The position numbers and the translations under genes are program-made. Positions 1-64,000 of a stretch of DNA of 64,000 nucleotides are shown here, one piece after another; position 1 is the first letter of the stretch, and each line of letters begins with the position of its first letter. Source of the DNA: Pelobacter seleniigenes DSM 18267 (GTDB taxonomy: Bacteria; Desulfobacterota; Desulfuromonadia; Desulfuromonadales; Geopsychrobacteraceae); the NCBI RefSeq assembly GCF_000711225.1, contig NZ_JOMG01000002.1:2678501-2742500 (forward strand), in the 5' to 3' direction. The notes under the pieces are model-generated. The model was not told where the DNA came from. It worked only from the letters and a program-made list of their open reading frames with translations, and searched no databases.

Positions 1-249
1 AATTTTTTTGGCGACCAGACGGGCGGCAGCCGGACCGCCTATCTCAGCGACATAGACCAGAGCACATTCTTCCAGACCGCTGCAGCGTGCCTCGATCCGG
101 TCCGCTTCATCGTCACCTTCGCTTTTAACCTGGACGATACCGTTGAATTCGGCGCTGTCGGAGCTGATATCCCAGATGTAAAACTGTTCCGCACGGCCAA
201 AGTGTTCATCGATATGGATTTTATCCGTGCTTGCAAATGCAACTTTCAT
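1..249 (-). CDS. nifX: NifX-type FeMo-cofactor-binding protein (3' end outside window)
   Basis: Read from the ATG at 249, the frame stays open to the window edge and gives about 83 residues beginning MKVAFASTDKIHIDEHFG. The DEHFGRAEQFYIWDI stretch, DRIEARC, and the GGPAAARLV motif near the end are typical of the NifX/NifB-C-terminal/VnfX family, which binds FeMo-cofactor precursors during cofactor transfer. It lies 127 bases after nifK in the same direction, so it is probably co-transcribed with nifHDK. A NafY or NifY relative cannot be excluded because the C-terminus is missing. The start is preceded by the purine-rich GAGGTGAGTAC. Confidence 0.85.
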   Translation of the reverse strand, partial: MKVAFASTDKIHIDEHFGRAEQFYIWDISSDSAEFNGIVQVKSEGDDEADRIEARCSGLEECALVYVAEIGGPAAARLVAKKI

Positions 250-339
250 GTACTCACCTCGTTCCCGTTTCTGATCTATGAGCTGAAGCTTTCTGGTCCG
301 AATCATCTTTCGTCCCATCTTGTTTTGAGCACCCGAAGG

Positions 340-368
340 CCGGCGGGCAGAGGCTTTCTGCCCGCCGG
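340..368 (-). terminator. Strong hairpin between nifK and nifX
   Basis: A 12-base perfect inverted repeat (CCGGCGGGCAGA and its complement) encloses a 5-base loop. No T-run follows on the minus strand, so it is more likely an mRNA-stabilising or processing hairpin that sets the nifK to nifX ratio than a full terminator. Confidence 0.55.
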
Positions 369-376
369 ACAGTTTG

Positions 377-1840
377 CTAACGCATCATTTCAAACCACTG
401 GTCTTCACAGGTTTCATCTTTGATATCCAGAAACTTGTTGGCGATCACGGTCAGGAAGTTGATGGCGCCCTGATAGCCGATCACCGGGGTCCGGTGGATA
501 TTGACCCGGTCCATGACCGGGAAGCCGATGCGGAAGTGCGGGATCTTGGCATCACGAGCAACCCATTTGCAGTGGGTATCGCCGATGATGGCGTCGACCG
601 GATCGGTCATGCACAGGCTGCGCATGTGCCAGAGGTCTTTGTTGACGTAGACGCTGCCCTGGCTGCCATACAGCGGCGAGGTATCAAGCAGAGCCTGCAT
701 TTCCTTGGCAAATTTCTTGTTCGAACGGGAACAGAGGATATGGTACGGAATAGCTCCCATTTCGAGCAGGAAGGAGACGATGCCGAGCAGGTAATCCGGG
801 TCGCCGGCAACGGCAAATTTCTTGCCGTGGATGTACTGATGGGCATCGGTCATAGCGTCGACGGCGCGACCACGTTCATCCTTCAAGGATTGCGGAATCG
901 GTTTGCCGAACAGTTCACTGAGTTTCATCAGGAAGGCGTCGGTCTTCTTGATTCCCATGGGCAGCGGCAGGGTTTCCTTGACCCCGGAATATTCGGTGCC
1001 GATCCATTTCATGGTGTTCAAGGTGCTGTATTTCATCAGTGAAATGGTGGCCTTACCATTGATGGAATCGGCCGCATCTTCCAGTTTGGTACCGCCTGGA
1101 TACATGCGGTATTCGCCGTCACAGACCGAATCAAAGACATCGGTGATGTCAGCCATCATGGTGTAGGGAATATCCATGGCTTCGAGGTACTTCTTGTACT
1201 CGCGCAGGTTGCCGGTGTTGCCGTCAAAGCCAGGAATCAGGTTCAGCTTGCCGGTACATTTACCTTCGACTTTCTGCCCTTCGGTCAGGTATTGCAGGAT
1301 GGCATTCAGCATGCTGTCGTAGCCATGAATGTGGGTCCCGTTGAAACTCGGGGTGTTGGCGTACGGGGTCGGCAAGTCCTCCGGAATCACACCCTTGTTC
1401 TTGGCATTTCTGATAAACGCGGTCAGGTCGTCGCCGATAACCTCGGGCATGCAGGTGGTATAGATCGGCATCAGTTTCGGCTTATACAGGGTATAGGCGT
1501 TCTCCAGTCCTTCGTGGAGGTTGTTCTGGCCACCGAACACAGCGCCGTCCTCGGTCATGGCGTCGGCGGTCGCGGCGGCCGGCTCGCGGAAATGGCGGCT
1601 GAAGGTACTGCGGAAGTAAGAGGCACACCCCTGGGAGCCGTGAACAAACGGCAGGGAGCCTTCAAAGCCGTGAGCAACCATCTGTGCGCCAAGGGGCTGG
1701 CAGGCATGGGCCGGGTTGATCACTAACGCTTCGCGGGCAAAGTTTTTCTCTTTGTACTCTTCGGTGTTGATCCAGTTTTTAACACGCTCGATCTCTTCCG
1801 GAGAATGTTCGGTCAATGGTCTAACTGCTACTTCGCTCAT
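377..1840 (-). CDS. nifK: Nitrogenase molybdenum-iron protein beta chain
   Basis: This is the beta subunit of the MoFe protein, which with NifD carries the P-cluster in the cytoplasmic nitrogenase complex. The 487-residue product has the three expected P-cluster cysteines: Cys47 in HACQPLGA, Cys72 in HGSQGCASYFR and Cys130 in TTCMPEVIGDDL. The N-terminus is shorter than in Azotobacter NifK, as in many anaerobes. I chose the ATG at 1840 because AAGGAG lies 9 bases before it; an upstream in-frame extension has no ribosome binding site. It follows nifD by 169 bases in the nifHDK operon. Confidence 0.97.
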   Translation of the reverse strand: MSEVAVRPLTEHSPEEIERVKNWINTEEYKEKNFAREALVINPAHACQPLGAQMVAHGFEGSLPFVHGSQGCASYFRSTFSRHFREPAAATADAMTEDGAVFGGQNNLHEGLENAYTLYKPKLMPIYTTCMPEVIGDDLTAFIRNAKNKGVIPEDLPTPYANTPSFNGTHIHGYDSMLNAILQYLTEGQKVEGKCTGKLNLIPGFDGNTGNLREYKKYLEAMDIPYTMMADITDVFDSVCDGEYRMYPGGTKLEDAADSINGKATISLMKYSTLNTMKWIGTEYSGVKETLPLPMGIKKTDAFLMKLSELFGKPIPQSLKDERGRAVDAMTDAHQYIHGKKFAVAGDPDYLLGIVSFLLEMGAIPYHILCSRSNKKFAKEMQALLDTSPLYGSQGSVYVNKDLWHMRSLCMTDPVDAIIGDTHCKWVARDAKIPHFRIGFPVMDRVNIHRTPVIGYQGAINFLTVIANKFLDIKDETCEDQWFEMMR

Positions 1841-2009
1841 GGCGATAAACTCCTTTATCGTCACCACAGTTGCGTTGAGATACGGATTGATGTGCCGCCC
1901 GACCCTCTGGGGAGAGGGGGAGGGCACATTTTTCCTGTTTCACCGGTTCGGCCATCGGGCGCGTGACTCGGCAGTGCTCTCTGTTGCTGTGTGGTTCTCA
2001 AATATATGG

Positions 2010-3452
2010 TTAAAAAGGACTCTTGACTAAATCCCACGTAGGCGAATTGATCGCCATGTCGATGTCACGGGCAAAGATTTTGAATCCTTCGTAACCGTGA
2101 TAAGGACCGGAATAATCCCAGCTGTGCATCTGGCGGAAGGGGATGCCGGCTTTTTGGAAGACGTACTTCTCCTTGATTCCACTGCCGACCAGGTCCGGTT
2201 TGAATTCTTCGACAAACTTTTCCAGCTCAAACTCAGAGACGTCATCATAGATCAAAGTTCCTTTCGCCATCTCGGGAGCGGTCCGATCATAGTCGTCCTG
2301 GTGAGCGAACTCATACCCGGTGCCAGTGATCTGGATGCCGAGATCTTCATAGGCACCAACAGTGTGACGGGGGCGCAGCCCACCGACGAACAGCATGGCG
2401 GTTTTGCCTTCCAGGCGCGGTTTGTACTCATCGATCACGGCCTGGGCCATGGCGCTGTATTTGGCAATAACCTGCTCGCCTTTTTCTTTGATGGTGTCAT
2501 CAAAGCGGGCGGCAATAGCGCGAATACTTTCGGCGATCTTGGTCGGTCCGAAGAAGTTATATTCGATCCAGGGAATGCCCCATTTCTCTTCCATGACCTT
2601 ACACATGTAGTTCATGGACCGGTAGCAGTGGATGACGTTCAGTTTGACCTGGTAAGTCGAAGCGATTTTTTCGATCTCGCCATCGCCGGTCCAGATCGAC
2701 TTGACGTTGAGGCCCATTTCTTCAAGGATCGGTTTGGCTGCCCAGACATCGCCGCCGATATTGTAGTCGCCGATCAGGGCGATATCGTAAGGACCGGGTG
2801 CGTCAAGAAATTCCCGTTTACCGATGACGAAGTCACGGATCGAGTCGTTGGAAATGTGGTGACCCAGAGACTGGCTGACACCCCGGAAACCTTCACAGTT
2901 ACAGGGAATCACCAGTTTGCCGAGTTCCTTTTCCATCTTCTTGGTCACGGCATTGATGTCGTCACCGATCAGGCCGACCGGGCACTCCGACAACACTGAA
3001 AGACCTTTACAGAGCGGGAACAGTTCGTCTGCTTCACGCAGCAGTTTTTCGAGTTTCTTGTCGCCACCGTAAACAATATCTTTTTCCTGGAAATCAGAAG
3101 TGAAATCGAGGGGGAAACAGGTCACCCCGGGAATTCCCTGCATCAGGTTCCGACGTGTTCCCCAGCTGTAAACGCCGCAGCCGACGGGACCGTGAGAGAC
3201 GTGCACAACGTCACGAATCGGTCCCCAAACCACCCCTTTGGCACCGGCATAAGCGCAGCCCCGCTGACTCATGACGCCAGGGACGACTTTTTTATTGGAT
3301 TTGACCGCACAACTGGACACTGAAGGTTCGTTGGCGCCCAGGTGCGGGGCACGCTTTTTCTGTGCCTTCTCCGGCATTGCCGAGAGGGTCTCTTCAATCA
3401 GTTGCTCGGTTCTTTCTTTAGTGATGCCCGCGATGGGCTTTCTTTCAGCCAT
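2010..3452 (-). CDS. nifD: Nitrogenase molybdenum-iron protein alpha chain
   Basis: This is the alpha subunit of the MoFe protein, which holds FeMo-cofactor, the site of N2 reduction. The 480-residue product keeps the P-cluster cysteines Cys66 ([10 protein letters not shown]), Cys92 ([10 protein letters not shown]) and Cys157 ([11 protein letters not shown]). It also keeps the cofactor ligands Cys276 ([10 protein letters not shown]) and His443 (QMHSWDYSG). These residues point to the Mo enzyme rather than a vanadium or iron-only form; no anfG/vnfG-like gene is adjacent. AAGGAG sits 6 bases before the ATG at 3452, which I prefer to an in-frame start 15 bases upstream. It is the second gene of nifHDK. 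Confidence 0.98.
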
Positions 3453-3547
3453 TTGTTGCTCCTTCAAACGGTTAAAATTCCGAAGTCAGGCACATCTCGA
3501 TCAGACAAGTGCGGCCGCTATGGCCTGACTTCAGAGCTGTCAATAAA

Positions 3548-4541
<994 letters not shown>

Positions 4542-4680
4542 CCAGGCCTGATTTATTAAGTTGCAGGTGCCTGTTGGGTCCTGTTGCCAATGTCTGGATT
4601 TGCGGGCGGCTCTGCCCGTGAAGGTGTTCTGGAATTGCTTGGGAGTTTTCGAAAAAGCGTCTCCTGCTTTTTCGGGGGTA

Positions 4681-4735
4681 AAACAAGAAAGCCCAAAAAC
4701 GAATCCGCATCGTGTTGCGTATTCTCTTTGGGCTT
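4681..4735 (-). terminator. Intrinsic terminator (attenuator) in the nifH leader
   Basis: Read on the minus strand, AAGCCCAAA and TTTGGGCTT pair around an inner 9-base stem (4701-4709 with 4716-4724, one mismatch) closed by the six-base loop ACACGA. TCTTGTTTT follows directly. This has the form of a terminator placed between the sigma-54 promoter and nifH, so full nif expression should need read-through. An ANTAR-type regulator is encoded about 4 kb upstream. Confidence 0.65.
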
Positions 4736-4749
4736 CGTTACCTGTCTGC

Positions 4750-4779
4750 CAACAGAACCACGACCTCGTGATCTTGTTG
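4750..4779 (-). promoter_or_regulatory. First hairpin of the nifH leader
   Basis: CAACA and TGTTG close an imperfect stem with an inner CACG/CGTG stem, just upstream of the leader terminator. Two consecutive hairpins, the second merging with a terminator, is the general layout of ANTAR target RNAs. The usual six-base loop with A at position 1 and G at position 4 is not clearly present. Confidence 0.4.
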
Positions 4780-4800
4780 TGCGATTTTACTTTCTCTATA

Positions 4801-4816
4801 AGCATTAGCCGTGCCA
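4801..4816 (-). promoter_or_regulatory. Sigma-54 promoter of nifHDK
   Basis: The minus strand reads TGGCACGGCTAATGCT. The GG and GC dinucleotides are separated by exactly 10 bases and the -24 box TGGCAC is perfect. Transcription would begin near 4789, giving a leader of about 360 bases before nifH. Confidence 0.9.
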
Positions 4817-5083
4817 AAACTGCAATTAATCGGCTAACTCATTGTTTTTGTAGGATCTATTAAATCAAGTGCGCTGTCTGTTGAGACCTGGTCGAAAAAA
4901 ATAAGCGGCCGCGGCAACCTTCGATGCACAGAAAATGAGCATCAGCTGCAGCCCTTTGCAAGGAATCTAAGCATATGAAATACCTTATCTTTTTTGTCGG
5001 ATAAGCGGGAACGCCTAGGCTGGTTTGCAACCGCAGAGAAAGGGCCGCGGCCCGCGCTGGCACCGCACCGTGGCGACAAACGG
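4817..5083. other. Gene-free stretch upstream of the nif promoter
   Basis: No convincing gene is present. The stretch must hold any enhancer sites for the nif promoter and the end of the slyD transcript. A perfect palindrome GGGCCGCGGCCC lies at 5042-5053 and a small CTTATC/GATAAG stem near 4985-5005, but I cannot assign either a role. Confidence 0.4.
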
Positions 5084-5521
5084 TCAGGCTTCACGAACAA
5101 TCGCCGCCAGCTTCAGGGCAAAGGTCAGTTCAAGCCCGGCCAGCACGTGATTGCCGTCAAGGGTGACGGTTTCTTCCCCAAGGGCAGTGATGATCATGGT
5201 GCGTGCCGCACCGTCGGCAAATTCGATGTTCAGCTTGCGGCCGACTGCCAGCTCTTTGTCCGCCGGGAAAGCTTTTTTATCCAGTTGGAGGATGTTCTCC
5301 TGCCGGCGCGGACCATAGGCGGCTTCAGCCGGAAGGATGATATTTTTGACCTGCCCCTCTTTCATGCCGATGATCTCCGCTTCCAGCGCCGGGAAAACTT
5401 CCTGCTGGCCGAGGGTAATGGTCAACGGATCATCATCGTCACGGCTGTCGAAGATTCGACCGTTGTCAAGGGTCCCTATGTAGTGCACGGCGACCAGGTC
5501 GCCCGGTTTGGCTGTTTTCAT
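5084..5521 (-). CDS. FKBP-type peptidyl-prolyl isomerase, SlyD-like
   Basis: The 145-residue product starts with the FKBP signature AKPGDLVAVHYIGTLDNG and continues with the insert-in-flap region and a C-terminal VLAGLELTFALKL strand typical of SlyD. It would catalyse proline isomerisation and act as a cytoplasmic chaperone. The His/Cys-rich metal tail of E. coli SlyD is absent. The start ATG overlaps the stop of the macro-domain gene (ATGA), so it is the last gene of a three-gene unit. Its position beside nif and dra genes suggests a folding role for one of their products, which is inference. Confidence 0.85.
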   Translation of the reverse strand: MKTAKPGDLVAVHYIGTLDNGRIFDSRDDDDPLTITLGQQEVFPALEAEIIGMKEGQVKNIILPAEAAYGPRRQENILQLDKKAFPADKELAVGRKLNIEFADGAARTMIITALGEETVTLDGNHVLAGLELTFALKLAAIVREA

Positions 5522-5967
5522 GATTTTTCTCCTGAGGATATGATGAAAAAACGATCATCAAAATATTTTTTAAGCACTGGAGCCACTTCCTGCCAGGGCA
5601 AGCCGCCCTGGCCGCAACCCGGCCTGGGGACGATGATTTCAGGCCAACCCTTGTAATCGCAGAGTTCGACCAGTTCACGGCAGGATTGTCCGATGATCTT
5701 CAACTCCGGCATGTCGTAGGGGCTGTTCTCCACCGGAAACGAAACGATTCGCTGCCCCAGGTCAAACACATGCGGGCCGAACCGCCTGATTTGCTCACCC
5801 AGGGTGTAGGGCAACCTGGGGAACCGCTCGGCGGCCTGGCGGGCACAGCCGCGCGGCATGGCGCAGAGTCCATTTTTGTTGAGTAACCCGCCGACGGTAA
5901 TGGCAACAACCGCACCGTCCCGATGGTAGTCCCACAGATCGCCACTGATTTCCTGAAGGCGGATCAT
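5518..5967 (-). CDS. Macro-domain (ADP-ribose-binding) protein
   Basis: The 149-residue product is a single macro-like domain. It starts with an ISGDLWDY segment, has the NKNGLCAMPRGCARQAAERFP segment expected around the ADP-ribose site, and ends with PRPGCGQGGLPW and a DDRF motif. Related proteins bind or hydrolyse ADP-ribose adducts. The start codon follows directly on the stop of the preceding gene. Lying in the same direction downstream of draT and draG, it could remove or sense ADP-ribose products of nitrogenase switch-off; that role is inferred from context only. Confidence 0.8.
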   Translation of the reverse strand: MIRLQEISGDLWDYHRDGAVVAITVGGLLNKNGLCAMPRGCARQAAERFPRLPYTLGEQIRRFGPHVFDLGQRIVSFPVENSPYDMPELKIIGQSCRELVELCDYKGWPEIIVPRPGCGQGGLPWQEVAPVLKKYFDDRFFIISSGEKS

Positions 5968-6258
5968 CTAGCGACTCCGTTCCCGGACGACGGAGACCAG
6001 GAAATCGAAGACGTCTTCGCGGCTGGCAATAAAGCCCGGCATTTGGAAGATCATGATCTCCTCCAGTTTCTCCAGGATCAGTCCGTCCTGGCTGCCGATT
6101 TCATCCATGACCGCTTCGAACATGGGGATCACTTCATACAGATCGTCCCGGTCGAAGGGGCGCGGATCCGGCTTGCCGGTGAATTTTTGATCATCCCGTG
6201 TCTCTTTTTTACGCAGATATTTGTGATACAGGTCTGAGGGTTTGATTTCAATTCCCAT
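5968..6258 (-). CDS. Small acidic protein of unknown function in the dra region
   Basis: The 96-residue product is soluble and charged, with IKPSDLYHKYLRKKE near the start and a predicted helical C-terminal half (EIMIFQMPGFIASREDVFDFLVSVV). GGAAGG lies 6 bases before the ATG. I do not recognise the family. Rhodospirillum rubrum has a small gene, draB, downstream of draTG that affects nitrogenase regulation. This gene holds a comparable position, but I saw no sequence basis for calling it draB. Confidence 0.7.
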   Translation of the reverse strand: MGIEIKPSDLYHKYLRKKETRDDQKFTGKPDPRPFDRDDLYEVIPMFEAVMDEIGSQDGLILEKLEEIMIFQMPGFIASREDVFDFLVSVVRERSR

Positions 6259-6320
6259 GCTTTTCCTTCCTTGGCCAGGATTGGCAGGTGGTTAAAAAGC
6301 GCCTGCCCAATGCTGTCGGT

Positions 6321-6560
6321 TCAACCGCAGGAGCCGCAGCCCGATCCGCAACCGTGATTTTTACAGACGATGACATTGCTCTTTTTGTGGCCGGGGCTGG
6401 CGAGAAATGCCTGTAGACTGTCGGCGGCGATCACCCAGCGGCCGTCCTGCTCCTGGCCGCTGAGTAGCCCGCGTTTGATGTGCATCAGAACATTAAGTTC
6501 GGTGGTTTTCAACTGTGCTGCGACCTGGTCGATCGCCAGATATTGTGCCGTTTCACTCAT
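6321..6560 (-). CDS. Small HTH-like protein with Cys-rich tail
   Basis: The 79-residue product begins MSETAQYLAIDQVAAQLKT. Residues 6-55 resemble the excisionase/MerR-like winged helix that reads DNA (a DQVAAQLKT helix, then WVIAADSLQAFLAS). The tail carries one cysteine before the segment HGCGSGCGSCG, four cysteines in all, which could bind a metal or Fe-S cluster. AGGAGCAGGTT precedes the ATG at 6560. It lies just after draG behind a hairpin with a T-run. A redox- or metal-sensing regulator is possible but not shown. Confidence 0.7.
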   Translation of the reverse strand: MSETAQYLAIDQVAAQLKTTELNVLMHIKRGLLSGQEQDGRWVIAADSLQAFLASPGHKKSNVIVCKNHGCGSGCGSCG

Positions 6561-6574
6561 AACCTGCTCCTGAT

Positions 6575-6608
6575 AAGAAAAACCCATGCTGCATTGTCTG
6601 CAGATGGG
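6575..6608 (-). terminator. Intrinsic terminator after draG
   Basis: On the minus strand CCCAT and TGCA pair with TGCA and ATGGG around a GACAA loop, followed by TTTTTCTT. It separates draTG from the small Cys-rich gene 15 bases downstream, so it may end the draTG message or attenuate it. Confidence 0.6.
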
Positions 6609-6655
6609 CGTCGTTGACCTTGCTGAGATGATGGTTCTGTTCTGTGTCTTCGGTC

Positions 6656-7552
6656 TTACAAATTTCTTGCCAACGGGGACAAACTGAGCAGCCGCGGGGT
6701 AATTTCTTCGATTTCTTTTCTGACCTGCCCATCGAGCCGTTTGAGCCATGACCTGGGCAGGGCATCCAGGCCGTAAAATGCTCCGGCGATCATCCCGGCG
6801 ATGGCGCCGGTGGTATCGGCGTCGCCTCCTTGGTTGACCACACCGATCAGGCATTCCTCAAAGCTGGCGCTGCTGAAGATGTAGTGAAATACGGTCTGCA
6901 GGGTGTCGACCACATAGCCGCTGGCCTGCCCTTGGTACTTGTTGAACCTGAAGTTGGGGTATTGGCTGGTTAACTCCCGGGTCAACGCGTGCAGTTCAAA
7001 ACGATCGCAGCCGCAAATGGCCGTCTGCACCATTTTTCCGACCGTAATACAGGCCGCGTCCGAAAGCACATGATGATGGGTCAGGCGGGCCTGCTGCAGC
7101 GCGCATTGTTGCAACAGTTCGCTATCCCCCAGGGTGACCAGGGCGACCGGGGCCATGCGCATCACGGCCCCGTTGCCGGCATCCCATTCGTTCAGCGGCA
7201 CTTCCAGGCAGCCGCTGGTCATGTACATGCGAAGCCCTTTGCGGACCGTGGAGCCGATATCGATGGGTTTACCGCGCATCCAGGCGACAAAATTATCGGC
7301 GATCTGCGGCAGGCTCCAGCCCTGGCGCTGGACCAGGGCTCTGGCCAGGGCCAGGGACATTTCCGTATCGTCGGTGACCTGTCCGGCTTTGAGGCCGAGC
7401 CAGCCGCCGCCGATGATTTTTCGATGGACCTTGTGCTTGCTGCGGATTTCGCCCGGAGTCATGAATTCCGTTGTGGCGCCGAGAGCGTCCCCCAAAGCCA
7501 GACCCAGAAACGCAGCCGTTGCCCGTTCCAGAATTTGCGTTTGGTCGTTCAT
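6656..7552 (-). CDS. draG: Dinitrogenase reductase-activating glycohydrolase
   Basis: DraG removes ADP-ribose from the NifH arginine and so reactivates nitrogenase when ammonium is used up. The 298-residue product is full length. It has the dinuclear-manganese residues in TDDTE (Asp61, Asp62) and in NQGGDADTTG (Asp244, Asp246), plus the family's N-terminal FLGLALGDALGA. Its ATG overlaps the draT stop by 4 bases, so the two opposing enzymes are translationally coupled. In other bacteria DraG is sequestered at the membrane by GlnK-AmtB; two such pairs lie upstream here. Confidence 0.95.
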   Translation of the reverse strand: MNDQTQILERATAAFLGLALGDALGATTEFMTPGEIRSKHKVHRKIIGGGWLGLKAGQVTDDTEMSLALARALVQRQGWSLPQIADNFVAWMRGKPIDIGSTVRKGLRMYMTSGCLEVPLNEWDAGNGAVMRMAPVALVTLGDSELLQQCALQQARLTHHHVLSDAACITVGKMVQTAICGCDRFELHALTRELTSQYPNFRFNKYQGQASGYVVDTLQTVFHYIFSSASFEECLIGVVNQGGDADTTGAIAGMIAGAFYGLDALPRSWLKRLDGQVRKEIEEITPRLLSLSPLARNL

Positions 7553-8349
7553 CCGCCGATCATGACCTTGACATCATATTCCCCGCCGAAGACCAGGTAT
7601 TCGTCTTCACCGCGAAACAGCGACTTGGGGAGAATGCCGCAGAGAAAAAAGATTTTCGGCAGCGGTACCGCAACCTGCAGGACCCGGCTGCCGAATTCCC
7701 AAGCCCGTTCGAAATCGGCGGTGAAGGAATTAAGGTTGTTCAGGCGCATGATGTAACTGGTTTTATCGGTTTTTTCGAGAATCACGTGCTCCTCGAAATC
7801 GTTCACTCCGCGGTACAGAACCAGGTGCTGGCAATCGGGCTTACGGCGGCGCAGTTCGTATTGAATGAACTCATAGAGCAGATCAAGCTGCGAAAAGATC
7901 GCACTGGTGCGGGACGATCCATTCATGCGATCGACCATGTACTGAAAATATTCTTCGGAGTGAATATCGGCGATTTTGTTGCGATGAAAAGTCGGGACCA
8001 GGCCCAAACGGGATTCGACCCACCCCTTGAGCACCGCACCTTCAATGGAGTTGCTGTCGAACAGCCAGCCGCGCAAAAAGCGCAGATAGCTGTTTTTGAG
8101 ACTCTTCTGACAGCTGCGGGAAGCTTCCCGCTGCCACTGGTGCAACTGGAAAGTCACATCCATGAAATCGTGGAAACGACTGCCCCGCAACTCCGGATCG
8201 GCAATCTGCTCCAGTTCCTTGAACAGCATGCGCCCGATATGCTGTGCGCCCTGAATCTCCAGCGGTTGCGGGTGACAGTTGTAGTGTCGGGAGGCAATCG
8301 ACCAGGGAGGCAGGTTGCACAGATTGATCGGGGTGACATGCTCGTTCAG
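7549..8349 (-). CDS. draT: NAD+-dinitrogen-reductase ADP-ribosyltransferase
   Basis: DraT ADP-ribosylates NifH and switches nitrogenase off after ammonium or darkness/energy shocks. Conserved DraT segments run from NLCNLPPWSIASRHYN near the N-terminus to YLVFGGEYDVKVMIGG at the end. The first ATG in frame (8229) would remove about 40 conserved residues. No ATG, GTG or TTG precedes it before the stop codon at 8362-8364. I therefore place the start at CTG 8349, which has GGAGG 6 bases upstream and gives 266 residues, the normal family length. It begins 2 bases after the response-regulator stop, implying coupling. Confidence 0.85.
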   Translation of the reverse strand: MNEHVTPINLCNLPPWSIASRHYNCHPQPLEIQGAQHIGRMLFKELEQIADPELRGSRFHDFMDVTFQLHQWQREASRSCQKSLKNSYLRFLRGWLFDSNSIEGAVLKGWVESRLGLVPTFHRNKIADIHSEEYFQYMVDRMNGSSRTSAIFSQLDLLYEFIQYELRRRKPDCQHLVLYRGVNDFEEHVILEKTDKTSYIMRLNNLNSFTADFERAWEFGSRVLQVAVPLPKIFFLCGILPKSLFRGEDEYLVFGGEYDVKVMIGG

Positions 8350-8350
8350 A

Positions 8351-8914
8351 TCAGCCCTCCATCAGCAGGATGGCTTCGGCAACTTCCTTGAGGCTCTTCC
8401 GTTTGTCCATGGCCAGTTTCTGGATCTTGCGATGAGCTTCGGGTTCCTTCAGCCCCTGCTTCATCAGCAACCCTTTGGCCCGGTCAACCAATTTCCGGGT
8501 TTCCAGGCTGTCTTTGAGGGCAGCAACTTCATCGCGCAGATTTGAGAGCTCAATAAACTGATGAATGGCCAGATCCACGGAAATTTTCAATTGTTCTTCC
8601 TTGAACGGTTTCATCAGGTACTGATGCACCCCTGCGTCCTGGGCTTTGGACACGGTTTCACTGTCCGTGGTGCCGGTCAGCAGGACGATAGCGCCACAGG
8701 GCTTGCGGTTGATTTTCCCGGCAGCGGTAATCCCGTCCATCACCGGCATGGTCACATCCATCACGGTCAGTAACGGGCTGTGGGTCGCGGCCATAGCGAC
8801 AGCCTGTGCGCCGTCCGCCGCTTCAAAAATCTCATCGAAACCATAATCGGCCAGGGCTTTGGCAACCTGACGCCGAATCAGGGGTTCATCATCAACGACT
8901 AATGCTATTTTCAC
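8351..8914 (-). CDS. ANTAR-domain response regulator (GnfR/NasT-like)
   Basis: The 187-residue product has a receiver domain (residues 1-120) with the phospho-acceptor Asp53 in VMDVTMPVMDG. A C-terminal ANTAR RNA-binding domain follows (about 125-185; RAKGLLM, then EVAEAILLM). Phosphorylated ANTAR proteins bind paired RNA hairpins and prevent transcription termination. In Geobacter sulfurreducens a kinase/ANTAR pair named GnfL/GnfR controls nitrogen-fixation genes this way, and the terminators in the nifH and second glnK leaders are candidate targets. The start is GTG with AGAGGA upstream. It lies between amtB and draT in the same direction. Confidence 0.9.
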   Translation of the reverse strand: MKIALVVDDEPLIRRQVAKALADYGFDEIFEAADGAQAVAMAATHSPLLTVMDVTMPVMDGITAAGKINRKPCGAIVLLTGTTDSETVSKAQDAGVHQYLMKPFKEEQLKISVDLAIHQFIELSNLRDEVAALKDSLETRKLVDRAKGLLMKQGLKEPEAHRKIQKLAMDKRKSLKEVAEAILLMEG

Positions 8915-8935
8915 GGGTTGTCCTCTTTGCCAGTC

Positions 8936-8970
8936 GGCAACCTTCCGCCCGACCTGAACGGAAGGCTGCC
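8936..8970 (-). other. Hairpin between amtB and the ANTAR regulator
   Basis: A 12-base stem (GGCAGCCTTCCG with CGGAAGGTTGCC, one G-U pair) has no following T-run. It lies 22 bases before the regulator start and 21 bases after the amtB stop. It probably tunes the ratio of amtB to downstream mRNA. Confidence 0.45.
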
Positions 8971-8991
8971 GGAGAAGTAGTGGTGGTAAAG

Positions 8992-10329
8992 TTAACGGCT
9001 CTGCGGCGTATTGTAGCCGGAAATACCGCTTGACCCTGCGATGCTGACCCGTTGGAAATCAGGATAGGCTTCCATGCCGATTTCGGCCGAATCGCAGCCA
9101 AGCATCTCTTCCTCTTCACTGACCCGGATCCCGACCGTATACTTCAGCACCAGCCAGGTAATGGAGGTGGTCACAATCACGAAGGCGCCGATGGAGACCA
9201 CACCGATGAACTGGGTCACGAAGCTCGCTTCAGAGTTGGTGATCGGCACCGCCAGGGTGCCCCAGACCCCGCACACCAGGTGAACCGACAAGGCGCCGAC
9301 CACGTCATCGATCTTGAGCTTGTCGAAAAACGGTACGGCCAACACCACCAGGATCCCGCCGACCGCGCCGATCAGGGTCGCGGCGCCCAGCGACGGCGTC
9401 GCCGGCCCGGCGGTGATCGACACCAGCCCGGCCAACGCGCCGTTCAGGGCCATGGTCACGTCGACCTTCTTGTACATGATCTGCACCAGGATCATCGCGG
9501 CGATCATCCCGCCGCAGGCGGCCAGGTTGGTGTTGACCATGACGTTGGACATTTCGATGGCGCTGGCGGCGTTGCCCAGGGCCAGCACCGAGCCGCCGTT
9601 AAACCCGTACCAGCCCATCCACAGGATGAAGGTGCCCAGGGTGGCCAGGGGGATGTTGGAACCGGGGAAGGGGTTGACCCGCCCGTCCTTGCCGTACTTG
9701 CCTTTGCGCGCACCGAGGATGATCGCCCCGGTCAGCGCGGCCCAGCCGCCCACCGAGTGGACCAGGGTCGACCCGGCGTAGTCGGTGAACCCCATCTCGG
9801 ACAGCCAGCCGCCGCCCCACACCCAGGCCCCCTGGATCGGATAGATGACCCCGGTCAGCACCACGCAGAAGGCCAGGAACGACCACAGCTTGATCCGCTC
9901 GGCCACGCAGCCGGAGACCACCGAACAGGCCGCACCGCAGAACACCATCTGGAAGAACCAGTCGGATGAGGCGGCGTAACCGGCGGCATAATCGCCGGAC
10001 AGGGCCGCGGCGTCATCCGGCCCCCAGAGCCCGAAACTGCCGATGAACCCGCCGTCCACCCCGGCGTACATCAGATTGTAGCCGATCAGGTAGAAAAGGA
10101 TCCCGGCGATCCCGAACAGGGAAATATTCTTCAGGCAGATGGTGGCGACGTTCTTCGAGCGCACCAGACCGGATTCGAGCATGCCGAACCCAGCGGCCAT
10201 CCACATCACCAGCACCCCCATGACCAGAAAGGAAAAGGTATTCAAAACATAGGACAGCTCGGCATCGGCTGCGAGGGCCAGGCTCGGGACGAGCAGAATC
10301 GCCGCCAGGGTCAGGACCGTTTTTTTCAT
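8992..10329 (-). CDS. amtB: Ammonium transporter, first copy
   Basis: The 445-residue product is a full-length Amt/Rh-family channel with a cleavable signal peptide (MKKTVLTLAAILLVPSLALA) and about eleven membrane helices. It has the expected DYAGSTLVHSVGGWAALTGA motif and, near the C-terminus, VHLVCGVWGT. It imports ammonium and, with GlnK, signals external ammonium to DraG and other targets. It is 55 bases after glnK and in the same unit as the ANTAR regulator and draTG. Its coding sequence appears richer in GC at third positions than that of the second copy. Confidence 0.95.
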   Translation of the reverse strand: MKKTVLTLAAILLVPSLALAADAELSYVLNTFSFLVMGVLVMWMAAGFGMLESGLVRSKNVATICLKNISLFGIAGILFYLIGYNLMYAGVDGGFIGSFGLWGPDDAAALSGDYAAGYAASSDWFFQMVFCGAACSVVSGCVAERIKLWSFLAFCVVLTGVIYPIQGAWVWGGGWLSEMGFTDYAGSTLVHSVGGWAALTGAIILGARKGKYGKDGRVNPFPGSNIPLATLGTFILWMGWYGFNGGSVLALGNAASAIEMSNVMVNTNLAACGGMIAAMILVQIMYKKVDVTMALNGALAGLVSITAGPATPSLGAATLIGAVGGILVVLAVPFFDKLKIDDVVGALSVHLVCGVWGTLAVPITNSEASFVTQFIGVVSIGAFVIVTTSITWLVLKYTVGIRVSEEEEMLGCDSAEIGMEAYPDFQRVSIAGSSGISGYNTPQSR

Positions 10330-10384
10330 GGTGTGTATCTCCTTGTCTATATGAATAAAGTGTCTTTTGATGGTGAAGGGCGGA

Positions 10385-10780
<396 letters not shown>

Positions 10781-10786
10781 TCATCT

Positions 10787-10802
10787 AGCAGCTATTGTGC
10801 CA
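10787..10802 (-). promoter_or_regulatory. Sigma-54 promoter of the first glnK-amtB unit
   Basis: The minus strand reads TGGCACAATAGCTGCT with 10 bases between GG and GC. The leader to glnK is only about 50 bases and contains no terminator, unlike the second glnK unit. Confidence 0.88.
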
Positions 10803-10981
10803 ATTTGTAACGTGCTGAGATCGTGCAGGAAGGCAGTTTTTATGGCGAGATATGCTTATAATTTAGGCGGCTTGGTGTAGGGCTGCTTAAGCGCTGATCA
10901 GCACCGCTGCGCAAGCGGATGATACGGGGGACGTTGTGTGCGATGCAAATGAGTGACTGGGCGGAGATGGTCCAAAGAGGC

Positions 10982-11013
10982 CAGGGCGCCTCTCCACGGA
11001 AAGAGGCGCCCTG
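10982..11013 (-). terminator. Terminator after the second amtB
   Basis: CAGGGCGCCTCT and AGAGGCGCCCTG form a perfect 12-base stem with an 8-base loop directly after amtB on the minus strand. A closely similar stem is found at 55096-55134. Confidence 0.7.
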
Positions 11014-11033
11014 ACTGCTACAGGTGGGAAGAA

Positions 11034-12374
11034 TTATTTCTTGGTGTCTTCCGGGGTGAAAACGGAGCCGAGACGGACCGTGTGAAAGTCGGGGTAGGCG
11101 CTGGCGCCATGCTCCGAGAAATCGAGCCCGGCCAGTTCTTCTTCTTTGCTGACCCGCATACCAATGACCATGTCGATCACTTTAAAGAGAATGAAGCCGG
11201 TGGTGAAGGCCCAGGCAAAGCAGGTTGCGATGCCGATCAACTGCACGCCGACGGTGTGCAGGGAAAAGCCTGCCGAGTCAAAGAGTCCGGCAGCCAGGGT
11301 TCCCCAGGCGCCACAGACGCCGTGAACAGAAACAGCACCGACCGGATCGTCGACTTTGATTTTATCGAAAAACATAACCGAGAAAACCACCAGGATACCG
11401 GCCACCAGGCCGATAATTACAGCGGAAACCGCAGAGACATTGGCACATCCGGCGGTGATGCCGACCAGCCCGGCCAACGCGCCGTTGAGGGTCATGCCGA
11501 TATCGCTTTTACCGAATTTGAACCAGGTGTACAGCATGGCCGAAACGGCACCAGCGGCAGCGGCCAGGGTTGTGGTCACAGCGATAATGGCGATGGAGGA
11601 GTCACCGGTGGTGGTTGAACCGGGGTTGAATCCGTACCAGCCGAACCAGAGCAGGAAAACGCCCAGGGCGGCGATGGGAATGTTATGCCCGGGAATCGGT
11701 TTGACGTTGCCGTTCTTGTCAAATTTGCCGGCGCGTGGGCCAACCACAATGGCTCCGGCCAGGGCCAACCAGCCACCGACGGAGTGGACCACGGAGGAAC
11801 CGGCGAAATCAATGAAGCCAAGCCCTTCCAGCCAGCCGCTGCCATGGAACAGGCTACCCCAGGCCCAGCCGCCGAAAATAGGATAAATCAAGGCGGAGAC
11901 AAAGACCGAATAGACCATGTAGGCGCTGAATTTGGTCCGTTCGGCGACCGCTCCGGAAATAATGGTCGCGGCGGTTGCCGCAAACACGACCTGGAACATC
12001 CAGAAAGCATAGTTCCAGGCCTCACCGTCGCCGGTTGCGCCGCTGAAGAAGAAATCGGTGGTGCCGAACAGACCATTGGTGGTGCCGAACATCAGGCCGA
12101 AACCAACGGCCCAGAAGGCCAGGGAGCCGACCGAAAAGTCCATCAAGTTTTTCATCATGATGTTACAGGCATTTTTGGCCCGGGTGAAGCCGGCCTCGAC
12201 CATGGCGAATCCGGCCTGCATCAGGAAGACCAGGAAGGCGGCGACCAGGGTCCAGACAAAGTTCAGGTTGTTTTGTACGGCATCGGCGGTCATCGGCTCG
12301 GCATCGGCGGCGGCAGCCAGCAGCGGTGCTCCGAAGAGCAGGGCGAGCAATAATATCGAGGTGCGTTTCCTCAT
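11034..12374 (-). CDS. amtB: Ammonium transporter, second copy
   Basis: This is a second full-length Amt channel of 446 residues with a signal peptide (MRKRTSILLLALLFGAPLLA). It has the family motifs DFAGSSVVHSVGGWLALAGA and VHGVCGAWGT. It is clearly diverged from the first copy, so this is not a recent duplication of the whole pair. It sits 58 bases after the second glnK and ends at a strong terminator. It probably serves the same ammonium uptake and sensing role with different regulation, because its leader has an attenuator. Confidence 0.95.
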   Translation of the reverse strand: MRKRTSILLLALLFGAPLLAAAADAEPMTADAVQNNLNFVWTLVAAFLVFLMQAGFAMVEAGFTRAKNACNIMMKNLMDFSVGSLAFWAVGFGLMFGTTNGLFGTTDFFFSGATGDGEAWNYAFWMFQVVFAATAATIISGAVAERTKFSAYMVYSVFVSALIYPIFGGWAWGSLFHGSGWLEGLGFIDFAGSSVVHSVGGWLALAGAIVVGPRAGKFDKNGNVKPIPGHNIPIAALGVFLLWFGWYGFNPGSTTTGDSSIAIIAVTTTLAAAAGAVSAMLYTWFKFGKSDIGMTLNGALAGLVGITAGCANVSAVSAVIIGLVAGILVVFSVMFFDKIKVDDPVGAVSVHGVCGAWGTLAAGLFDSAGFSLHTVGVQLIGIATCFAWAFTTGFILFKVIDMVIGMRVSKEEELAGLDFSEHGASAYPDFHTVRLGSVFTPEDTKK

Positions 12375-12432
12375 GTCAGATATCTCCTGTCAATAAAATA
12401 TGGTGGAAAAAATAATCGGTGAACCGATTTGC

Positions 12433-12795
<363 letters not shown>

Positions 12796-12798
12796 TCA

Positions 12799-12837
12799 TA
12801 AAAAAAGCGCTCAAACTCTACGAGGAGTTTTGAGCGC
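12799..12837 (-). terminator. Intrinsic terminator in the second glnK leader
   Basis: On the minus strand GCGCTCAAAACTC pairs with GAGTTTGAGCGC (one bulged A) around a six-base loop CTCGTA and is followed by TTTTTTT. It lies between the sigma-54 promoter and glnK, about 30 bases before the start codon, and cannot be the end of the upstream kinase gene because the promoter lies between them. It is a clear attenuator candidate. Confidence 0.85.
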
Positions 12838-12912
12838 CATTGCTCTAAACATTATTGAGGTATTTCCTAACCGTAAGCAGGACCTTGGTTCCCGCAGGCC
12901 TGCTCGCTATTT

Positions 12913-12928
12913 TGCATTCTCCATACCA
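12913..12928 (-). promoter_or_regulatory. Sigma-54 promoter of the second glnK-amtB unit
   Basis: The minus strand reads TGGTATGGAGAATGCA with 10 bases between GG and GC. The -24 box deviates (TGGTAT) but the -12 box and spacing fit. The transcript would have a leader of about 130 bases. Confidence 0.75.
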
Positions 12929-12958
12929 ACAAAAAAAATAATGCTTCTTTTCTGGTGG

Positions 12959-12979
12959 CTAGTCGTCGCCGATGACTAG
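12959..12979. promoter_or_regulatory. Palindrome upstream of the second glnK promoter
   Basis: CTAGTC and GACTAG form the ends of a 21-base near-palindrome starting about 30 bases upstream of the -24 box. It could be an activator site. The rest of the gene-free stretch to 13144 shows only A/T tracts and no further recognisable element. Confidence 0.35.
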
Positions 12980-13144
12980 ATTTGCCTGTAAAAAAAATCC
13001 ATGGGCGGCGGTTAGTCATGAAAAAATCGCTTCCCTTGACTGAGGTGCGGGGAGTTTGGAAAAAAAATCATCAGCGCCGGCACGGGAAGATGTTGAATTT
13101 TTAGACAGTAAGGCGCGCTGGTTGATTAAAAACAGTGCACCGGA

Positions 13145-14734
13145 TCAAATCTCGCGACATTTCTCCGGGAGGAAAATTTCAAAGCAACTGCCCCGTTCAG
13201 GAGCATCGGAAACCTGCAGGTGACCATCATATTCGGCGACGATTTTACGGCACAGGTAGAGCCCCAGACCGGTACCGGTGCCGTCCTTGCGGGCGGTGAA
13301 AAAAGGTTCGAAAATCCGCTCTTTGAGGGCATCCGGAACGCCTGGGCCGGTATCGCAAAAACGCACAAAGAGGCCGTTTCCGGGCCGGAATTCCGTGCTG
13401 ATGCGGATCTGGCCATGAGCCCCCATAGCCTGCACGGCATTGAGGATCAGGTTGATGAAGATCTGCTTGAAGCGATTGTTGTCGATATGGACCAGCGGCA
13501 ACTTGGCGAACTCTTCGCTCACCGTGATCTGCTCTTTGTTCAGTTCATAGCGTAGCAGTTTCAGGACATCGGCCAGGGTTTCGTTGAGATCGGTCAGTTT
13601 CTTCCGGCCTTCCTGGGCCCCGGAGTAGGAGAGTAGCTCTGAGGTCAGACTGGTCAGTCGCTCGACTTCGGTGTTGATCCGCTCCAGCAGCTCCTGTTGG
13701 TCGGCGTTGTAATTGTCTTCGGTCAACAGCAGTTCGCAGGCGTAATTGATGACCGACAGCGGGTTATTGATTTCATGGGCGATGCCGGCGCTCATCCGCC
13801 CGACCTCGGCCAGTTTTTCCGACTGGATGGTCTGCGCCAGGAGCTGCTCGAATTCGGTAATATCCTCCACTACCACCACGGCACCGATGGTTTTCTCACC
13901 GGCTTTGAGCGGCGCCAGGAAGCGTTTCTGGAGGCGGTTCTCCCCGGTCTGGCCGCGATGCAGCAGGCGCAGTTTCTGCGCTTTCCCTTCGGCCAGCACC
14001 CGCCGCAGCCGGTCGGCGATCCCTTCTTCTTCGAGGGTGGGGAACAACTCATTGAGGGGGCAGCCGATCGCCTTTGCCGCTGGAATGCGGCTGATCTGGG
14101 CCATGCTGTCGTTCCAGGAGGTGATGTGCAGTTGCCGGTCGACGGTGTAAACGCCGATACTGATGCTGGACAGAATCTGCCGGTTGAGGTTGTGGAGGTG
14201 TTCTTTTTCCTTATTGACCCGACAGAGATCCCGATACAGGCGGGCATTATCGATGGCAATGGCCGCCTGGCCGGCCAGGATCGACAGGGCATCGCAGTCG
14301 TCCGCAGAAAAAGCCTCTTCCTGCTGGCTTTCAACATTGAGGACGCCGATAATCCTTTCTCGGGCAATCAAGGGCACGGCCAGCTCAGAGCGCGCCGCTT
14401 CGATACCGGGGATATAGTCTTCGGCCTGGGCCAGGTTCTGGATCAGGTAGGGACGACCGAACTTGGCCGCTTTGCCCATGATCCCCTGACCGAGCAGGAT
14501 CGGCTGTTCGGTGACCGCCTGCTCATAGCCGAACGCGGCCACGGACTCCAACTGCCGGCCGTCCTCGCTGAGCAGACGGATAATGGCATTCTCGAAATGA
14601 AAAACCTCACGGGAAAGTTCAAGAATCCGGGTTAACAGCCGGTCAATATCGGTTATGGCGGCCAGTTCCTTGCCAACATCAATCAGCACACGGAACAATT
14701 TCTGGTTCTGATCATACATAGTCGCTGAACTCAT
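13145..14734 (-). CDS. GAF-PAS sensor histidine kinase (GnfL-like)
   Basis: The 529-residue product has no membrane segment, so it senses a cytoplasmic signal. Domains in order are GAF (about 15-165), PAS (185-300), the phospho-acceptor helix with His320 in GIAHEINNPLSV, and an HATPase domain with the GTGTGLGLYL lid. The ATG at 14734 is chosen because the sigma-54 promoter at 14789-14804 would lie inside any longer reading frame. Sigma-54 control and nearness to the ANTAR regulator make it the likely kinase partner, by analogy with GnfL/GnfR of Geobacter; an orphan role is possible. Confidence 0.85.
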   Translation of the reverse strand: MSSATMYDQNQKLFRVLIDVGKELAAITDIDRLLTRILELSREVFHFENAIIRLLSEDGRQLESVAAFGYEQAVTEQPILLGQGIMGKAAKFGRPYLIQNLAQAEDYIPGIEAARSELAVPLIARERIIGVLNVESQQEEAFSADDCDALSILAGQAAIAIDNARLYRDLCRVNKEKEHLHNLNRQILSSISIGVYTVDRQLHITSWNDSMAQISRIPAAKAIGCPLNELFPTLEEEGIADRLRRVLAEGKAQKLRLLHRGQTGENRLQKRFLAPLKAGEKTIGAVVVVEDITEFEQLLAQTIQSEKLAEVGRMSAGIAHEINNPLSVINYACELLLTEDNYNADQQELLERINTEVERLTSLTSELLSYSGAQEGRKKLTDLNETLADVLKLLRYELNKEQITVSEEFAKLPLVHIDNNRFKQIFINLILNAVQAMGAHGQIRISTEFRPGNGLFVRFCDTGPGVPDALKERIFEPFFTARKDGTGTGLGLYLCRKIVAEYDGHLQVSDAPERGSCFEIFLPEKCREI

Positions 14735-14788
14735 TTCGCTGGAACCTGTAAAAATCGATCTCAGGATGGGAGTAATCGTTTTCTTATA

Positions 14789-14804
14789 AGCATGGACAGT
14801 GCCA
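14789..14804 (-). promoter_or_regulatory. Sigma-54 promoter of the histidine kinase
   Basis: The minus strand reads TGGCACTGTCCATGCT with a perfect -24 box and 10-base spacing. The start site would be near 14777, about 43 bases before the kinase ATG. Confidence 0.85.
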
Positions 14805-14843
14805 AAATAGAGATTCGAACTTACGGGAGGCAATTCTTTTTTT

Positions 14844-14859
14844 TGGCTTGGTTTCTGCA
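14844..14859 (+). promoter_or_regulatory. Candidate sigma-54 promoter of the phosphorylase gene
   Basis: The plus strand reads TGGCTTGGTTTCTGCA with 10 bases between GG and GC. It matches the -12 box well and the -24 box in part. It is divergent from, and 40 bases away from, the kinase promoter, so one activator could serve both. Confidence 0.6.
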
Positions 14860-14929
14860 AAAATAGAGTTCTTTTTAACGAGGCTGAACATCAGCTCCTA
14901 CCGAGCTGCCACCCCGAAGGGATGTCTTT

Positions 14930-16681
14930 ATGCTCTTGAGGTCAGATCTTTCGTTGATCGAAAGCGTTGAGCGGTTTACCACCCGCCTGGAAAAAATTTA
15001 CAGCCCGGAACTCGCCCGGCAAACCGCTGGCCGGATTGTCGCCGAGCTGGCGGTCTTTAAGAAGAAATTCTCCCCCCGGCAGCACGAGCGGCTCTGGGAT
15101 CAGGGCGATGTGTTGCTGATCAGCTACGGGAATTCGATCGTGCAGGAAGGGCAGTTGCCGCTATGGGTGCTGGCCCGGTTTCTGGAGCAACGGCTGAAAG
15201 GGTTTGTCAACGTCATTCACCTGTTGCCCTTTTTCCCATTCAGTTCCGACGACGGTTTCGCGGTCATCGATTACCGCAAGGTCAATCCTCTGCTGGGGGA
15301 CTGGGAAGACGTCGCGCGGATCAACCAATCGTTCGAGCTGATGTTCGATCTGGTTATCAACCATGTCTCCAGCCATCACGGGTGGTTCGAACAGTTTATC
15401 CGTGACGAGTTGCCGGGGAAAAATTACTTCATCACTCCGCCGCCGCAGGCGGAGCTGGGGAAGGTGGTTCGCCCGCGCGAGTCTCCGCTGTTGACCCCGG
15501 TGGCCACTGCCGCCGGCAAGAAGTCGGTCTGGACCACTTTCAGCGCCGATCAGGTCGATGTCAATTTTGCCAACCCCGATGTGCTGCTCGAATATGTCCG
15601 GATCCTTCTCGACTACCTGGCCAAGGGGGCCAGGATCATCCGCCTGGATGCCATTGCTTTCTTATGGAAGGAATCCGCCACCAGCTGCATGAATCTGCCC
15701 CAGACCCATGAGTTTGTCCGCCTGCTGCGTGAGCTGCTCGATGCGGCGGTGCCACAAACCCTGCTGCTCACCGAGACCAATGTGCCGCATCAGCAGAATG
15801 TCAGTTATTTCGGCGACAGCGATGAAGCCCATATGGTCTATCAGTTCAGCCTGGCGCCGCTGCTCTTGCACAGCCTGTTTCGGGGCAACGCCCGCTACCT
15901 GAACCACTGGGCGCGGCGCTGCTGTCTGACCCCGCCGGGCTGCACCTTCCTCAATTTTACCGCGTCTCACGATGGGATCGGCATGCGCCCCCTGGAGGGG
16001 CTGTTACCGCAGGGGGAAATCGACTTGCTGCTCAAGGGGATGGAACAGTTCGGCGGGCAGATCAGCTACCGGACCAATAATGACGGCAGCAAAAGCGCCT
16101 ATGAAATCAACATTACCTATTTCGATGCCCTGAAAGGAACCTGGTTGGGGGAAGATAGCTGGCAGATCGCCCGCTTTTTGCTTGCCCAGACCCTGATGCT
16201 GGGACTGCGTGGGATTCCGGCCTTTTACATTCACAGCCTGCTGGCAACCCCCAACGATTACGCGGGGGTCGAAAAGGGGGGACGGGCACGTCTGATCAAT
16301 CGGCACAGTTGGGATCTGGGCGAGCTGGAAAATCTGCTGGGCGATTTTCAGACCCCGCAAGCGATTGTTTTCAACGAATTGCGGCGGCGGATAAAAATTC
16401 GCCAGCAACAGGCGGCCTTTCATCCCGATGCCCGCCAGCAGATTATTCACCTGGGCGATCATGTCTGCGGCTTCTGGCGCTACAGCCCGGACGGCAGGGA
16501 GCGGATCCTGGCGATCCACAATATCACCGACCAACTGCGCCCCCTGTATCTGGCAGGCCCTCTGGAAGGCAAGCTGAGCGGCCGCTGGCAAGGACTGCTG
16601 ACCGGTGAAGAGGTCAACGGCCTGCAGGCCACCGTGCAACTGCCCCCCTACCATGTGCTCTGGCTGAAACAGGTGGAGTGA
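14930..16681 (+). CDS. GH13_18 glycoside phosphorylase, likely glucosylglycerate phosphorylase
   Basis: The 583-residue product belongs to the sucrose-phosphorylase-like subfamily of GH13. Catalytic residues are visible: nucleophile Asp240 (IRLDAIAFLWK), acid/base Glu282 (LLTETNVPH) and stabiliser Asp348 (FTASHDGIG). The subfamily phosphorolyses sucrose, sucrose-6-phosphate or glucosylglycerate. The convergent neighbours are GpgS and a HAD phosphatase that make glucosylglycerate, so that substrate is most likely: it would recover glucose 1-phosphate and glycerate when the solute is no longer needed. AAGGGA precedes the ATG. Sucrose phosphorylase remains an alternative. Confidence 0.85.
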   Translation: MLLRSDLSLIESVERFTTRLEKIYSPELARQTAGRIVAELAVFKKKFSPRQHERLWDQGDVLLISYGNSIVQEGQLPLWVLARFLEQRLKGFVNVIHLLPFFPFSSDDGFAVIDYRKVNPLLGDWEDVARINQSFELMFDLVINHVSSHHGWFEQFIRDELPGKNYFITPPPQAELGKVVRPRESPLLTPVATAAGKKSVWTTFSADQVDVNFANPDVLLEYVRILLDYLAKGARIIRLDAIAFLWKESATSCMNLPQTHEFVRLLRELLDAAVPQTLLLTETNVPHQQNVSYFGDSDEAHMVYQFSLAPLLLHSLFRGNARYLNHWARRCCLTPPGCTFLNFTASHDGIGMRPLEGLLPQGEIDLLLKGMEQFGGQISYRTNNDGSKSAYEINITYFDALKGTWLGEDSWQIARFLLAQTLMLGLRGIPAFYIHSLLATPNDYAGVEKGGRARLINRHSWDLGELENLLGDFQTPQAIVFNELRRRIKIRQQQAAFHPDARQQIIHLGDHVCGFWRYSPDGRERILAIHNITDQLRPLYLAGPLEGKLSGRWQGLLTGEEVNGLQATVQLPPYHVLWLKQVE

Positions 16682-16693
16682 CGCAACAGACTG

Positions 16694-16724
16694 TTGAAAA
16701 AGTCCATTTCTGGTCTTTTTTCAA
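16694..16724 (+). terminator. Terminator after the phosphorylase gene
   Basis: TTGAAAAAG and CTTTTTTCAA form a 9-base stem (one extra T) just after the stop codon. The A- and T-rich arms would let it work in both directions between the convergent genes. The rest of the gap to 16846 has no recognised element. Confidence 0.5.
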
Positions 16725-16846
16725 ACCCAGTGGAGAAAGGTGTGATTTCGTCCTCCTGACAAAATCAATGCGTGAGAAAGTCGCCATTGGTTCTAATCGC
16801 CCATGCACGGCCTCACCAGCCTGTAAATAAGCCCCGCACGGCAGGA

Positions 16847-18061
16847 TCAGCCCTTATTATCCTCTTCGACCGCTTCGTAGACGTGATCCAGAATGTCCGG
16901 GACCGCGCTGATCACCCGGTTCCAACTTGGCATGAACGGGGTTTCCATGGGGTTGTTGATAAACACATCGCCGGCGCGGACGATATTTTCGGCAAACAGT
17001 TCCACGGCCTTTTCCTCTTTATGCCGGTCGATGGAGAGGCCGTTGATCACCGCATCGTCATAGAAGCGTTGAACAAAGTCGAGGGCGATTCGGTAGTAGG
17101 TGGCTTTGAGGCTGCGGAAGGTTTCCATGGAGAGGACTTCGCCCTGAGTAGCCAGCTTGCGGATAATGGCTTTGGTGATGTCGGTACTCATCCGGGACAA
17201 CCCCTTTTGCGGATCATCCTCGGACATTTCCTGATGCTTGTGATCATAGACATCGGCAATGTCGACCTGGCAGATGCGGCTGGTCGCGTAGTTGCGGTAC
17301 ATTTCCGAAATCACGCCAATCTCGAGCCCCCAGTCGCTGGGGATCCGCAGGTCGTTGAGGACATCGACGCGCATGGAAAATTCTCCAGCCAGGGCATAGC
17401 GGAAGCTGTCCAGGTAATCGAGGTAATCGGAGTGGCCGACGATCTTCTGCAACGAACGGATCAGCGGGGTGACCAGCAACCGACAGACCCGGCCGTTCAG
17501 GCTGCCGTTGGCAATTCGCGAGTAATAGCCTTTGCAGAACTGATAGTTGAAATGGGGGTTGGCGACCGGGTAAATGAGTCGGGCGAGCATCTCTCGTTTA
17601 TAGGTGACAATATCGCAGTCGTGCAGAGCGACGGCGCGACTGCGGCCTGATGCCAGCACATAGCCGAAGCAGTACCAGACATTGCGCCCCTTGCCCATTT
17701 CCGTGGGGGCCAGCCCCTGGTCCGCCAGCATCCGATCCACGGCGCGCAGGCGCGGGCCATCATTCCAGAGGATGCGGTGATCCTGGGGCAGCCGGGAAAA
17801 ATATTCTTTGGCGTATTTGAATTGCGTCTCATCGGCGCGATCCAGGCCGATGACGATCTCTTTCAGGTAGTTGGCGTTTTTCAGATCGTCAAGGATCGGC
17901 CCCAGGGCCGGTCCTTCCAGTTCGGAGAACAGGGAGGGGAGAACCAGGCTCATCGGAGTCCGGGTGGAAAAACGCTCCAGCTCCTTTTCCAGTTCCTCAA
18001 GCGGGCGAGAGGTCAGGTTGTGCAGGGTGGTGATGACTCCGTTCTGAAAAAAATCAGCCAT
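16847..18061 (-). CDS. gpgS: Glucosyl-3-phosphoglycerate synthase
   Basis: The 404-residue product matches the GT81 family, with ALHDCDIVTYKREML carrying the metal-binding DxD-type motif and GMGRNVWY-like GKGRNVWYCFGYVLA in the sugar-nucleotide fold. It joins glucose from an NDP-glucose to 3-phosphoglycerate, the committing step to glucosylglycerate. The ATG at 18061 follows AAAGGAGCCGAGC, and the reading frame overlaps the end of the phosphatase gene by 8 bases, so the two are coupled. A mannosyl-3-phosphoglycerate synthase is less likely, as those are a different length and family (GT55). Confidence 0.88.
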   Translation of the reverse strand: MADFFQNGVITTLHNLTSRPLEELEKELERFSTRTPMSLVLPSLFSELEGPALGPILDDLKNANYLKEIVIGLDRADETQFKYAKEYFSRLPQDHRILWNDGPRLRAVDRMLADQGLAPTEMGKGRNVWYCFGYVLASGRSRAVALHDCDIVTYKREMLARLIYPVANPHFNYQFCKGYYSRIANGSLNGRVCRLLVTPLIRSLQKIVGHSDYLDYLDSFRYALAGEFSMRVDVLNDLRIPSDWGLEIGVISEMYRNYATSRICQVDIADVYDHKHQEMSEDDPQKGLSRMSTDITKAIIRKLATQGEVLSMETFRSLKATYYRIALDFVQRFYDDAVINGLSIDRHKEEKAVELFAENIVRAGDVFINNPMETPFMPSWNRVISAVPDILDHVYEAVEEDNKG

Positions 18062-18875
18062 GCTCGGCTCCTTTGTCGGTATAGAGTAGCAAGATATCGT
18101 GGATGGCGCGATTCCAGCCGCTGGGGCCGGGTTGTTTGGCATGGAGGATTTTGCCGCAACGCGGCTCAGGAGCGATCCCGCTCGGGTTGGGAATGATCAC
18201 GGCCAGATCTGCCGCCTCCATCATCGCCCGGTCATTGGGACCGTCCCCCAGGGCGACGCTGAACAGCTTCGGATGCGTTTGCTGCCGCCGGAAATAGCCG
18301 AGCAGCCAATGGACCGCGGTTCCTTTATCGGCCCGGTTGTCGAGAATATGGAAGAAGCGTCCCCCCCTGAGCAATTGCAGGTTGTAACCGGCCAGCTCCT
18401 GCCTGAAGCGGGTCAGGGCTTCGGGGCTGTCCTGCCAGATAATCGGTTCACTCCCCAGGCGCTGGCGAGCCAGGGCTGCGGCCTGTTCGTCAAGGCCGGT
18501 GGCGGCCATCACCTCGGTGACGGAAAAATCACTGAATCCCTGAAAGCAATACGCTCTGTCTGCCCTGATTTTATGCACCAGGGGGATGAGTTCGGTATAG
18601 GGTTTGCCGAAAAAATGGGCATTCCCTGCCGTTTCGGCGTCCTGCGGCACGAGGATGATGCCCGCACCATTTTCCACGATGACCGGCGCGGCCAGGCCGA
18701 GGGCGGCATGGATCGCAGCCACTTCCGCCGCGGTTTTGCTGGTGCAGAGAATCACCGGGATCTCAAGGTCCGCCAGCTTTTCAAGGGCCGGCACGGCGGC
18801 GTCCCAACGGTAGGAATGGTGGTCGAGAAGGGTGCCGTCGAGATCGGTGAATATGATCAGGCGCTGTCGATACAT
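18054..18875 (-). CDS. HAD-IIB phosphatase, glucosyl/mannosyl-3-phosphoglycerate phosphatase family
   Basis: The product has the HAD nucleophile motif FTDLDGTLLD near the start, the lysine-bearing cap region, and LGDGPNDRAMME near the C-terminus, matching mannosyl-3-phosphoglycerate phosphatases. It should remove the phosphate from glucosyl-3-phosphoglycerate to give glucosylglycerate. Two ATG codons occur 6 bases apart (18881 and 18875). GGAG is directly adjacent to the first and 6 bases from the second, so I prefer 18875 (273 residues). It is the first gene of the unit with gpgS, behind a perfect sigma-54 promoter. Confidence 0.85.
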   Translation of the reverse strand: MYRQRLIIFTDLDGTLLDHHSYRWDAAVPALEKLADLEIPVILCTSKTAAEVAAIHAALGLAAPVIVENGAGIILVPQDAETAGNAHFFGKPYTELIPLVHKIRADRAYCFQGFSDFSVTEVMAATGLDEQAAALARQRLGSEPIIWQDSPEALTRFRQELAGYNLQLLRGGRFFHILDNRADKGTAVHWLLGYFRRQQTHPKLFSVALGDGPNDRAMMEAADLAVIIPNPSGIAPEPRCGKILHAKQPGPSGWNRAIHDILLLYTDKGAEHG

Positions 18876-18909
18876 GGACATCTCCGTCGTTGTGGATCAC
18901 GAAGAATAC

Positions 18910-18925
18910 TGCAAGGCGGGTGCCA
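18910..18925 (-). promoter_or_regulatory. Sigma-54 promoter of the glucosylglycerate synthesis unit
   Basis: The minus strand reads TGGCACCCGCCTTGCA, an exact match to the consensus TGGCAC-N5-TTGCA. Transcription would begin near 18898, about 22 bases before the preferred start codon of the phosphatase gene. Confidence 0.93.
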
Positions 18926-19017
18926 TGCGATGATACCTTGTTGGCAGGGGAGGGTCCAGCGGGGATTTGTACGGCAGCCCCTTCCCGGTCTCGAAAGGGG
19001 CCAACCAAAGGGGGCTG

Positions 19018-20298
19018 TTACTGGGCCAGCTGATAAAGCTGTTCTGCTGCCGGGGCCAGCACATGGTGCAGGTTGACGACATCCCCGAAGACCAGCAGTG
19101 CCGGGCGTTGGGCCTGCTCGGCGGTGAGGGGCAGGTTCTGCAGATCGGTAATCAGCACCTGCTGGTTGCTGCGGGTGGCGTTGGCCACGATGGCGACCGG
19201 CAGGTTGGCCGGGACCCCCTGGCTGAGGGCCAGCTGGGAAATCTCGCGGGCGAAGCTGACCCCCATCAGCACGACAGTCGTATGGTGCGGAATTTTCAAC
19301 AGGGGGAACCAGTCCGCGTTAATTTTGCTGCCGGCCAGATGGGCGGACACCACCGACATGTTGGTGGCGTAGCCGCGCGCGGTGGGAGGGATGCCGGCGC
19401 AGGCCGGTCCGGCCAGGGCGGAACTGATCCCGCTGACCACTTCAACCTGCACCCCGCGTTTGATCAGGTATTCGGCTTCTTCGGCGCCGCGGCCGAAGAT
19501 ATAGGGGTCGCCGCATTTCAGCCGGGCGATGCGCAGGCCCTGGCGGGTCTTCTGAAAAAGTAATTCATTGATCTGCTCCTGGCGGAAACTGTGGCAGCCT
19601 TTTTGTTTACCCACAGCGATCTTTTCGGTCCCGGCCGGGATCAGGTCCATGATTTCCGGGGTGAGCAGGTGATCGTAGAGGACCACATCCATCTGCTGGA
19701 TCAGTTTGTAGGCTTTCAGGGTCAACAGCTCGGGGTCGCCCGGACCGCAGCCGATCAGATAGACCTTGGCCAGGCGGCTGCGGCATTCTGCAGCGGTTTG
19801 CTGCGGGGCAATGATCCCCTGCAGGCGTTCGACTTTTTTCTGGCGGACCAGGCTGTCGAGATCGGCCGGAATGGTGGCCGCAATTTTATCCCGCACTACC
19901 TGGCCGATGGTCGGGCTGCAGCCGTTGGTTGAAACGGCTATTTTGAGCTGACCGTAATTGAGCAACGCCGAAAAATGAAAGTCACTGAGCTCTGGTTGGG
20001 ACACACAGTTGAACAGGAACTGATAGCCGCTTTTCAGGGCCTTGATCCGGTCCGGCAGGTCCGGATTGCCGGTTGCATCGACCACCAGGGTGGCCCCGAG
20101 CAGATCGGTACTGCAAAAACTGCGTTCCTGATAGGGCTGGCCCAGCTCTTTGAGCTCATCGCAGATCTGCTCGGCAACGATTCTGAAAGTCAGCCCGTTC
20201 TGCTGCAGGGTGCGCGCTTTTTGCAGCGCGGCCTGGCCGCCGCCGATGATCAGCAGTTCCGGTTTGGTCAAGAGGATGGGCAGGGATTCGGTGTTCAT
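19018..20298 (-). CDS. cysG: Siroheme synthase (precorrin-2 dehydrogenase / uroporphyrinogen-III methyltransferase)
   Basis: The 426-residue product has two parts. Residues 1-150 are a precorrin-2 dehydrogenase/chelatase domain with the NAD-binding IIGGGQAALQKA and the STNGCSPTIG segment. Residues 175-426 are a uroporphyrinogen-III C-methyltransferase with VYLIGCGPGDPELLT and KCGDPYIFGRGAEEA. Together they lead from uroporphyrinogen III to sirohydrochlorin, the substrate of the nearby CbiK. A cobalamin riboswitch and terminator precede it, so it is switched off by B12, which supports a role in corrinoid rather than only siroheme supply. Confidence 0.93.
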   Translation of the reverse strand: MNTESLPILLTKPELLIIGGGQAALQKARTLQQNGLTFRIVAEQICDELKELGQPYQERSFCSTDLLGATLVVDATGNPDLPDRIKALKSGYQFLFNCVSQPELSDFHFSALLNYGQLKIAVSTNGCSPTIGQVVRDKIAATIPADLDSLVRQKKVERLQGIIAPQQTAAECRSRLAKVYLIGCGPGDPELLTLKAYKLIQQMDVVLYDHLLTPEIMDLIPAGTEKIAVGKQKGCHSFRQEQINELLFQKTRQGLRIARLKCGDPYIFGRGAEEAEYLIKRGVQVEVVSGISSALAGPACAGIPPTARGYATNMSVVSAHLAGSKINADWFPLLKIPHHTTVVLMGVSFAREISQLALSQGVPANLPVAIVANATRSNQQVLITDLQNLPLTAEQAQRPALLVFGDVVNLHHVLAPAAEQLYQLAQ

Positions 20299-20390
20299 GT
20301 CTGGTCCTGTTCAAGCAAGCTCAGCGCCCGGGGCGTTGAATAACAAAATGGTTTTTTCGTGGTGCGGTGGGCCGCTGGGCCCGGCGGACA

Positions 20391-20430
20391 TAAAAAAAAC
20401 CGCAACCTGCATAAAATGAAGGTTCCGGTT
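20391..20430 (-). terminator. Riboswitch terminator upstream of cysG
   Basis: On the minus strand AACCGGAACCT pairs with AGGTTGCGGTT (one G/G mismatch) and is followed by eight T. It lies between the minus-strand cobalamin aptamer and cysG, as expected for an expression platform that stops transcription when B12 is bound. Confidence 0.85.
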
Positions 20431-20496
20431 ACCCATCTGTCCCGAGTCCTGTCAGCTTGCCCTTCGTCCCCTCAGGCAAAGATCTGTTCGGTCGCA

Positions 20497-20650
20497 GCAG
20501 GTCTTCTGACTCCCGGTTCGTTCGCGGACGACGCCTTCCCAGGATCACCCAGTGGCATGTGTGTCGTCGTTGTCCCCGGTTACAGCGGTGGGTCCGCCCC
20601 CGATTCGCACGGGGTTCCCTTTTCAATCCCGAAGGAACTGCACCTGTTTT
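20497..20650 (-). promoter_or_regulatory. Cobalamin riboswitch aptamer controlling cysG
   Basis: The minus strand carries the conserved elements in order: ACAGGTGC at the 5' end, GGGAACCCCGTGCGAATC, the core ACCCACCGCTGTAACCGGGG, CACTGGG, GGGAAGGCG, and GGGAGTCAGAAGACCTGC, which closes stem P1 with the first element. This is the full-size class I layout. Confidence 0.93.
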
Positions 20651-20831
20651 TTCGATTGTCTGCTCTGTATATGTCCATCCCGCAGCGGATGTCAAATTTT
20701 TTAATCTCCACATTCTCCCTTGAAAAATGCCGGTTTTGCGGACTGGAGACGTGTCACTTGCGTATAGCGTCCGGTCGGTTTCGAAAATCGACCCGTCAGA
20801 ACGAATCATGCCTGGGCGCAAAAAAAATGAC

Positions 20832-20860
20832 TTGCAGAAGATTATTATTTGCATTCTAAT
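20832..20860 (+). promoter_or_regulatory. Candidate sigma-70 promoter of the B12 gene run
   Basis: TTGCAG at 20832-20837 and TCTAAT at 20855-20860 are spaced by 17 bases, just upstream of the plus-strand aptamer. The region 20660-20830 shows no gene and presumably also holds the divergent cysG promoter. Confidence 0.45.
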
Positions 20861-20904
20861 CAGCGCCAGGAAACACGGCATCAGCTGCCGAACCGATCTT
20901 TAAT

Positions 20905-21010
20905 GGAAAAGGCACGGGAGGGAAGGAAGGCGGTGAAAATCCGTCACGGACCCGCCACTGTGACCGGGAGCAGGTCTCCCGGGAGTCAGATACTTCCCCC
21001 CTGCAAAGCC
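20905..21010 (+). promoter_or_regulatory. Cobalamin riboswitch aptamer controlling the cobU run
   Basis: The plus strand shows GGCGGTGAAAATCCGTCACG, then GACCCGCCACTGTGACCGGG, and GGGAGTCAGATACTTCC, the hallmarks of a cobalamin aptamer. It is more compact than the cysG one, and the GGGAGGGAAG and CTTCCCCCC ends can pair as P1. A terminator follows about 60 bases downstream. Confidence 0.92.
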
Positions 21011-21071
21011 GCAATGACCTGAACTTCGTGGAGTGAGCGTCAGGTTATTATCGCGAACGGATTAAATACGG

Positions 21072-21108
21072 AATCCCGAAGCCTTGCCCAAGGTTTCGGG
21101 ATTTTTTT
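21072..21108 (+). terminator. Riboswitch terminator upstream of cobU
   Basis: AATCCCGAAGCCTTG pairs with CAAGGTTTCGGGATT (one G-T wobble) around a short loop and runs straight into seven T. It lies between the plus-strand aptamer and cobU. Confidence 0.92.
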
Positions 21109-21138
21109 GTCTGCAGAGACCCTGAAAAGGGAGGTGTC

Positions 21139-21708
21139 ATGTCGCAAATCATGCCCGAAGTGAACCACCAGCCCGGCCGGCTGATCTATGTCAGCGGCGG
21201 CTGCCGCAGTGGCAAGAGCCGTTTTGCCCAGGATTTTGCCGAACAGCTGCCCGGCCGCCGGGCTTATCTGGCCACTTGCCCGGTCATCGACAGCGAGATG
21301 GACCAGCGCATCCAGGCCCATCAACAGGCCCGGCTGGATAAGGGGTGGGCGACCATTGAAGAACCGCTGGACCCGGCGTCCGCCCTGGCGCGCGCCCGGG
21401 AGTATCCGGTGGTGCTCATCGACTGCCTGACCCTGTGGGTGAACAACCTGCTGTTTGCTGCCGATCAGCAGCAGCGCGAATTGAGCGAAACCGAGGTCGA
21501 GGAGCAGAGCCTGACGCTGATCCGGGAATGCCGCCAGGGCGGACGGACAATCGTTCTGGTCAGTAACGAACTGGGCATGGGGCTGGTCCCGGCCGATCCC
21601 CTGTCGCGGCGTTACCGTGACCTGATCGGGCGCTGCAATCAGGTGGTGGCCCGGCACGCCGATGAGGCCTATTTTCTGGTCTCCGGGCTGCCACTGCAAT
21701 TGAAATAG
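21139..21708 (+). CDS. cobU: Adenosylcobinamide kinase / adenosylcobinamide-phosphate guanylyltransferase
   Basis: CobU phosphorylates adenosylcobinamide and attaches GMP, activating it for lower-ligand addition. The 189-residue product has the P-loop SGGCRSGKSRFAQDFA at residues 19-34 and the conserved VVLIDCLTLWVNNLL segment. GGGAGGT lies 5 bases before the ATG. It is the first gene after the riboswitch terminator, so the whole downstream run should be under cobalamin control. Confidence 0.95.
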   Translation: MSQIMPEVNHQPGRLIYVSGGCRSGKSRFAQDFAEQLPGRRAYLATCPVIDSEMDQRIQAHQQARLDKGWATIEEPLDPASALARAREYPVVLIDCLTLWVNNLLFAADQQQRELSETEVEEQSLTLIRECRQGGRTIVLVSNELGMGLVPADPLSRRYRDLIGRCNQVVARHADEAYFLVSGLPLQLK

Positions 21709-21777
21709 ATCACATCCCCGCACCCGCCCGGGGCGCAGGGGGAACATTTGAGATCCTTGACTGAGGAGATTTGCACG

Positions 21778-22839
21778 ATGGAATTGCTCGACAACACCCT
21801 GGCCGCCATTACCCGGCAGGACCAGACCGCCCGCCATCAGGCGCAGGAACGCCTTGACCAGTTGATCATGCCGCACTGGGCCTTGGGCAGACTGATGGAC
21901 CTGGCCCTGGATCTGGCCGGCATCAGCGGCAGCATAACCCCGGTGGTCAAGCGCAAGCTGATTCTGGTGATGGCCGGTGACCACGGGGTGGCCGCCAGCG
22001 GGGTCAGTCGTTTTGGCCAGGAAGTAACGGTGCAGATGGTGCAGAGCTATTTTGCCGGAGTGGCGGGCTGCAATGTTCTTGCCCGTCAGGCCGGGGCCAA
22101 AGTCGCGGTGGTCGACATGGGGATCGCCGGAGAGCTGACGGGCGCGGCTGCGGACTTGGTGATCAAACGCAAGGTGGCGCGTGGCACCGCTGATTTTACC
22201 CGCGGTCCGGCCATGACCCGGGACCAGGCGATCCAGGCTCTGGAAGCGGGGATTGAGGTGACTCAGGCTTTTGCCGACGAGGTTGACCTGTTCGGCACCG
22301 CGGAGATGGGGATCGGCAATACCACCTCGAGCAGCGCCATCGTCGCTGCACTGTGCGGCCTGTCAGCGGCGGCTGCCACCGGGCGCGGTTCGGGGCTGAA
22401 CGATGAGCAGCTGGAGCGCAAGATCGCCATTGTCGAACAGGGGTTGGCCGTGAATCAGCCCGTGGCTGCCGATCCGCTCGACGTACTGGCCAAGGTCGGC
22501 GGGTTTGAAATCGCCGGCATCGCCGGACAGATTCTCGGGGCGGCTGCTCTGCGCAAACCGATCGTGGTTGACGGGTTTATCTCCACGGCCGGTGCTCTGG
22601 TGGCCGCCAAACTGGCGCCGGCCTGTACCGATTTCATGATCGCCTCGCACCGCAGTATGGAACGCGGCCACCTGGCCGCCCTTGCGGAGCTGGGCAAAGA
22701 GCCGCTCCTCGATCTCAATTTTCGCCTCGGGGAAGGGACCGGCGCGGCCATGGCCATGAACCTGGTCGAAGGGGCAGTGGCGATTCTCACCGAGATGGCC
22801 ACCTTTGCGGAAGCGGCGGTCAGCCAGGCAACCCGCTGA
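21778..22839 (+). CDS. cobT: CobT-family lower-ligand phosphoribosyltransferase, copy 1
   Basis: CobT transfers phosphoribose from nicotinate mononucleotide to the lower-ligand base (usually 5,6-dimethylbenzimidazole) to make the alpha-ribotide for cobamides. The 353-residue product keeps Glu176 (AEMGIGNTT) and the catalytic Glu319 (RLGEGTGAA). One family-typical proline is Gly80 here (SRFGQEVT, against SLFPQEVT in copy 2). The ATG at 21778 has GAGGAG upstream. The next gene is a close paralogue, so the pair may use different bases or form a heteromer as ArsA/ArsB do in Sporomusa. Confidence 0.9.
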   Translation: MELLDNTLAAITRQDQTARHQAQERLDQLIMPHWALGRLMDLALDLAGISGSITPVVKRKLILVMAGDHGVAASGVSRFGQEVTVQMVQSYFAGVAGCNVLARQAGAKVAVVDMGIAGELTGAAADLVIKRKVARGTADFTRGPAMTRDQAIQALEAGIEVTQAFADEVDLFGTAEMGIGNTTSSSAIVAALCGLSAAAATGRGSGLNDEQLERKIAIVEQGLAVNQPVAADPLDVLAKVGGFEIAGIAGQILGAAALRKPIVVDGFISTAGALVAAKLAPACTDFMIASHRSMERGHLAALAELGKEPLLDLNFRLGEGTGAAMAMNLVEGAVAILTEMATFAEAAVSQATR

Positions 22840-22894
22840 ACCCGAAGATGGACGACTAAAATCAATCGTTCCGAAGGAAGAGAAGGGATACGTT

Positions 22895-23956
22895 ATGCAG
22901 TTACTTGAACAGACCATTGCCGCCATCAGCGGCCAGGATCAGGCAGCCCGCCAGCGAGCCAAAGAGCGTCTCGATCAACTCATCATGCCGCATTGGGCGC
23001 TGGGGAAACTGATGGATATGGCCCTGGATCTGGCCGGCATGACCGGTTCGGTGCGGCCGCCGGTGCGCCGTCGCAAGATCGTGGCCATGGCCGGCGATCA
23101 CGGCATCGCCAAAAGCGGAGTCAGCCTGTTTCCGCAGGAAGTCACCGTGCAGATGGCCCAGGGGTTCATCGCCGGGGTGGCCGGGGTCAATGTTCTGGCC
23201 CGCCAGTCCGGCACCGAAGTTGTCCTGGTCGATATGGGGATTGCCGGAGAACTGGATGAAAAAACCGCGGCAGCGGTCATCGACCGCAAGGTTGCCCGCG
23301 GCACGGCCAATTTCGCCGAAGGCCCGGCTATGACCCGGGACCAGGCGATCCAGGCGTTGGAGGCCGGGATTGCAGTGGCGCAGGAGCTGGCTGCAGACAC
23401 CGATGTTTTTGGAACCGGTGAGCTGGGGATCGGCAATACCTCGCCGAGCAGCGCCATGGTCGCCACCCTCTGTGGCATCCCGGTGGCTGCGGCGGTCGGG
23501 CGCGGGACCGGGCTGGATGACGCGCAGTTGCAGCACAAGATTCGCGTGCTGGAAAACGCCCTGGCCCTGAATGCCCCGGATCCAGCCGATCCAATCGATG
23601 TCCTGAGCAAAGTCGGCGGGTTTGAGATTGCCGGGATTGCCGGGCTGATTCTGGGCGCGGCTGCCCTGAAAAAACCGGTGGTGGTCGATGGCTTCATCTC
23701 CACGGCCGGAGCTCTGCTCGCTGGCAGGATCGCCCCCTTGAGCAAGGACTATATGATCGCCTCGCACCGCAGTGTGGAGCAGGGGCAGGTCGCCGCCCTC
23801 AAGGAGCTGGGCAAGGAGCCGCTGCTCGATCTCAACCTGCGCCTCGGCGAGGGGAGCGGGGCCGCGGTGGCCATGAATCTGGTCGAAGGGGCGGTGGCCG
23901 TGTTGACGGAAATGGCGACTTTTGCCGAGGCCGCGGTCTCCCAGGCTGAGCGTTAG
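22895..23956 (+). CDS. cobT: CobT-family lower-ligand phosphoribosyltransferase, copy 2
   Basis: This product is also 353 residues, collinear with copy 1 without gaps in the parts I aligned, and shares long identical stretches such as ERLDQLIMPHWALG and GPAMTRDQAIQALEAGI. Both active-site glutamates are kept (GELGIGNTS and RLGEGSGAAVA). AAGGGA lies before the ATG at 22895, 55 bases after copy 1 ends. The near-equal length and conserved active sites argue that both copies are working genes, with divergence concentrated on surface and possibly ligand-pocket residues. Confidence 0.92.
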   Translation: MQLLEQTIAAISGQDQAARQRAKERLDQLIMPHWALGKLMDMALDLAGMTGSVRPPVRRRKIVAMAGDHGIAKSGVSLFPQEVTVQMAQGFIAGVAGVNVLARQSGTEVVLVDMGIAGELDEKTAAAVIDRKVARGTANFAEGPAMTRDQAIQALEAGIAVAQELAADTDVFGTGELGIGNTSPSSAMVATLCGIPVAAAVGRGTGLDDAQLQHKIRVLENALALNAPDPADPIDVLSKVGGFEIAGIAGLILGAAALKKPVVVDGFISTAGALLAGRIAPLSKDYMIASHRSVEQGQVAALKELGKEPLLDLNLRLGEGSGAAVAMNLVEGAVAVLTEMATFAEAAVSQAER

Positions 23957-23957
23957 T

Positions 23958-24734
23958 ATGTCCGTCCTGAACCGGTTGCAGCCGTATTTTTCGGCCCTGC
24001 GCTTCCTGACCATCCTGCCGGTTCCGGAGGCCTGGTGCGGCGGACAGGAGAGCTTTCGCAAAAGTCCGGACTGGTATCCCCTGGTGGGACTGACCATCGG
24101 CCTATCGGCGGCCCTATTCGACCTGTTGATGAGATTGCTGCTGCCCCTGCCGGCGGCCAGTGTTATGGTGTTGATCTTCCTGATCGCCATCACCGGAGCC
24201 CTGCACATGGATGGTCTGGCCGACAGCGCCGACGCTTTTTTCAGCAGTCGCGGTCGTGAGCGGATGCTGGAGATCATGAAGGACAGCTGCGCCGGCCCGA
24301 TGGGGGTGACCGCTATTGTGCTGGTGCTGCTTTTGAAGTTGAGTTTGTTGACGGCTTTGCCGCAACAGTTGCGATTTGAGGTGCTTGTGTTGATGCCCCT
24401 GTGTGGCCGCTGTTCCATATCTTTGCTCAGCTACCGACTGCCCTACGCCCGCCCTGAAGGGGGGACCGCGGCCTTTACCAATGACACGGCCGGGAGCGGC
24501 CGGGTACTGGTGGCGCTGCTGGTGCTGACGGTTGGCAGTCTGGCGCTGCTCGGCGGGGCGAAAGGGCTGCTGGTGATCGTTGCCACCATTGCGACCAGCG
24601 TGTTTCTGGGCGGCTACTGTTTGAAGAAAATCGGCGGCTATACCGGCGATACCCTGGGCGCCTGCTGTGAGCTGGTCGACCTGGTGCCGCTGCTGGTGGT
24701 GGTTGTACTGGCACGGGTGGGGGGCTGGGCATGA
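23958..24734 (+). CDS. cobS: Adenosylcobinamide-GDP ribazoletransferase (cobalamin synthase)
   Basis: CobS is an inner-membrane protein that joins adenosylcobinamide-GDP and the alpha-ribotide. The 258-residue product has the family's [10 protein letters not shown] start, the metal-binding [16 protein letters not shown] motif, and several membrane helices. It begins 1 base after the cobT stop and its end overlaps the next gene by 4 bases, so it is tightly coupled to both. Confidence 0.95.
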
Positions 24735-27301
24735 TTCGTCACGGTGGCGATCTGCGCCGGGCAGCTCGTCAGAGCGGTCAGGCGCAGGAGCAGTTGCTCG
24801 ATTTTTCCGCAAACATCAATCCGTCCGGGTTCCCGGACTGGTTGCGGCCGCTGATCAGTGCCGAACTGGAAAACCTGACCCGCTATCCCGATCCGCAGGC
24901 GGAAGGTGCCGTGGCCGCCATTGCCACCGCCCACGGGGTTGCTCCGGCCGAGGTCGTGGTCGGCAACGGCGCGAGCGAGCTGCTGGCGCTGCTGCCCCGC
25001 TTGTTGCCGCAGCGACGGATGCTGCTGCCGGTCCCCTGTTACGCGGAATATCGGCGTGCCGGAGAACAGGCCGGGTTGGTCATCGAGCCCCTGCCCATGC
25101 CCGAAGAGCGCGGCTTTGCCCTCGACCTGACCGCCCTGGAAAAGGCCCTTGGCGGCGATCAGCTGGTGGTCATCGGCCAGCCCAACAATCCGACCGGCCA
25201 GCTCTGCGACCGGGATGCGTTGCTGCGGATCATCCGCGAACATCCCCAACAGATGTTTGTCCTCGACGAGTCCTTCATCGATTTCTGCGGTCGGGAAAAC
25301 CACTCTTTGCAGCCGCAACGACCCGCCAACCTGATCATTGTCCAGTCGCTGACCAAGGCCTGGGCCATCCCCGGTCTGCGCCTCGGCTATGCCATTGCCG
25401 ATGAGAAGATTGCCCAGGCGCTGCGCGAGCAGGTCCCGACCTGGTCGGTCAACGGCCTGGCCCAGGCGGTGGCGATCAGGGCCATGGACGATCGCGAATT
25501 TATCCCCGCCTCCCGGCGCTATGTTGAACAGCGGCGGACCGAACTGGTGGCGCGGCTGGAAGGTTTGGCCGGATTGCAGGTTTTGCCCGGTGCGGCCAAC
25601 TTCGTGCTGGTGAAGGTGACCCATCCACGGCTGGACGCGGCGACCCTGGCCGACAAGCTGCTGGCGCGCGGGATTCTGGTCCGCCAGTGTGACAATTTTG
25701 AAGGGATGGGGAAGGATTACCTGCGCCTGGCGGTGCGCACCGCAGCCGAGCAGGAACGTCTCTGCACGGCGTTGGCCAGCTGTCTGGAGCAATCCCCGCC
25801 ACGGCCGGTGCGCCGGAAAATCCCGGCGCTGATGCTCCAGGGAACCGGCTCCAATGCCGGCAAAAGCGTGCTCACCGCAGCCCTCTGCCGAATCTTGCAG
25901 CAGGACGGGGTGAGCGTGGCGCCCTTCAAGGCGCAGAACATGTCCCTCAACTCCTGCGTGACTTTTCAGGGCGGGGAGATGGGGCGTGCCCAGGTGCTGC
26001 AGGCGCAGGCCTGCCGCCTCGATCCCGATGTGCGCATGAACCCGGTCCTGCTCAAACCGAGCAGTGCCACTGGCTCGCAGGTGATCGTCTGCGGCAAGGT
26101 CCTTGAAACCATGGACTTTCGCGACTATGCACAGCGCCGGGAAGGGATTTTCAGCCAGGTGCAGCAATGTTACGACAGCCTGGCCGGCGAACATCAGGTC
26201 ATGCTCCTGGAAGGAGCCGGCAGCCCGGCCGAGATCAACCTGAAGGCGCGCGATATCGTCAACATGAACATGGCCCGCTACGCCGAGGCCCGGGTGCTGC
26301 TGGTCGGCGATATCGACCGCGGTGGGGTGTTCGCCTCTTTTGTCGGGACCATGGAGCTGCTCAGCGAGTGGGAACGCCAGTTGGTGGAAGGGTTTGTCAT
26401 CAACCGTTTCCGCGGCGACGCCACCCTGTTGGCGGATGCCCTCGATTACACCTCTCTGCATACCGGGAAAAGCTTTTTGGGAGTGGTCCCTTATCTGCCC
26501 CGTCTTGGTCTGCCGGAGGAGGACTCCGTCGATTTCAAGGACGGTTTGCTGGAAACGGAAAAACCGGCCGGGGACGTGCTCGATATCGCTCTGATCGATC
26601 TACCGCACATCTCCAACTTTACCGACCTGGATGCCCTGCGGGTCGAAGCGGATGCTCATGTCCGCAAGGTGACCAGCCTGGCCGAACTGGGTCGTCCGGA
26701 TGCGCTGATCCTGCCCGGTAGCAAGAATGTCATCAACGATCTGGCCTATCTGCGCGATTCCGGGTTGGGGGATGCTTTGTGCCGGCTGGCAACCGACGGC
26801 AAGACGGAAATCGTCGGGATCTGCGGCGGTTACCAGCTGCTCGGCCGGCGGATCGCCGATCCCTACGGTATCGAATCCAGCGGTTCTGATTGCCGGGGGC
26901 TCGGTCTGCTCGACATGGAGACGGTGCTGGAGCGGCTCAAGACCACCACCAGCTGCCGGGCCACCCATGAGCTGTCCGGCGAATTGTTGCGCGGTTACGA
27001 AATCCATCATGGCAGCAGCGCCGGCACCGACCTGGAGCCCTTGATCCGGCGAGCCGATGGAACCTGGATCGGCGCGGCCGCGAAACAGCGGGACTGGATC
27101 TGGGGCACCTATCTGCACGGGGTCTTCGATGCCGACGGCTTCCGGCGTTGGTTCCTCGACCGCTTGCGGGTCCGGCGGGGCTGGTCGGCCATCCGCACGG
27201 TCCGCGCCAGCTACGACCTGGAACCGGCCCTGGATCGCCTGGCGGCTCATGTGCGCGGGGCGTTGGACATGGAGCGGATTTACCGGGTGTTGGGGCTGTG
27301 A
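24731..27301 (+). CDS. Fused threonine-phosphate decarboxylase and cobyric acid synthase
   Basis: The 856-residue product joins two enzymes. Residues 1-355 are a PLP-dependent CobC/CobD-type L-threonine-O-3-phosphate decarboxylase, with Lys209 (VQSLTKAWA) as the likely cofactor lysine; it makes aminopropanol phosphate. Residues 362-856 are CobQ/CbiP, with P-loop GTGSNAGKS, the glutaminase cysteine in [10 protein letters not shown] and a histidine in YLHGVFD; it amidates the corrin ring. The frame is continuous with no internal start needed at the junction. Fusion may coordinate the linker and its acceptor, which CbiB then joins; cbiB follows directly. Confidence 0.93.
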
Positions 27302-28242
27302 TCCCGCTTTACTGGCAGGTGCCCCTGGCCCTGGGGCTGGATGCCCTCTGCGGCGATCCGCGCTGGCTGCCCCATCCGGTCCGAGGGGTCGGCGTGTTGG
27401 CCCAGGTGCTGGAGAACCCGTTGCGGCGGTTGTTTGCGCCGCGCAGCGCCGGGATTGTGGCCGTACTGCTGGTGGTGGGTCTGACCACCGGATGCTGTCT
27501 GCTGCTGCTGAGCGGGGCGGCGCTGCTCCATCCCCTGCTGGCCGACCTGCTCAGTATTCTGCTGATCTACTTCGCCCTGGCCATGCAGGACTTGCGCCGC
27601 CATGCCCTGGCGGTGCTGATCCCCTTGCGCGCCGGGAACCTGGCGCTGGCGCGGGAAAGGGTCGGCTGGCTGGTCGGTCGTGACACGGCGGATTTGGACG
27701 AGGGGGAGATCACTCGGGCCACAGTGGAAAGCGTGGCCGAAAACAGTGTTGACGGCGTGATCGCGCCGCTGCTCTTCGCCCTGCTTGGCGGGGCTGCGGG
27801 AGCCTGGTTTTACAAGGCGGTCAACACCCTCGATTCCACCTTTGGCTATAAGAACGAGCGGTATCTGGAATTCGGCTGGGCCTCAGCGCGTTTTGACGAC
27901 CTGGTCAATTTTCTGCCGGCCAGATTGAGTGCGCTGCTGGTGCCGCCGGCGGCCCTGCTCTGCGGCCTGGATGGCAGGGAGGCCTGGCGGATTTTCCGCC
28001 GCGACCGGCATTGTCACCCCAGCCCCAACGGCGGCCAGATCGAAGCGGCCGTGGCTGGTGCCCTGGGCGTGCGGCTCGGCGGGGAAAACAGTTATTTCGG
28101 AGTGAAGTCGGTGCGGCCGTTCATGGGGGACGCGCGGCGACCGCTCCGAGCCGAGCAGGTCCTCCAGGCAACTCGGCTGATGGTGACCCTGACCCTGCTC
28201 GTCGCCGGCCTTGGCATTGCCGGGCTTTACTGGCTGCGGTGA
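27298..28242 (+). CDS. cbiB: Adenosylcobinamide-phosphate synthase
   Basis: CbiB is a membrane protein that attaches aminopropanol (phosphate) to cobyric acid. The 314-residue product has the family start [19 protein letters not shown], the [15 protein letters not shown] motif and [21 protein letters not shown]. The start is GTG at 27298, overlapping the stop of the fusion gene by 4 bases (GTGA). Longer in-frame starts lie inside the preceding gene and are rejected. Confidence 0.93.
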
Positions 28243-28316
28243 AACGATAGCGCACCCCGACGACTTTGCAGAGCGGCTGCTAAACGATTTTTTTTACAAT
28301 ATCCAAGGAGAGTAAC

Positions 28317-28838
28317 ATGACTAAAAATATCCTCATCTTTACCGGCAACGGGAAAGGTAAATCAACCGCCGCCTTCGGCATGGCCCTGCGGGCGGTCGGG
28401 CATGGTCAGCACGTGTTGATCCTGCAATTCATGAAATCGGATGATTCAACGGGCGAAATCCTCAGCCTGCGGGAAAAACTGGGCGTAGACATCCGCCAGA
28501 CCGGGCTCGGCTTTGTACCCAAACCCGACCACCCCAAGTATCCGGCCCATCGCGAAGCCGCCCAGAACGGTTTTGCCCTGGCCGTCGAGGAGCTGAATAA
28601 CGGCAAGTGCGATCTGGTGATCCTCGATGAGATCTGTGGCTCCATCAGCTGCGGCCTGATTGATGAACAGCAGGTGCTGGATGCCCTTGCCAATGCCCGG
28701 GATGGCGTCAATATCGTCCTTACCGGCCGCAATGCCACCCCGGCACTGATCGCTGCGGCGGATACGGTCTCGGAGATGGTCCCCCACAAGCATGCCCTGG
28801 AGCAGGGGATTCCGGCCCGCAAAGGGGTCGAATACTGA
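28317..28838 (+). CDS. cobO: Cob(I)yrinic acid a,c-diamide adenosyltransferase
   Basis: This enzyme adds the 5'-deoxyadenosyl upper ligand using ATP. The 173-residue product is a standard CobA/CobO/BtuR protein with the unusual P-loop GNGKGKSTAAFG at residues 10-21 and VILDEICGSISCGL. AAGGAG lies 5-6 bases before the ATG. It is 74 bases after cbiB and its stop overlaps the next start by 1 base. Confidence 0.94.
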   Translation: MTKNILIFTGNGKGKSTAAFGMALRAVGHGQHVLILQFMKSDDSTGEILSLREKLGVDIRQTGLGFVPKPDHPKYPAHREAAQNGFALAVEELNNGKCDLVILDEICGSISCGLIDEQQVLDALANARDGVNIVLTGRNATPALIAAADTVSEMVPHKHALEQGIPARKGVEY

Positions 28839-30241
28839 TGATTGCAGGGGGTGTCGCCAGACCGCGCCTGCTGATCGGTGGAGTCCAGAGCGGAGTGGGT
28901 AAATCGACCATTACCCTGGCCCTGGTCGCGGCTTTACGGCGGCGGGGACTGACCGTACAGACCTTCAAGGTTGGCCCGGATTATCTTGACCCCGGCCATC
29001 TGGCACGGGTTTCCGGGCGACCCTGTTATAACCTGGACAGCTGGATGAGCGACCCGGACTACCTGCGGGAGCTGTTTGTGACCGCTTCCGCGGATGCCGA
29101 TATCAGCCTGGTCGAAGGGGTGATGGGGCTGTTCGACGGCAGCAGCACCGGCAGCCTCAGCGGCAGCAGTGCGGAGATCGCCGCCCTGCTGCAGATCCCG
29201 GCGGCGCTGGTGGTCAATGTTCATGGCATGGCCCGCAGCCTGGCGGCTCTGGTCAGCGGTTATCAGCATTTTGAGCCGAGCGTGACTCTGGCCGGAGTGC
29301 TGGCCAACCGTTGCGGCTCCCCTTCCCATGCCCGGTTGTTGGGCGAGGCCCTGGCTGCCGCGGAACTGCCGCCGCTGCTGGGGGCGATCCCTCGCAACGG
29401 CCTGCCCGAACTGCCCAGTCGCCATCTGGGGCTGGTCTCGGCGCTCGAACAGAGGGATGGCGCCGAACTGAGCGAGGATCTGGCCGCTGCGGCCGAAGCC
29501 GGGATTGATCTCGATCTGTTGCTGCAGGCCGCGGCTCGTGCGCCGTTGCTGGTGGTTCCGCCCGCCGCCGCAACCGACCGGGCCGGGGCCGCGCCGGTGC
29601 GGCTCGGGGTGGCTTGGGACGAGGCTTTTCAGTTTTACTATGCCGACCTGTTTCCGGCCCTGCGCGCCCGTGGCTGTGAACTGGTGCTGTTTTCGCCGCT
29701 ACGGGACCAGGCTTTGCCAACGAACCTGGCCGGTCTGTACCTGGGCGGCGGTTATCCCGAACTGCATGCCGAGCAACTGGCGGCAAACCGGGAGATGCTG
29801 GCGGCGATCCGCGCCTTCAGCGCCAGCGGCAAACCGGTTTATGCCGAATGCGGCGGGCTGATCTATCTCTCGCAGGGGGTGGAGGACACGCAGAACCGCT
29901 TTCCTCTGGTCGGCTGTCTGCCGGTCTGGACCCGGTTGCTGGAAAAACGCAAGGCCCTCGGTTATGTGACCGCAACACTGACCGGTGATTCCCTGTTCGG
30001 CCGGGTCGGCGAAAGTTTTCGCGGTCATGAATTTCATTATTCCGAGCTGCTCGAGTCGCCGGTTGGCACGGATGGCTGGCAGGCGGTCTACCAGCTGACC
30101 CGGAATCGCAGCGGCAAGGTCTGCACCGAAGGCTTTCAGCGCGGCCGGATTCTGGCCAGCTATGCCCATCTGCAGCTGGCTTCACAGCCCGCGGCCCTCG
30201 ATCGGTGGGTCGCCACCATGTTGGATACGGCCGGTCAGTGA
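28838..30241 (+). CDS. cbiA: Cobyrinic acid a,c-diamide synthase
   Basis: CbiA uses glutamine and ATP to amidate the a and c side chains of (cobalt-)cobyrinate. The 467-residue product has the P-loop GGVQSGVGKSTITLAL, FKVGPDYLDPGHL, and a C-terminal glutaminase domain with cysteine in YAECGGLIYL. It starts on ATG overlapping the cobO stop. Given the early-cobalt pathway here it is CbiA rather than aerobic CobB. Confidence 0.94.
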   Translation: MIAGGVARPRLLIGGVQSGVGKSTITLALVAALRRRGLTVQTFKVGPDYLDPGHLARVSGRPCYNLDSWMSDPDYLRELFVTASADADISLVEGVMGLFDGSSTGSLSGSSAEIAALLQIPAALVVNVHGMARSLAALVSGYQHFEPSVTLAGVLANRCGSPSHARLLGEALAAAELPPLLGAIPRNGLPELPSRHLGLVSALEQRDGAELSEDLAAAAEAGIDLDLLLQAAARAPLLVVPPAAATDRAGAAPVRLGVAWDEAFQFYYADLFPALRARGCELVLFSPLRDQALPTNLAGLYLGGGYPELHAEQLAANREMLAAIRAFSASGKPVYAECGGLIYLSQGVEDTQNRFPLVGCLPVWTRLLEKRKALGYVTATLTGDSLFGRVGESFRGHEFHYSELLESPVGTDGWQAVYQLTRNRSGKVCTEGFQRGRILASYAHLQLASQPAALDRWVATMLDTAGQ

Positions 30242-30268
30242 CGGGCGTTTTTGAAAAGGACAAGAACC

Positions 30269-30982
30269 ATGAAGGATAGGAATAACAACGAGCGGCCGTT
30301 GATTCATCAACTGCTGGAAAACCCGCTCAGCGGACAGGAGATCGAAGAGCGCTCCTTTGCCGTCATCGATGCGGAAGGAGCGGGGCATCCGCACACTGCG
30401 GAGCAGTGGCAGGTGGTCAGGCGGCTGATTCACACCAGCGCCGATTTCGCCATGAGCGAGCTGATCCGTTTCAGCGCTGCTGCCATCAGCGACGGCTGCC
30501 GGGCGTTACAGGCCGGTCGGCCGATCTACGCGGACAGCAATATGATTCGTTCCGGTCTGTCCGTGGCCCGTTTGCAGGCGGTCAATGGTGCTTACCGGCG
30601 CGAAAGTATTCTCTGCCATGTGGCCGACGAGGATGTCGCCGCGGCCGCGAAGCAGCATGGTTTACCGCGTTCCCTGTATGCCATCCGCAAGGCCAAAGAG
30701 TCCCTGCACGATGGCATTGTCCTGATCGGCAATGCGCCGGTCGCCCTGCTCGAACTCAACCGGCTGGCCCGGGAAGAGGGGATTCGGCCGGCCCTGGTCA
30801 TCGGCATGCCGGTCGGCTTTGTGCATGTGGTGGAGAGCAAGGACGAACTGCTGGCCGGCGACCTGTCCGCCATTGTCCTGAGCGGTCGGCGCGGTGGTAG
30901 TCCCCTGGCGGTTGCGGCTCTGCATGCGCTCTGCGGCCTGGCCACTTCGGCAGGCAACCTGAGTGGGGCCTGTCATGCGTAA
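30269..30982 (+). CDS. cbiC: Cobalt-precorrin-8 methylmutase
   Basis: CbiC moves a methyl group from C11 to C12 to form cobyrinic acid. The 237-residue product keeps ADSNMIRSGLS and GNAPVALLELNRL, typical of CbiC/CobH. I chose the ATG at 30269, 9 bases after AAAAGGA, over an earlier start at 30251. Its stop overlaps the cbiK start by 8 bases. Confidence 0.93.
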   Translation: MKDRNNNERPLIHQLLENPLSGQEIEERSFAVIDAEGAGHPHTAEQWQVVRRLIHTSADFAMSELIRFSAAAISDGCRALQAGRPIYADSNMIRSGLSVARLQAVNGAYRRESILCHVADEDVAAAAKQHGLPRSLYAIRKAKESLHDGIVLIGNAPVALLELNRLAREEGIRPALVIGMPVGFVHVVESKDELLAGDLSAIVLSGRRGGSPLAVAALHALCGLATSAGNLSGACHA

Positions 30983-31841
30983 CAGCAGCTGCTGGAGAGG
31001 AATGATCATGATGGCGTTGTTACCGCTTTTGAGCCTGCTGCCGACTCCGGCGGCGGCTGCTCCGGTTGGATCGGGCAAGCCGGCCATTGTGCTGGTTGCC
31101 TTCGGAACCTCTGTGCCTCAGGCCCGCCAGGTGTTTGCCCATATCGATGAGCAGGCCCGGCTGCGCTATCCCGGTTATCAGATTCGCTGGGCGTTTACCT
31201 CGAAGATCATCATGGCCAAGCTGAAAGCGCAGGGAATCGTCACCCAGAGTGTCGCCGAGGTGGTGGCCGATCTGTGCGCCAGTGGAGTGACCTCCGTGGT
31301 TTTTCAGAGCCTGCACGTGGTGCCGGGAGAGGAATATCGCAGTGTCCAACAGGTTGATACCAGCGGGCTGGAAGTGGCCTATGGAAAGGCGCTGATCAGC
31401 TCCGACAGCGACATCGCTGCGGTCATCCAAGCCCTCAGGCCGCAGATCGATCCTGCCCAGCCGACCGTGCTGGTAGCCCATGGCAATAATCGCCATGCCC
31501 GGTTCAACGAACGGATTCTCGCCTTGGCCGAACGCATCGAAGGGCAGTTCCCCAATCTGGTGGTGGCCAGCGTCGAAGGGCAACCCGGCACTGGACCGCT
31601 GGCCAAGGCCCGTGCTTTGTGTGGCGCAACCGGTTCCGTGCGGTTCCTGCCGCTGATGATTGTGGCCGGGGATCATATTATGAACGATGTCATGGGGGAC
31701 GAGCCGGACAGCTGGAAAAACCAGGTCGCTGCGGCCCACAGCGAATGCAGCGCTTCTTTGGGCTGGAACGACGCCATCCTGGCCATTTACTTTGATCATC
31801 TCGATCAGGCCATGGCCAGCCTTGCCGGAGCAGGGAGTTAA
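30975..31841 (+). CDS. cbiK: Sirohydrochlorin cobaltochelatase with signal peptide (periplasmic CbiK type)
   Basis: CbiK inserts cobalt into sirohydrochlorin at the start of the anaerobic B12 pathway. The 288-residue product begins with a Sec-type signal peptide (positively charged start, hydrophobic run MALLPLLSLLP, then PAAAAP) before the mature VLVAFGTSVPQARQ. The metal-binding histidines are in FQSLHVVPGEEY and VAHGNNRHA. Desulfovibrio vulgaris has a similar exported form, CbiKP. Export is puzzling because its substrate and the other enzymes are cytoplasmic, so this copy may serve cobalt or heme handling in the envelope. Confidence 0.9.
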   Translation: MRNSSCWRGMIMMALLPLLSLLPTPAAAAPVGSGKPAIVLVAFGTSVPQARQVFAHIDEQARLRYPGYQIRWAFTSKIIMAKLKAQGIVTQSVAEVVADLCASGVTSVVFQSLHVVPGEEYRSVQQVDTSGLEVAYGKALISSDSDIAAVIQALRPQIDPAQPTVLVAHGNNRHARFNERILALAERIEGQFPNLVVASVEGQPGTGPLAKARALCGATGSVRFLPLMIVAGDHIMNDVMGDEPDSWKNQVAAAHSECSASLGWNDAILAIYFDHLDQAMASLAGAGS

Positions 31842-31845
31842 GCCG

Positions 31846-33051
31846 GTGTTGCGGCAGCTGATCATTTGCCTGACTGTACTGGGAAGTCTGGCCATGACCC
31901 CGGCGCTGCCAGCTGCGGCTGCGAGCCTGAGGGACAGCAGCCCGGCCGCGGTGACGGCCATGGCGCCTGGCAAGGCCGAGCCGACGAAGGTGACCAGGGT
32001 CAAACCGGAAGGAGCGACCGGCAAGGCCATTGCCGCGGAAAAGAACAAACACGGCGGGAGTTCCGGTTATGAGAGCTGGAAACGCAAGCTGCCGTTCTGG
32101 CCGCGCAAAGGGGTGCTGTTGCTGGAATTGTTTGTGATGATCAGCATCGGGGTGTTCATCGGCCAGATTCTGGAAGTGTCCGGGACCATGCGGGTCCTGT
32201 CGGTGCTGACCCTGCCGTTGACCGCATTGGGTAAGATCCGGCGGGAAGCGGGGCCGGCGTTTCTGATGGCTTTTCAATCCGGGGCCGTGGCCAACAGCAT
32301 GCTGGTCGGTCAGCGCGATGCCGGAACCCTGGATAATCGCGAGCTTTACACCTCAATTTTCGTGGTCTCGGCGCTGTCGCTGTTCGCCCATCTGCCGACC
32401 TTTATTGTCCCCATCGGCGTGGCCTTCGGCTGGGAAGCGACCCTGGCTTTGTTTGCGGTGCGCTTTCTTGCCATCGGCCTGCAGATTGTCGTGACCCTGT
32501 TGGTCTCGCGATTGGTCCTGGCCCGCTTTGGAGTCGGTGCCCCGGGCGCTCTGCCGGTTGCGGAAAGACGCCCGCTGCGCTCCCGCCGCCAATCCCGGGA
32601 CGGCTTCTGGGCCACGGTCTGGGCGCGTTCACGTAAGACCTTGCGGCGGTTGCTGTTGTACCTGGTGCCGACCTTCAGCTGCATGGCACTGCTGGAATAT
32701 TTCGGTTTTTTCAGCTGGCTGGGCGAGGCCATGCCGGGGCTGTTTTCGTTCCGTTTTCTGCCCGCGCAGTCGCTGGCGATCATTCCGGCTCAGGCCCTCA
32801 GCCTTTATAATGGGGCCATTGCCGCAGCCAATTTTATCGATGCCGGGCAGATTACGACTCATCAGGCGGTGATCGTCATCCTGTTCGGTTCCATGGTGAC
32901 CTCGCCGGTGCGCACCCTGCGCCACGGTTTGCCGACCTATGTTGCTATTCTGGGGGCGCGGGCCGGTACGATCATGGCGGTGACGGCCCAGGTTCTGCGG
33001 GTCTTGTTTCTGTTGCTCTGTACCCTGGGGCTGATGTTGTTGTGGCGTTGA
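31846..33051 (+). CDS. Gate-domain (nucleoside-recognition-type) membrane protein in the B12 run
   Basis: The 401-residue product has an N-terminal hydrophobic or signal segment, a basic, Ala/Lys-rich linker (about 30-75) and then about eight membrane helices. GQILEVSGTMRVLSV and FQSGAVANSMLVGQ resemble Gate/nucleoside-recognition domain proteins such as the SpmA/SpmB and YjiH families. The start is GTG at 31846 with GGGAG upstream, 4 bases after cbiK, so the two are coupled. I do not know its substrate; a role in cobalt or corrinoid transport linked to the exported CbiK is inferred from position. Confidence 0.8.
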   Translation: MLRQLIICLTVLGSLAMTPALPAAAASLRDSSPAAVTAMAPGKAEPTKVTRVKPEGATGKAIAAEKNKHGGSSGYESWKRKLPFWPRKGVLLLELFVMISIGVFIGQILEVSGTMRVLSVLTLPLTALGKIRREAGPAFLMAFQSGAVANSMLVGQRDAGTLDNRELYTSIFVVSALSLFAHLPTFIVPIGVAFGWEATLALFAVRFLAIGLQIVVTLLVSRLVLARFGVGAPGALPVAERRPLRSRRQSRDGFWATVWARSRKTLRRLLLYLVPTFSCMALLEYFGFFSWLGEAMPGLFSFRFLPAQSLAIIPAQALSLYNGAIAAANFIDAGQITTHQAVIVILFGSMVTSPVRTLRHGLPTYVAILGARAGTIMAVTAQVLRVLFLLLCTLGLMLLWR

Positions 33052-33129
33052 TGCGGACGCTGCCGGGATTTTAAATTTTGGATTGACCGGGAACCCTGGC
33101 GGTTACCGGTTGTTGGATTAGGTGAGTTT

Positions 33130-33876
33130 GTGGCAAAACAGAGAATAACAGCACAGGCGGGACATTTTTATGCGGTCGGAGTCGGTCCGGGCGATCCGGA
33201 ACTGGTGACCTTGCAGGCGGCCCGGCTGATCGAATCGGCCGATGTCATCGTTGCACCACAGTCGAAGAATTCGCAGACCAGTCTGGCGCTGGCCGCGGTC
33301 GAAGATTTTCTGCATGACCAGGAAATTATCGTGCTGCGCTATCCCATGACCCGGGAAAATAACAAGACCCGCCAGCGCTGGGGGGAATTGGCGACGCAGG
33401 TCGCCGAGCTCTGTCAGCAGGGGAAGGCGGTGGTGCAGGTGACCCTGGGCGATCCGCTGATTTATGCGACCAGTTCCTATCTGCTGGCTGCCCTGGGAGC
33501 GTTACTGCCGCCGGAGAAGCTGCATCTGACCCCCGGCATCAGCGCTTTTCAGATGGTTGCCAGCCGTTTCGGCCAGCCGTTGACCCTGCAGGAGGATCGT
33601 TTGCAGATCATGGCGGCGACCGATCTGGGGGCGGTGGAACAGGCTCTGTCCGGCTGCGAAACCCTGGTCCTGTTCAAGGCGGCGACCGCTTTGCCGGAGC
33701 TGCTGGAACTGCTCAAGCGGCATGACCTGCTGGCCCGGGCCAGCCTGGTCTGCGCGGGCGGCCAGGGGGAAGGGGAGCGGGTGGTCGCCGATCTGAGCCG
33801 CTGGGAACCACAGGAACTCGGCTATATGACCACCATGATCATCCATCTCGGTCAGCGTGGCTGGCAGGAATTATGA
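33130..33876 (+). CDS. cbiL: Cobalt-precorrin-2 C20-methyltransferase-like protein, first copy
   Basis: The 248-residue product is a corrin-ring methyltransferase with the SAM-binding FYAVGVGPGDPELVTL, VTLGDPLIYATSSYL and the LTPGISAFQMVASRFG loop, closest in pattern to CbiL/CobI. The start is GTG. Its end overlaps cbiD by 4 bases. A second CbiL-like gene is present at 35667, so the two probably differ in substrate or only one is the true C20 enzyme. Confidence 0.8.
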   Translation: MAKQRITAQAGHFYAVGVGPGDPELVTLQAARLIESADVIVAPQSKNSQTSLALAAVEDFLHDQEIIVLRYPMTRENNKTRQRWGELATQVAELCQQGKAVVQVTLGDPLIYATSSYLLAALGALLPPEKLHLTPGISAFQMVASRFGQPLTLQEDRLQIMAATDLGAVEQALSGCETLVLFKAATALPELLELLKRHDLLARASLVCAGGQGEGERVVADLSRWEPQELGYMTTMIIHLGQRGWQEL

Positions 33877-34958
33877 AATCCCTGCGCTGGGGGCTGACCA
33901 CCGGAACCTGTGCCGCGTTGGCGGCTAAGGCGGCGGCGACCCTGCTGTTGACCGGCGAACAGGTCAACAGGGCAGAGCTTACTTTGCCCGACGGGGCACG
34001 GATCAGTCTTCCGGTCCATGACCTTACCCTGACTGACGGCGCTGCTGAAGCCGCGGTGGAAAAGGATGCCGGGGACGACCCGGATGTCACCCACCAGGCT
34101 CTGCTCCGGGTCAAGGTCGCCCTCAACGGCCGTGACTGCCACCGTTTTATCGCCGGTCCCGGGGTCGGAGTGGTGACCAAGGCCGGGCTGGCCCTGCCGC
34201 CCGGCGAAGCGGCCATCAATCCGGGTCCGCGGCAACTGATCAGCAGCGCTTTGGCAGAACTGAGCAGCGCCGGTTTCGATGTGACGGTCAGCGTTCCCGA
34301 CGGTGAGCGGTTGGCCGCCCAGACCTTTAATCCGCGTCTGGGGATTGTCGGGGGCATTTCGATTCTCGGCACCACCGGGCGGGTCCGGCCGTTCAGTATT
34401 CCCGCCCTGCGCGCAGGACTTAAATGCGCACTGGATGTCGCCGTGGCCGAAAAACTTGACGCACTGGTGGCTGTTCCTGGCAATATGGGGCGGCGGGCCG
34501 CGCTAAGACATTTTCAGCTTGGCGCCAGCCAGGTGATTGAAGTCAGCAATGAATGGGGTTACATGCTGGAGGAGCTGGCCGGGCTCGGCCTGCGCCGCTT
34601 GCTCCTGCTGGGGCACCCGGGAAAACTGGGAAAACTGGCCATGGGCCAGTGGCAGACTCATTCGGCACAGTCGCAGAGCGCGGTGCCTTTGGTTCAGGAC
34701 CTCTGCCGGGCAGCTGGAATGACCCTGCCCGAAACGGCCAACACGGTGGAAGAATTGTTTATGGCGCAGCTGGGCGGGGCCGAGCGGCAACAGATCGCTG
34801 ACCGACTGGCCGAACGGATCCGCCTGACCGTTAGCCGGAAATTTGTGCAATTGCCTGAAACAGCTGTGGTCCTGATCAATCTGCAGGGAGAATTGATCGG
34901 CAGCAGTGGTTCCTTGACGCCCTGGGATAAAGCTGGCGGGGAACCGGTTGCGGACTGA
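33873..34958 (+). CDS. cbiD: Cobalt-precorrin-5B C1-methyltransferase
   Basis: CbiD methylates C1 in the anaerobic pathway. The 361-residue product has the family start LRWGLTTGTCAALAAKAA, GPGVGVVTKAGLALPPGE and the NEWGYMLEELAGLG motif. Its presence, together with CbiG and CbiK, marks the cobalt-early, oxygen-independent route. It is translationally coupled to the preceding methyltransferase. Confidence 0.95.
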   Translation: MKSLRWGLTTGTCAALAAKAAATLLLTGEQVNRAELTLPDGARISLPVHDLTLTDGAAEAAVEKDAGDDPDVTHQALLRVKVALNGRDCHRFIAGPGVGVVTKAGLALPPGEAAINPGPRQLISSALAELSSAGFDVTVSVPDGERLAAQTFNPRLGIVGGISILGTTGRVRPFSIPALRAGLKCALDVAVAEKLDALVAVPGNMGRRAALRHFQLGASQVIEVSNEWGYMLEELAGLGLRRLLLLGHPGKLGKLAMGQWQTHSAQSQSAVPLVQDLCRAAGMTLPETANTVEELFMAQLGGAERQQIADRLAERIRLTVSRKFVQLPETAVVLINLQGELIGSSGSLTPWDKAGGEPVAD

Positions 34959-35025
34959 AATATCGCCGCAGATGAACCTCATCGATGTGGCGGGTTATTT
35001 TTTCTAACAAAGGACAGTTGGTGAA

Positions 35026-35670
35026 ATGATGCAGAAAGCAAAGCCGATTATTATTGCCGGTTGCGGACCGGGCCACCCAGACTATGTCTGCCCGATCGTC
35101 AAAAAGACTGCGGAAGAGGCCGAGGTTCTGGTCGGGGCTCCCCATCTGCTGGATATGTTCAGCCATGTCCGTTGCGAACGGATCGAAGTGCGCGGCCGCA
35201 TGGATCCCGTCCTGGAGCAGATTGAAGCGAAGCAGGGGCGACAGGTCTGTGTGCTGGTCTCCGGGGATACCGGCGTGTACAGCCTGGCCCAGCTGGTGAT
35301 CGGCCATTTTGGGCGGGCCAACTGCCGGGTGTTGCCTGGCGTCAGCTCGGTCCAGCTGGCTTTTTCGCGGCTGGCCCTCGGCTGGAGCGATGCCCTGCTG
35401 GTCAGTGCCCACGGTCGCACCCCGGCCTTGACCTATCGGGATCTGTATCGACACGACAAAATCGCCGTGCTGGCCGGCACCAATCAGGCGGTTTCCTGGT
35501 GTGCCGAACAGCTGACTTCGCTGGGGGACGATTACCTGGCGGTCAGCTGCGAGGATCTGACCCTGCCAACCGAGCAGGTGCAGATCTTTTCCGGTGCGGA
35601 GGAGCTGATGAAGAAATCCTTTTCCACCCGCACCATTCTGCTGCTGCTGAAAAAAGAGCTGCTCGCTTGA
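35026..35670 (+). CDS. cbiE: Cobalt-precorrin-7 C5-methyltransferase
   Basis: The 214-residue product has the SAM-binding IIAGCGPGHPDYVCP, VSGDTGVYSLAQL and PGVSSVQLAFSRLALGW, typical of CbiE. In many bacteria CbiE is fused to CbiT, but this product ends after the CbiE domain and no CbiT-like Rossmann methyltransferase lies in the window. It starts ATGATG; AAAGGACAG is upstream. Confidence 0.9.
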   Translation: MMQKAKPIIIAGCGPGHPDYVCPIVKKTAEEAEVLVGAPHLLDMFSHVRCERIEVRGRMDPVLEQIEAKQGRQVCVLVSGDTGVYSLAQLVIGHFGRANCRVLPGVSSVQLAFSRLALGWSDALLVSAHGRTPALTYRDLYRHDKIAVLAGTNQAVSWCAEQLTSLGDDYLAVSCEDLTLPTEQVQIFSGAEELMKKSFSTRTILLLLKKELLA

Positions 35671-36383
35671 ACAGCGGCGTTCTGACCATTGTCGGCGTCG
35701 GCCCCGGGGATCCGGAGTTGCTGACGCTCAAGGCCGTTCGGGTGCTGCAGCAGAGTTCCTGTGTCTATGTCCCGGTGTCCCGGCTCAGCCGTCAGACCTG
35801 GCTTGACGACGTCGCTCGTCGTTATGCGCCGGAGCAGGCTGAAATCTGCCCGGTGACTTTTTCGGTAGCGGCTGACAGCGCGGCCCGCAGCGCACATTGG
35901 GAGGCGACCGCTGCGGCCATCGATGAGCGGCTGCAAAAGGGGCAGAAGGTCGCTTTTGTAACCCTTGGGGATCCGCAACTCTATTCGACCTCCCTCTATT
36001 TACTGCGCGCCCTGCGGCGCCGGCAACCGCAAGCAGCGGTCGAGATCGTGCCGGGGATCAGCTCGTTTTCCCATTGTGCCGCCCTGACCGGTTTCAACCT
36101 CGGCAGCGGGACCGCTCCGGTCACGATTCTGCCCACGGTGACCGCCTTAAGTGATGTCCGCCGGGCTCTCGCCAACGGCGGGACCCTGGTGCTGATGAAG
36201 ATCGGCCGCCAGCTGGACGCGGTCATCGAACTGCTCGAAGAATTACAACTCGTGGAACGGGCGGTTTTTGTCGCCCGGGCCGGATTTCCCGAGCAGGTCA
36301 TCGAGACCGATCTGCGCCGGCTGCGCGGTGCGCCTGCCGAGCAAGGGAATCTGGCCGTCATTCTTATTGATACGGAAGGTTGA
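35667..36383 (+). CDS. cbiL: Cobalt-precorrin-2 C20-methyltransferase-like protein, second copy
   Basis: The 238-residue product has LTIVGVGPGDPELLTLKAVR, AFVTLGDPQLYSTSLYLLRAL and VPGISSFSHCAALTGFN, the standard CbiL pattern, and fits the C20 enzyme better than the first copy. The start is TTG at 35667, overlapping the cbiE stop (TTGA), because no ATG or GTG lies before the conserved GVGPGDP motif outside cbiE. Confidence 0.88.
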   Translation: MNSGVLTIVGVGPGDPELLTLKAVRVLQQSSCVYVPVSRLSRQTWLDDVARRYAPEQAEICPVTFSVAADSAARSAHWEATAAAIDERLQKGQKVAFVTLGDPQLYSTSLYLLRALRRRQPQAAVEIVPGISSFSHCAALTGFNLGSGTAPVTILPTVTALSDVRRALANGGTLVLMKIGRQLDAVIELLEELQLVERAVFVARAGFPEQVIETDLRRLRGAPAEQGNLAVILIDTEG

Positions 36384-36384
36384 T

Positions 36385-37143
36385 ATGAAAGTATTTTTTG
36401 TCGGAGCCGGACCGGGCAACCCGGAACTGCTGACCGTGCGGGCGCACCGCCTGCTCAGTCACTGCGAGATCTGCATTTATGCCGGTTCCCTGGTCAGCCC
36501 TGAGGTGGTCGCCCTGGCGCCGGCCGGGGCCGACCTTTACGACTCCGCGGAAATGACCCTGGAGGAGATGGAGGTGGTGTTTCGCCAGGCCCAGTTGCGG
36601 GGGGTCGACCTGATCCGCCTGCATACCGGTGATCCGGCCATTTACGGAGCGATCCGCGAACAGATGAACAGCCTTGACCGACTCGGCATCGACTATGAAG
36701 TGATTCCCGGGATCAGTTCTTTCCAGGCCGCGGCCGCGACCCTGAAGACCGAACTGACCGCGCCGGAAGTTTCGCAGACGATCATTCTCAGTCGGACCTC
36801 CGGGCGCACCCCGATGCCGGAACAGGAAGAGTTGGAGCAATTGGCCAAAACCCGCTCGACCCTGTGCCTGTTTTTGTCGGTGCACAAGATCGGCGAAGTC
36901 GCTGGCGAGCTCGCCCCCTGGTATGGAGCCGACTGCCCGGCGGCGGTGGTCTTTCATGCGTCCTGGCCGGATGAAAAAGTGGTCCGCGGAACCCTGGCCG
37001 ATATCGCGCTCAAGGTTGAGCAGGAGCAGATCCGCAAAACCGCGATGATTATTGTCGGTCAGGCCCTGGCCCGCGATATTCCGGTGTCCCGTCTTTACCA
37101 TCGGTCCTTCAGCCACGGTTATCGGCGTGGAGACGAGAGATGA
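36385..37143 (+). CDS. cbiF: Cobalt-precorrin-4 C11-methyltransferase
   Basis: The 252-residue product has VFFVGAGPGNPELLTVRA, IYAGSLVSPEVV, LHTGDPAIYGAIREQM and VIPGISSFQAAAATL, the typical CbiF/CobM sequence motifs. The ATG at 36385 follows GGAAGG and lies 1 base after the preceding stop. Its end overlaps cbiG by 4 bases. Confidence 0.95.
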   Translation: MKVFFVGAGPGNPELLTVRAHRLLSHCEICIYAGSLVSPEVVALAPAGADLYDSAEMTLEEMEVVFRQAQLRGVDLIRLHTGDPAIYGAIREQMNSLDRLGIDYEVIPGISSFQAAAATLKTELTAPEVSQTIILSRTSGRTPMPEQEELEQLAKTRSTLCLFLSVHKIGEVAGELAPWYGADCPAAVVFHASWPDEKVVRGTLADIALKVEQEQIRKTAMIIVGQALARDIPVSRLYHRSFSHGYRRGDER

Positions 37144-37922
37144 AACTGGCCGCCGTCACCTTCTCGCCGCAGGGGCTGACCCTGTGCCGGCGTTTGCAGG
37201 CGGGCCTCGCCGAGCTGCAGATCTATCTGCATGACAGCGTCGCCGGCGTAGCGACAGCGCACCGCTTCAGCCGGATCATGGAGCTGACCCCGCAACTGTT
37301 TGCGGCCTATGACGGGCTGATCTTTATCGCACCGTGCGGGGTGGTGGTCCGCTCCCTGGCCGACTGTCCGCAGAGCAAACTGCGGGACCCGGCCGTGGTG
37401 GTGGCCGATGTCGGCGGGCGGCACGTGATCAGCCTGCTCAGCGGACACGAAGGAGGCGCCAATGACCTGGCTCTGACGGTCGCCAATCTGCTCGATGCGG
37501 AGCCGGTCATTACCACCACCACCGAGGCGGTCAAGGATCTGATTGTTGGGATCGGCTGTCGCAAGGGGAAGGAATCCGCCGCCATTGTCGCTGCCGTCAG
37601 GCAGGTTTTGCACCAGCATGAGCTGGCCCAGGAACGGGTCCGCTTGCTGGCTACGGCGCAGGTCAAGGCGGATGAAGCAGGGCTGCAACAGGCCGCGGCG
37701 AGCCTGGGGATTCCATTACGGATTATTGGCCATGACAGTATTCGCGGCTGCTGCCGTGATTTTCAATCATCGGAATTTGTTAACGAGAAAATCGGTCTGC
37801 CCGCCGTTGCCGAACCGGCCGCGCTGCTGGCCGGAAGGAGGACGTCATTAATCGTCAGGAAGCAAGCGCTGGACGGCATCACCATAGCCGTGGCGCAGGA
37901 AAACTGTACGTCGTTGGGATAG
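37140..37922 (+). CDS. cbiG: Cobalt-precorrin-5A hydrolase
   Basis: CbiG opens the delta-lactone and releases acetaldehyde. The 260-residue product has FIAPCGVVVRSLAD, VVADVGGRHVISLLSGHEGGAN and VGIGCRKGKES, characteristic of the N- and C-terminal CbiG parts. It is shorter than many CbiG proteins (over 300 residues). Its last 76 bases are shared with the apparent start of cbiH in another frame. Confidence 0.93.
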   Translation: MKLAAVTFSPQGLTLCRRLQAGLAELQIYLHDSVAGVATAHRFSRIMELTPQLFAAYDGLIFIAPCGVVVRSLADCPQSKLRDPAVVVADVGGRHVISLLSGHEGGANDLALTVANLLDAEPVITTTTEAVKDLIVGIGCRKGKESAAIVAAVRQVLHQHELAQERVRLLATAQVKADEAGLQQAAASLGIPLRIIGHDSIRGCCRDFQSSEFVNEKIGLPAVAEPAALLAGRRTSLIVRKQALDGITIAVAQENCTSLG

Positions 37923-38623
37923 GACCGGGCAGTCCGCTGGATCGGACCCGCCGCGCCGAAGAAGCGATCGGGGCCTGTTCCCTGCTGGTCGGTTACGGGC
38001 CTTATCTGGATTCCATCGCGGATCTGTGCGCTGGCCGCCAGACCCTGAGTTCGGGGATGCGCCAGGAGACCGAACGCTGCCGCGCGGCCCTGGAGGCTGC
38101 GACAGAGGGGGCTGTGGTCGGCCTGATCTCCTCGGGGGATGCCGGGGTCTACGGAATGGCCGGACTGGCCATGGAGATGGCTGCTGCGGAAGGGTTCGCT
38201 GTGGCCATCGAAGTGATTGCCGGGGTCAGTGCCGCCAATGCCGCCGCCGCTCAGCTCGGTGCGCCGTTGATGCTCGACTCCGCCACCATCAGTCTCAGCG
38301 ACCTGCTGGTCCCCTGGGAGACCATCGTCGAGCGGCTGCAAGCCGTTGCCGCAGCGGACCTGGTGGTGTCGCTGTATAATCCGCGCAGTAAAAAACGCCG
38401 CCATCAACTGGACGACGCGGCGGCGATCTTTCGTGCTGTGCGGCCGCTGACCACGCCGGTCGGGATCGTCACTGCGGCGAGCCGGGCTGAGCAGCAGGTG
38501 GTGCATAGCGACCTTGGCCATTTCCTCGACGAGGAGATCGGTATGACCTCCATCGTCATCATCGGCAACCGCAGCACCCGGCTGATCGCCGGCCGGATGG
38601 TGACGCCGCGGGGTTATTATTGA
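37847..38623 (+). CDS. cbiH: Cobalt-factor III C17-methyltransferase with apparent AUU start
   Basis: CbiH methylates C17 and contracts the ring. The conserved N-terminus KLYVVGIGPGSPLDRT lies well upstream of the first ATG (38057), so that ATG cannot be the start. Going back to the in-frame stop near 37779 there is no ATG, GTG or TTG. The best signal is AAGGAGG, 5 bases, then ATT at 37847, giving 258 residues, the normal length. A CTG just before the conserved YVVGIGPG is an alternative but has poor spacing. It keeps SSGDAGVYGMAGLA and SLYNPRSKKR. Confidence 0.85.
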   Translation: MNRQEASAGRHHHSRGAGKLYVVGIGPGSPLDRTRRAEEAIGACSLLVGYGPYLDSIADLCAGRQTLSSGMRQETERCRAALEAATEGAVVGLISSGDAGVYGMAGLAMEMAAAEGFAVAIEVIAGVSAANAAAAQLGAPLMLDSATISLSDLLVPWETIVERLQAVAAADLVVSLYNPRSKKRRHQLDDAAAIFRAVRPLTTPVGIVTAASRAEQQVVHSDLGHFLDEEIGMTSIVIIGNRSTRLIAGRMVTPRGYY

Positions 38624-39396
38624 TGATTCTGCTGTTCGGGGGCACCTCCGAGACCGCTGGCCTGGCCGAGTCTCTGGCCGGGCTGGAATTGCCGGTGCTG
38701 GTCTCGACGGCGACGGATGCCGAGCTGGATGTGGGCCGGCATCCGTTGATCCGGCGGCGCTGCGGCCGCTTGGACGAAGAAGGGATGAGCGCGTTGCTGG
38801 TCCGCGAGGGGCTTCGGCTGATCGTCGATGCCAGCCACCCTTTTGCCGTTGAATTGCAGCGCACTGCTCGTGCGGTGGCGGCCCGCTATCAACTCCCGTA
38901 TTTCCGCTTTCAACGACCCGCCTGCGCGCTTAGCGCGGACGAGCTGTTCGAAGTGGCCGATCATCAGGAGGCCGCCGAACTGGCCGTCTCTTTCGGCAGC
39001 CCGGTGCTGCTGACCACCGGTTCGCGCAACCTGGAGCCCTATGTTCATGCCGCCCGGCGCGAAGGCGTGCCCCTGTTTGTCCGGGTCCTGCCGCACCCGG
39101 ACGCGGTTGCGGCCTGCGCAGCGGCGGGAATCCCGGAGGCCAACCGGATCTTTGCCCGGGGGCCTTTTTCCGAGGAGCAGAACCGCAAGCTCATCGCGAC
39201 CCTGCGGATCGGTGTCCTGGTGACCAAGGACAGCGGTGTGGCCGGCGGGGTTGCTGAAAAGATCGCCGCCGCGCGCAAGGAAGACTGTCTGGTCATTATG
39301 ATCCGCCGCCCTGCAGAGCATGACAGCGGACCGTTTGAGCATGCTGCTGTGACCGACATTCCGACTTTGCTCGACAGCATCAGGGCAATTTTGTAA
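38620..39396 (+). CDS. cbiJ: Cobalt-precorrin-6A reductase
   Basis: CbiJ reduces the macrocycle with NAD(P)H. The 258-residue product starts ILLFGGTSETAGLAESLA and has IVDASHPFAVELQRTA and VLVTKDSGVAGGVAEKI, as in CbiJ/CobK. Its ATG overlaps the cbiH stop by 4 bases. It is the last gene of the B12 run. Confidence 0.94.
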   Translation: MMILLFGGTSETAGLAESLAGLELPVLVSTATDAELDVGRHPLIRRRCGRLDEEGMSALLVREGLRLIVDASHPFAVELQRTARAVAARYQLPYFRFQRPACALSADELFEVADHQEAAELAVSFGSPVLLTTGSRNLEPYVHAARREGVPLFVRVLPHPDAVAACAAAGIPEANRIFARGPFSEEQNRKLIATLRIGVLVTKDSGVAGGVAEKIAAARKEDCLVIMIRRPAEHDSGPFEHAAVTDIPTLLDSIRAIL

Positions 39397-39636
39397 CCTT
39401 TTCTTCATAGCCTTTCCGACGGGGTGTCGATCGTCTCGCCCCAATAACTCCCCGGACTTTCCACTTGGCAAAAGAGTGCCACTTGGGCGGCGCTCATGCG
39501 CGTCCGGTTGCATCCTCTTCCAAAGCCAACTCCTATATACTGCCTACCGGGTTTAAAAAACAGTTGGACAAGCCGCTGGTTACTGAATAGAATCACCCCA
39601 GTTAAGAGATATTAAGAGTTTCTTTGCGGAAGACTT

Positions 39637-39658
39637 CTTAATTGATTGAAAAATTAAG
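39637..39658. promoter_or_regulatory. Inverted repeat upstream of the FadR-type gene
   Basis: CTTAATT and AATTAAG are separated by 8 bases, 45 bases before the regulator start, in the A/T-rich end of the gene-free stretch 39397-39702. The rest of that stretch shows no gene and no clear terminator for cbiJ. The repeat is a candidate autoregulatory operator. Confidence 0.35.
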
Positions 39659-39702
39659 CTAATTTTGACTCATCATATGAATTTTCTGTAAGCAGAGGGC
39701 TT

Positions 39703-40428
39703 ATGAAACCAAACAGGGAATCGTTGACCGACCGGGTGGTGCGGTCTTTGAAAAGTGATATCGCCAGCGGCCGCTATGCGGTCGGGGCCGCGCTCCCTTC
39801 CGAACCCTTTCTGGTCAAACAGTTCGGAGTCAGCCGGACCGTGATCCGCGAAGCCCTGGCCGGGTTGAAAGCGGCGGGGCTGATCGATACCAGGCAAGGG
39901 GCCGGAGTCTATGTCCTGGAGCCGACTCCCAAAGCCGAGAGCGGCCCCATGTTTAGTCTTGATTACGAGGACTTGGCGGATATCCTGGAATTTCTTGAAT
40001 TGCGAATGGCCATGGAGATTGAAGCCGCTGGGCTGGCTGCGGACCGTTGCACCGGGGCTCAGCAGATGAAGATCTACCAGGCGCTGCTGCTAATGAAAGG
40101 ACTGATCGAAGAAGGTCAGTCCGCCGAAGATGCGGACTACGATTTCCACTTTGGGATTGCCGTAGCCACCAATAATCGCCGCTATGTCGATTTCTTTAAT
40201 TTTATTCCACCGAAAGTGATCACCCGTTCGCGCTTTTGTAAACGCCCGGTCGACCCGGAGCAGCAACTTTGCTACATGCAGGAGCTTTATCTGGAACATC
40301 AGCATATTTACCAGGCCCTGGCCAATAAAGATGCGGTGGAGGCCCGGGAGGCGATGCGGACGCATCTGGTGAACAGCAAAGCCAGGTATGAATCATTGCT
40401 GATGAAGGCCCCGGACACCGGAGCCTGA
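39703..40428 (+). CDS. GntR/FadR-family transcriptional regulator
   Basis: The 241-residue product has an N-terminal winged helix (residues 8-75; ALPSEPFLVKQFGVSRTVIREAL) and a C-terminal all-helical FCD ligand domain (DYDFHFGIAVATNN and HQHIYQALANKD). Such proteins respond to small carboxylates or acyl compounds. The next gene, 44 bases on, is an aldo/keto reductase, a possible target. The ligand cannot be named from sequence. Confidence 0.88.
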   Translation: MKPNRESLTDRVVRSLKSDIASGRYAVGAALPSEPFLVKQFGVSRTVIREALAGLKAAGLIDTRQGAGVYVLEPTPKAESGPMFSLDYEDLADILEFLELRMAMEIEAAGLAADRCTGAQQMKIYQALLLMKGLIEEGQSAEDADYDFHFGIAVATNNRRYVDFFNFIPPKVITRSRFCKRPVDPEQQLCYMQELYLEHQHIYQALANKDAVEAREAMRTHLVNSKARYESLLMKAPDTGA

Positions 40429-40472
40429 ACCGCGACCGTCAACAGCAACAGCTTCGACTTGCAGAGGAAAGC

Positions 40473-41504
40473 ATGGACTATTTCCAGCTGGGCAGGACGG
40501 ACCTGAATGTCTCCGCAATCGGCTTCGGCGCGATCCCGATCATCCGTCTTGAGCACACTGACGCGGTTCGGGTATTGCGCTACGCGCTGGAGCGGCAGAT
40601 CAACTTTTTCGATACCGCCAATGCCTACCGTGACAGCGAGGAAAAAATCGGCAGCGCTTTTGCCGGCTTGCGTGATCAGGTGATCCTGGCCAGCAAAACT
40701 CAACGGCGGGACGGGGTCGGGGTGCAGGAGCATCTGCAGCGCAGCCTGACCATGCTGCAGACCGATTATCTCGACCTTTATCAGTTCCATCAGGTCTCCA
40801 GGGAGCAGGACTGGCAGGCCATGACCGCTCCTGGGGGTGCTCTTGAAGAAGCGACCCGGGCCCGGCAGGCGGGCTTGATCCGCTATCTGGGGGTGACGTC
40901 GCACAGCCTGCCGATGGCCCTGCGTCTGGTGCGTAGCGGGCTGTTCGATACTATTCAGTTTCCATTCAACCTGATCGAGGAGGATGCCGCCAACGAGCTT
41001 TTCCCGTTGGCGAGCGAGCTTGGCCAGGGGATCATCGTCATGAAACCATTCGCCGGCGGGGTGCTTGATGATGCCGCCGTGGCCTTCAAATACCTGCGTC
41101 AGTTCCCTCATTTGCTACCGATACCCGGTTTTGAATCGATTGCCCAGATCGACCAGGTTCTTGCCTGTTATGACTCCCCCAATCAGGTCGGTCCGGAGGA
41201 CCTGGCGGTCATGGAGCGCTATCGGCGGGAACTGGGGCAGAACTTCTGCCGGCGCTGCGAATATTGTCAGCCCTGCCCGCAAGGCGTCAAGATCACCCCG
41301 GCCATGGCCTATCGGATCGTCACCAACCGGATGACGGCAGCCATCGCTCCGCAATTCAGTCGAGCCGCCATGGAAACCGTGCCGCTCTGTAACAGCTGTG
41401 GCAGCTGTGTGGAACGTTGCCCGTACGATCTGCCCATCCCGGCCACGCTGAAGGAGCATTATCAGCTGTTCCAGCAGCATTTGAGCGCCTTGCAGGAGGG
41501 CTGA
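40473..41504 (+). CDS. Aldo/keto reductase with C-terminal 4Fe-4S ferredoxin domain
   Basis: The 343-residue product has an aldo/keto reductase barrel (residues 1-265; FFDTANAYRDSEEKIG, YLDLYQFHQV) followed by a cysteine-rich tail. The tail has CRRCEYCQPCPQ and CNSCGSCVERCPYDLPIP, enough for iron-sulfur clusters. This subfamily is common in anaerobes and may couple NADPH-dependent carbonyl reduction to ferredoxin-like electron transfer. The true substrate is unknown. GAGGAAAGC precedes the ATG. Confidence 0.9.
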   Translation: MDYFQLGRTDLNVSAIGFGAIPIIRLEHTDAVRVLRYALERQINFFDTANAYRDSEEKIGSAFAGLRDQVILASKTQRRDGVGVQEHLQRSLTMLQTDYLDLYQFHQVSREQDWQAMTAPGGALEEATRARQAGLIRYLGVTSHSLPMALRLVRSGLFDTIQFPFNLIEEDAANELFPLASELGQGIIVMKPFAGGVLDDAAVAFKYLRQFPHLLPIPGFESIAQIDQVLACYDSPNQVGPEDLAVMERYRRELGQNFCRRCEYCQPCPQGVKITPAMAYRIVTNRMTAAIAPQFSRAAMETVPLCNSCGSCVERCPYDLPIPATLKEHYQLFQQHLSALQEG

Positions 41505-41636
41505 ACCTGGCAGTCTCCCTGCGGCAGCGGAGTGCTCGTTGACATCCTTTCATGGGCCTGTATCATTTATTAACTGTTTTTGAGCGCCGCAGCATGGTTG
41601 GGAGCCATCCCCTGCTGCCTGTTGACAAGGATGACC

Positions 41637-42086
41637 ATGGACGACCCGTCGATTCGCCTTGAGAAGATCATCACCAAACTGCGGACCCATGATTTTCGGG
41701 TGACGCCGCAGCGCCTCGCGGTGCTCAAAGCCTTTCTCAGCAACGCCGATCACCCCAGCGTCGAAGATGTTTTCGAACAGGTGCGGGCGGACTATCCCAC
41801 CACCAGTCTGGCGACGGTTTATAAAACCGTCAATCTGCTCAAAGAACTCGGGGAGATTCTGGAAATCCGCCTGGCTGCGGAGCGCAACCGCTATGACGGC
41901 CGTAAACCCTATCCTCATCCCCATTTGATCTGTACCGAATGCCAGGCAATTGTCGACCCGGAACTGAGTGCTCTGCAGCAATTGACCGCAGAGCTGGGGC
42001 AGGTCACCGGCTTTCTGATCCAGTCCCACCAACTGGAATTTTTCGGCATCTGCCCCGCCTGCCAGAGTCAACAAAAATTGAAATAG
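41637..42086 (+). CDS. perR: Fur-family peroxide regulator, PerR-like
   Basis: The 149-residue product has a winged helix with RVTPQRLAVLKAF and TTSLATVYKTVNLL, then a dimerisation domain with the zinc pairs CTEC and CPAC and a histidine-rich YPHPHLIC segment. Direct placement 150 bases before katG on the same strand points to PerR rather than Fur. Of two ATG codons, 41637 is better spaced (6 bases) from AAGGA than 41631. Peroxide would oxidise the metal site and release katG from repression. Confidence 0.87.
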   Translation: MDDPSIRLEKIITKLRTHDFRVTPQRLAVLKAFLSNADHPSVEDVFEQVRADYPTTSLATVYKTVNLLKELGEILEIRLAAERNRYDGRKPYPHPHLICTECQAIVDPELSALQQLTAELGQVTGFLIQSHQLEFFGICPACQSQQKLK

Positions 42087-42098
42087 ATAGTCCTTTTA

Positions 42099-42111
42099 AG
42101 GAATAATTCCT
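42099..42111. promoter_or_regulatory. Candidate PerR operator upstream of katG
   Basis: AGGAATAATTCCT is a perfect 13-base palindrome 12 bases after the perR stop. TTGACA at 42119-42124, about 20 bases further on, could be the -35 box of katG. Its A/T-rich centre resembles PerR boxes, though the flanks differ from the Bacillus consensus. Confidence 0.45.
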
Positions 42112-42134
42112 AACTGATATTGACAATGTAATAG

Positions 42135-44447
<2,313 letters not shown>

Positions 44448-44469
44448 GCTTTGTCGGCAAAGATGAGGG

Positions 44470-44501
44470 GCCGCCCCGTTGCTCTGGTGCAGCGGGGCGG
44501 C
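44470..44501 (+). terminator. Hairpin after katG
   Basis: GCCGCCCCG and CGGGGCGGC pair, extended inward by TTGC/GCAG-type pairing, 22 bases after the katG stop. There is no long T-run. Confidence 0.6.
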
Positions 44502-44622
44502 TGTGCTCAGGGCAAGGTTCGCAAGAGAGCTTTTCCCGATTAAAACTTCAGGTCAGGCAGTGCTGCGTGCGCTTGATCTTCTGGCGTATCAACCAGCAAT
44601 CTTTGATTGCGCTGCTGTTTTT

Positions 44623-44672
44623 AGAAATCTGGGATTACAGTTCTTCGCTGAGGTCTGTAATCCCAGATTTCT
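44623..44672. terminator. 18-base perfect inverted repeat between katG and the MerR gene
   Basis: AGAAATCTGGGATTACAG and its exact complement enclose a 14-base loop (44641-44654) between two convergent genes. It is probably a bidirectional terminator, although T-runs are short (TTTCTTG). The rest of the gene-free stretch 44448-44759 holds only the hairpin at 44470. Confidence 0.55.
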
Positions 44673-44759
44673 TGCATATTAGGTTGTAAATATTTGTTTT
44701 TCTGCTGAACGGTCTGGCCGGTCTGTCGGTTAGAAAGTCGGTTGAATTCAATACTTCTT

Positions 44760-45635
44760 TTAAATCAATTCATCTTTCTGGCCGCGAAAATGTCTGCCTA
44801 CCAGCTGTCGGATCTTCCGCAGGTCGGTGCAGACAAGCAGGTTCGGGAGGCTGGGAATTTGTTGTGCCGCCTGTCCTCCGGCGACCAGTTTGATATCGGT
44901 AGGAAGCTCCTTTCTCAGGTTGCCAAGGTCCTGTTTCGCTTGGCGTTTTGAATAATGGGAACTGAAGGACAGGGCGACACCGGCGACGCCCAACTCTTGG
45001 GCCAACGGCGGAATTTCGGAAAGAGGCAAGCTCTCATTTATCCAGATACAGTTGACCCCTGCAGCATGAAACAACGCTGCCGCCAGCAGCAGACCCAGTT
45101 TGTGGCGCTCACCGTTCATGGTCAAAAACAGAATCTGTGGCTTGTCTGCTGACAGCGTTGCAAATTCGGGCTTGATTACGTCTTCCAGGTGGTCGGAAAT
45201 CAAGTGTTCACGGGCGATACTGAGTTGTCCCTTCGCCCAGTTGCGGTCGAGAAGTTGCAGCAGGGGAACTGCAAATTTCAGAATAAATAGCTCCAGGCCA
45301 AGCTTTTCCCTCTGCTTGGCCATCTCTTGGGCTATCTGGGAGGGGGGAAACTCTTCGATCAGCTGTTGCAGCCGTTGATTGTCCGGTCTGTCCCGTCCCA
45401 CCAATGTCTCGAGCAACTGACGACGTTCCTGTCCGCTCAAGGAGAAAATTTTCCCAGGTCTTTGCCCATAACTTTGCAGACTCTTGACAATTCGCAGTTC
45501 GTCCACCTGCTTTTGAGAATAACTACGGTGGCCACGGCTGTCGCGATCAGGCACCGGGAAGCCGTAGCGCCGTTCCCAGATTCGTAAGGTATCGATACCT
45601 ATACCAGTTTCTTGGCTGAGTTGCTGAATCGTCAT
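44760..45635 (-). CDS. MerR-family regulator with B12-binding domain (CarH/LitR-like)
   Basis: The 291-residue product has a MerR winged helix (residues 1-70; IGIDTLRIWERRYGFPVPDR). A helical bundle follows with Trp133-x9-Glu143-His144, then a B12-binding Rossmann fold with Glu176-x-His178-x-x-Gly181. These are the two signatures of CarH-type regulators, where adenosylcobalamin drives tetramer DNA binding in the dark and light releases it. It diverges from a lipid/membrane operon typical of LitR/CarH targets. Light sensing in this presumed anaerobe is inference; a B12-status sensor is the alternative. Confidence 0.87.
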   Translation of the reverse strand: MTIQQLSQETGIGIDTLRIWERRYGFPVPDRDSRGHRSYSQKQVDELRIVKSLQSYGQRPGKIFSLSGQERRQLLETLVGRDRPDNQRLQQLIEEFPPSQIAQEMAKQREKLGLELFILKFAVPLLQLLDRNWAKGQLSIAREHLISDHLEDVIKPEFATLSADKPQILFLTMNGERHKLGLLLAAALFHAAGVNCIWINESLPLSEIPPLAQELGVAGVALSFSSHYSKRQAKQDLGNLRKELPTDIKLVAGGQAAQQIPSLPNLLVCTDLRKIRQLVGRHFRGQKDELI

Positions 45636-45647
45636 ATTTTGTCCTAG

Positions 45648-45669
45648 ACAATATTGTATTTATTTGTAT
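45648..45669. promoter_or_regulatory. Candidate operator of the CarH-like regulator
   Basis: The A/T-rich divergent region has the palindrome ACAATATTGT (45648-45657) and two TTGTAT repeats exactly 10 bases apart (45654 and 45664). Evenly spaced TACA-type repeats are what CarH tetramers bind. It overlaps the likely regulator promoter and lies about 140 bases before the divergent operon start. Confidence 0.45.
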
Positions 45670-45805
45670 TTTAAATATAAAATATAAAAAATCAAGCATT
45701 GTCTGAGGGGTGGTTCCGGTCAAATTGAAAAACTTTTGTCGCGAATTGTTGCTGTGGCTTTGTGCTGATGGGAATTACGCTCTGGGATGAGGAAGGCAAA
45801 ACGCT

Positions 45806-46210
45806 ATGTTCGGATATTATCTAAAACTCTATCTGCTGACCGTCCCGCTTTTTTTTGCCGTCGATCTGCTTTGGCTCGGGGTGGTAGCAAAAAACTTCTA
45901 CCAGAATAATCTGTCCCATCTTCTTAGTCCGGCGGTTAACTGGCCGGCGGCGCTGGTCTTCTATTGTGTTTACATTGCCGGGATCATTCTCTTTGCCGTC
46001 AAGCCGGGATTGGACACGGCCTCTTTGGCAAAGGCTGCTTTATGGGGGGCCTTGTTCGGATTTTTTACCTACGCTACTTACGATCTGACCAATTTGGCCA
46101 CCTTGCGCGATTGGCCACTCAAGGTGGTTGTGATCGATATCGCCTGGGGAACGCTCCTCTGTGCTCTGGTCGCCTCCGGCGGGTATCTGATCGGTCGCTG
46201 GCTCAGTTAA
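45806..46210 (+). CDS. DUF2177 membrane protein
   Basis: The 134-residue product has four predicted membrane helices and the family motif YATYDLTNLATLRDWPL followed by VIDIAWGTLL. DUF2177 proteins often appear in light- or singlet-oxygen-induced clusters with the next genes, but their activity is unknown. AGGAAGG lies upstream of the ATG. It is the first gene of the run divergent from the CarH-like regulator. Confidence 0.85.
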   Translation: MFGYYLKLYLLTVPLFFAVDLLWLGVVAKNFYQNNLSHLLSPAVNWPAALVFYCVYIAGIILFAVKPGLDTASLAKAALWGALFGFFTYATYDLTNLATLRDWPLKVVVIDIAWGTLLCALVASGGYLIGRWLS

Positions 46211-46350
46211 GAATCGTCCTGTGGTCCGCCTGATCTCAGGGTGGGTTGGTCGAACCATTGATGATGGCTGGAGTTTGATAAATGATTGGGTGATTGCCGG
46301 AACCGGTTCACCATTGACTTTCATCTTCAACTGTAAAGGTATGTGCCACG

Positions 46351-47136
46351 ATGAGCCTGTTTCTGTTTTGCGGAATTATTCTTTTCATCTTTATGACCGC
46401 AGTCTTTTTGATCGCTATGGGACAGAAGGACAATAGCATCGTCGATATCGCTTATGGCTTGGGTTTTGTTCTTGTCGGCTGGAGTGGCTATATCCTGTAT
46501 GGCAATGACCACCCAAGGCAGTTGCTGCTGCTCGGACTGGTCAGTCTCTGGGGCCTTCGCTTAACAGCTCATGTTGCCCTGCGCAAACAGACTGAACAGG
46601 GGGAGGATTTTCGTTACCGGCAATGGCGCGAGAGCTGGGGCGATAGTTTTGTCTGGCGGAGTTTCTTGCAGATTTTTATGTTGCAGGGGGCGGTTATTTA
46701 CCTGGTGGCACTGCCATTGTTATTGAGCTTTGCCCAGCCAGGAGATGCGCTTGGTTGGCTAGACCTTTTCGGGGGCATGGTCTGGTTGTTCGGGTTCCTC
46801 TTCGAAGCGGTTGGCGATTGGCAATTGTTGCGGTTTAAGAACAATCCGGCCAATCACGGGAAAATTATCCAGCAGGGGCTATGGCGCCTGACCCGGCACC
46901 CCAATTATTTTGGAGAAGCGGTCCTTTGGTGGGGCGTCTTCCTGGTTGCTTTTGGTTCTCCCCTCGGCTGGTTTGCTCTGATTAGTCCATTGTTGATCGA
47001 TTTTTTGCTTCTGAAAGTTTCCGGAATCCCGATGCTCGAAGCCAAGTATCAGGGCAATCCCGAGTTCGAGGCCTATAAAAAAAGGACGAATGCACTTTTT
47101 CCGGGTATCCCTAGGGCGAAAGAGGAGAAGCCATGA
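46351..47136 (+). CDS. DUF1295 membrane protein (steroid-reductase-like)
   Basis: The 261-residue product has about seven membrane helices and the C-terminal motif LTRHPNYFGEAVLWWG shared with isoprenylcysteine methyltransferase and steroid 5-alpha-reductase folds. Members are thought to act on lipid substrates with NAD(P)H or SAM; the substrate here is unknown. Its stop overlaps the next start by 4 bases, so it belongs to the same operon despite the 140-base gap before it. Confidence 0.85.
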   Translation: MSLFLFCGIILFIFMTAVFLIAMGQKDNSIVDIAYGLGFVLVGWSGYILYGNDHPRQLLLLGLVSLWGLRLTAHVALRKQTEQGEDFRYRQWRESWGDSFVWRSFLQIFMLQGAVIYLVALPLLLSFAQPGDALGWLDLFGGMVWLFGFLFEAVGDWQLLRFKNNPANHGKIIQQGLWRLTRHPNYFGEAVLWWGVFLVAFGSPLGWFALISPLLIDFLLLKVSGIPMLEAKYQGNPEFEAYKKRTNALFPGIPRAKEEKP

Positions 47137-48416
47137 GTGACGGAGATTCGCGGAAGCTTCGGGTTGCTGTGGTTGGCGGCGGTGTTGCCGGCATTGTCAG
47201 TGCCTATCTGCTGCAGCACAAATATCAGGTCTCGCTGTTCGAGCAGAATCATTATCTTGGTGGGCACACGAATACCATCGAGATCAAGGATGGACCGGAT
47301 GCCGGGTTGGCGATAGATACCGGGTTCATCGTGCTCAACGATGCTACCTATCCACTGTTTCAGAAATTTCTTGCACAGCTTGGGGTTGCTACTCGCAACA
47401 GCGAGATGTCATTCGGTTTTCAGTGTCTGCAGAGTGGGTTTGTTTATGCAGGTAACAATCTGAATGGTCTGTTCGCTCAGCGAAGCAACTTGCTCAGCCT
47501 GAAGTTTTATCGGTTTTTATTGGAGATTGCCCGTTTCAACAAACAGGCTCGCCAGGATCTTGCCGCAGAGGCTGTGCCGCATGAGACGCTCGGTGAATAT
47601 TTGCAGCGAGGGAATTTTTCCAAGTTTATGAGCACTCACTATCTGCTGCCGATGGCGGCAGCGATCTGGTCGACGCCGACCCTGCGGGCCGCCGAATTCC
47701 CTGCTGAATCGTTCCTGCGTTTTTTTGATAATCATGGACTGCTCTCTTTTTATAACCGACCACAATGGAAGACGGTGGTTGGCGGGAGCTATTCCTATAT
47801 CAAGGCTTTCAGCAAAACATTCACTGGCGACATTCTTTTGAATGCCGGAGTTGAGAATGTTTTCCGGACAGAGACCGGCGTTCGACTCCAGCTTAGTGAC
47901 GGGCGTTCCGAATGGTTTGATCGTCTGGTGATCGCGACCCATGCCGATCAGGCCCTCCGTCTTTTGGGTGATCCGAGTTTGGATGAGCAACGCTTGCTCG
48001 CGCCCTGGCAGTACCAACTGAATCGTACTGTGCTGCATACGGATGCTTCGTTGCTTCCGCCGCAACGGGCAGCCTGGTCGGCCTGGAATTTTACCCGCGA
48101 AGCGGCTCAAGGGACGGAAGATCACCCTGTTTTTGTTAGCTACTACATGAATCGGTTGCAGGGACTAAAGGCGCAGCGGGACTACTGTGTCACTCTCAAC
48201 CGGAGCGAGAGTTTTCATCCGGAGACGGTGATAGCCGAGTTTGCTTATCAGCATCCGCAATACAGTTTTTCCTCGTTGTCCACCCAGGCAGGGCTGCCGA
48301 GTCTCAACGGAGTTCTCAACACTTGGTTTTGCGGCAGTTATTTCGGTTACGGCTTTCATGAGGATGCGGTCCGCTCAGCGGTGGCGGTCGGCAAGGCTCT
48401 TGGAGTTGACTTATGA
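47133..48416 (+). CDS. FAD-dependent amine-oxidase-like oxidoreductase
   Basis: The 427-residue product starts with a Rossmann FAD-binding motif (VAVVGGGVAGIVSAYLL, then the acidic FEQNHYLGGHTNTI) and has a C-terminal FAD segment NTWFCGSYFGYGFHEDA. It is the family encoded beside DUF1365 and cyclopropane-synthase genes. In Rhodobacter relatives of these genes take part in furan fatty acid formation, with a desaturation step on a methylated acyl chain. A similar lipid oxidation is plausible but unproven. It is coupled at both ends by 4-base overlaps. Confidence 0.87.
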   Translation: MSDGDSRKLRVAVVGGGVAGIVSAYLLQHKYQVSLFEQNHYLGGHTNTIEIKDGPDAGLAIDTGFIVLNDATYPLFQKFLAQLGVATRNSEMSFGFQCLQSGFVYAGNNLNGLFAQRSNLLSLKFYRFLLEIARFNKQARQDLAAEAVPHETLGEYLQRGNFSKFMSTHYLLPMAAAIWSTPTLRAAEFPAESFLRFFDNHGLLSFYNRPQWKTVVGGSYSYIKAFSKTFTGDILLNAGVENVFRTETGVRLQLSDGRSEWFDRLVIATHADQALRLLGDPSLDEQRLLAPWQYQLNRTVLHTDASLLPPQRAAWSAWNFTREAAQGTEDHPVFVSYYMNRLQGLKAQRDYCVTLNRSESFHPETVIAEFAYQHPQYSFSSLSTQAGLPSLNGVLNTWFCGSYFGYGFHEDAVRSAVAVGKALGVDL

Positions 48417-50383
48417 CATCGTTGATTTATCAGGGAGAGGTCAGTCATTCACGGCTTCAACCGGTTCAGCACAGTTTTCGTTACCCGGTCTATTTCTACG
48501 CCTTCGACCTGGATGACCTGCCCGAGCTCGCCAGGGAAAATCCGCTGTTTGGTTATAATCAGCTACGGCCGGTGGCGATCCATGACAAAGATTACCTCCT
48601 GGTCGGGGATCAACCGATCCGTGAAAAGCTGCAGCAGTTGCTCAGCGAAGAGGGGTTTAAGGATGTTCTTGGCCGGGTCATGCTGGTCACGGCAGCGCGT
48701 TATTTCAACTATGTCTTTAATCCGATCAGTTTTTTCTACTGTTACCGACAGTCAGGAGAACTACTCTGCGTTCTGGCGCAGGTCAACAACACCTTCGGTG
48801 AGATGCACCTTTACCTGCTCGCCGATCCAGGGGCTGATCGTATTGACGGTCGGCTCGTGTATAACAGCGACAAACAGTTTCATGTTTCGCCCTTCTTCAG
48901 TCGTGATGGCCGCTACCAGTTTCAAATCACCGAACCAGAGCAGCAGCTTGATAACCGGATCCATTTACATCAAGCAGAACAGCTGATATTTATTGCCCGG
49001 ATCCAGGGGCGGGCTGAGCCTTTAACCAGCGGAGCCCTGCTGCGCACGATCGTTCGTCATCCTTTCTCAGCTGCCCTGACCATGCCACGTATTCTTTGGC
49101 AGGCGGCGAAACTCTATTGGCAAAGGAGGCTTCCAGTGCATACTAAACCAATCCCAGATCATTCCATGACCATCCGTTTATTACCGCCGACTCTGCTTGA
49201 GCGGATCGGGCGGTTTTTTGCCCAGAGGCATCTCTCTAAACTCAAACAGGGGCAGCTTGCCCTTCACCTGCCTGACGGTCGTCAGCTTAGTTTTGGAACT
49301 GCTGACGTAAAGCCGCAGCAGCTGCAGGTGCGGACTAATCGATTTTTCAGGCGCGTGATGTTTGCCGGTGAGATCGGCTTCGGGGAAGCCTATATGGATG
49401 GCGACTGGAGCAGCGCTGATCTGCCGGGGTTGTTGACCATGCTGGCAGCCAACGCCGACCTGGTGGATGACCGGGGCATGGTGAGCGCTTGGTTCGGTCG
49501 CTGGGTGAATTATCTGCGCCACCAATTACGCGCCAACACCCTCGCGGGCAGTTCGAGAAATATCCGTGAACACTATGATCTGAGCAATGATTTCTTTGCC
49601 AGCTTTCTCGACCCGAGCATGACCTATTCGGCAGCCTTGTTCCGTCATGCGGGGGAGTCCCTCGAACAAGCACAGCGTAACAAACTCCAGACAATGATTG
49701 AACTGGCTGACATCGGCAGGGATGATCATGTCCTGGAAATTGGCTGCGGGTGGGGGAGTTTTGCCATCGAGGCGGTGCGCCAAACCGGTTGCCGGGTGAC
49801 CGGTATCACCCTTTCCCACGAGCAGCTCAAATTGGCCCGGGAGCGGGTTCGGCAGGCCGGGCTGGAAGAGCGGATCAGCCTGCAGCTGTGCGATTATCGG
49901 CAGCTCACCGGGCAGTGGGATAAGATTGTCTCCATCGAAATGTTGGAAGCCGTGGGCCATGGTGGGTTGAAGGCCTTTTTCTCTGGCTGCGGGCAGGCGC
50001 TGCGCCCCGGCGGCAAGGCGGTGATTCAGGTGATTACCCTTCCGGACCACAAGTATGCGGCCTACCGTTACAGTTCCGACTGGATTCGCAAACATATCTT
50101 TCCCGGTGGTCACTTGCCGTCTATCGGTGCCCTGGCGCAAGCGATCGCCACCGGTTCGCCATTGAGAATCGACAGCCTGGAAAATAGTGCAGCCGACTAT
50201 GCCCTGACCCTCGATCATTGGCGGACCAGGTTCCTGGCAGAAAAACCGCAGCTGCGCGTACTTGGTTACGACGATACATTTTTGCGCAAGTGGGAATACT
50301 ACTTAGCTTACTGTCAGGCGGGATTCAGCGCACGAATCATCGATCTGACCCGACTGGTGCTGGCAAAGCCGCTCTCCGGCTGA
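48413..50383 (+). CDS. DUF1365 - cyclopropane-fatty-acyl synthase fusion
   Basis: The 656-residue product joins two proteins that are usually separate neighbours. Residues 1-240 are DUF1365 (LIYQGEVSHSRLQPVQHSF, ARYFNYVFNPISFFYCYR). After a linker near 245-255, residues 255-656 are a CFA-type SAM methyltransferase with HYDLSNDFFASFLDPSMTYS, VLEIGCGWGSFA and SIEMLEAVGH. The second part would methylate double bonds of membrane phospholipids. The reading frame is continuous and no ribosome binding site is needed at the junction. Confidence 0.9.
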   Translation: MTSLIYQGEVSHSRLQPVQHSFRYPVYFYAFDLDDLPELARENPLFGYNQLRPVAIHDKDYLLVGDQPIREKLQQLLSEEGFKDVLGRVMLVTAARYFNYVFNPISFFYCYRQSGELLCVLAQVNNTFGEMHLYLLADPGADRIDGRLVYNSDKQFHVSPFFSRDGRYQFQITEPEQQLDNRIHLHQAEQLIFIARIQGRAEPLTSGALLRTIVRHPFSAALTMPRILWQAAKLYWQRRLPVHTKPIPDHSMTIRLLPPTLLERIGRFFAQRHLSKLKQGQLALHLPDGRQLSFGTADVKPQQLQVRTNRFFRRVMFAGEIGFGEAYMDGDWSSADLPGLLTMLAANADLVDDRGMVSAWFGRWVNYLRHQLRANTLAGSSRNIREHYDLSNDFFASFLDPSMTYSAALFRHAGESLEQAQRNKLQTMIELADIGRDDHVLEIGCGWGSFAIEAVRQTGCRVTGITLSHEQLKLARERVRQAGLEERISLQLCDYRQLTGQWDKIVSIEMLEAVGHGGLKAFFSGCGQALRPGGKAVIQVITLPDHKYAAYRYSSDWIRKHIFPGGHLPSIGALAQAIATGSPLRIDSLENSAADYALTLDHWRTRFLAEKPQLRVLGYDDTFLRKWEYYLAYCQAGFSARIIDLTRLVLAKPLSG

Positions 50384-50396
50384 GGAGAGGACAGCG

Positions 50397-50936
50397 ATGT
50401 TCGCTAAAATGATCAATCTGACCCTCTATCAGCTCGGCTGGTTGAGCTGTGTCCTCGGGGCCGGGCAAGGCTTCCCGCGCAGTGGTGCACTGGTGGCGCT
50501 GGTGCTGGTCGGTGTTCACCTGCTGTTGGCAACAGAACGTGTGGCCGAATTGCGGCTGATGGTTGCCGCCGGGCTGCTCGGCGCCCTGGTTGACGGTGCC
50601 CAACAGGCTCTGGGGGTGGTGACCTTTAAAGTCGAGCCGGGCTGGCCGCTGTGGTTGCCGGCGTGGATTCTGGTTGTGTGGATCCAGTTTGCGACCCTGT
50701 TCCGGTTTGCCTTGCACTGGCTGGCCGGTCGTTACTGGCTGGCTGCTTTTTTCGGCTTGTTGGGTGGACCTTTTGCTTATTGGAGTGGAGTACAGCTCGG
50801 GGCGGCACAGTTCGGTGACAACCTTTTGTTCAGTGTGCTGAGTCTGGCCCTGGTCTGGGCGCTGGTCGTGCCATTGCTGGTTTGGTTGAGCAGTCGATTC
50901 AAGCCGTGCACCGGGCGCTATCGTGGCTTGGCTTGA
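50397..50936 (+). CDS. DUF2878 membrane protein
   Basis: The 179-residue product has about six membrane helices and the conserved PRSGALVALVLVGVHL and GGPFAYWSGVQLGA segments of DUF2878. Function is unknown. GAGGAGAGG lies before the ATG, 13 bases after the fusion gene, consistent with co-transcription. Confidence 0.82.
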   Translation: MFAKMINLTLYQLGWLSCVLGAGQGFPRSGALVALVLVGVHLLLATERVAELRLMVAAGLLGALVDGAQQALGVVTFKVEPGWPLWLPAWILVVWIQFATLFRFALHWLAGRYWLAAFFGLLGGPFAYWSGVQLGAAQFGDNLLFSVLSLALVWALVVPLLVWLSSRFKPCTGRYRGLA

Positions 50937-50949
50937 ACCCGGAGGTGCT

Positions 50950-51528
50950 ATGCCAAGATTCTTTGGGGCGCTGATAGCAGGAATCCTGCTCAGTATGTTT
51001 GCCTTATTGCCTGGGGCGGTGGCGGCGGAAAAGAGTGCCGAGGCCGAGTTTCCCGAGCGTGCTGTATTGGACCAATACGAGTTGAAACTGAGCGGAACCG
51101 CAGTGCTGACCTGGGCTCTGCTGTTCGACGTCTATGCCGGGGCCTTTTACCTGCCGGATGGAGTCAGCGGCGCGGACTGGGCAGAGGATGTGCCGAAACG
51201 TTTGGACATTGCCTATTATCGTAGCTTCACGGCCGAGGAATTGGTTGCCGCTTCGGATCAATTGCTGCGGGAGAACCTGACCGAGACGGACTACCTCTCC
51301 CTGGCCAGGCGTCTGCAGCCGTTTTATCGATGGTTTCGCAATGTCGAGCCGGGTGACCGCTACAGTCTCGCCTATCAGCCACGAATCGGGACTGAACTGA
51401 GACTTAACGGTCAATTGCTGGGCACCGTCCCGGGAGCCGATTTCGCCGTCGCCTATTTGGGTCTTTGGCTGGGGAGTGAACCGATCAGTGAACCGTTCCG
51501 TGATGCCCTGTTGCAGGGTTCATGGTAA
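50950..51528 (+). CDS. Exported chalcone-isomerase-like protein
   Basis: The 192-residue product begins with a signal peptide (MPRFFGALIAGILLSMFALL, cleaved after VAA) and matches the bacterial chalcone-isomerase-like family (VLTWALLFDVYAGAFYLPDG, then a C-terminal FRDALLQ). Such proteins bind fatty-acid-like ligands in the periplasm. GGAGGT lies 4 bases before the ATG at 50950, 13 bases after the preceding stop. It closes the six-gene lipid operon. Confidence 0.83.
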   Translation: MPRFFGALIAGILLSMFALLPGAVAAEKSAEAEFPERAVLDQYELKLSGTAVLTWALLFDVYAGAFYLPDGVSGADWAEDVPKRLDIAYYRSFTAEELVAASDQLLRENLTETDYLSLARRLQPFYRWFRNVEPGDRYSLAYQPRIGTELRLNGQLLGTVPGADFAVAYLGLWLGSEPISEPFRDALLQGSW

Positions 51529-51589
51529 GTCGCTCGTGGGCAAGGCCGAAGACGAATCAAAATGGTCGACCTTGGCGTAGCGCCCGTCA

Positions 51590-53020
51590 TCACCCCTTGA
51601 TACAGATCAGCGGTTTCAGCCGGGCCACTTTGCGTGACAGGCCGGCCCGGTCCGCCGCTTCAATAACCTGGTTGACCTCTTTGTAGGCACCCGGAGCCTC
51701 TTCGGCCACGCCGCGCAGGGACGGGCTGCGGATTAATATTCCCTGTTCCTGGAGGGTGGCGATCAGCTCTTTGCCGCGCCAGCGTTTGCTGGCCTGGCGC
51801 CGGCTCATGGCCCGGCCTGCGCCGTGGCAGGAAGAACTGAAGGCTTGGGTTGCGCCGGCTGTGGTGCCAACCAGAATGTAGGATGAAGTGCCCATGGAGC
51901 CGCCGATCAGAACCGGTTGGCCGATGTCGCGCAGCCCGGGTGGCAGTTCCGGATGGCCGGGACCATAGGCCCGGGTCGCGCCCTTGCGGTGGACAAACAG
52001 CTTCTTGGGACGGTCGTTGACCAAGTGTTGTTCGAATTTGCAGGTATTGTGGGAAACATCGTAGAGCAGGCGCAGTTCAGCCTGGCGCAGTACCTTGGCA
52101 AAGGCTTCCCGGCACAGCTGGGTGAGGATTTGCCGGTTGGCCAGGGCACAGTTGATTGCGGCCCGCATCGCTCCCAGGTAAGAGCGACCGAGGGCTGAAT
52201 CAATGGGGGCGCAGGCCAGTTCCCGATCCGGCAACTGCAGGCCATGACGCGGAGCTGCCGCCACCATGGCGGCGAGGAATTCGGTGCCGATCTGATGCCC
52301 CAAGCCCCGTGACCCGCAATGAATGCTGACCAGGATGTCCCCTTGCTGAAGGCCGAACCCGGCTGCCGCCGCTGCATCGAAAATCTGTTCGACTTCCTGA
52401 ATCTCCAGATAATGATTGCCGGAACCGAGGGTGCCCATCTGGTCCTGCTGGCGTTGCTTGGCCTTGGCCGAAACCTCCTGCGGCACAGCCCCTTCGACCC
52501 GCCCCTGTTCCTCGATCCGTTCCAGATCCGCAGTGCTGCCGTAGCCCTGCTCGACCGCCCAGGCCGCCCCACCGCTGAGCATCTGATCCATGCTGCGCTG
52601 GTTCAAGCGTAATGGGCCGGTACTGCCGACCCCGGCCGGAATGTCCCTGGCCAGGCGGTCAGCCAGTTCGGTTTTGCGTGCCGCAAGCTGCTCCCGGTTC
52701 AGTCCGGTGTGCAGGGTGCGGACGCCGCAGGAGATGTCAAAGCCGACCCCGCCGGCGGAGATCACCCCACCCTCTTCAGCCGCAAAGGCCGCGACCCCAC
52801 CGATGGGGAAGCCGTAACCCCAATGGGCATCGGGCATGGCATAAGCCGCTCCCTGAATACCCGGCAGCCCGGCGACGTTGGCCAGCTGTTCGAATACCTT
52901 ACTGTCCATCTGCCCGAGCAGCCGGCGATCGGCATAGATTATGGCTGGCACCTGCATCCGCCCCTGCGGGGGAATACGCCAGACAAAGGGATCAGTGGTT
53001 GCTTCCGGTTTTAAGCTCAT
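51590..53020 (-). CDS. rtcB: tRNA-splicing ligase RtcB
   Basis: RtcB joins RNA 2',3'-cyclic phosphate or 3'-phosphate ends to 5'-OH ends with GTP and manganese. The 476-residue product keeps GGVGFDISCGVR, SGNHYLEIQEV, CGSRGLGHQIG and the guanylated histidine region SSSCHGAGRAMSR. GGGAG precedes the ATG. Archease, its activator, is encoded 192 bases upstream in the same direction. No rtcR is visible, so RNA repair rather than the E. coli rtc stress circuit is implied. Confidence 0.95.
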   Translation of the reverse strand: MSLKPEATTDPFVWRIPPQGRMQVPAIIYADRRLLGQMDSKVFEQLANVAGLPGIQGAAYAMPDAHWGYGFPIGGVAAFAAEEGGVISAGGVGFDISCGVRTLHTGLNREQLAARKTELADRLARDIPAGVGSTGPLRLNQRSMDQMLSGGAAWAVEQGYGSTADLERIEEQGRVEGAVPQEVSAKAKQRQQDQMGTLGSGNHYLEIQEVEQIFDAAAAAGFGLQQGDILVSIHCGSRGLGHQIGTEFLAAMVAAAPRHGLQLPDRELACAPIDSALGRSYLGAMRAAINCALANRQILTQLCREAFAKVLRQAELRLLYDVSHNTCKFEQHLVNDRPKKLFVHRKGATRAYGPGHPELPPGLRDIGQPVLIGGSMGTSSYILVGTTAGATQAFSSSCHGAGRAMSRRQASKRWRGKELIATLQEQGILIRSPSLRGVAEEAPGAYKEVNQVIEAADRAGLSRKVARLKPLICIKG

Positions 53021-53212
53021 TGGTTTGCTCCCGGACCAGTCATTGTAAGCAGTTCTGTTAACATGATTTTAGCGCAGAGGGGCAGGGGAGGAAAGGAGCC
53101 AGGACCTTTTTCAAGCGTGGTGGAAGATCGGCGTTTGGCCACCACACAAAATCGAGGAGATGAAGAATCGTCATTGCTTTTACTCGCTTATTGCCGGTTT
53201 TTTATCAGCTCG

Positions 53213-53626
53213 CTAAACGTCGACCACGCACTGGGCCAGCCAGGTGCCGTTTTTCCTGCGGCGGACCTGCAAGGCGGTCAGAGTCGCTCCTTTGACCTCC
53301 ACCCGTGGGTGATGGCGCGCCGGATCAACCGGTTCTCCGGCGACTCTTGCAGTCAGCCGGTTCCCCTCAATAGTAAGCTGGAAGCTCCCTAGCAGCAGTT
53401 TGCGGACCGCCATTTCAAAGATCAGGGCATTCAGCCATTCATAAAGCAGCAGTTCGGGATCTTCCGCGGTCAGGGTCAGTTCGATAGCGGTCTTTGCTTC
53501 GACGCAGGCGGGATCGGTGATCACGGCGATCAGAGCGACTGCGGCTTCAGCAAAGGCTTCAGCGAGGGAGGAGCCGATGCCACGGATACCGACATCGGCG
53601 GTGTGATAGAAATGCTCCCAAGGCAT
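53213..53626 (-). CDS. Archease, activator of RtcB
   Basis: The 137-residue product starts MPWEHFYHTADVGIRGIG, the archease signature with the metal-binding HTADVG. It has the AFAEAAVALIAVITD and LLYEWLNALIF segments and a C-terminal VVDV aspartate. Archease speeds the guanylation of RtcB. I chose the ATG at 53626, 9 bases after AAGGA; the frame upstream overlaps the Mrp gene and lacks homology. Confidence 0.92.
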   Translation of the reverse strand: MPWEHFYHTADVGIRGIGSSLAEAFAEAAVALIAVITDPACVEAKTAIELTLTAEDPELLLYEWLNALIFEMAVRKLLLGSFQLTIEGNRLTARVAGEPVDPARHHPRVEVKGATLTALQVRRRKNGTWLAQCVVDV

Positions 53627-53684
53627 CAGCCTGTCCTTGTCGCGGAGTCGGCGCAGGAGCGGGCAAATGGATTGAAGCGCACCG

Positions 53685-54548
53685 TCATGGGATTTCGCTT
53701 TTGATTTCCGGGCGTACCGGCAGGCTCGCAGCCAGGCTGTCCGCGAGTTGCCGGAAAATGGCAGCGGCCGGTGACTCCGGCGCTGCAATGGTGACCGGGA
53801 TGCCGGTTTCCGCGGCCTGGCCAATGGCCATTTCGATAGGGATGGTCGCGAGCAGCGGCAGGTGATATTCCTCACTGAATTTCTGTCCGCCACCGGCACT
53901 GAAAATGCCGAAGATTTCAATGGGGTTGGTGCGGTGTTCGCACATGAAATAGGACATGTTCTCCACCAGACCGAGAACTTTCAGGTTAACTTGCCGGCAC
54001 AGGTCAAGACTGTGTCTGACGTTGGCCAGGGAGATTTTCTGCGGAGTGGTCACCGGCAGCAGGTTGGTCACCGGGTGGAGCCGGGCCAGACTGAGCAGAG
54101 GCTCATCCGAGCCGGCCGGGAGATCGATGAGCAGATAGTCCAGCTCGCCCCAATGAATCCGATCGAGCAGCCAGTAGAGGAGTTGGCCTGTGCCAGCCTC
54201 GGCAGATACGAATTCCTGCCCCGCTTGATCAAGCAGGCTTGCCGACATCACCGAAATGCCGCAGCTGCTGACCGGCAAACCTCTTTTGATGGTCTGCTCT
54301 TCCAACTGCTCCAGGCCGAGCATCAGCGGAATGCTGACTCCGGTCAGATCAGCGTCGAGCAGACCGACTTTATGTCCCGCCTGAGCCAGCGCCGTGGCCA
54401 GATTGACCGCCAGCGTACTCTTGCCGACGCCCCCTTTTCCGGTCACGGCGATAACCTGCTGCACTGCGTCTATACCGCGGGCAGTGAGCGGAATCTGCTG
54501 CGGTTGGTGCCGTCGTAGCGAAGTGGTGCGGTCCATAAACTTGCTCAT
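53685..54548 (-). CDS. Mrp/NBP35-family P-loop ATPase with altered metal motif
   Basis: The 287-residue product has the Walker motif AVTGKGGVGKSTLAVNLA, DADLTGVSIPLMLGL and LIDLPAGSDEPLL. Mrp proteins act as Fe-S cluster carriers bridging a cluster through a CPxC pair. Here the corresponding segment is ENMSYFMCEHRTNP, which keeps only one cysteine. It may therefore have lost cluster transfer or belong to a MinD-like side branch. The ATG at 54548 has GGAG 6 bases upstream. Confidence 0.85.
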   Translation of the reverse strand: MSKFMDRTTSLRRHQPQQIPLTARGIDAVQQVIAVTGKGGVGKSTLAVNLATALAQAGHKVGLLDADLTGVSIPLMLGLEQLEEQTIKRGLPVSSCGISVMSASLLDQAGQEFVSAEAGTGQLLYWLLDRIHWGELDYLLIDLPAGSDEPLLSLARLHPVTNLLPVTTPQKISLANVRHSLDLCRQVNLKVLGLVENMSYFMCEHRTNPIEIFGIFSAGGGQKFSEEYHLPLLATIPIEMAIGQAAETGIPVTIAAPESPAAAIFRQLADSLAASLPVRPEIKSEIP

Positions 54549-54770
54549 GTGGATCTCCGGTGAAGGTCGCTTGGCCCTGCCATCATCATGATGCCTTGTC
54601 GTGATGAAATATTCCCTGTCGATGCTTTTTGACAGGTACGGCAATGAATTGTTCCCCAAGTATAGCAATGCCGGCCCTGTTTACAATTCCCCTGCGGTGC
54701 ACCGCAATTGCACAAGCACTGTTGTCGCGCAGATTAAATGACCCTGCCGAGGAAGGTTACTCTGCCGGTT

Positions 54771-54962
54771 CCTGGGGACACTTATGCAGTGATGATTGAT
54801 GAAAATGGACAGCCACGAATGGCGCTAGTTTAAGCACTTTCGTAGCAAACTCGGGACTGTCCCCAGGGGCATCGGGGGCTGTCCCAAGAGTTTGCGAGCC
54901 ATGGAACTGTCGCGGTTAACACCGCAAATACCTGGGACAGCCCCCGTGCGGGGACAGTCCCG
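54771..54962. repeat. Cluster of GGGGACAGTCCC-type inverted repeats
   Basis: CGGGACTGTCCCC (54852-54864) and GGGGGCTGTCCC (54874-54885) recur as exact reverse complements at 54950-54962 and 54934-54945, making one large imperfect palindrome. GCAAACTC/GAGTTTGC (54845, 54888) adds another stem, and a degenerate copy lies near 54771. This is the style of REP elements left by RAYT transposases, but no transposase remains. The whole gene-free stretch 54549-55161 otherwise holds only the terminator at 55096. Confidence 0.6.
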
Positions 54963-55095
54963 GTTTTGCTGCCAGCGACTCTTAAACGAGTGCCATTCTG
55001 GACACCGACAGGTTTTATCCCCGACTTCGTGTCTGCCGCAGAAAAAGAATGCCTATATCAGAGGGATTATCGATGGGATGAAATAAACCGAGTTG

Positions 55096-55134
55096 CAGGG
55101 CGCTCTTTGCCGGGCCACGGCGAAGAGCGCCCTG
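55096..55134 (-). terminator. Terminator of the purine uptake operon
   Basis: CAGGGCGCTCTT and AAGAGCGCCCTG form a perfect 12-base stem with a 15-base loop just after the phosphoribosyltransferase stop. It resembles the stem after the second amtB (10982-11013). Confidence 0.7.
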
Positions 55135-55161
55135 TCGTCATTGGGAAGGCTGTTTTTGGGA

Positions 55162-55686
55162 CTATGCCAGCAGATCCTCAAGGGTCAGGATCGCTTCGAT
55201 ATCACGGCGCTTCGACTTGTTGATAATGACCGCTTTACCCACCAAGGTCGTCTGCGCCTGGGTGACAATCTCTTCAATCGCCTTGAGGGTCGATCCTTTG
55301 GCAAAAAAATCATCGACAAACAAGACCCGATCCTTACTGCTGAAAATTTCCTTTGACACATACAGGGTGGTCGATTGCTGCTTGGTGAACGAATAGCTGG
55401 CCGCGGCGTAATACTCGGTCATGGTGATGGGCCGTTTCTTCTTGGCGTAAATAAACGGGACGCCGAGCTCCGTGGCGACCGCCTGGGCGAGCATGATTCC
55501 ACTGGTCTCTGCGGTCAGGACAACCGTGACTTCGGCATTCTTAAAACGGCCGGCCAGTTCCTGGCCGAGCACCTGAATCAGTTGGGGATCGACCATGTGG
55601 TTGAGAAAGCGGTCGACTTTGACGATTTCGCCGTTGACCGCTCCTTCGCGGTGAATTCTATCCAATAGTGTTTCAGCGGCAGTCAT
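55162..55686 (-). CDS. Purine (xanthine/adenine-type) phosphoribosyltransferase
   Basis: The 174-residue product has the PRPP-binding motif VLFVDDFFAKGSTLKA and a TAETSGIMLAQAVA loop, most like xanthine phosphoribosyltransferase (Xpt). It would convert an imported purine base to its nucleotide. It is the last gene of a five-gene run with a purine nucleoside ABC importer and overlaps the permease stop by 4 bases. Base specificity (xanthine, guanine or adenine) cannot be fixed from sequence. Confidence 0.85.
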   Translation of the reverse strand: MTAAETLLDRIHREGAVNGEIVKVDRFLNHMVDPQLIQVLGQELAGRFKNAEVTVVLTAETSGIMLAQAVATELGVPFIYAKKKRPITMTEYYAAASYSFTKQQSTTLYVSKEIFSSKDRVLFVDDFFAKGSTLKAIEEIVTQAQTTLVGKAVIINKSKRRDIEAILTLEDLLA

Positions 55687-56603
55687 TTCCGGTCCTCCCG
55701 GTCATAAGGCAGGCCGAGACTTTCGGGCTGCTGGCTGGCGCCTTTTTGCAGGCGCAGGGTTGAAATTACCAAGACAACAATGGTGAAAAAATAGGGCAAC
55801 ATTTGCAGAATATGGGCACTGATGGTGGTTCCCATGGCCTGGAAGCGTAGTTGCATGGCGGTAATGCCGCCGAACAGATAGGCCCCGACCAGCGCCCGCG
55901 GGCTCGACCAGCCGGCAAATATGACCAGGGCGACGGCAATCCAGCCGCGGCCGGCAGACATGTTTTCAATCCACATGGGGGTGCTGGCCAGGCTCAGGTA
56001 CGCGCCGCCAATCCCGACCAGTCCGGAACCGATGGTAACCGCCAAAAAGCGATATTTACAGACCGACAGCCCACAGGTATCGGCTGCCGCCGGGTTTTCC
56101 CCAATGGTGCGCAAAGCCAGCCCCCAGCGGGTGCGATAAAAAAAATACCAGATGGCGAAGACCAGCAGGAAACTGAAGTAGATCAGCATGTCCTGATTGA
56201 AGAAGGCTTTGCCGATGACCGGAATATGTTGCAGGCCGGGAATCGGCACCCGCTCGAAGCCAACGATGGTCTGACCGACCATCTGCTTACCGAACAGGGC
56301 AGTGATGCCGATGCCGAACATGGTCAGGGCCAGCCCGCTGACGATCTGGTTACCACGCAATTGCACCGTGATCAGGGCATGGATGCTGCCGGCAATGAAG
56401 GTGGCGCAGAAGGCAGCCAGAACGCCAACCAGCAGGGAACCACTCAGGTAGGTGCCGGAAAATCCGGCCAGGGCACCAATCAGCATTAAACCTTCAATGC
56501 CCAGGTTGATGATGCCGGCGCGTTCGTTGATAATTGCGCCGAGGGTGGCAAACAGGATCGGTGTGCCGGCGCGAACGGTTGCGTCAAGCAGGATCTCAAG
56601 CAT
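55683..56603 (-). CDS. Purine nucleoside ABC transporter permease (second)
   Basis: The 306-residue product is a BPD/branched-chain-type permease with about nine membrane helices and the motif ERAGIINLGIEGLMLIGALAGF, typical of the NupQ/YufQ subunit of BMP-family nucleoside importers. It overlaps the companion permease by 8 bases and the phosphoribosyltransferase by 4. Confidence 0.9.
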   Translation of the reverse strand: MLEILLDATVRAGTPILFATLGAIINERAGIINLGIEGLMLIGALAGFSGTYLSGSLLVGVLAAFCATFIAGSIHALITVQLRGNQIVSGLALTMFGIGITALFGKQMVGQTIVGFERVPIPGLQHIPVIGKAFFNQDMLIYFSFLLVFAIWYFFYRTRWGLALRTIGENPAAADTCGLSVCKYRFLAVTIGSGLVGIGGAYLSLASTPMWIENMSAGRGWIAVALVIFAGWSSPRALVGAYLFGGITAMQLRFQAMGTTISAHILQMLPYFFTIVVLVISTLRLQKGASQQPESLGLPYDREDRK

Positions 56604-57666
56604 GGGCGGTCCCCTTGATCAGCCTCAGTCGATAAATGATAAAGAAATCAGAGGCGAGCAGAAAAAACAGGATCAGCCCCTGAAAGGCATAAACAAAAGC
56701 CACCGGGAGCTGCCAGAGCAGTTGCAGGCTGTCCCCGCCGACCAGCAGAACCCCCATCAGGAAAGAGACGATCACCACCCCGATCGCACTGCGTTTGGCC
56801 AGCCAGGCGATGATGATCGCGGTATAGCCGTAGCCGGGAGAAATGCCGTGCTGCAGGCGGTGCTGCAGGCCGGCGACTTCGCTGAAACCGGCCAGCCCGG
56901 CGATGGCGCCGCTGAGAAACAGGACGAAAAAGATGGTAAGCCCGGTGCTCATACCGGCATATTGGGCGGCCTTCGGGTTGCTGCCGATGACCTTGATTTC
57001 ATACCCCCACACGGTTCTTTCCATAAACAGGTAAAGGACCAGCGCGCAGGCTAACGCCAGGAAAAAGCCACTGTGCAGGCGGGTATTGAAATAATCCGCC
57101 AGGCGGGCGGGATCGCTGAACTGCGCGGTGAGCGGAAAATTGAATCCCTTGGGATCTTTCCAGGGACCGTACACCAGATAATCGACCCAGAGAATGGCGA
57201 TATAGTTCATCAGCAGAGTGACGATGACTTCGTTGACCCGCCAGCGCGCACGCAGGAACCCGGCCACTCCGGCCCAGAGGCCGCCGCAGAGAAAGGCCAT
57301 GCAGAACATGGCGATCAGCATCAGCCAATGGTTCTGAATTCCGGAAAACAGGGCCACCCAGGTTGCCCCCATCGCTCCGAGGTAGATCTGTCCCTCGGCG
57401 CCGATATTCCAGATCTGCATGCGAAAAGCCAGGCTGACTCCGAGACCGGCAAAAATCAACGGCGTGGTTTTGACCAGGGTTTCCGAGAGCCCGTACATAG
57501 AGCCAAGGGCTTCAATGATAATTTCGCGGTAGGCGTCAAAAGGGTCGATGTGAGCCGCCAGCAGCAGGAAACCGGCAATAAACAAGGCGATGGCAATGGA
57601 GACCAGCGGAGCGCTGAAGCGAAACAACGGCGATGAGATTTCGCGGCGTTCGATAACCAGTTTCAT
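56596..57666 (-). CDS. Purine nucleoside ABC transporter permease (first)
   Basis: The 356-residue product has about ten membrane helices and MQIWNIGAEGQIYLGAMGAT plus GPGYG-like SPGYGYTAIIIAWLAK, matching the NupP/YufP subunit. It pairs with the second permease to form the membrane channel and overlaps the ATPase gene by 4 bases. Confidence 0.9.
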   Translation of the reverse strand: MKLVIERREISSPLFRFSAPLVSIAIALFIAGFLLLAAHIDPFDAYREIIIEALGSMYGLSETLVKTTPLIFAGLGVSLAFRMQIWNIGAEGQIYLGAMGATWVALFSGIQNHWLMLIAMFCMAFLCGGLWAGVAGFLRARWRVNEVIVTLLMNYIAILWVDYLVYGPWKDPKGFNFPLTAQFSDPARLADYFNTRLHSGFFLALACALVLYLFMERTVWGYEIKVIGSNPKAAQYAGMSTGLTIFFVLFLSGAIAGLAGFSEVAGLQHRLQHGISPGYGYTAIIIAWLAKRSAIGVVIVSFLMGVLLVGGDSLQLLWQLPVAFVYAFQGLILFFLLASDFFIIYRLRLIKGTAHA

Positions 57667-59171
57667 TGTGGTTGCTCCTGTCTTTCACCGCTCATCATCA
57701 ACCCGATCTCTTCCCGGGTGGTGGTCCGCGGATCGACATAGCCGATCAGCTGGCCACGGAACATGACCGCAATACGGTCGCTGAGTTTGAGCAGCTCATC
57801 CAGGTCTTCGGCAATTAAAATCGTGCTCATCCCGTGGGTTGCGGCATCGGCGATCACCTTGTGGACATATTCTGCGCTGCCGATATCCAGCCCCCGGGTC
57901 GGGTAGAGGGCCACGAGAACCCTGGGCTGTTCCGAGAGTTCCCGGGCGATAATGACTTTTTGAATATTGCCGCCGGACAGATAACGAACCGGGGTCCCGT
58001 CGGGGCCGGTTTTGATGGCGAACTGTTCGATCTTTTCCATGGCGTTGCGCCGGATAGCCTTGCGGTCCTGGAAAATCCAGTTGCGGAAGGGGCCTTTTTT
58101 AAAGCTTTTCATGATCAGGTTTTCATCGACGCTCATGTCCGGAGCGATACCGATGGCCTTGCGATCTTCGGGGATATGGGCAATGCCGGCGATATAGGAA
58201 TAACGGGCGTTGCTGTTGGTAATATCTTCATCCCCGGCCAGGATTCTGCCCCGGCTGGCATTTTTCAACCCAGTCAGGACTTCGGCCAGGGTTTTCTGGC
58301 CGTTGCCGGCAACCCCGGCGATGCCGAGAATCTCGCCCTCTTTCAATTCCAGGTTAAAGGCATCCAGGTCGATGGTCCCCCGGTCATTGTGTACGCACAG
58401 GTCCTGAATCGACAGGGCGGTTTTTTCCGAGACCTGCTCGTTCTTCTGCCATTCCGGCACCTTGTCCTGACCGATCATCAACGAAGCCAGGCGGTTTTCG
58501 TCAAAATTGCCCCGTTCCAGGGTGGCAACACTGCGGCCTTTTTTAAGGATGGTAACCCGGTCCGAGATTTCCATGACCTCGCGCATCTTGTGGGAGATGA
58601 AAATGATGCTCTTCCCCTGGCCTTTGAGCCGGTTCAAAACTTCGAACAGTCGGGTCGCTTCCTGCGGGGTCAACACCGCGGTCGGTTCATCAAGGATCAA
58701 CAGGCGACAGTCTCTCATCAGCAGTTTGATCAGTTCGATCCACTGCTGCGCGCCGATGGACAGCTTCCAGACCGGGCTGTCCAGATCCAGATCCAGATTG
58801 AATTCAGCGATGACTCGACTGATCTTGTCCTTAAACTGTTTCCGGTTATAAAAATTAGGCACCCGGTCCAGGGCCAGAAGAATGTTTTCAAAAACCGAAT
58901 GAGCGGGAACCAGCATGAAATGTTGATGAACCATGCCGATGCCATGGGCCAGGGAGTCCCGCGGACTGGTAAAGTGAACGTTTTGGCCGGCCAGGCTGAT
59001 CCTGCCCCGATCCGGGTGATACAACCCGGTCAACACATTCATCAGGGTGCTCTTGCCGGCGCCGTTTTCGCCCAGTAAGGTATGGATTTCGCCTGCCGCG
59101 ACGCCGAAAGAGACGTCGTCAAGGGCAACCACTCCGGGGAATGTCTTGCGGATATTTTGTATCTCTAGCAA
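57663..59171 (-). CDS. Purine nucleoside ABC transporter ATPase (two cassettes)
   Basis: The 502-residue product holds two ABC cassettes. The first has GENGAGKSTLMNVLTGL and LSIGAQQW; the second has a degenerate GVAGNGQKTLAEVL and YLSGGNIQKVI. This double architecture is that of NupO/YufO and sugar RbsA-type ATPases. Context with a BMP-type binding protein and a purine phosphoribosyltransferase supports nucleoside uptake. Confidence 0.92.
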   Translation of the reverse strand: MLEIQNIRKTFPGVVALDDVSFGVAAGEIHTLLGENGAGKSTLMNVLTGLYHPDRGRISLAGQNVHFTSPRDSLAHGIGMVHQHFMLVPAHSVFENILLALDRVPNFYNRKQFKDKISRVIAEFNLDLDLDSPVWKLSIGAQQWIELIKLLMRDCRLLILDEPTAVLTPQEATRLFEVLNRLKGQGKSIIFISHKMREVMEISDRVTILKKGRSVATLERGNFDENRLASLMIGQDKVPEWQKNEQVSEKTALSIQDLCVHNDRGTIDLDAFNLELKEGEILGIAGVAGNGQKTLAEVLTGLKNASRGRILAGDEDITNSNARYSYIAGIAHIPEDRKAIGIAPDMSVDENLIMKSFKKGPFRNWIFQDRKAIRRNAMEKIEQFAIKTGPDGTPVRYLSGGNIQKVIIARELSEQPRVLVALYPTRGLDIGSAEYVHKVIADAATHGMSTILIAEDLDELLKLSDRIAVMFRGQLIGYVDPRTTTREEIGLMMSGERQEQPQ

Positions 59172-59191
59172 GGTGACATCTCGATGTAAAA

Positions 59192-59217
59192 GGCACGCCC
59201 TGTGCTCAGGGCGTGCC
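59192..59217 (-). terminator. Hairpin between binding-protein and ATPase genes
   Basis: GGCACGCCCTG and CAGGGCGTGCC form a perfect 11-base stem with a 4-base loop, followed by TTTTA on the minus strand. A partial terminator here would give more binding protein than transporter subunits, a common arrangement. Confidence 0.65.
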
Positions 59218-59230
59218 GGGATGAAACAGA

Positions 59231-60307
59231 TTATTTGGGGATGGTGCCCTGGACGCCTTCGACAAAGTAATTCATGCCGAGCAGTTCACCGTCACTCGGG
59301 GTTGCCCCTGCGGCGACGATAACTTTACCGTCCTGGTCTTTGATTGGTCCGGCGAAGGGATGGAAGGTTCCGGCGACAATTTCGGCTTGTTTGGCTGCAA
59401 CGTCGGCCCGGGTTTTAGCCGGCACTTTATCGCTGAACTCGGCCAGGCCGACCAAGTCTTCTTTCATTCCCCACCAGATCTGCTCCGATTTCCAGGTGCC
59501 GTTATGGACCTCTTCGGCGATTTTGGTGTAGAGGGCACCCCACTTCCAGATCGGGGCGGTCAGGAAAGCGGTGGGGGCGAAGCTGCGCATATCGGTATCG
59601 TAACCGATCACGTAAGCGCCACGAGCTTCGGCGGCCTGCAGGGTCGCCGGTGCATCCTGGTGCATGGTGAGGACATCGGCCCCGACGTCGAGCAGGCTGT
59701 CGGCGGCGTCACGTTCCACGCCTGGATCGAACCAGGTCTGGGTCCAGACCACGCGGACTTCGGCTTTGGGATTGACGCTGCGGACGCCCAGAGTAAAGGC
59801 GTTGATTCCGCGAATGACTTCGGGGATGGGGAATGCGGCAACGTAACCGATGATATTTGATTTGCTCATCTCGCCAGCCACGATTCCGGACAGATAACGT
59901 GGTTCGTACATGCGGCCGAAGTAGGTGCCGACATTGGGGGCGGTTTTGTACCCGGAACAGTGCATGAACACCACATCAGGATTGCGTTTTGCCACGTCAA
60001 TGGTGGCATCCATATAACCGAAACTGGTGGTGAAGATCAGGTTGTTGCCTTTGCGGACCAGACCGTTGATGACGCGAGTCGCCTCAGCGCCTTCCGGGAC
60101 CGACTCGATGTAGGTCGAAGGTTTGACATAGGGAAGTTTTTCCATCTCTTTGCGTCCCTGGTCATGGGCATAGGTCCAACCGGCATCGCCGACCGGGCCG
60201 ACATAGATAAAGCCGGCTTTGATTTCCTTGACCGGTTTAAGGGCAAACGCTTGCGTGGAGAAGCATAAAGCCAGAGCGATCAGGAGCGACATGGCAGCAT
60301 TTTTCAT
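59231..60307 (-). CDS. BMP-family purine nucleoside-binding lipoprotein/periplasmic protein
   Basis: The 358-residue product begins with a signal peptide (MKNAAMSLLIALALCFS, cleaved after AFA; no lipobox cysteine) and belongs to the BMP/PnrA family (IKAGFIYVGPVGDAGWTYAHDQG, GYKTAPNVGTYFGRMYEPRYL). It captures nucleosides for the importer encoded downstream. I chose the ATG at 60307, 9 bases after AAAGG, over a GTG at 60316. The leader was searched for a purine riboswitch and none was seen. Confidence 0.9.
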   Translation of the reverse strand: MKNAAMSLLIALALCFSTQAFALKPVKEIKAGFIYVGPVGDAGWTYAHDQGRKEMEKLPYVKPSTYIESVPEGAEATRVINGLVRKGNNLIFTTSFGYMDATIDVAKRNPDVVFMHCSGYKTAPNVGTYFGRMYEPRYLSGIVAGEMSKSNIIGYVAAFPIPEVIRGINAFTLGVRSVNPKAEVRVVWTQTWFDPGVERDAADSLLDVGADVLTMHQDAPATLQAAEARGAYVIGYDTDMRSFAPTAFLTAPIWKWGALYTKIAEEVHNGTWKSEQIWWGMKEDLVGLAEFSDKVPAKTRADVAAKQAEIVAGTFHPFAGPIKDQDGKVIVAAGATPSDGELLGMNYFVEGVQGTIPK

Positions 60308-60428
60308 CAGGGGCACCTTTCTCTTTGTCGGAAGTTTTATAGGTCCGCATAAGGTTTGGAATGTAAAGTATTTAGACTAACCTGCCAGGGCTGTCAAGCA
60401 GCTCCTGTCCAGTGCGGTCCAGAAACGC

Positions 60429-61730
60429 TCATAACTGCAATTTGCTGTCGATATTGTCGGTGAGCCAGTGCTGATCCCACCATTCCACCGGTTGTACCGG
60501 GATTCCCGACACAAACACTCCAAAATGCAGATGATCACCACCGGCCATGCCGGTCGCGCCGCTGCGGCCGATAATCTGGCCGCGGCTGACCAGGTCACCG
60601 GGGTGAACATCGAGCTGGCTCATGTGCGCATACAGGGTCTGCATACCAAGGCCGTGATCAATCACCACGCAGAGTCCGTAAATGCCCAGGTATTCCGCCC
60701 ACACCACTTTGCCGTCGTTGGCGGCCTCGATTTCGGCCTGGGCAACCGAGGCCAGGTCATAGCCGAGGTGATAGGCTTCATCCACTTTTTTCCCCTCGTA
60801 ATAATAGGTCCGGTGATCGGCAAACTGAGCCAGGGTGGCTGCCATCGGCTGCCGCAGGAAGCTGTCTTTCCAAAGCGGCGTCGGCGAGGTGTCTTTGCTC
60901 AGTTCGGCCATCTTGGCACGGTTTGCCTTGCGAACCTCCCGGTTGACGTAGAGGAAGATGTCGATGGGGGTCTTCGCGTTCGGTGCCAGAGGTTCGAGTT
61001 CCGGGGTCTTCATGTCCAGGAATGATTTTGAGATCTTGATATCGCGATCGCGAAATCTTTTATATTTGGCGCGATAATAGATGCCGGTCTGGCGTTCGTT
61101 GCCGGCCAGGTCCTGTGCGACCACACGGGGCACAAAATCTTTTTCCGCCATGAAATAGGGGTAGGCGAACAGGCAGGCATAGTGTCCTGACGGCTGACGA
61201 AAGGCCGGGAAGAACAAATCGCCGAACTGAATGCCGGGCTGTGTGACCTCTTCGTTGACGGAAAAGACTACCAGTCCGCTGCCGCCGCGGGAGAAATTAT
61301 GTGCTTTGCTGAGAATTGAAATGATCGGCGGACGGCTGTCATAGGTCAAAGAAAATGTCTTGCTGGCCTGGTTGCCCTTGCCGAAATGATAAATAGCGCT
61401 GTCCGTGGCCCGAACTTCGATCTGGAAATCGCCTTCCTCCAGTTTAACCTTGCCAAGATCCAACTCGATATCCGTTGTTTCGGTGCTCACGGGAAAGCTT
61501 TGCTCCAGCAGCGGCATGCGGTTGTTTTTCTGGACCATGGTCACCTGCAGGTCCTTGAGGCCGCTTCCGGCGTCGGTGAGTGACAGCAACAGCTTCGATT
61601 TATTGGAAATCGGCCCGCTGTTCGGGGTCAGGGTCAATTGGGGTTCCGTGGTGTCGCGGAAATAAAAAACGACGGCACCGATCAGGCCGATGACGACAAG
61701 CAGGATCAACAGTTTTTTCAAAGACTTCAA
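60429..61730 (-). CDS. Membrane-anchored M23 (LytM-type) metalloendopeptidase
   Basis: The 433-residue product has one N-terminal membrane anchor (about 5-25), a long periplasmic region with beta-rich repeats, and a C-terminal LytM domain. The zinc ligands are in YHLGYDLAS (His and Asp) and GGDHLHFGV (HxH). It would cut peptidoglycan cross-links. Both zinc motifs are intact, so it is an active enzyme rather than an EnvC-like activator. Confidence 0.92.
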   Translation of the reverse strand: MKSLKKLLILLVVIGLIGAVVFYFRDTTEPQLTLTPNSGPISNKSKLLLSLTDAGSGLKDLQVTMVQKNNRMPLLEQSFPVSTETTDIELDLGKVKLEEGDFQIEVRATDSAIYHFGKGNQASKTFSLTYDSRPPIISILSKAHNFSRGGSGLVVFSVNEEVTQPGIQFGDLFFPAFRQPSGHYACLFAYPYFMAEKDFVPRVVAQDLAGNERQTGIYYRAKYKRFRDRDIKISKSFLDMKTPELEPLAPNAKTPIDIFLYVNREVRKANRAKMAELSKDTSPTPLWKDSFLRQPMAATLAQFADHRTYYYEGKKVDEAYHLGYDLASVAQAEIEAANDGKVVWAEYLGIYGLCVVIDHGLGMQTLYAHMSQLDVHPGDLVSRGQIIGRSGATGMAGGDHLHFGVFVSGIPVQPVEWWDQHWLTDNIDSKLQL

Positions 61731-61838
61731 AACAGACTCCGTTGGATAAAATTCTCAGCAGAATGATATCGCGGCCGACATGTTGCAACACAGGTGGTAG
61801 GCGGGCGATATGCGAAACGGTGCAAAAGAGCATGAGCA

Positions 61839-61867
61839 AATCAGGGCAGCTTTGCGCTGCCCTGATT
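61839..61867 (-). terminator. Terminator after lpdA
   Basis: AATCAGGGCAGC and GCTGCCCTGATT form a perfect 12-base stem with a 5-base loop, 46 bases after the lpdA stop on the minus strand. Confidence 0.65.
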
Positions 61868-61912
61868 AAAGCCGATCTGATTCTCTGACGTGCCCTGCTT
61901 TTTGTCAACCCC

Positions 61913-63325
61913 TCAGCCGTGAATTGCCTCTTTGTTGACTGCCAGGGCAGCTTCTTTGATGGCTTCGGCAAGGGTGGGGTGGGCGTGGCAGGTTACGGCC
62001 AGGTCATGGATACTGCCGGAAAAGGAAATCACCGTCGCTGCTTCGGCGATGAGTTCCGAAGCGCTCGGCCCGATAATATGCACGCCGAGGATCCGGCCAC
62101 TGTCGGGAGTCGCCAGGACCTTGACAAAACCTTCGCTCATACCGGTGCACAGGGCACGGCCATTGGCGGCGAAGAAAAACTTGCCGGACCGGTAGTCGAC
62201 TTTGTTCTCTTTGAGCTCCGTTTCACTGCTTCCCACGGTGGCCACCTCGGGCCAGGTATAGGTGACTGCCGGAACGGTGTTGTAGTGAACCGTCGATTTC
62301 TGCCCGGCCAGACGCTCCGCAAAAACGACCCCTTCCTCACTGGCTTTGTGGGCCAGCATCGGGCCCGGAACCAGGTCGCCGATGGCGTAGATTCCTGCGA
62401 CCTTGGTTTGAAAATCCGCGTCGACCTCGAGTTGGCCCTGCTTGTTCGGGACCAGGCCGACATTCTCCAGGCCGAGCCCTTCGGTTTGGGCGCGCCGCCC
62501 GGTGGCAACCAGGATCTTGTCGCACTTGATCTGCTGTTCCCCTTTGGCGCCGGAGACCGTGGCGATCAGGCCGTCGGCGGTTTTTTCCATTTTTTCCAGC
62601 TTGGTCTTCAGCAGGATCTCGATACCCTGTTTTTTCAGGCTGCGTTGCAGGGTCTGGGCGATTTGCGGATCGGTGGCGGGGAGGATCTGCGGCAGCATCT
62701 CCACGACAGTGACTTTGGCACCCAGCCGGCTCCAGACCGAACCCATCTCCAGACCGATGACGCCGCCACCGACCACGAGCAGATGTTTGGGCACCTCGGT
62801 CAGGCTCAGCGCATCGCGGGCGTTGATGACATCGGTTCCATCAAAAGGCAGGTGGGGCAGCTCGAATGCCGCACTGCCGGTCGCCAGCAGGATGGTTTTG
62901 GCCGCTATTGTGTTGGTCCCTTCGGCGGAGATGATCTTGACTGTCTTGCTTGACTGGCTGGCCGGTTGCAGTTCCGCAGTTCCGGTGATCCGGTCAATTT
63001 TATGTTTCTTGAACAGCCCTTCAATGCCGCCGGTCAGCTTGTCGATGATCCCCTGTTTGCGGGCCATCAGCTGGGCCAGGTTCAGACTGACTTCGCCGAC
63101 TTCGATGCCGTGTTCGGCAAATTCATGTCTGGTGCGGGCAAAATGTTCGCTCGATTCGAGCAGCGCCTTGCTCGGGATACACCCTTCGTTGAGGCAAACT
63201 CCGCCTAAGGTCGCGCGTTTTTCGATCACCGCGACAGTAAACCCGAGCTGGGCGGCGCGGATCGCGGCGACATAGCCGCCGGGGCCTGCGCCGATAACGA
63301 TCAGATCATAAGTCTTGTCAGACAT
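61913..63325 (-). CDS. lpdA: Dihydrolipoyl dehydrogenase (E3)
   Basis: E3 reoxidises the lipoyl arms of 2-oxoacid dehydrogenase complexes with FAD and NAD+. The 470-residue product has VIGAGPGGYVAAIRAAQLG, the redox disulfide GGVCLNEGCIPSK, the NAD-binding VVGGGVIGLEMGSVW and the C-terminal catalytic HAHPTLAEA. AAGGAG lies before the ATG. It follows the E2 gene by 74 bases, so this is the end of an sucAB-lpd or similar operon. Confidence 0.96.
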   Translation of the reverse strand: MSDKTYDLIVIGAGPGGYVAAIRAAQLGFTVAVIEKRATLGGVCLNEGCIPSKALLESSEHFARTRHEFAEHGIEVGEVSLNLAQLMARKQGIIDKLTGGIEGLFKKHKIDRITGTAELQPASQSSKTVKIISAEGTNTIAAKTILLATGSAAFELPHLPFDGTDVINARDALSLTEVPKHLLVVGGGVIGLEMGSVWSRLGAKVTVVEMLPQILPATDPQIAQTLQRSLKKQGIEILLKTKLEKMEKTADGLIATVSGAKGEQQIKCDKILVATGRRAQTEGLGLENVGLVPNKQGQLEVDADFQTKVAGIYAIGDLVPGPMLAHKASEEGVVFAERLAGQKSTVHYNTVPAVTYTWPEVATVGSSETELKENKVDYRSGKFFFAANGRALCTGMSEGFVKVLATPDSGRILGVHIIGPSASELIAEAATVISFSGSIHDLAVTCHAHPTLAEAIKEAALAVNKEAIHG

Positions 63326-63399
63326 GGGAACTCCTTTTTAGCTGCGCTCCGGAAACGTTCATCCTCTTGACGGCTGGTTCCTCTTTCAGCGTGCGGAAC

Positions 63400-64000
63400 T
63401 CAGACTTTCAGCAACAGGGTTTCCGGGTTGTCAATGTAGGTTTTGACCTGTTTGAGAAAGGTGACCGCCTGTTGCCCGTCAATGATGCGGTGATCGTAGC
63501 TCAAGGCCAGATTCATGATCGGGCGGATGACAATCTCTCCATCACGGACCACGGGGCGATCCTGGATTCCGTGCATGCCGAGGATCGCGCTCTGTGGCGG
63601 ATTAAGCAGCGGTGTCGAGAGGACCGAGCCATACACGCCGCCATTGGTGATGGTAAAGGTGCCGCCCTGCAGCTCATCGAGGGTCAGCTTGCCGGAATTG
63701 GCCCGTTCGGCAAAGTCACGGATGATGGTTTCAATCTCGTGGAAGTCGAGGCTGTCGGTGTCGCGAACGACCGGAACCACCAGGCCGCGTTTACTGCCGA
63801 CGGCAATGCCGATATCGTAATAGTTGTGATAGACGATATCGTTGCCGTCGATGCTGGCATTGACTTCCGGATGCTCTTTCAGGGCCTCGGCACAGGCTTT
63901 GACGAAAAAGGACATGAAGCCGAGGGAACAGCCGTATTTTTTTTGGAATGCTTCTTTGTAGTCTTTGCGCAGCTGGATCACCCGACTCATGTCGGCCTCA
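63400..64000 (-). CDS. sucB: 2-oxoacid dehydrogenase E2 subunit, C-terminal part (5' end outside window)
   Basis: Two hundred residues of the catalytic acyltransferase domain are visible. They include [17 protein letters not shown] at the edge, the [16 protein letters not shown] segment and the active-site [13 protein letters not shown]. The frame runs open through the window edge (GAG GCC GAC before the first visible ATG), so that ATG is internal. The sequence fits dihydrolipoamide succinyltransferase better than acetyltransferase, and the lipoyl domain is not seen. Confidence 0.9.

Follow-up and report, generated by a model that had tools for sequence, protein, structure and literature searches.

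The window, by which we mean the whole 64-kb stretch of DNA analysed here, contained the genes of a putative glucosylglycerate cycle. The HAD phosphatase gene (18054..18881, minus strand), encoding a putative glucosyl-3-phosphoglycerate phosphatase of the MPGP subfamily (TIGR01486), formed an operon with gpgS (16847..18070, minus strand), the gene of glucosyl-3-phosphoglycerate synthase, with an overlap of 17 bp, and the gene of a GH13_18 phosphorylase (14930..16681, plus strand) was divergent. The HAD protein passed the TIGR01486 profile with 242 bits (cut-off 164.75), and its nearest solved chain was 1xvi. GpgS matched two NCBIfam families, the better of which was NF040724 (glucosyl-3-phosphoglycerate synthase) at 373 bits, short of the equivalog cut-off of 700 bits. 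The GH13 protein did not reach the sucrose phosphorylase cut-off (199 vs 334). It carried TETN at residues 281-284, in agreement with the signature (T/S)ETN, and Glu392 in the presumed loop A, a position assigned by eye; both were invariant among nine aligned proteins. The motif (T/S)ETN and the loop-A Glu are given as signatures of glucosylglycerate phosphorylases in the accessible part of PMC7178133. The clusters described there (GH13_18 phosphorylase, gpgS, phosphatase and glycerate kinase) share the enzymes, TETN and the presumed loop-A Glu with the window, but the genome of the window yielded no glycerate kinase like that of the relatives. The same part of that paper describes no regulation and regards what the phosphorylase does in vivo as unconfirmed.

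The module adjoined a gene for a GAF-PAS histidine kinase (GAF-PAS-HisKA-HATPase; 13145..14734, minus strand), which lies beside glnK in many relatives. As the original prediction had stated, glnK and amtB followed immediately, here as first copies located at 12433..12771 and 11034..12374 (both minus strand). A second glnK had a sigma-54 element at 10787..10803 (minus strand) with an NtrC-type box at 10852-10870, and nifHDK (377-4426) had an element upstream of nifH at 4801..4817 (minus strand) with an NtrC-type box at 4924-4942. Among the stretches fetched, only the genome of the window had the module next to glnK-amtB and the kinase. GnfR is known for its role in the control of nitrogen fixation in Geobacter. 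In the accessible part of PMC7962754, the GnfK/GnfR system resembles the window in its kinase beside glnK-amtB, a nearby ANTAR response regulator and a sigma-54 promoter, and the kinase of the window is probably the GnfK counterpart, judging from its domain make-up and position beside glnK. Leader folding, applied as a test for ANTAR-type leader structure, gave nothing unusual for HAD (z +1.17) or the phosphorylase (z -0.13).

The -24/-12 element of HAD-gpgS, ATGGCACCCGCCTTGCA (18910..18926, minus strand), was separated by 28 bases from the HAD start codon and was conserved in relatives. Its GG (-24) and GC (-12) dinucleotides were spaced by 10 bp, and the element was near consensus (22/24). 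The exact consensus TGGCAC-N5-TTGCA claimed for this position was indeed present and was the only mismatch-free match in 64 kb (18925-18910, minus strand). When up to two mismatches were allowed, 17 places were found against 24.6 expected by chance, indicating that looser matches alone carry no meaning. Of the 16 loci with gpgS, nine (the window counted) had a site scoring at least 22/24 in the 300 bp preceding HAD. The window and six loci of the same family (L017-L022) showed scores of 22-23 of 24, and the six loci contained only eight sites of at least 22 in 176 kb on both strands, six of them being the HAD promoters. Seven of the eight family genomes with gpgS had the HAD promoter, and the eighth (G001) had another site further upstream, in favor of the predicted sigma-54 control of synthesis. 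The promoter was kept in relatives whose fetched stretches lacked the kinase and glnK-amtB. In this survey, the HAD and phosphorylase start coordinates of the relatives were extrapolated from alignments. One further locus (L024) had a promoter of the full-score class without a box and almost no leader between the promoter and the HAD start.

A siroheme-synthase-like gene (cysG) was located directly upstream of HAD on the same strand and was preceded by a cobalamin riboswitch. Transcription of HAD-gpgS could accordingly come mainly from cysG by read-through, or start at a housekeeping promoter, and the sigma-54 site would then play a minor part. We consider this very unlikely, as no cysG match (E 1e-15) was detected in the 4-20 kb stretches of 15 relatives, and the promoter was kept in seven.

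To look for binding sites of the activator, a box matrix was trained on 29 glnK upstream regions and was then recovered on 26 kinase upstream regions (Mann-Whitney p 1e-7). NtrC dyads usually lie upstream of the promoter, although this is not a strict requirement. No NtrC-type box was found upstream of the HAD promoter of the window (best score -1.0, p 0.39). The search for upstream NtrC or NifA boxes at the HAD, phosphorylase and kinase promoters gave no convincing candidate; the sole TGT-N10-ACA match overlapped the HAD start, and model-free dyad counting provided weak leads only. The top-scoring box of the window was located inside HAD (18604..18622, score 17.0), with its center at about +286 relative to the inferred transcription start. 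The second-best one (18560..18578) was 44 bp deeper in the gene and did not recur among the best-scoring matches around HAD in the relatives. The discovery of the in-gene box was post hoc because it was made after the upstream scans had failed. A strong box (16.8-18.3) was present at +283 to +297 inside HAD in all seven family members with the promoter (the window and L017-L022), which are related to one another and not independent. Outside HAD and the phosphorylase gene, none of 75,330 positions in the six relatives scored 14 or more. One of them, L022, also had a weak candidate upstream of HAD (7.7, p 0.03).

The in-gene box could be a by-product of the HAD peptide AHFFG and codon bias, with regulation through the sigma-54 promoter alone. 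The codons of AHFFG favor the central T run, and synonymous recoding of the window's HAD reached the score of the natural gene in 3.3% of cases (p 0.033), the least significant value of the seven. Moreover, 3 of the 78 HAD genes of the other named loci held a box of at least 12 and 2 held one of at least 14, so such boxes turn up occasionally in HAD genes; the motif FG.PY was found in none of these 78 proteins. Against this explanation, the recoding p values were 0.0067 or lower in the six relatives, and L019 retained the box at +283 despite a different peptide (AAQNFSR). The HAD segment carrying the box was a variable stretch of the family, and four relatives had a box at nearly the same distance in their phosphorylase gene, which is unrelated to HAD, as described below. 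We thus regard the by-product explanation as unlikely; the conservation of the predicted box goes beyond what the protein sequence explains.

The same box was also found at glnBA, glnK, nifH and dusB-ntrBC in the genome of the window. The strict box pattern occurred at six places in 5.09 Mb (two in the reversed control), one of which was the HAD site and another the start of dusB-ntrB-ntrC. The glnBA operon had boxes scoring 17.1 and 14.1 plus a sigma-54 site, and no sigma-54 site of at least 19 was found beside the dusB-ntrBC box. The NtrC protein passed TIGR01818 (559.5 vs 558.6 bits), and its gene adjoined dusB and that of an NtrB-like kinase, which did not reach the NtrB cut-off (179 vs 240). 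HAD-gpgS shares the -24/-12 promoter and the TGC-N11-GCA box with the known NtrC/sigma-54 nitrogen regulon (glnBA, glnK-amtB, ntrBC), but departs from it in two ways: it serves an osmolyte pathway, and in this family its box is placed within the coding sequence, about 285 bp past the start site, instead of upstream.

In other lineages, the box was found upstream of the equivalent operon. In three relatives belonging to other families of the order, the operon was headed by a TTGGCA element and the box preceded it by 66-68 bp, as at glnK, and textbook NtrC sites were present upstream in some Gammaproteobacteria. Among the named loci, an NtrC dyad with at most one mismatch was detected in 8 of 80 operon upstream regions (0.19% in shuffles), and 57 of the 80 had no dyad with two or fewer mismatches; one locus (L042) was scanned over 8.2 kb instead of 450 bp, and it is counted among the 23 loci having two or fewer mismatches, not among the eight having one or none. 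A dyad together with a promoter was found at 8 of 76 named loci against 0.04 expected, two of the 78 being left out of this count as their operons start less than 200 bp from the stretch end. The genome of the window encoded about 50 sigma-54 activators; therefore an activator other than NtrC, for example one responding to osmotic or envelope signals, could act on HAD-gpgS at an unrecognized upstream site. NtrC bound in the gene would then be a roadblock or repressor, and nitrogen limitation would lower synthesis. The HAD promoter without an upstream NtrC-type box fits this arrangement, and a box within the transcribed gene could block elongation. The upstream boxes in the three other families and in Gammaproteobacteria, as well as the genomic linkage described next, speak against it, and we judge it improbable.

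The operon was repeatedly linked to gltBD, nifHDK, nifEN-like genes or glnK-amtB across loci, which supports the predicted connection with nitrogen. A 1,479-aa ORF of L037 suspected to be gltB had the domains of Mfd. The gene nifH was more common among the genomes with gpgS (14/16 vs 44/82). The module had been proposed to be a diazotrophic one, yet the box-promoter pair was also present where nifH was not found, namely in G001 (94% complete) and G028 (80% complete). This part of the proposal was not supported, and nitrogen limitation in general fits better than diazotrophy. A literature search on glucosylglycerate in Desulfuromonas found nothing.

The evidence on breakdown was mixed. The phosphorylase gene was preceded by a sigma-54-like -24/-12 element, TTGGCTTGGTTTCTGCA (14843..14859, plus strand), weaker than that of HAD, and the kinase gene by TTGGCACTGTCCATGCT (14789..14805, minus strand). 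Their GG dinucleotides were about 42 bp apart, close to the 40 bases originally given. The pattern TTGGC(T/G/C)...CTGCA was found 39-87 bp before the phosphorylase start in five of the six readable family genomes and was absent in G001; the CA of the -24 element was not kept between genomes. Of the five genomes in which this site was conserved, four also carried a box inside the phosphorylase gene (+274 to +286), with recoding p values below 0.05 in three of the four. The window was the exception, having no NtrC-type box upstream of its phosphorylase (0.3) or inside the gene (best 2.8). Likewise, its kinase had no box upstream (4.4) and none of at least 7.6 inside the gene. Weak upstream candidates were present at the phosphorylases of L017 (9.6) and L022 (8.9). 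The phosphorylase and kinase promoters may therefore form a separate unit with a shared unknown activator, breakdown being off the synthesis switch in the window's genome. We take this seriously but hold it to be somewhat short of an even chance, in view of the site kept in five of six genomes and the in-gene boxes of the four relatives. Co-regulation of breakdown is partly supported by the family data but lacks a box in the window itself, and sigma-54/NtrC control of the phosphorylase is at most a possibility for this genome.

Taken together, we propose with a probability of roughly 0.7 that HAD-gpgS belongs to the NtrC/sigma-54 nitrogen-limitation regulon and would be activated from the in-gene box to yield glucosylglycerate. 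The promoter, the boxes and their conservation, the same box at glnBA, glnK, nifH and dusB-ntrBC, and the enzyme signatures are read from the sequence. What we infer from them is that NtrC is the protein that binds, that it activates from downstream instead of repressing, that the pathway makes glucosylglycerate, and what this solute does for the cell. In the proposed mechanism, sigma-54 RNA polymerase would bind the consensus element just before HAD, and phosphorylated NtrC on the TGC-N11-GCA box about 285 bp downstream would loop back to activate it. Cells short of nitrogen would then make glucosylglycerate, a nitrogen-free anionic solute presumably replacing glutamate, and the phosphorylase would convert it back to glucose 1-phosphate and glycerate. 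Nitrogen limitation in general thus probably controls glucosylglycerate synthesis through NtrC/sigma-54 with an intragenic, downstream enhancer.

A broader reading has, in our estimate, even odds. In this family, genes of the osmolyte cycle may contain conserved enhancers in their coding sequence, at a constant position of about +280, from which NtrC activates their sigma-54 promoters. This would apply to the phosphatase and phosphorylase genes, which are unrelated, and perhaps to the kinase gene of one genus. Since every polymerase would have to pass the enhancer during elongation, expression could limit itself or come in pulses. NtrC control of glucosylglycerate would then be a nitrogen response, either ancient or acquired more than once, that Desulfuromonadia share with some Gammaproteobacteria. 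To our knowledge, mycobacteria and cyanobacteria have no NtrC/sigma-54 system, and a different regulator must therefore act there. Nitrogen starvation leads to glucosylglycerate accumulation in both groups, according to the accessible part of PMC11009771.

Sigma-54 systems are reported to have sites within genes elsewhere, such as intragenic sigma-54 binding in E. coli (PMC4591121) and a Caulobacter NtrC peak within cdzI (PMC10274813); by comparison with those sites, a conserved activator box here pairs with a promoter at a fixed downstream distance. No precedent for a conserved pair of the HAD type was met in the parts of the literature on intragenic sigma-54/NtrC sites available to us. The control site apparently lies inside the controlled gene and would make the choice of osmolyte depend directly on nitrogen supply. 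If true, a conserved enhancer within its own gene, similarly spaced in two genes that are unrelated, would offer a clean natural example for studying downstream sigma-54 activation, of a kind that upstream-only regulon scans miss. The defined regulator, promoter and box make the idea that a nitrogen-free solute replaces glutamate genetically testable in several lineages, including Thalassomonas sp. M1454.

The putative glucosyl-3-phosphoglycerate phosphatase gene of the MPGP family (HAD; 18054-18881, minus strand) and the glucosyl-3-phosphoglycerate synthase gene gpgS (16847-18070, minus strand) overlap by 17 bp and form one operon. The GH13_18 phosphorylase gene (14930-16681, plus strand) is convergent to this operon and divergent from the GAF-PAS histidine kinase gene (13145-14734, minus strand), past which the order is glnK, amtB, glnK, amtB, an ANTAR response regulator gene, draT, draG and nifHDK. 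In a profile search the phosphorylase scored under the sucrose phosphorylase cut-off (199 vs 334 bits), and it carries TETN and an invariant Glu in the presumed loop A, placed by eye. A TETN-type motif and the loop-A Glu are named as marks of glucosylglycerate phosphorylase in the relevant passages of Franceus and Desmet (PMC7178133), which describe its metabolic function as lacking experimental confirmation. No glycerate kinase matching the type seen in the relatives turned up in the 5.09-Mb genome containing the window (0/1 at E 0.001).

Within the window, TGGCACCCGCCTTGCA at 18925-18910 was the sole exact match to the sigma-54 consensus. As looser matches with up to two mismatches were no commoner than chance (17 vs 24.6 expected), conservation of the promoters was tested. 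gpgS was carried by 16 of 98 genomes, our own included (24 of 277 in the class), and eight of the 16 belong to the family of the window, f1. The original prediction had placed both synthesis and breakdown of glucosylglycerate under sigma-54 control. The promoter for synthesis was indeed conserved, as seven of the eight f1 loci (the window and L017-L022) had a -24/-12 site scoring 22-23 out of 24 that began 42-56 bp ahead of HAD, and the eighth (L028, genome G001) had a site of 22 at -122. Outside f1, a site of 22 lay upstream of HAD in L024; none of at least 22 was found within 300 bp before HAD in the other seven of the 16 loci, among them L027, with a best score of 21 in just 54 bp of readable upstream sequence. 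On both strands of the 176 kb of L017-L022, HAD promoters accounted for six of the eight sites scoring at least 22. The promoter for breakdown was borne out only in part: TTGGC(T/G/C)-N7-CTGCA was present 39-87 bp before the phosphorylase start in five of six readable f1 genomes, but was absent from L028 and from all four non-f1 loci examined. In Geobacter sulfurreducens, primer extension put RpoN promoters at glnB-glnA and nif-related genes, and the predicted consensus was TTGGCACGGTTTTTGCT, as stated in sections of that work (PMC2725144). For positive controls, sites scoring 19 or more occurred within 500 bp of 26/30 kinase genes and 29/30 glnK genes.

A symmetric matrix for the NtrC-type box, seeded by eye and trained on the upstreams of 29 glnK genes, converged to TTGCCTAAWAATTAGGCAA (TGC-N11-GCA), which has the spacing of the NtrC consensus. 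The box started 67-70 bp ahead of the -24 element in 23 of the 29 upstreams, and 26 held-out kinase upstreams gave a mean of 8.4 vs 1.4 for shuffles (Mann-Whitney p 1e-7). In the genome of the window, boxes were located upstream of nifH (13.2), the second glnK (12.7), the first glnK (11.3, a training-set member) and glnBA (two boxes, 17.1 and 14.1, accompanied by a sigma-54 site scoring 23). The start of dusB-ntrB-ntrC had a box of 20.9, near which no sigma-54 site of at least 19 was found, and the ntrC product scored above the curated cut-off (559.5 vs 558.6). The strict box pattern occurred at six places in the genome (two for the reversed-pattern control): one in HAD, one at the dusB-ntrBC operon and four elsewhere, two of these within long unrelated ORFs. 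Outside the known nitrogen genes, a strong box (L181 1501; G000:C1:108048) lies approximately 200-250 bp before an ORF that resembles, as read by eye, an Xaa-Pro peptidase. The leader of the first glnK (12755-12900, minus strand) folds into a GC-rich hairpin with a run of U residues after it, the pattern expected of termination control with an ANTAR regulator, with a z of only -1.3.

Upstream boxes were absent in the window from HAD (-1.0, p 0.39), the phosphorylase gene (0.3) and the kinase gene (4.4); the best among the relatives were 7.7 (L022, p 0.03) for HAD promoters, and 9.6 at -224 (L017) and 8.9 (L022, p 0.05) for phosphorylase promoters. The top two boxes of the entire 64 kb fall within HAD, at 18604 (17.0) and 18560 (14.2). 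A score of 17 was reached in 1 of 60 shuffled windows, and a pair of at least 14 within 60 bp in none of 60. The six f1 relatives that carry the HAD promoter likewise had their best box inside HAD (16.8-18.3), ranking first over the whole locus in five and over the 2.1 kb scanned in L018; counted from the predicted start site, its centre fell between +283 and +297, compared with +286 in the window. In 300 synonymous recodings per HAD, the observed score was attained by 3.3% for the window's own gene and by no more than 0.67% in any of the six relatives. The box lies over a variable stretch of the protein family; L019 has the peptide AAQNFSR in place of AHFFG in the others, with the box still at +283. 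Outside HAD and the phosphorylase gene, 75,330 positions of six loci gave one match of at least 12 and none of at least 14, and among 78 other HAD genes of named loci (from the best 80 of 548), three reached 12 and two reached 14. The same recoding gave no excess for the HADs of L023, L024, L025 and L028 (p 0.26-0.76); elsewhere the results were 7.8 in L026 (p 0.03), 3.6 in L029 (p 0.05) and 16.8 in L027 (0/300).

Phosphorylase genes also had in-gene boxes, at +274 to +286, in L017 (16.2, recoding p 0.007), L020 (13.4, 0.023), L021 (8.4, 0.083) and L022 (12.8, 0.043), and none was found in that of the window (best 2.8, p 0.88). In four kinase loci of one genus (L127, L129, L130 and L131), a box of about 14 lies within the ORF, 334-354 bp past the start of the -24 element, possibly another in-gene enhancer candidate.

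The promoter, the box, the conservation of both and the presence of the regulator are all seen in the sequences themselves. We infer that NtrB-NtrC would become active under nitrogen limitation, and that NtrC bound to the in-HAD box would loop from downstream to the promoter-bound sigma-54 polymerase, turning on HAD and gpgS. The presumed product, glucosylglycerate, would be a nitrogen-free anion able to replace glutamate as counter-ion; low-nitrogen media seem to favour it, according to passages of a review (PMC11009771). The enzymes and the gene cluster themselves are already known. Among open-licence papers, none was met that links glucosylglycerate genes with NtrC or sigma-54, and, within the literature covered, a conserved enhancer inside the gene, set at a fixed distance and serving NtrC control of osmolyte genes, would probably be new.

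In three non-f1 families (L023, L025 and L029), a box was located 66-68 bp ahead of a TTGGCA element that is paired with TGT rather than TGC at -12 and that heads an operon of a glycerate-kinase-like gene, HAD and gpgS. Boxes were also found between promoter and gene in L028 (14.4), far inside HAD in L027 (16.8), where little upstream sequence is readable, and upstream of nifE/nifN-like genes in L026 (17.8). There was none near HAD in L024, none in 3.5 kb of L112 (G109), and none of at least 9 in nine loci whose gpgS shows about 50% identity (L030, L031 and L113-L119), which at mostly 2.5-4.2 kb are a limited control; in two of the nine, a site of 21 followed gpgS. Of the 80 top-ranked named relatives among 548, two were Desulfuromonadales and nearly all the rest Gammaproteobacteria by record title (L068 being listed as Emcibacter); the closest named gpgS loci, L032 and L033, are from Desulfuromonadales and Desulfuromonas MAGs. 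Upstream of the operon in these 80, the NtrC dyad TGCACC-N5-GGTGCA occurred with at most one mismatch in 8 (0.19% per shuffled region) and with at most two in 23 (2.7% in shuffles), of which L042 rests on a faulty slice, and was absent at that stringency from 57. It preceded a -24/-12 site by 40-190 bp in 8 of 76 from this set (0.04 expected), as with TGCACCTCTTTGGTGCA in L067 and TGCACCACAAAGGTGCA in L097. Promoter-like sites in similar places at L023 7370, L025 2227, L029 6078, L055 8231, L046 8229 and L108 8224 all pair a good TTGGCA with TGT at -12, possibly a variant sigma-54 -12 element.

The adjacency to glnK-amtB was not found among relatives, as 15 stretches of 4-20 kb each gave no glnK/amt match (E 1e-15); in G013, about 12 kb separate the gpgS module from a glnK on the contig that carries gltBD (G013:C26). 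This glnK precedes a 462-aa ORF and has strong boxes and a sigma-54 site (L188 860 and 1722). Other nitrogen genes lie near the module. L017, L020 and L021, all of one genus, carry gltD, or gltB together with gltD, immediately before it in the same orientation; L024 has a divergent nifHDK; and in L026 nifE/nifN-like genes (25-32% to nifK and nifD) precede it in the same orientation. L091 (Thalassotalea MAG) and L097 (Thalassomonas sp. M1454) have gltBD as the immediate upstream neighbour and alone show gltB, gltD, nif, glnK or amt among the 78 named loci outside Desulfuromonadales (from the best 80 of 548). About five separate linkages result with the window counted, as a raw tally. Of the genomes that have gpgS, 14 of 16 also carried nifH (E <=1e-60), vs 44 of 82 of those lacking gpgS (Fisher p 0.013, kinship ignored). 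gpgS has one in-frame TAG in G073 (L024 9025-10254) and one in-frame TGA in G002 (L004 474-1694), either sequencing error or decay. The window also holds two divergent cobalamin riboswitches (Rfam RF00174; 20479-20657, minus strand, and 20923-20995, plus strand), one preceding cysG and the other ORFs read as cob genes.
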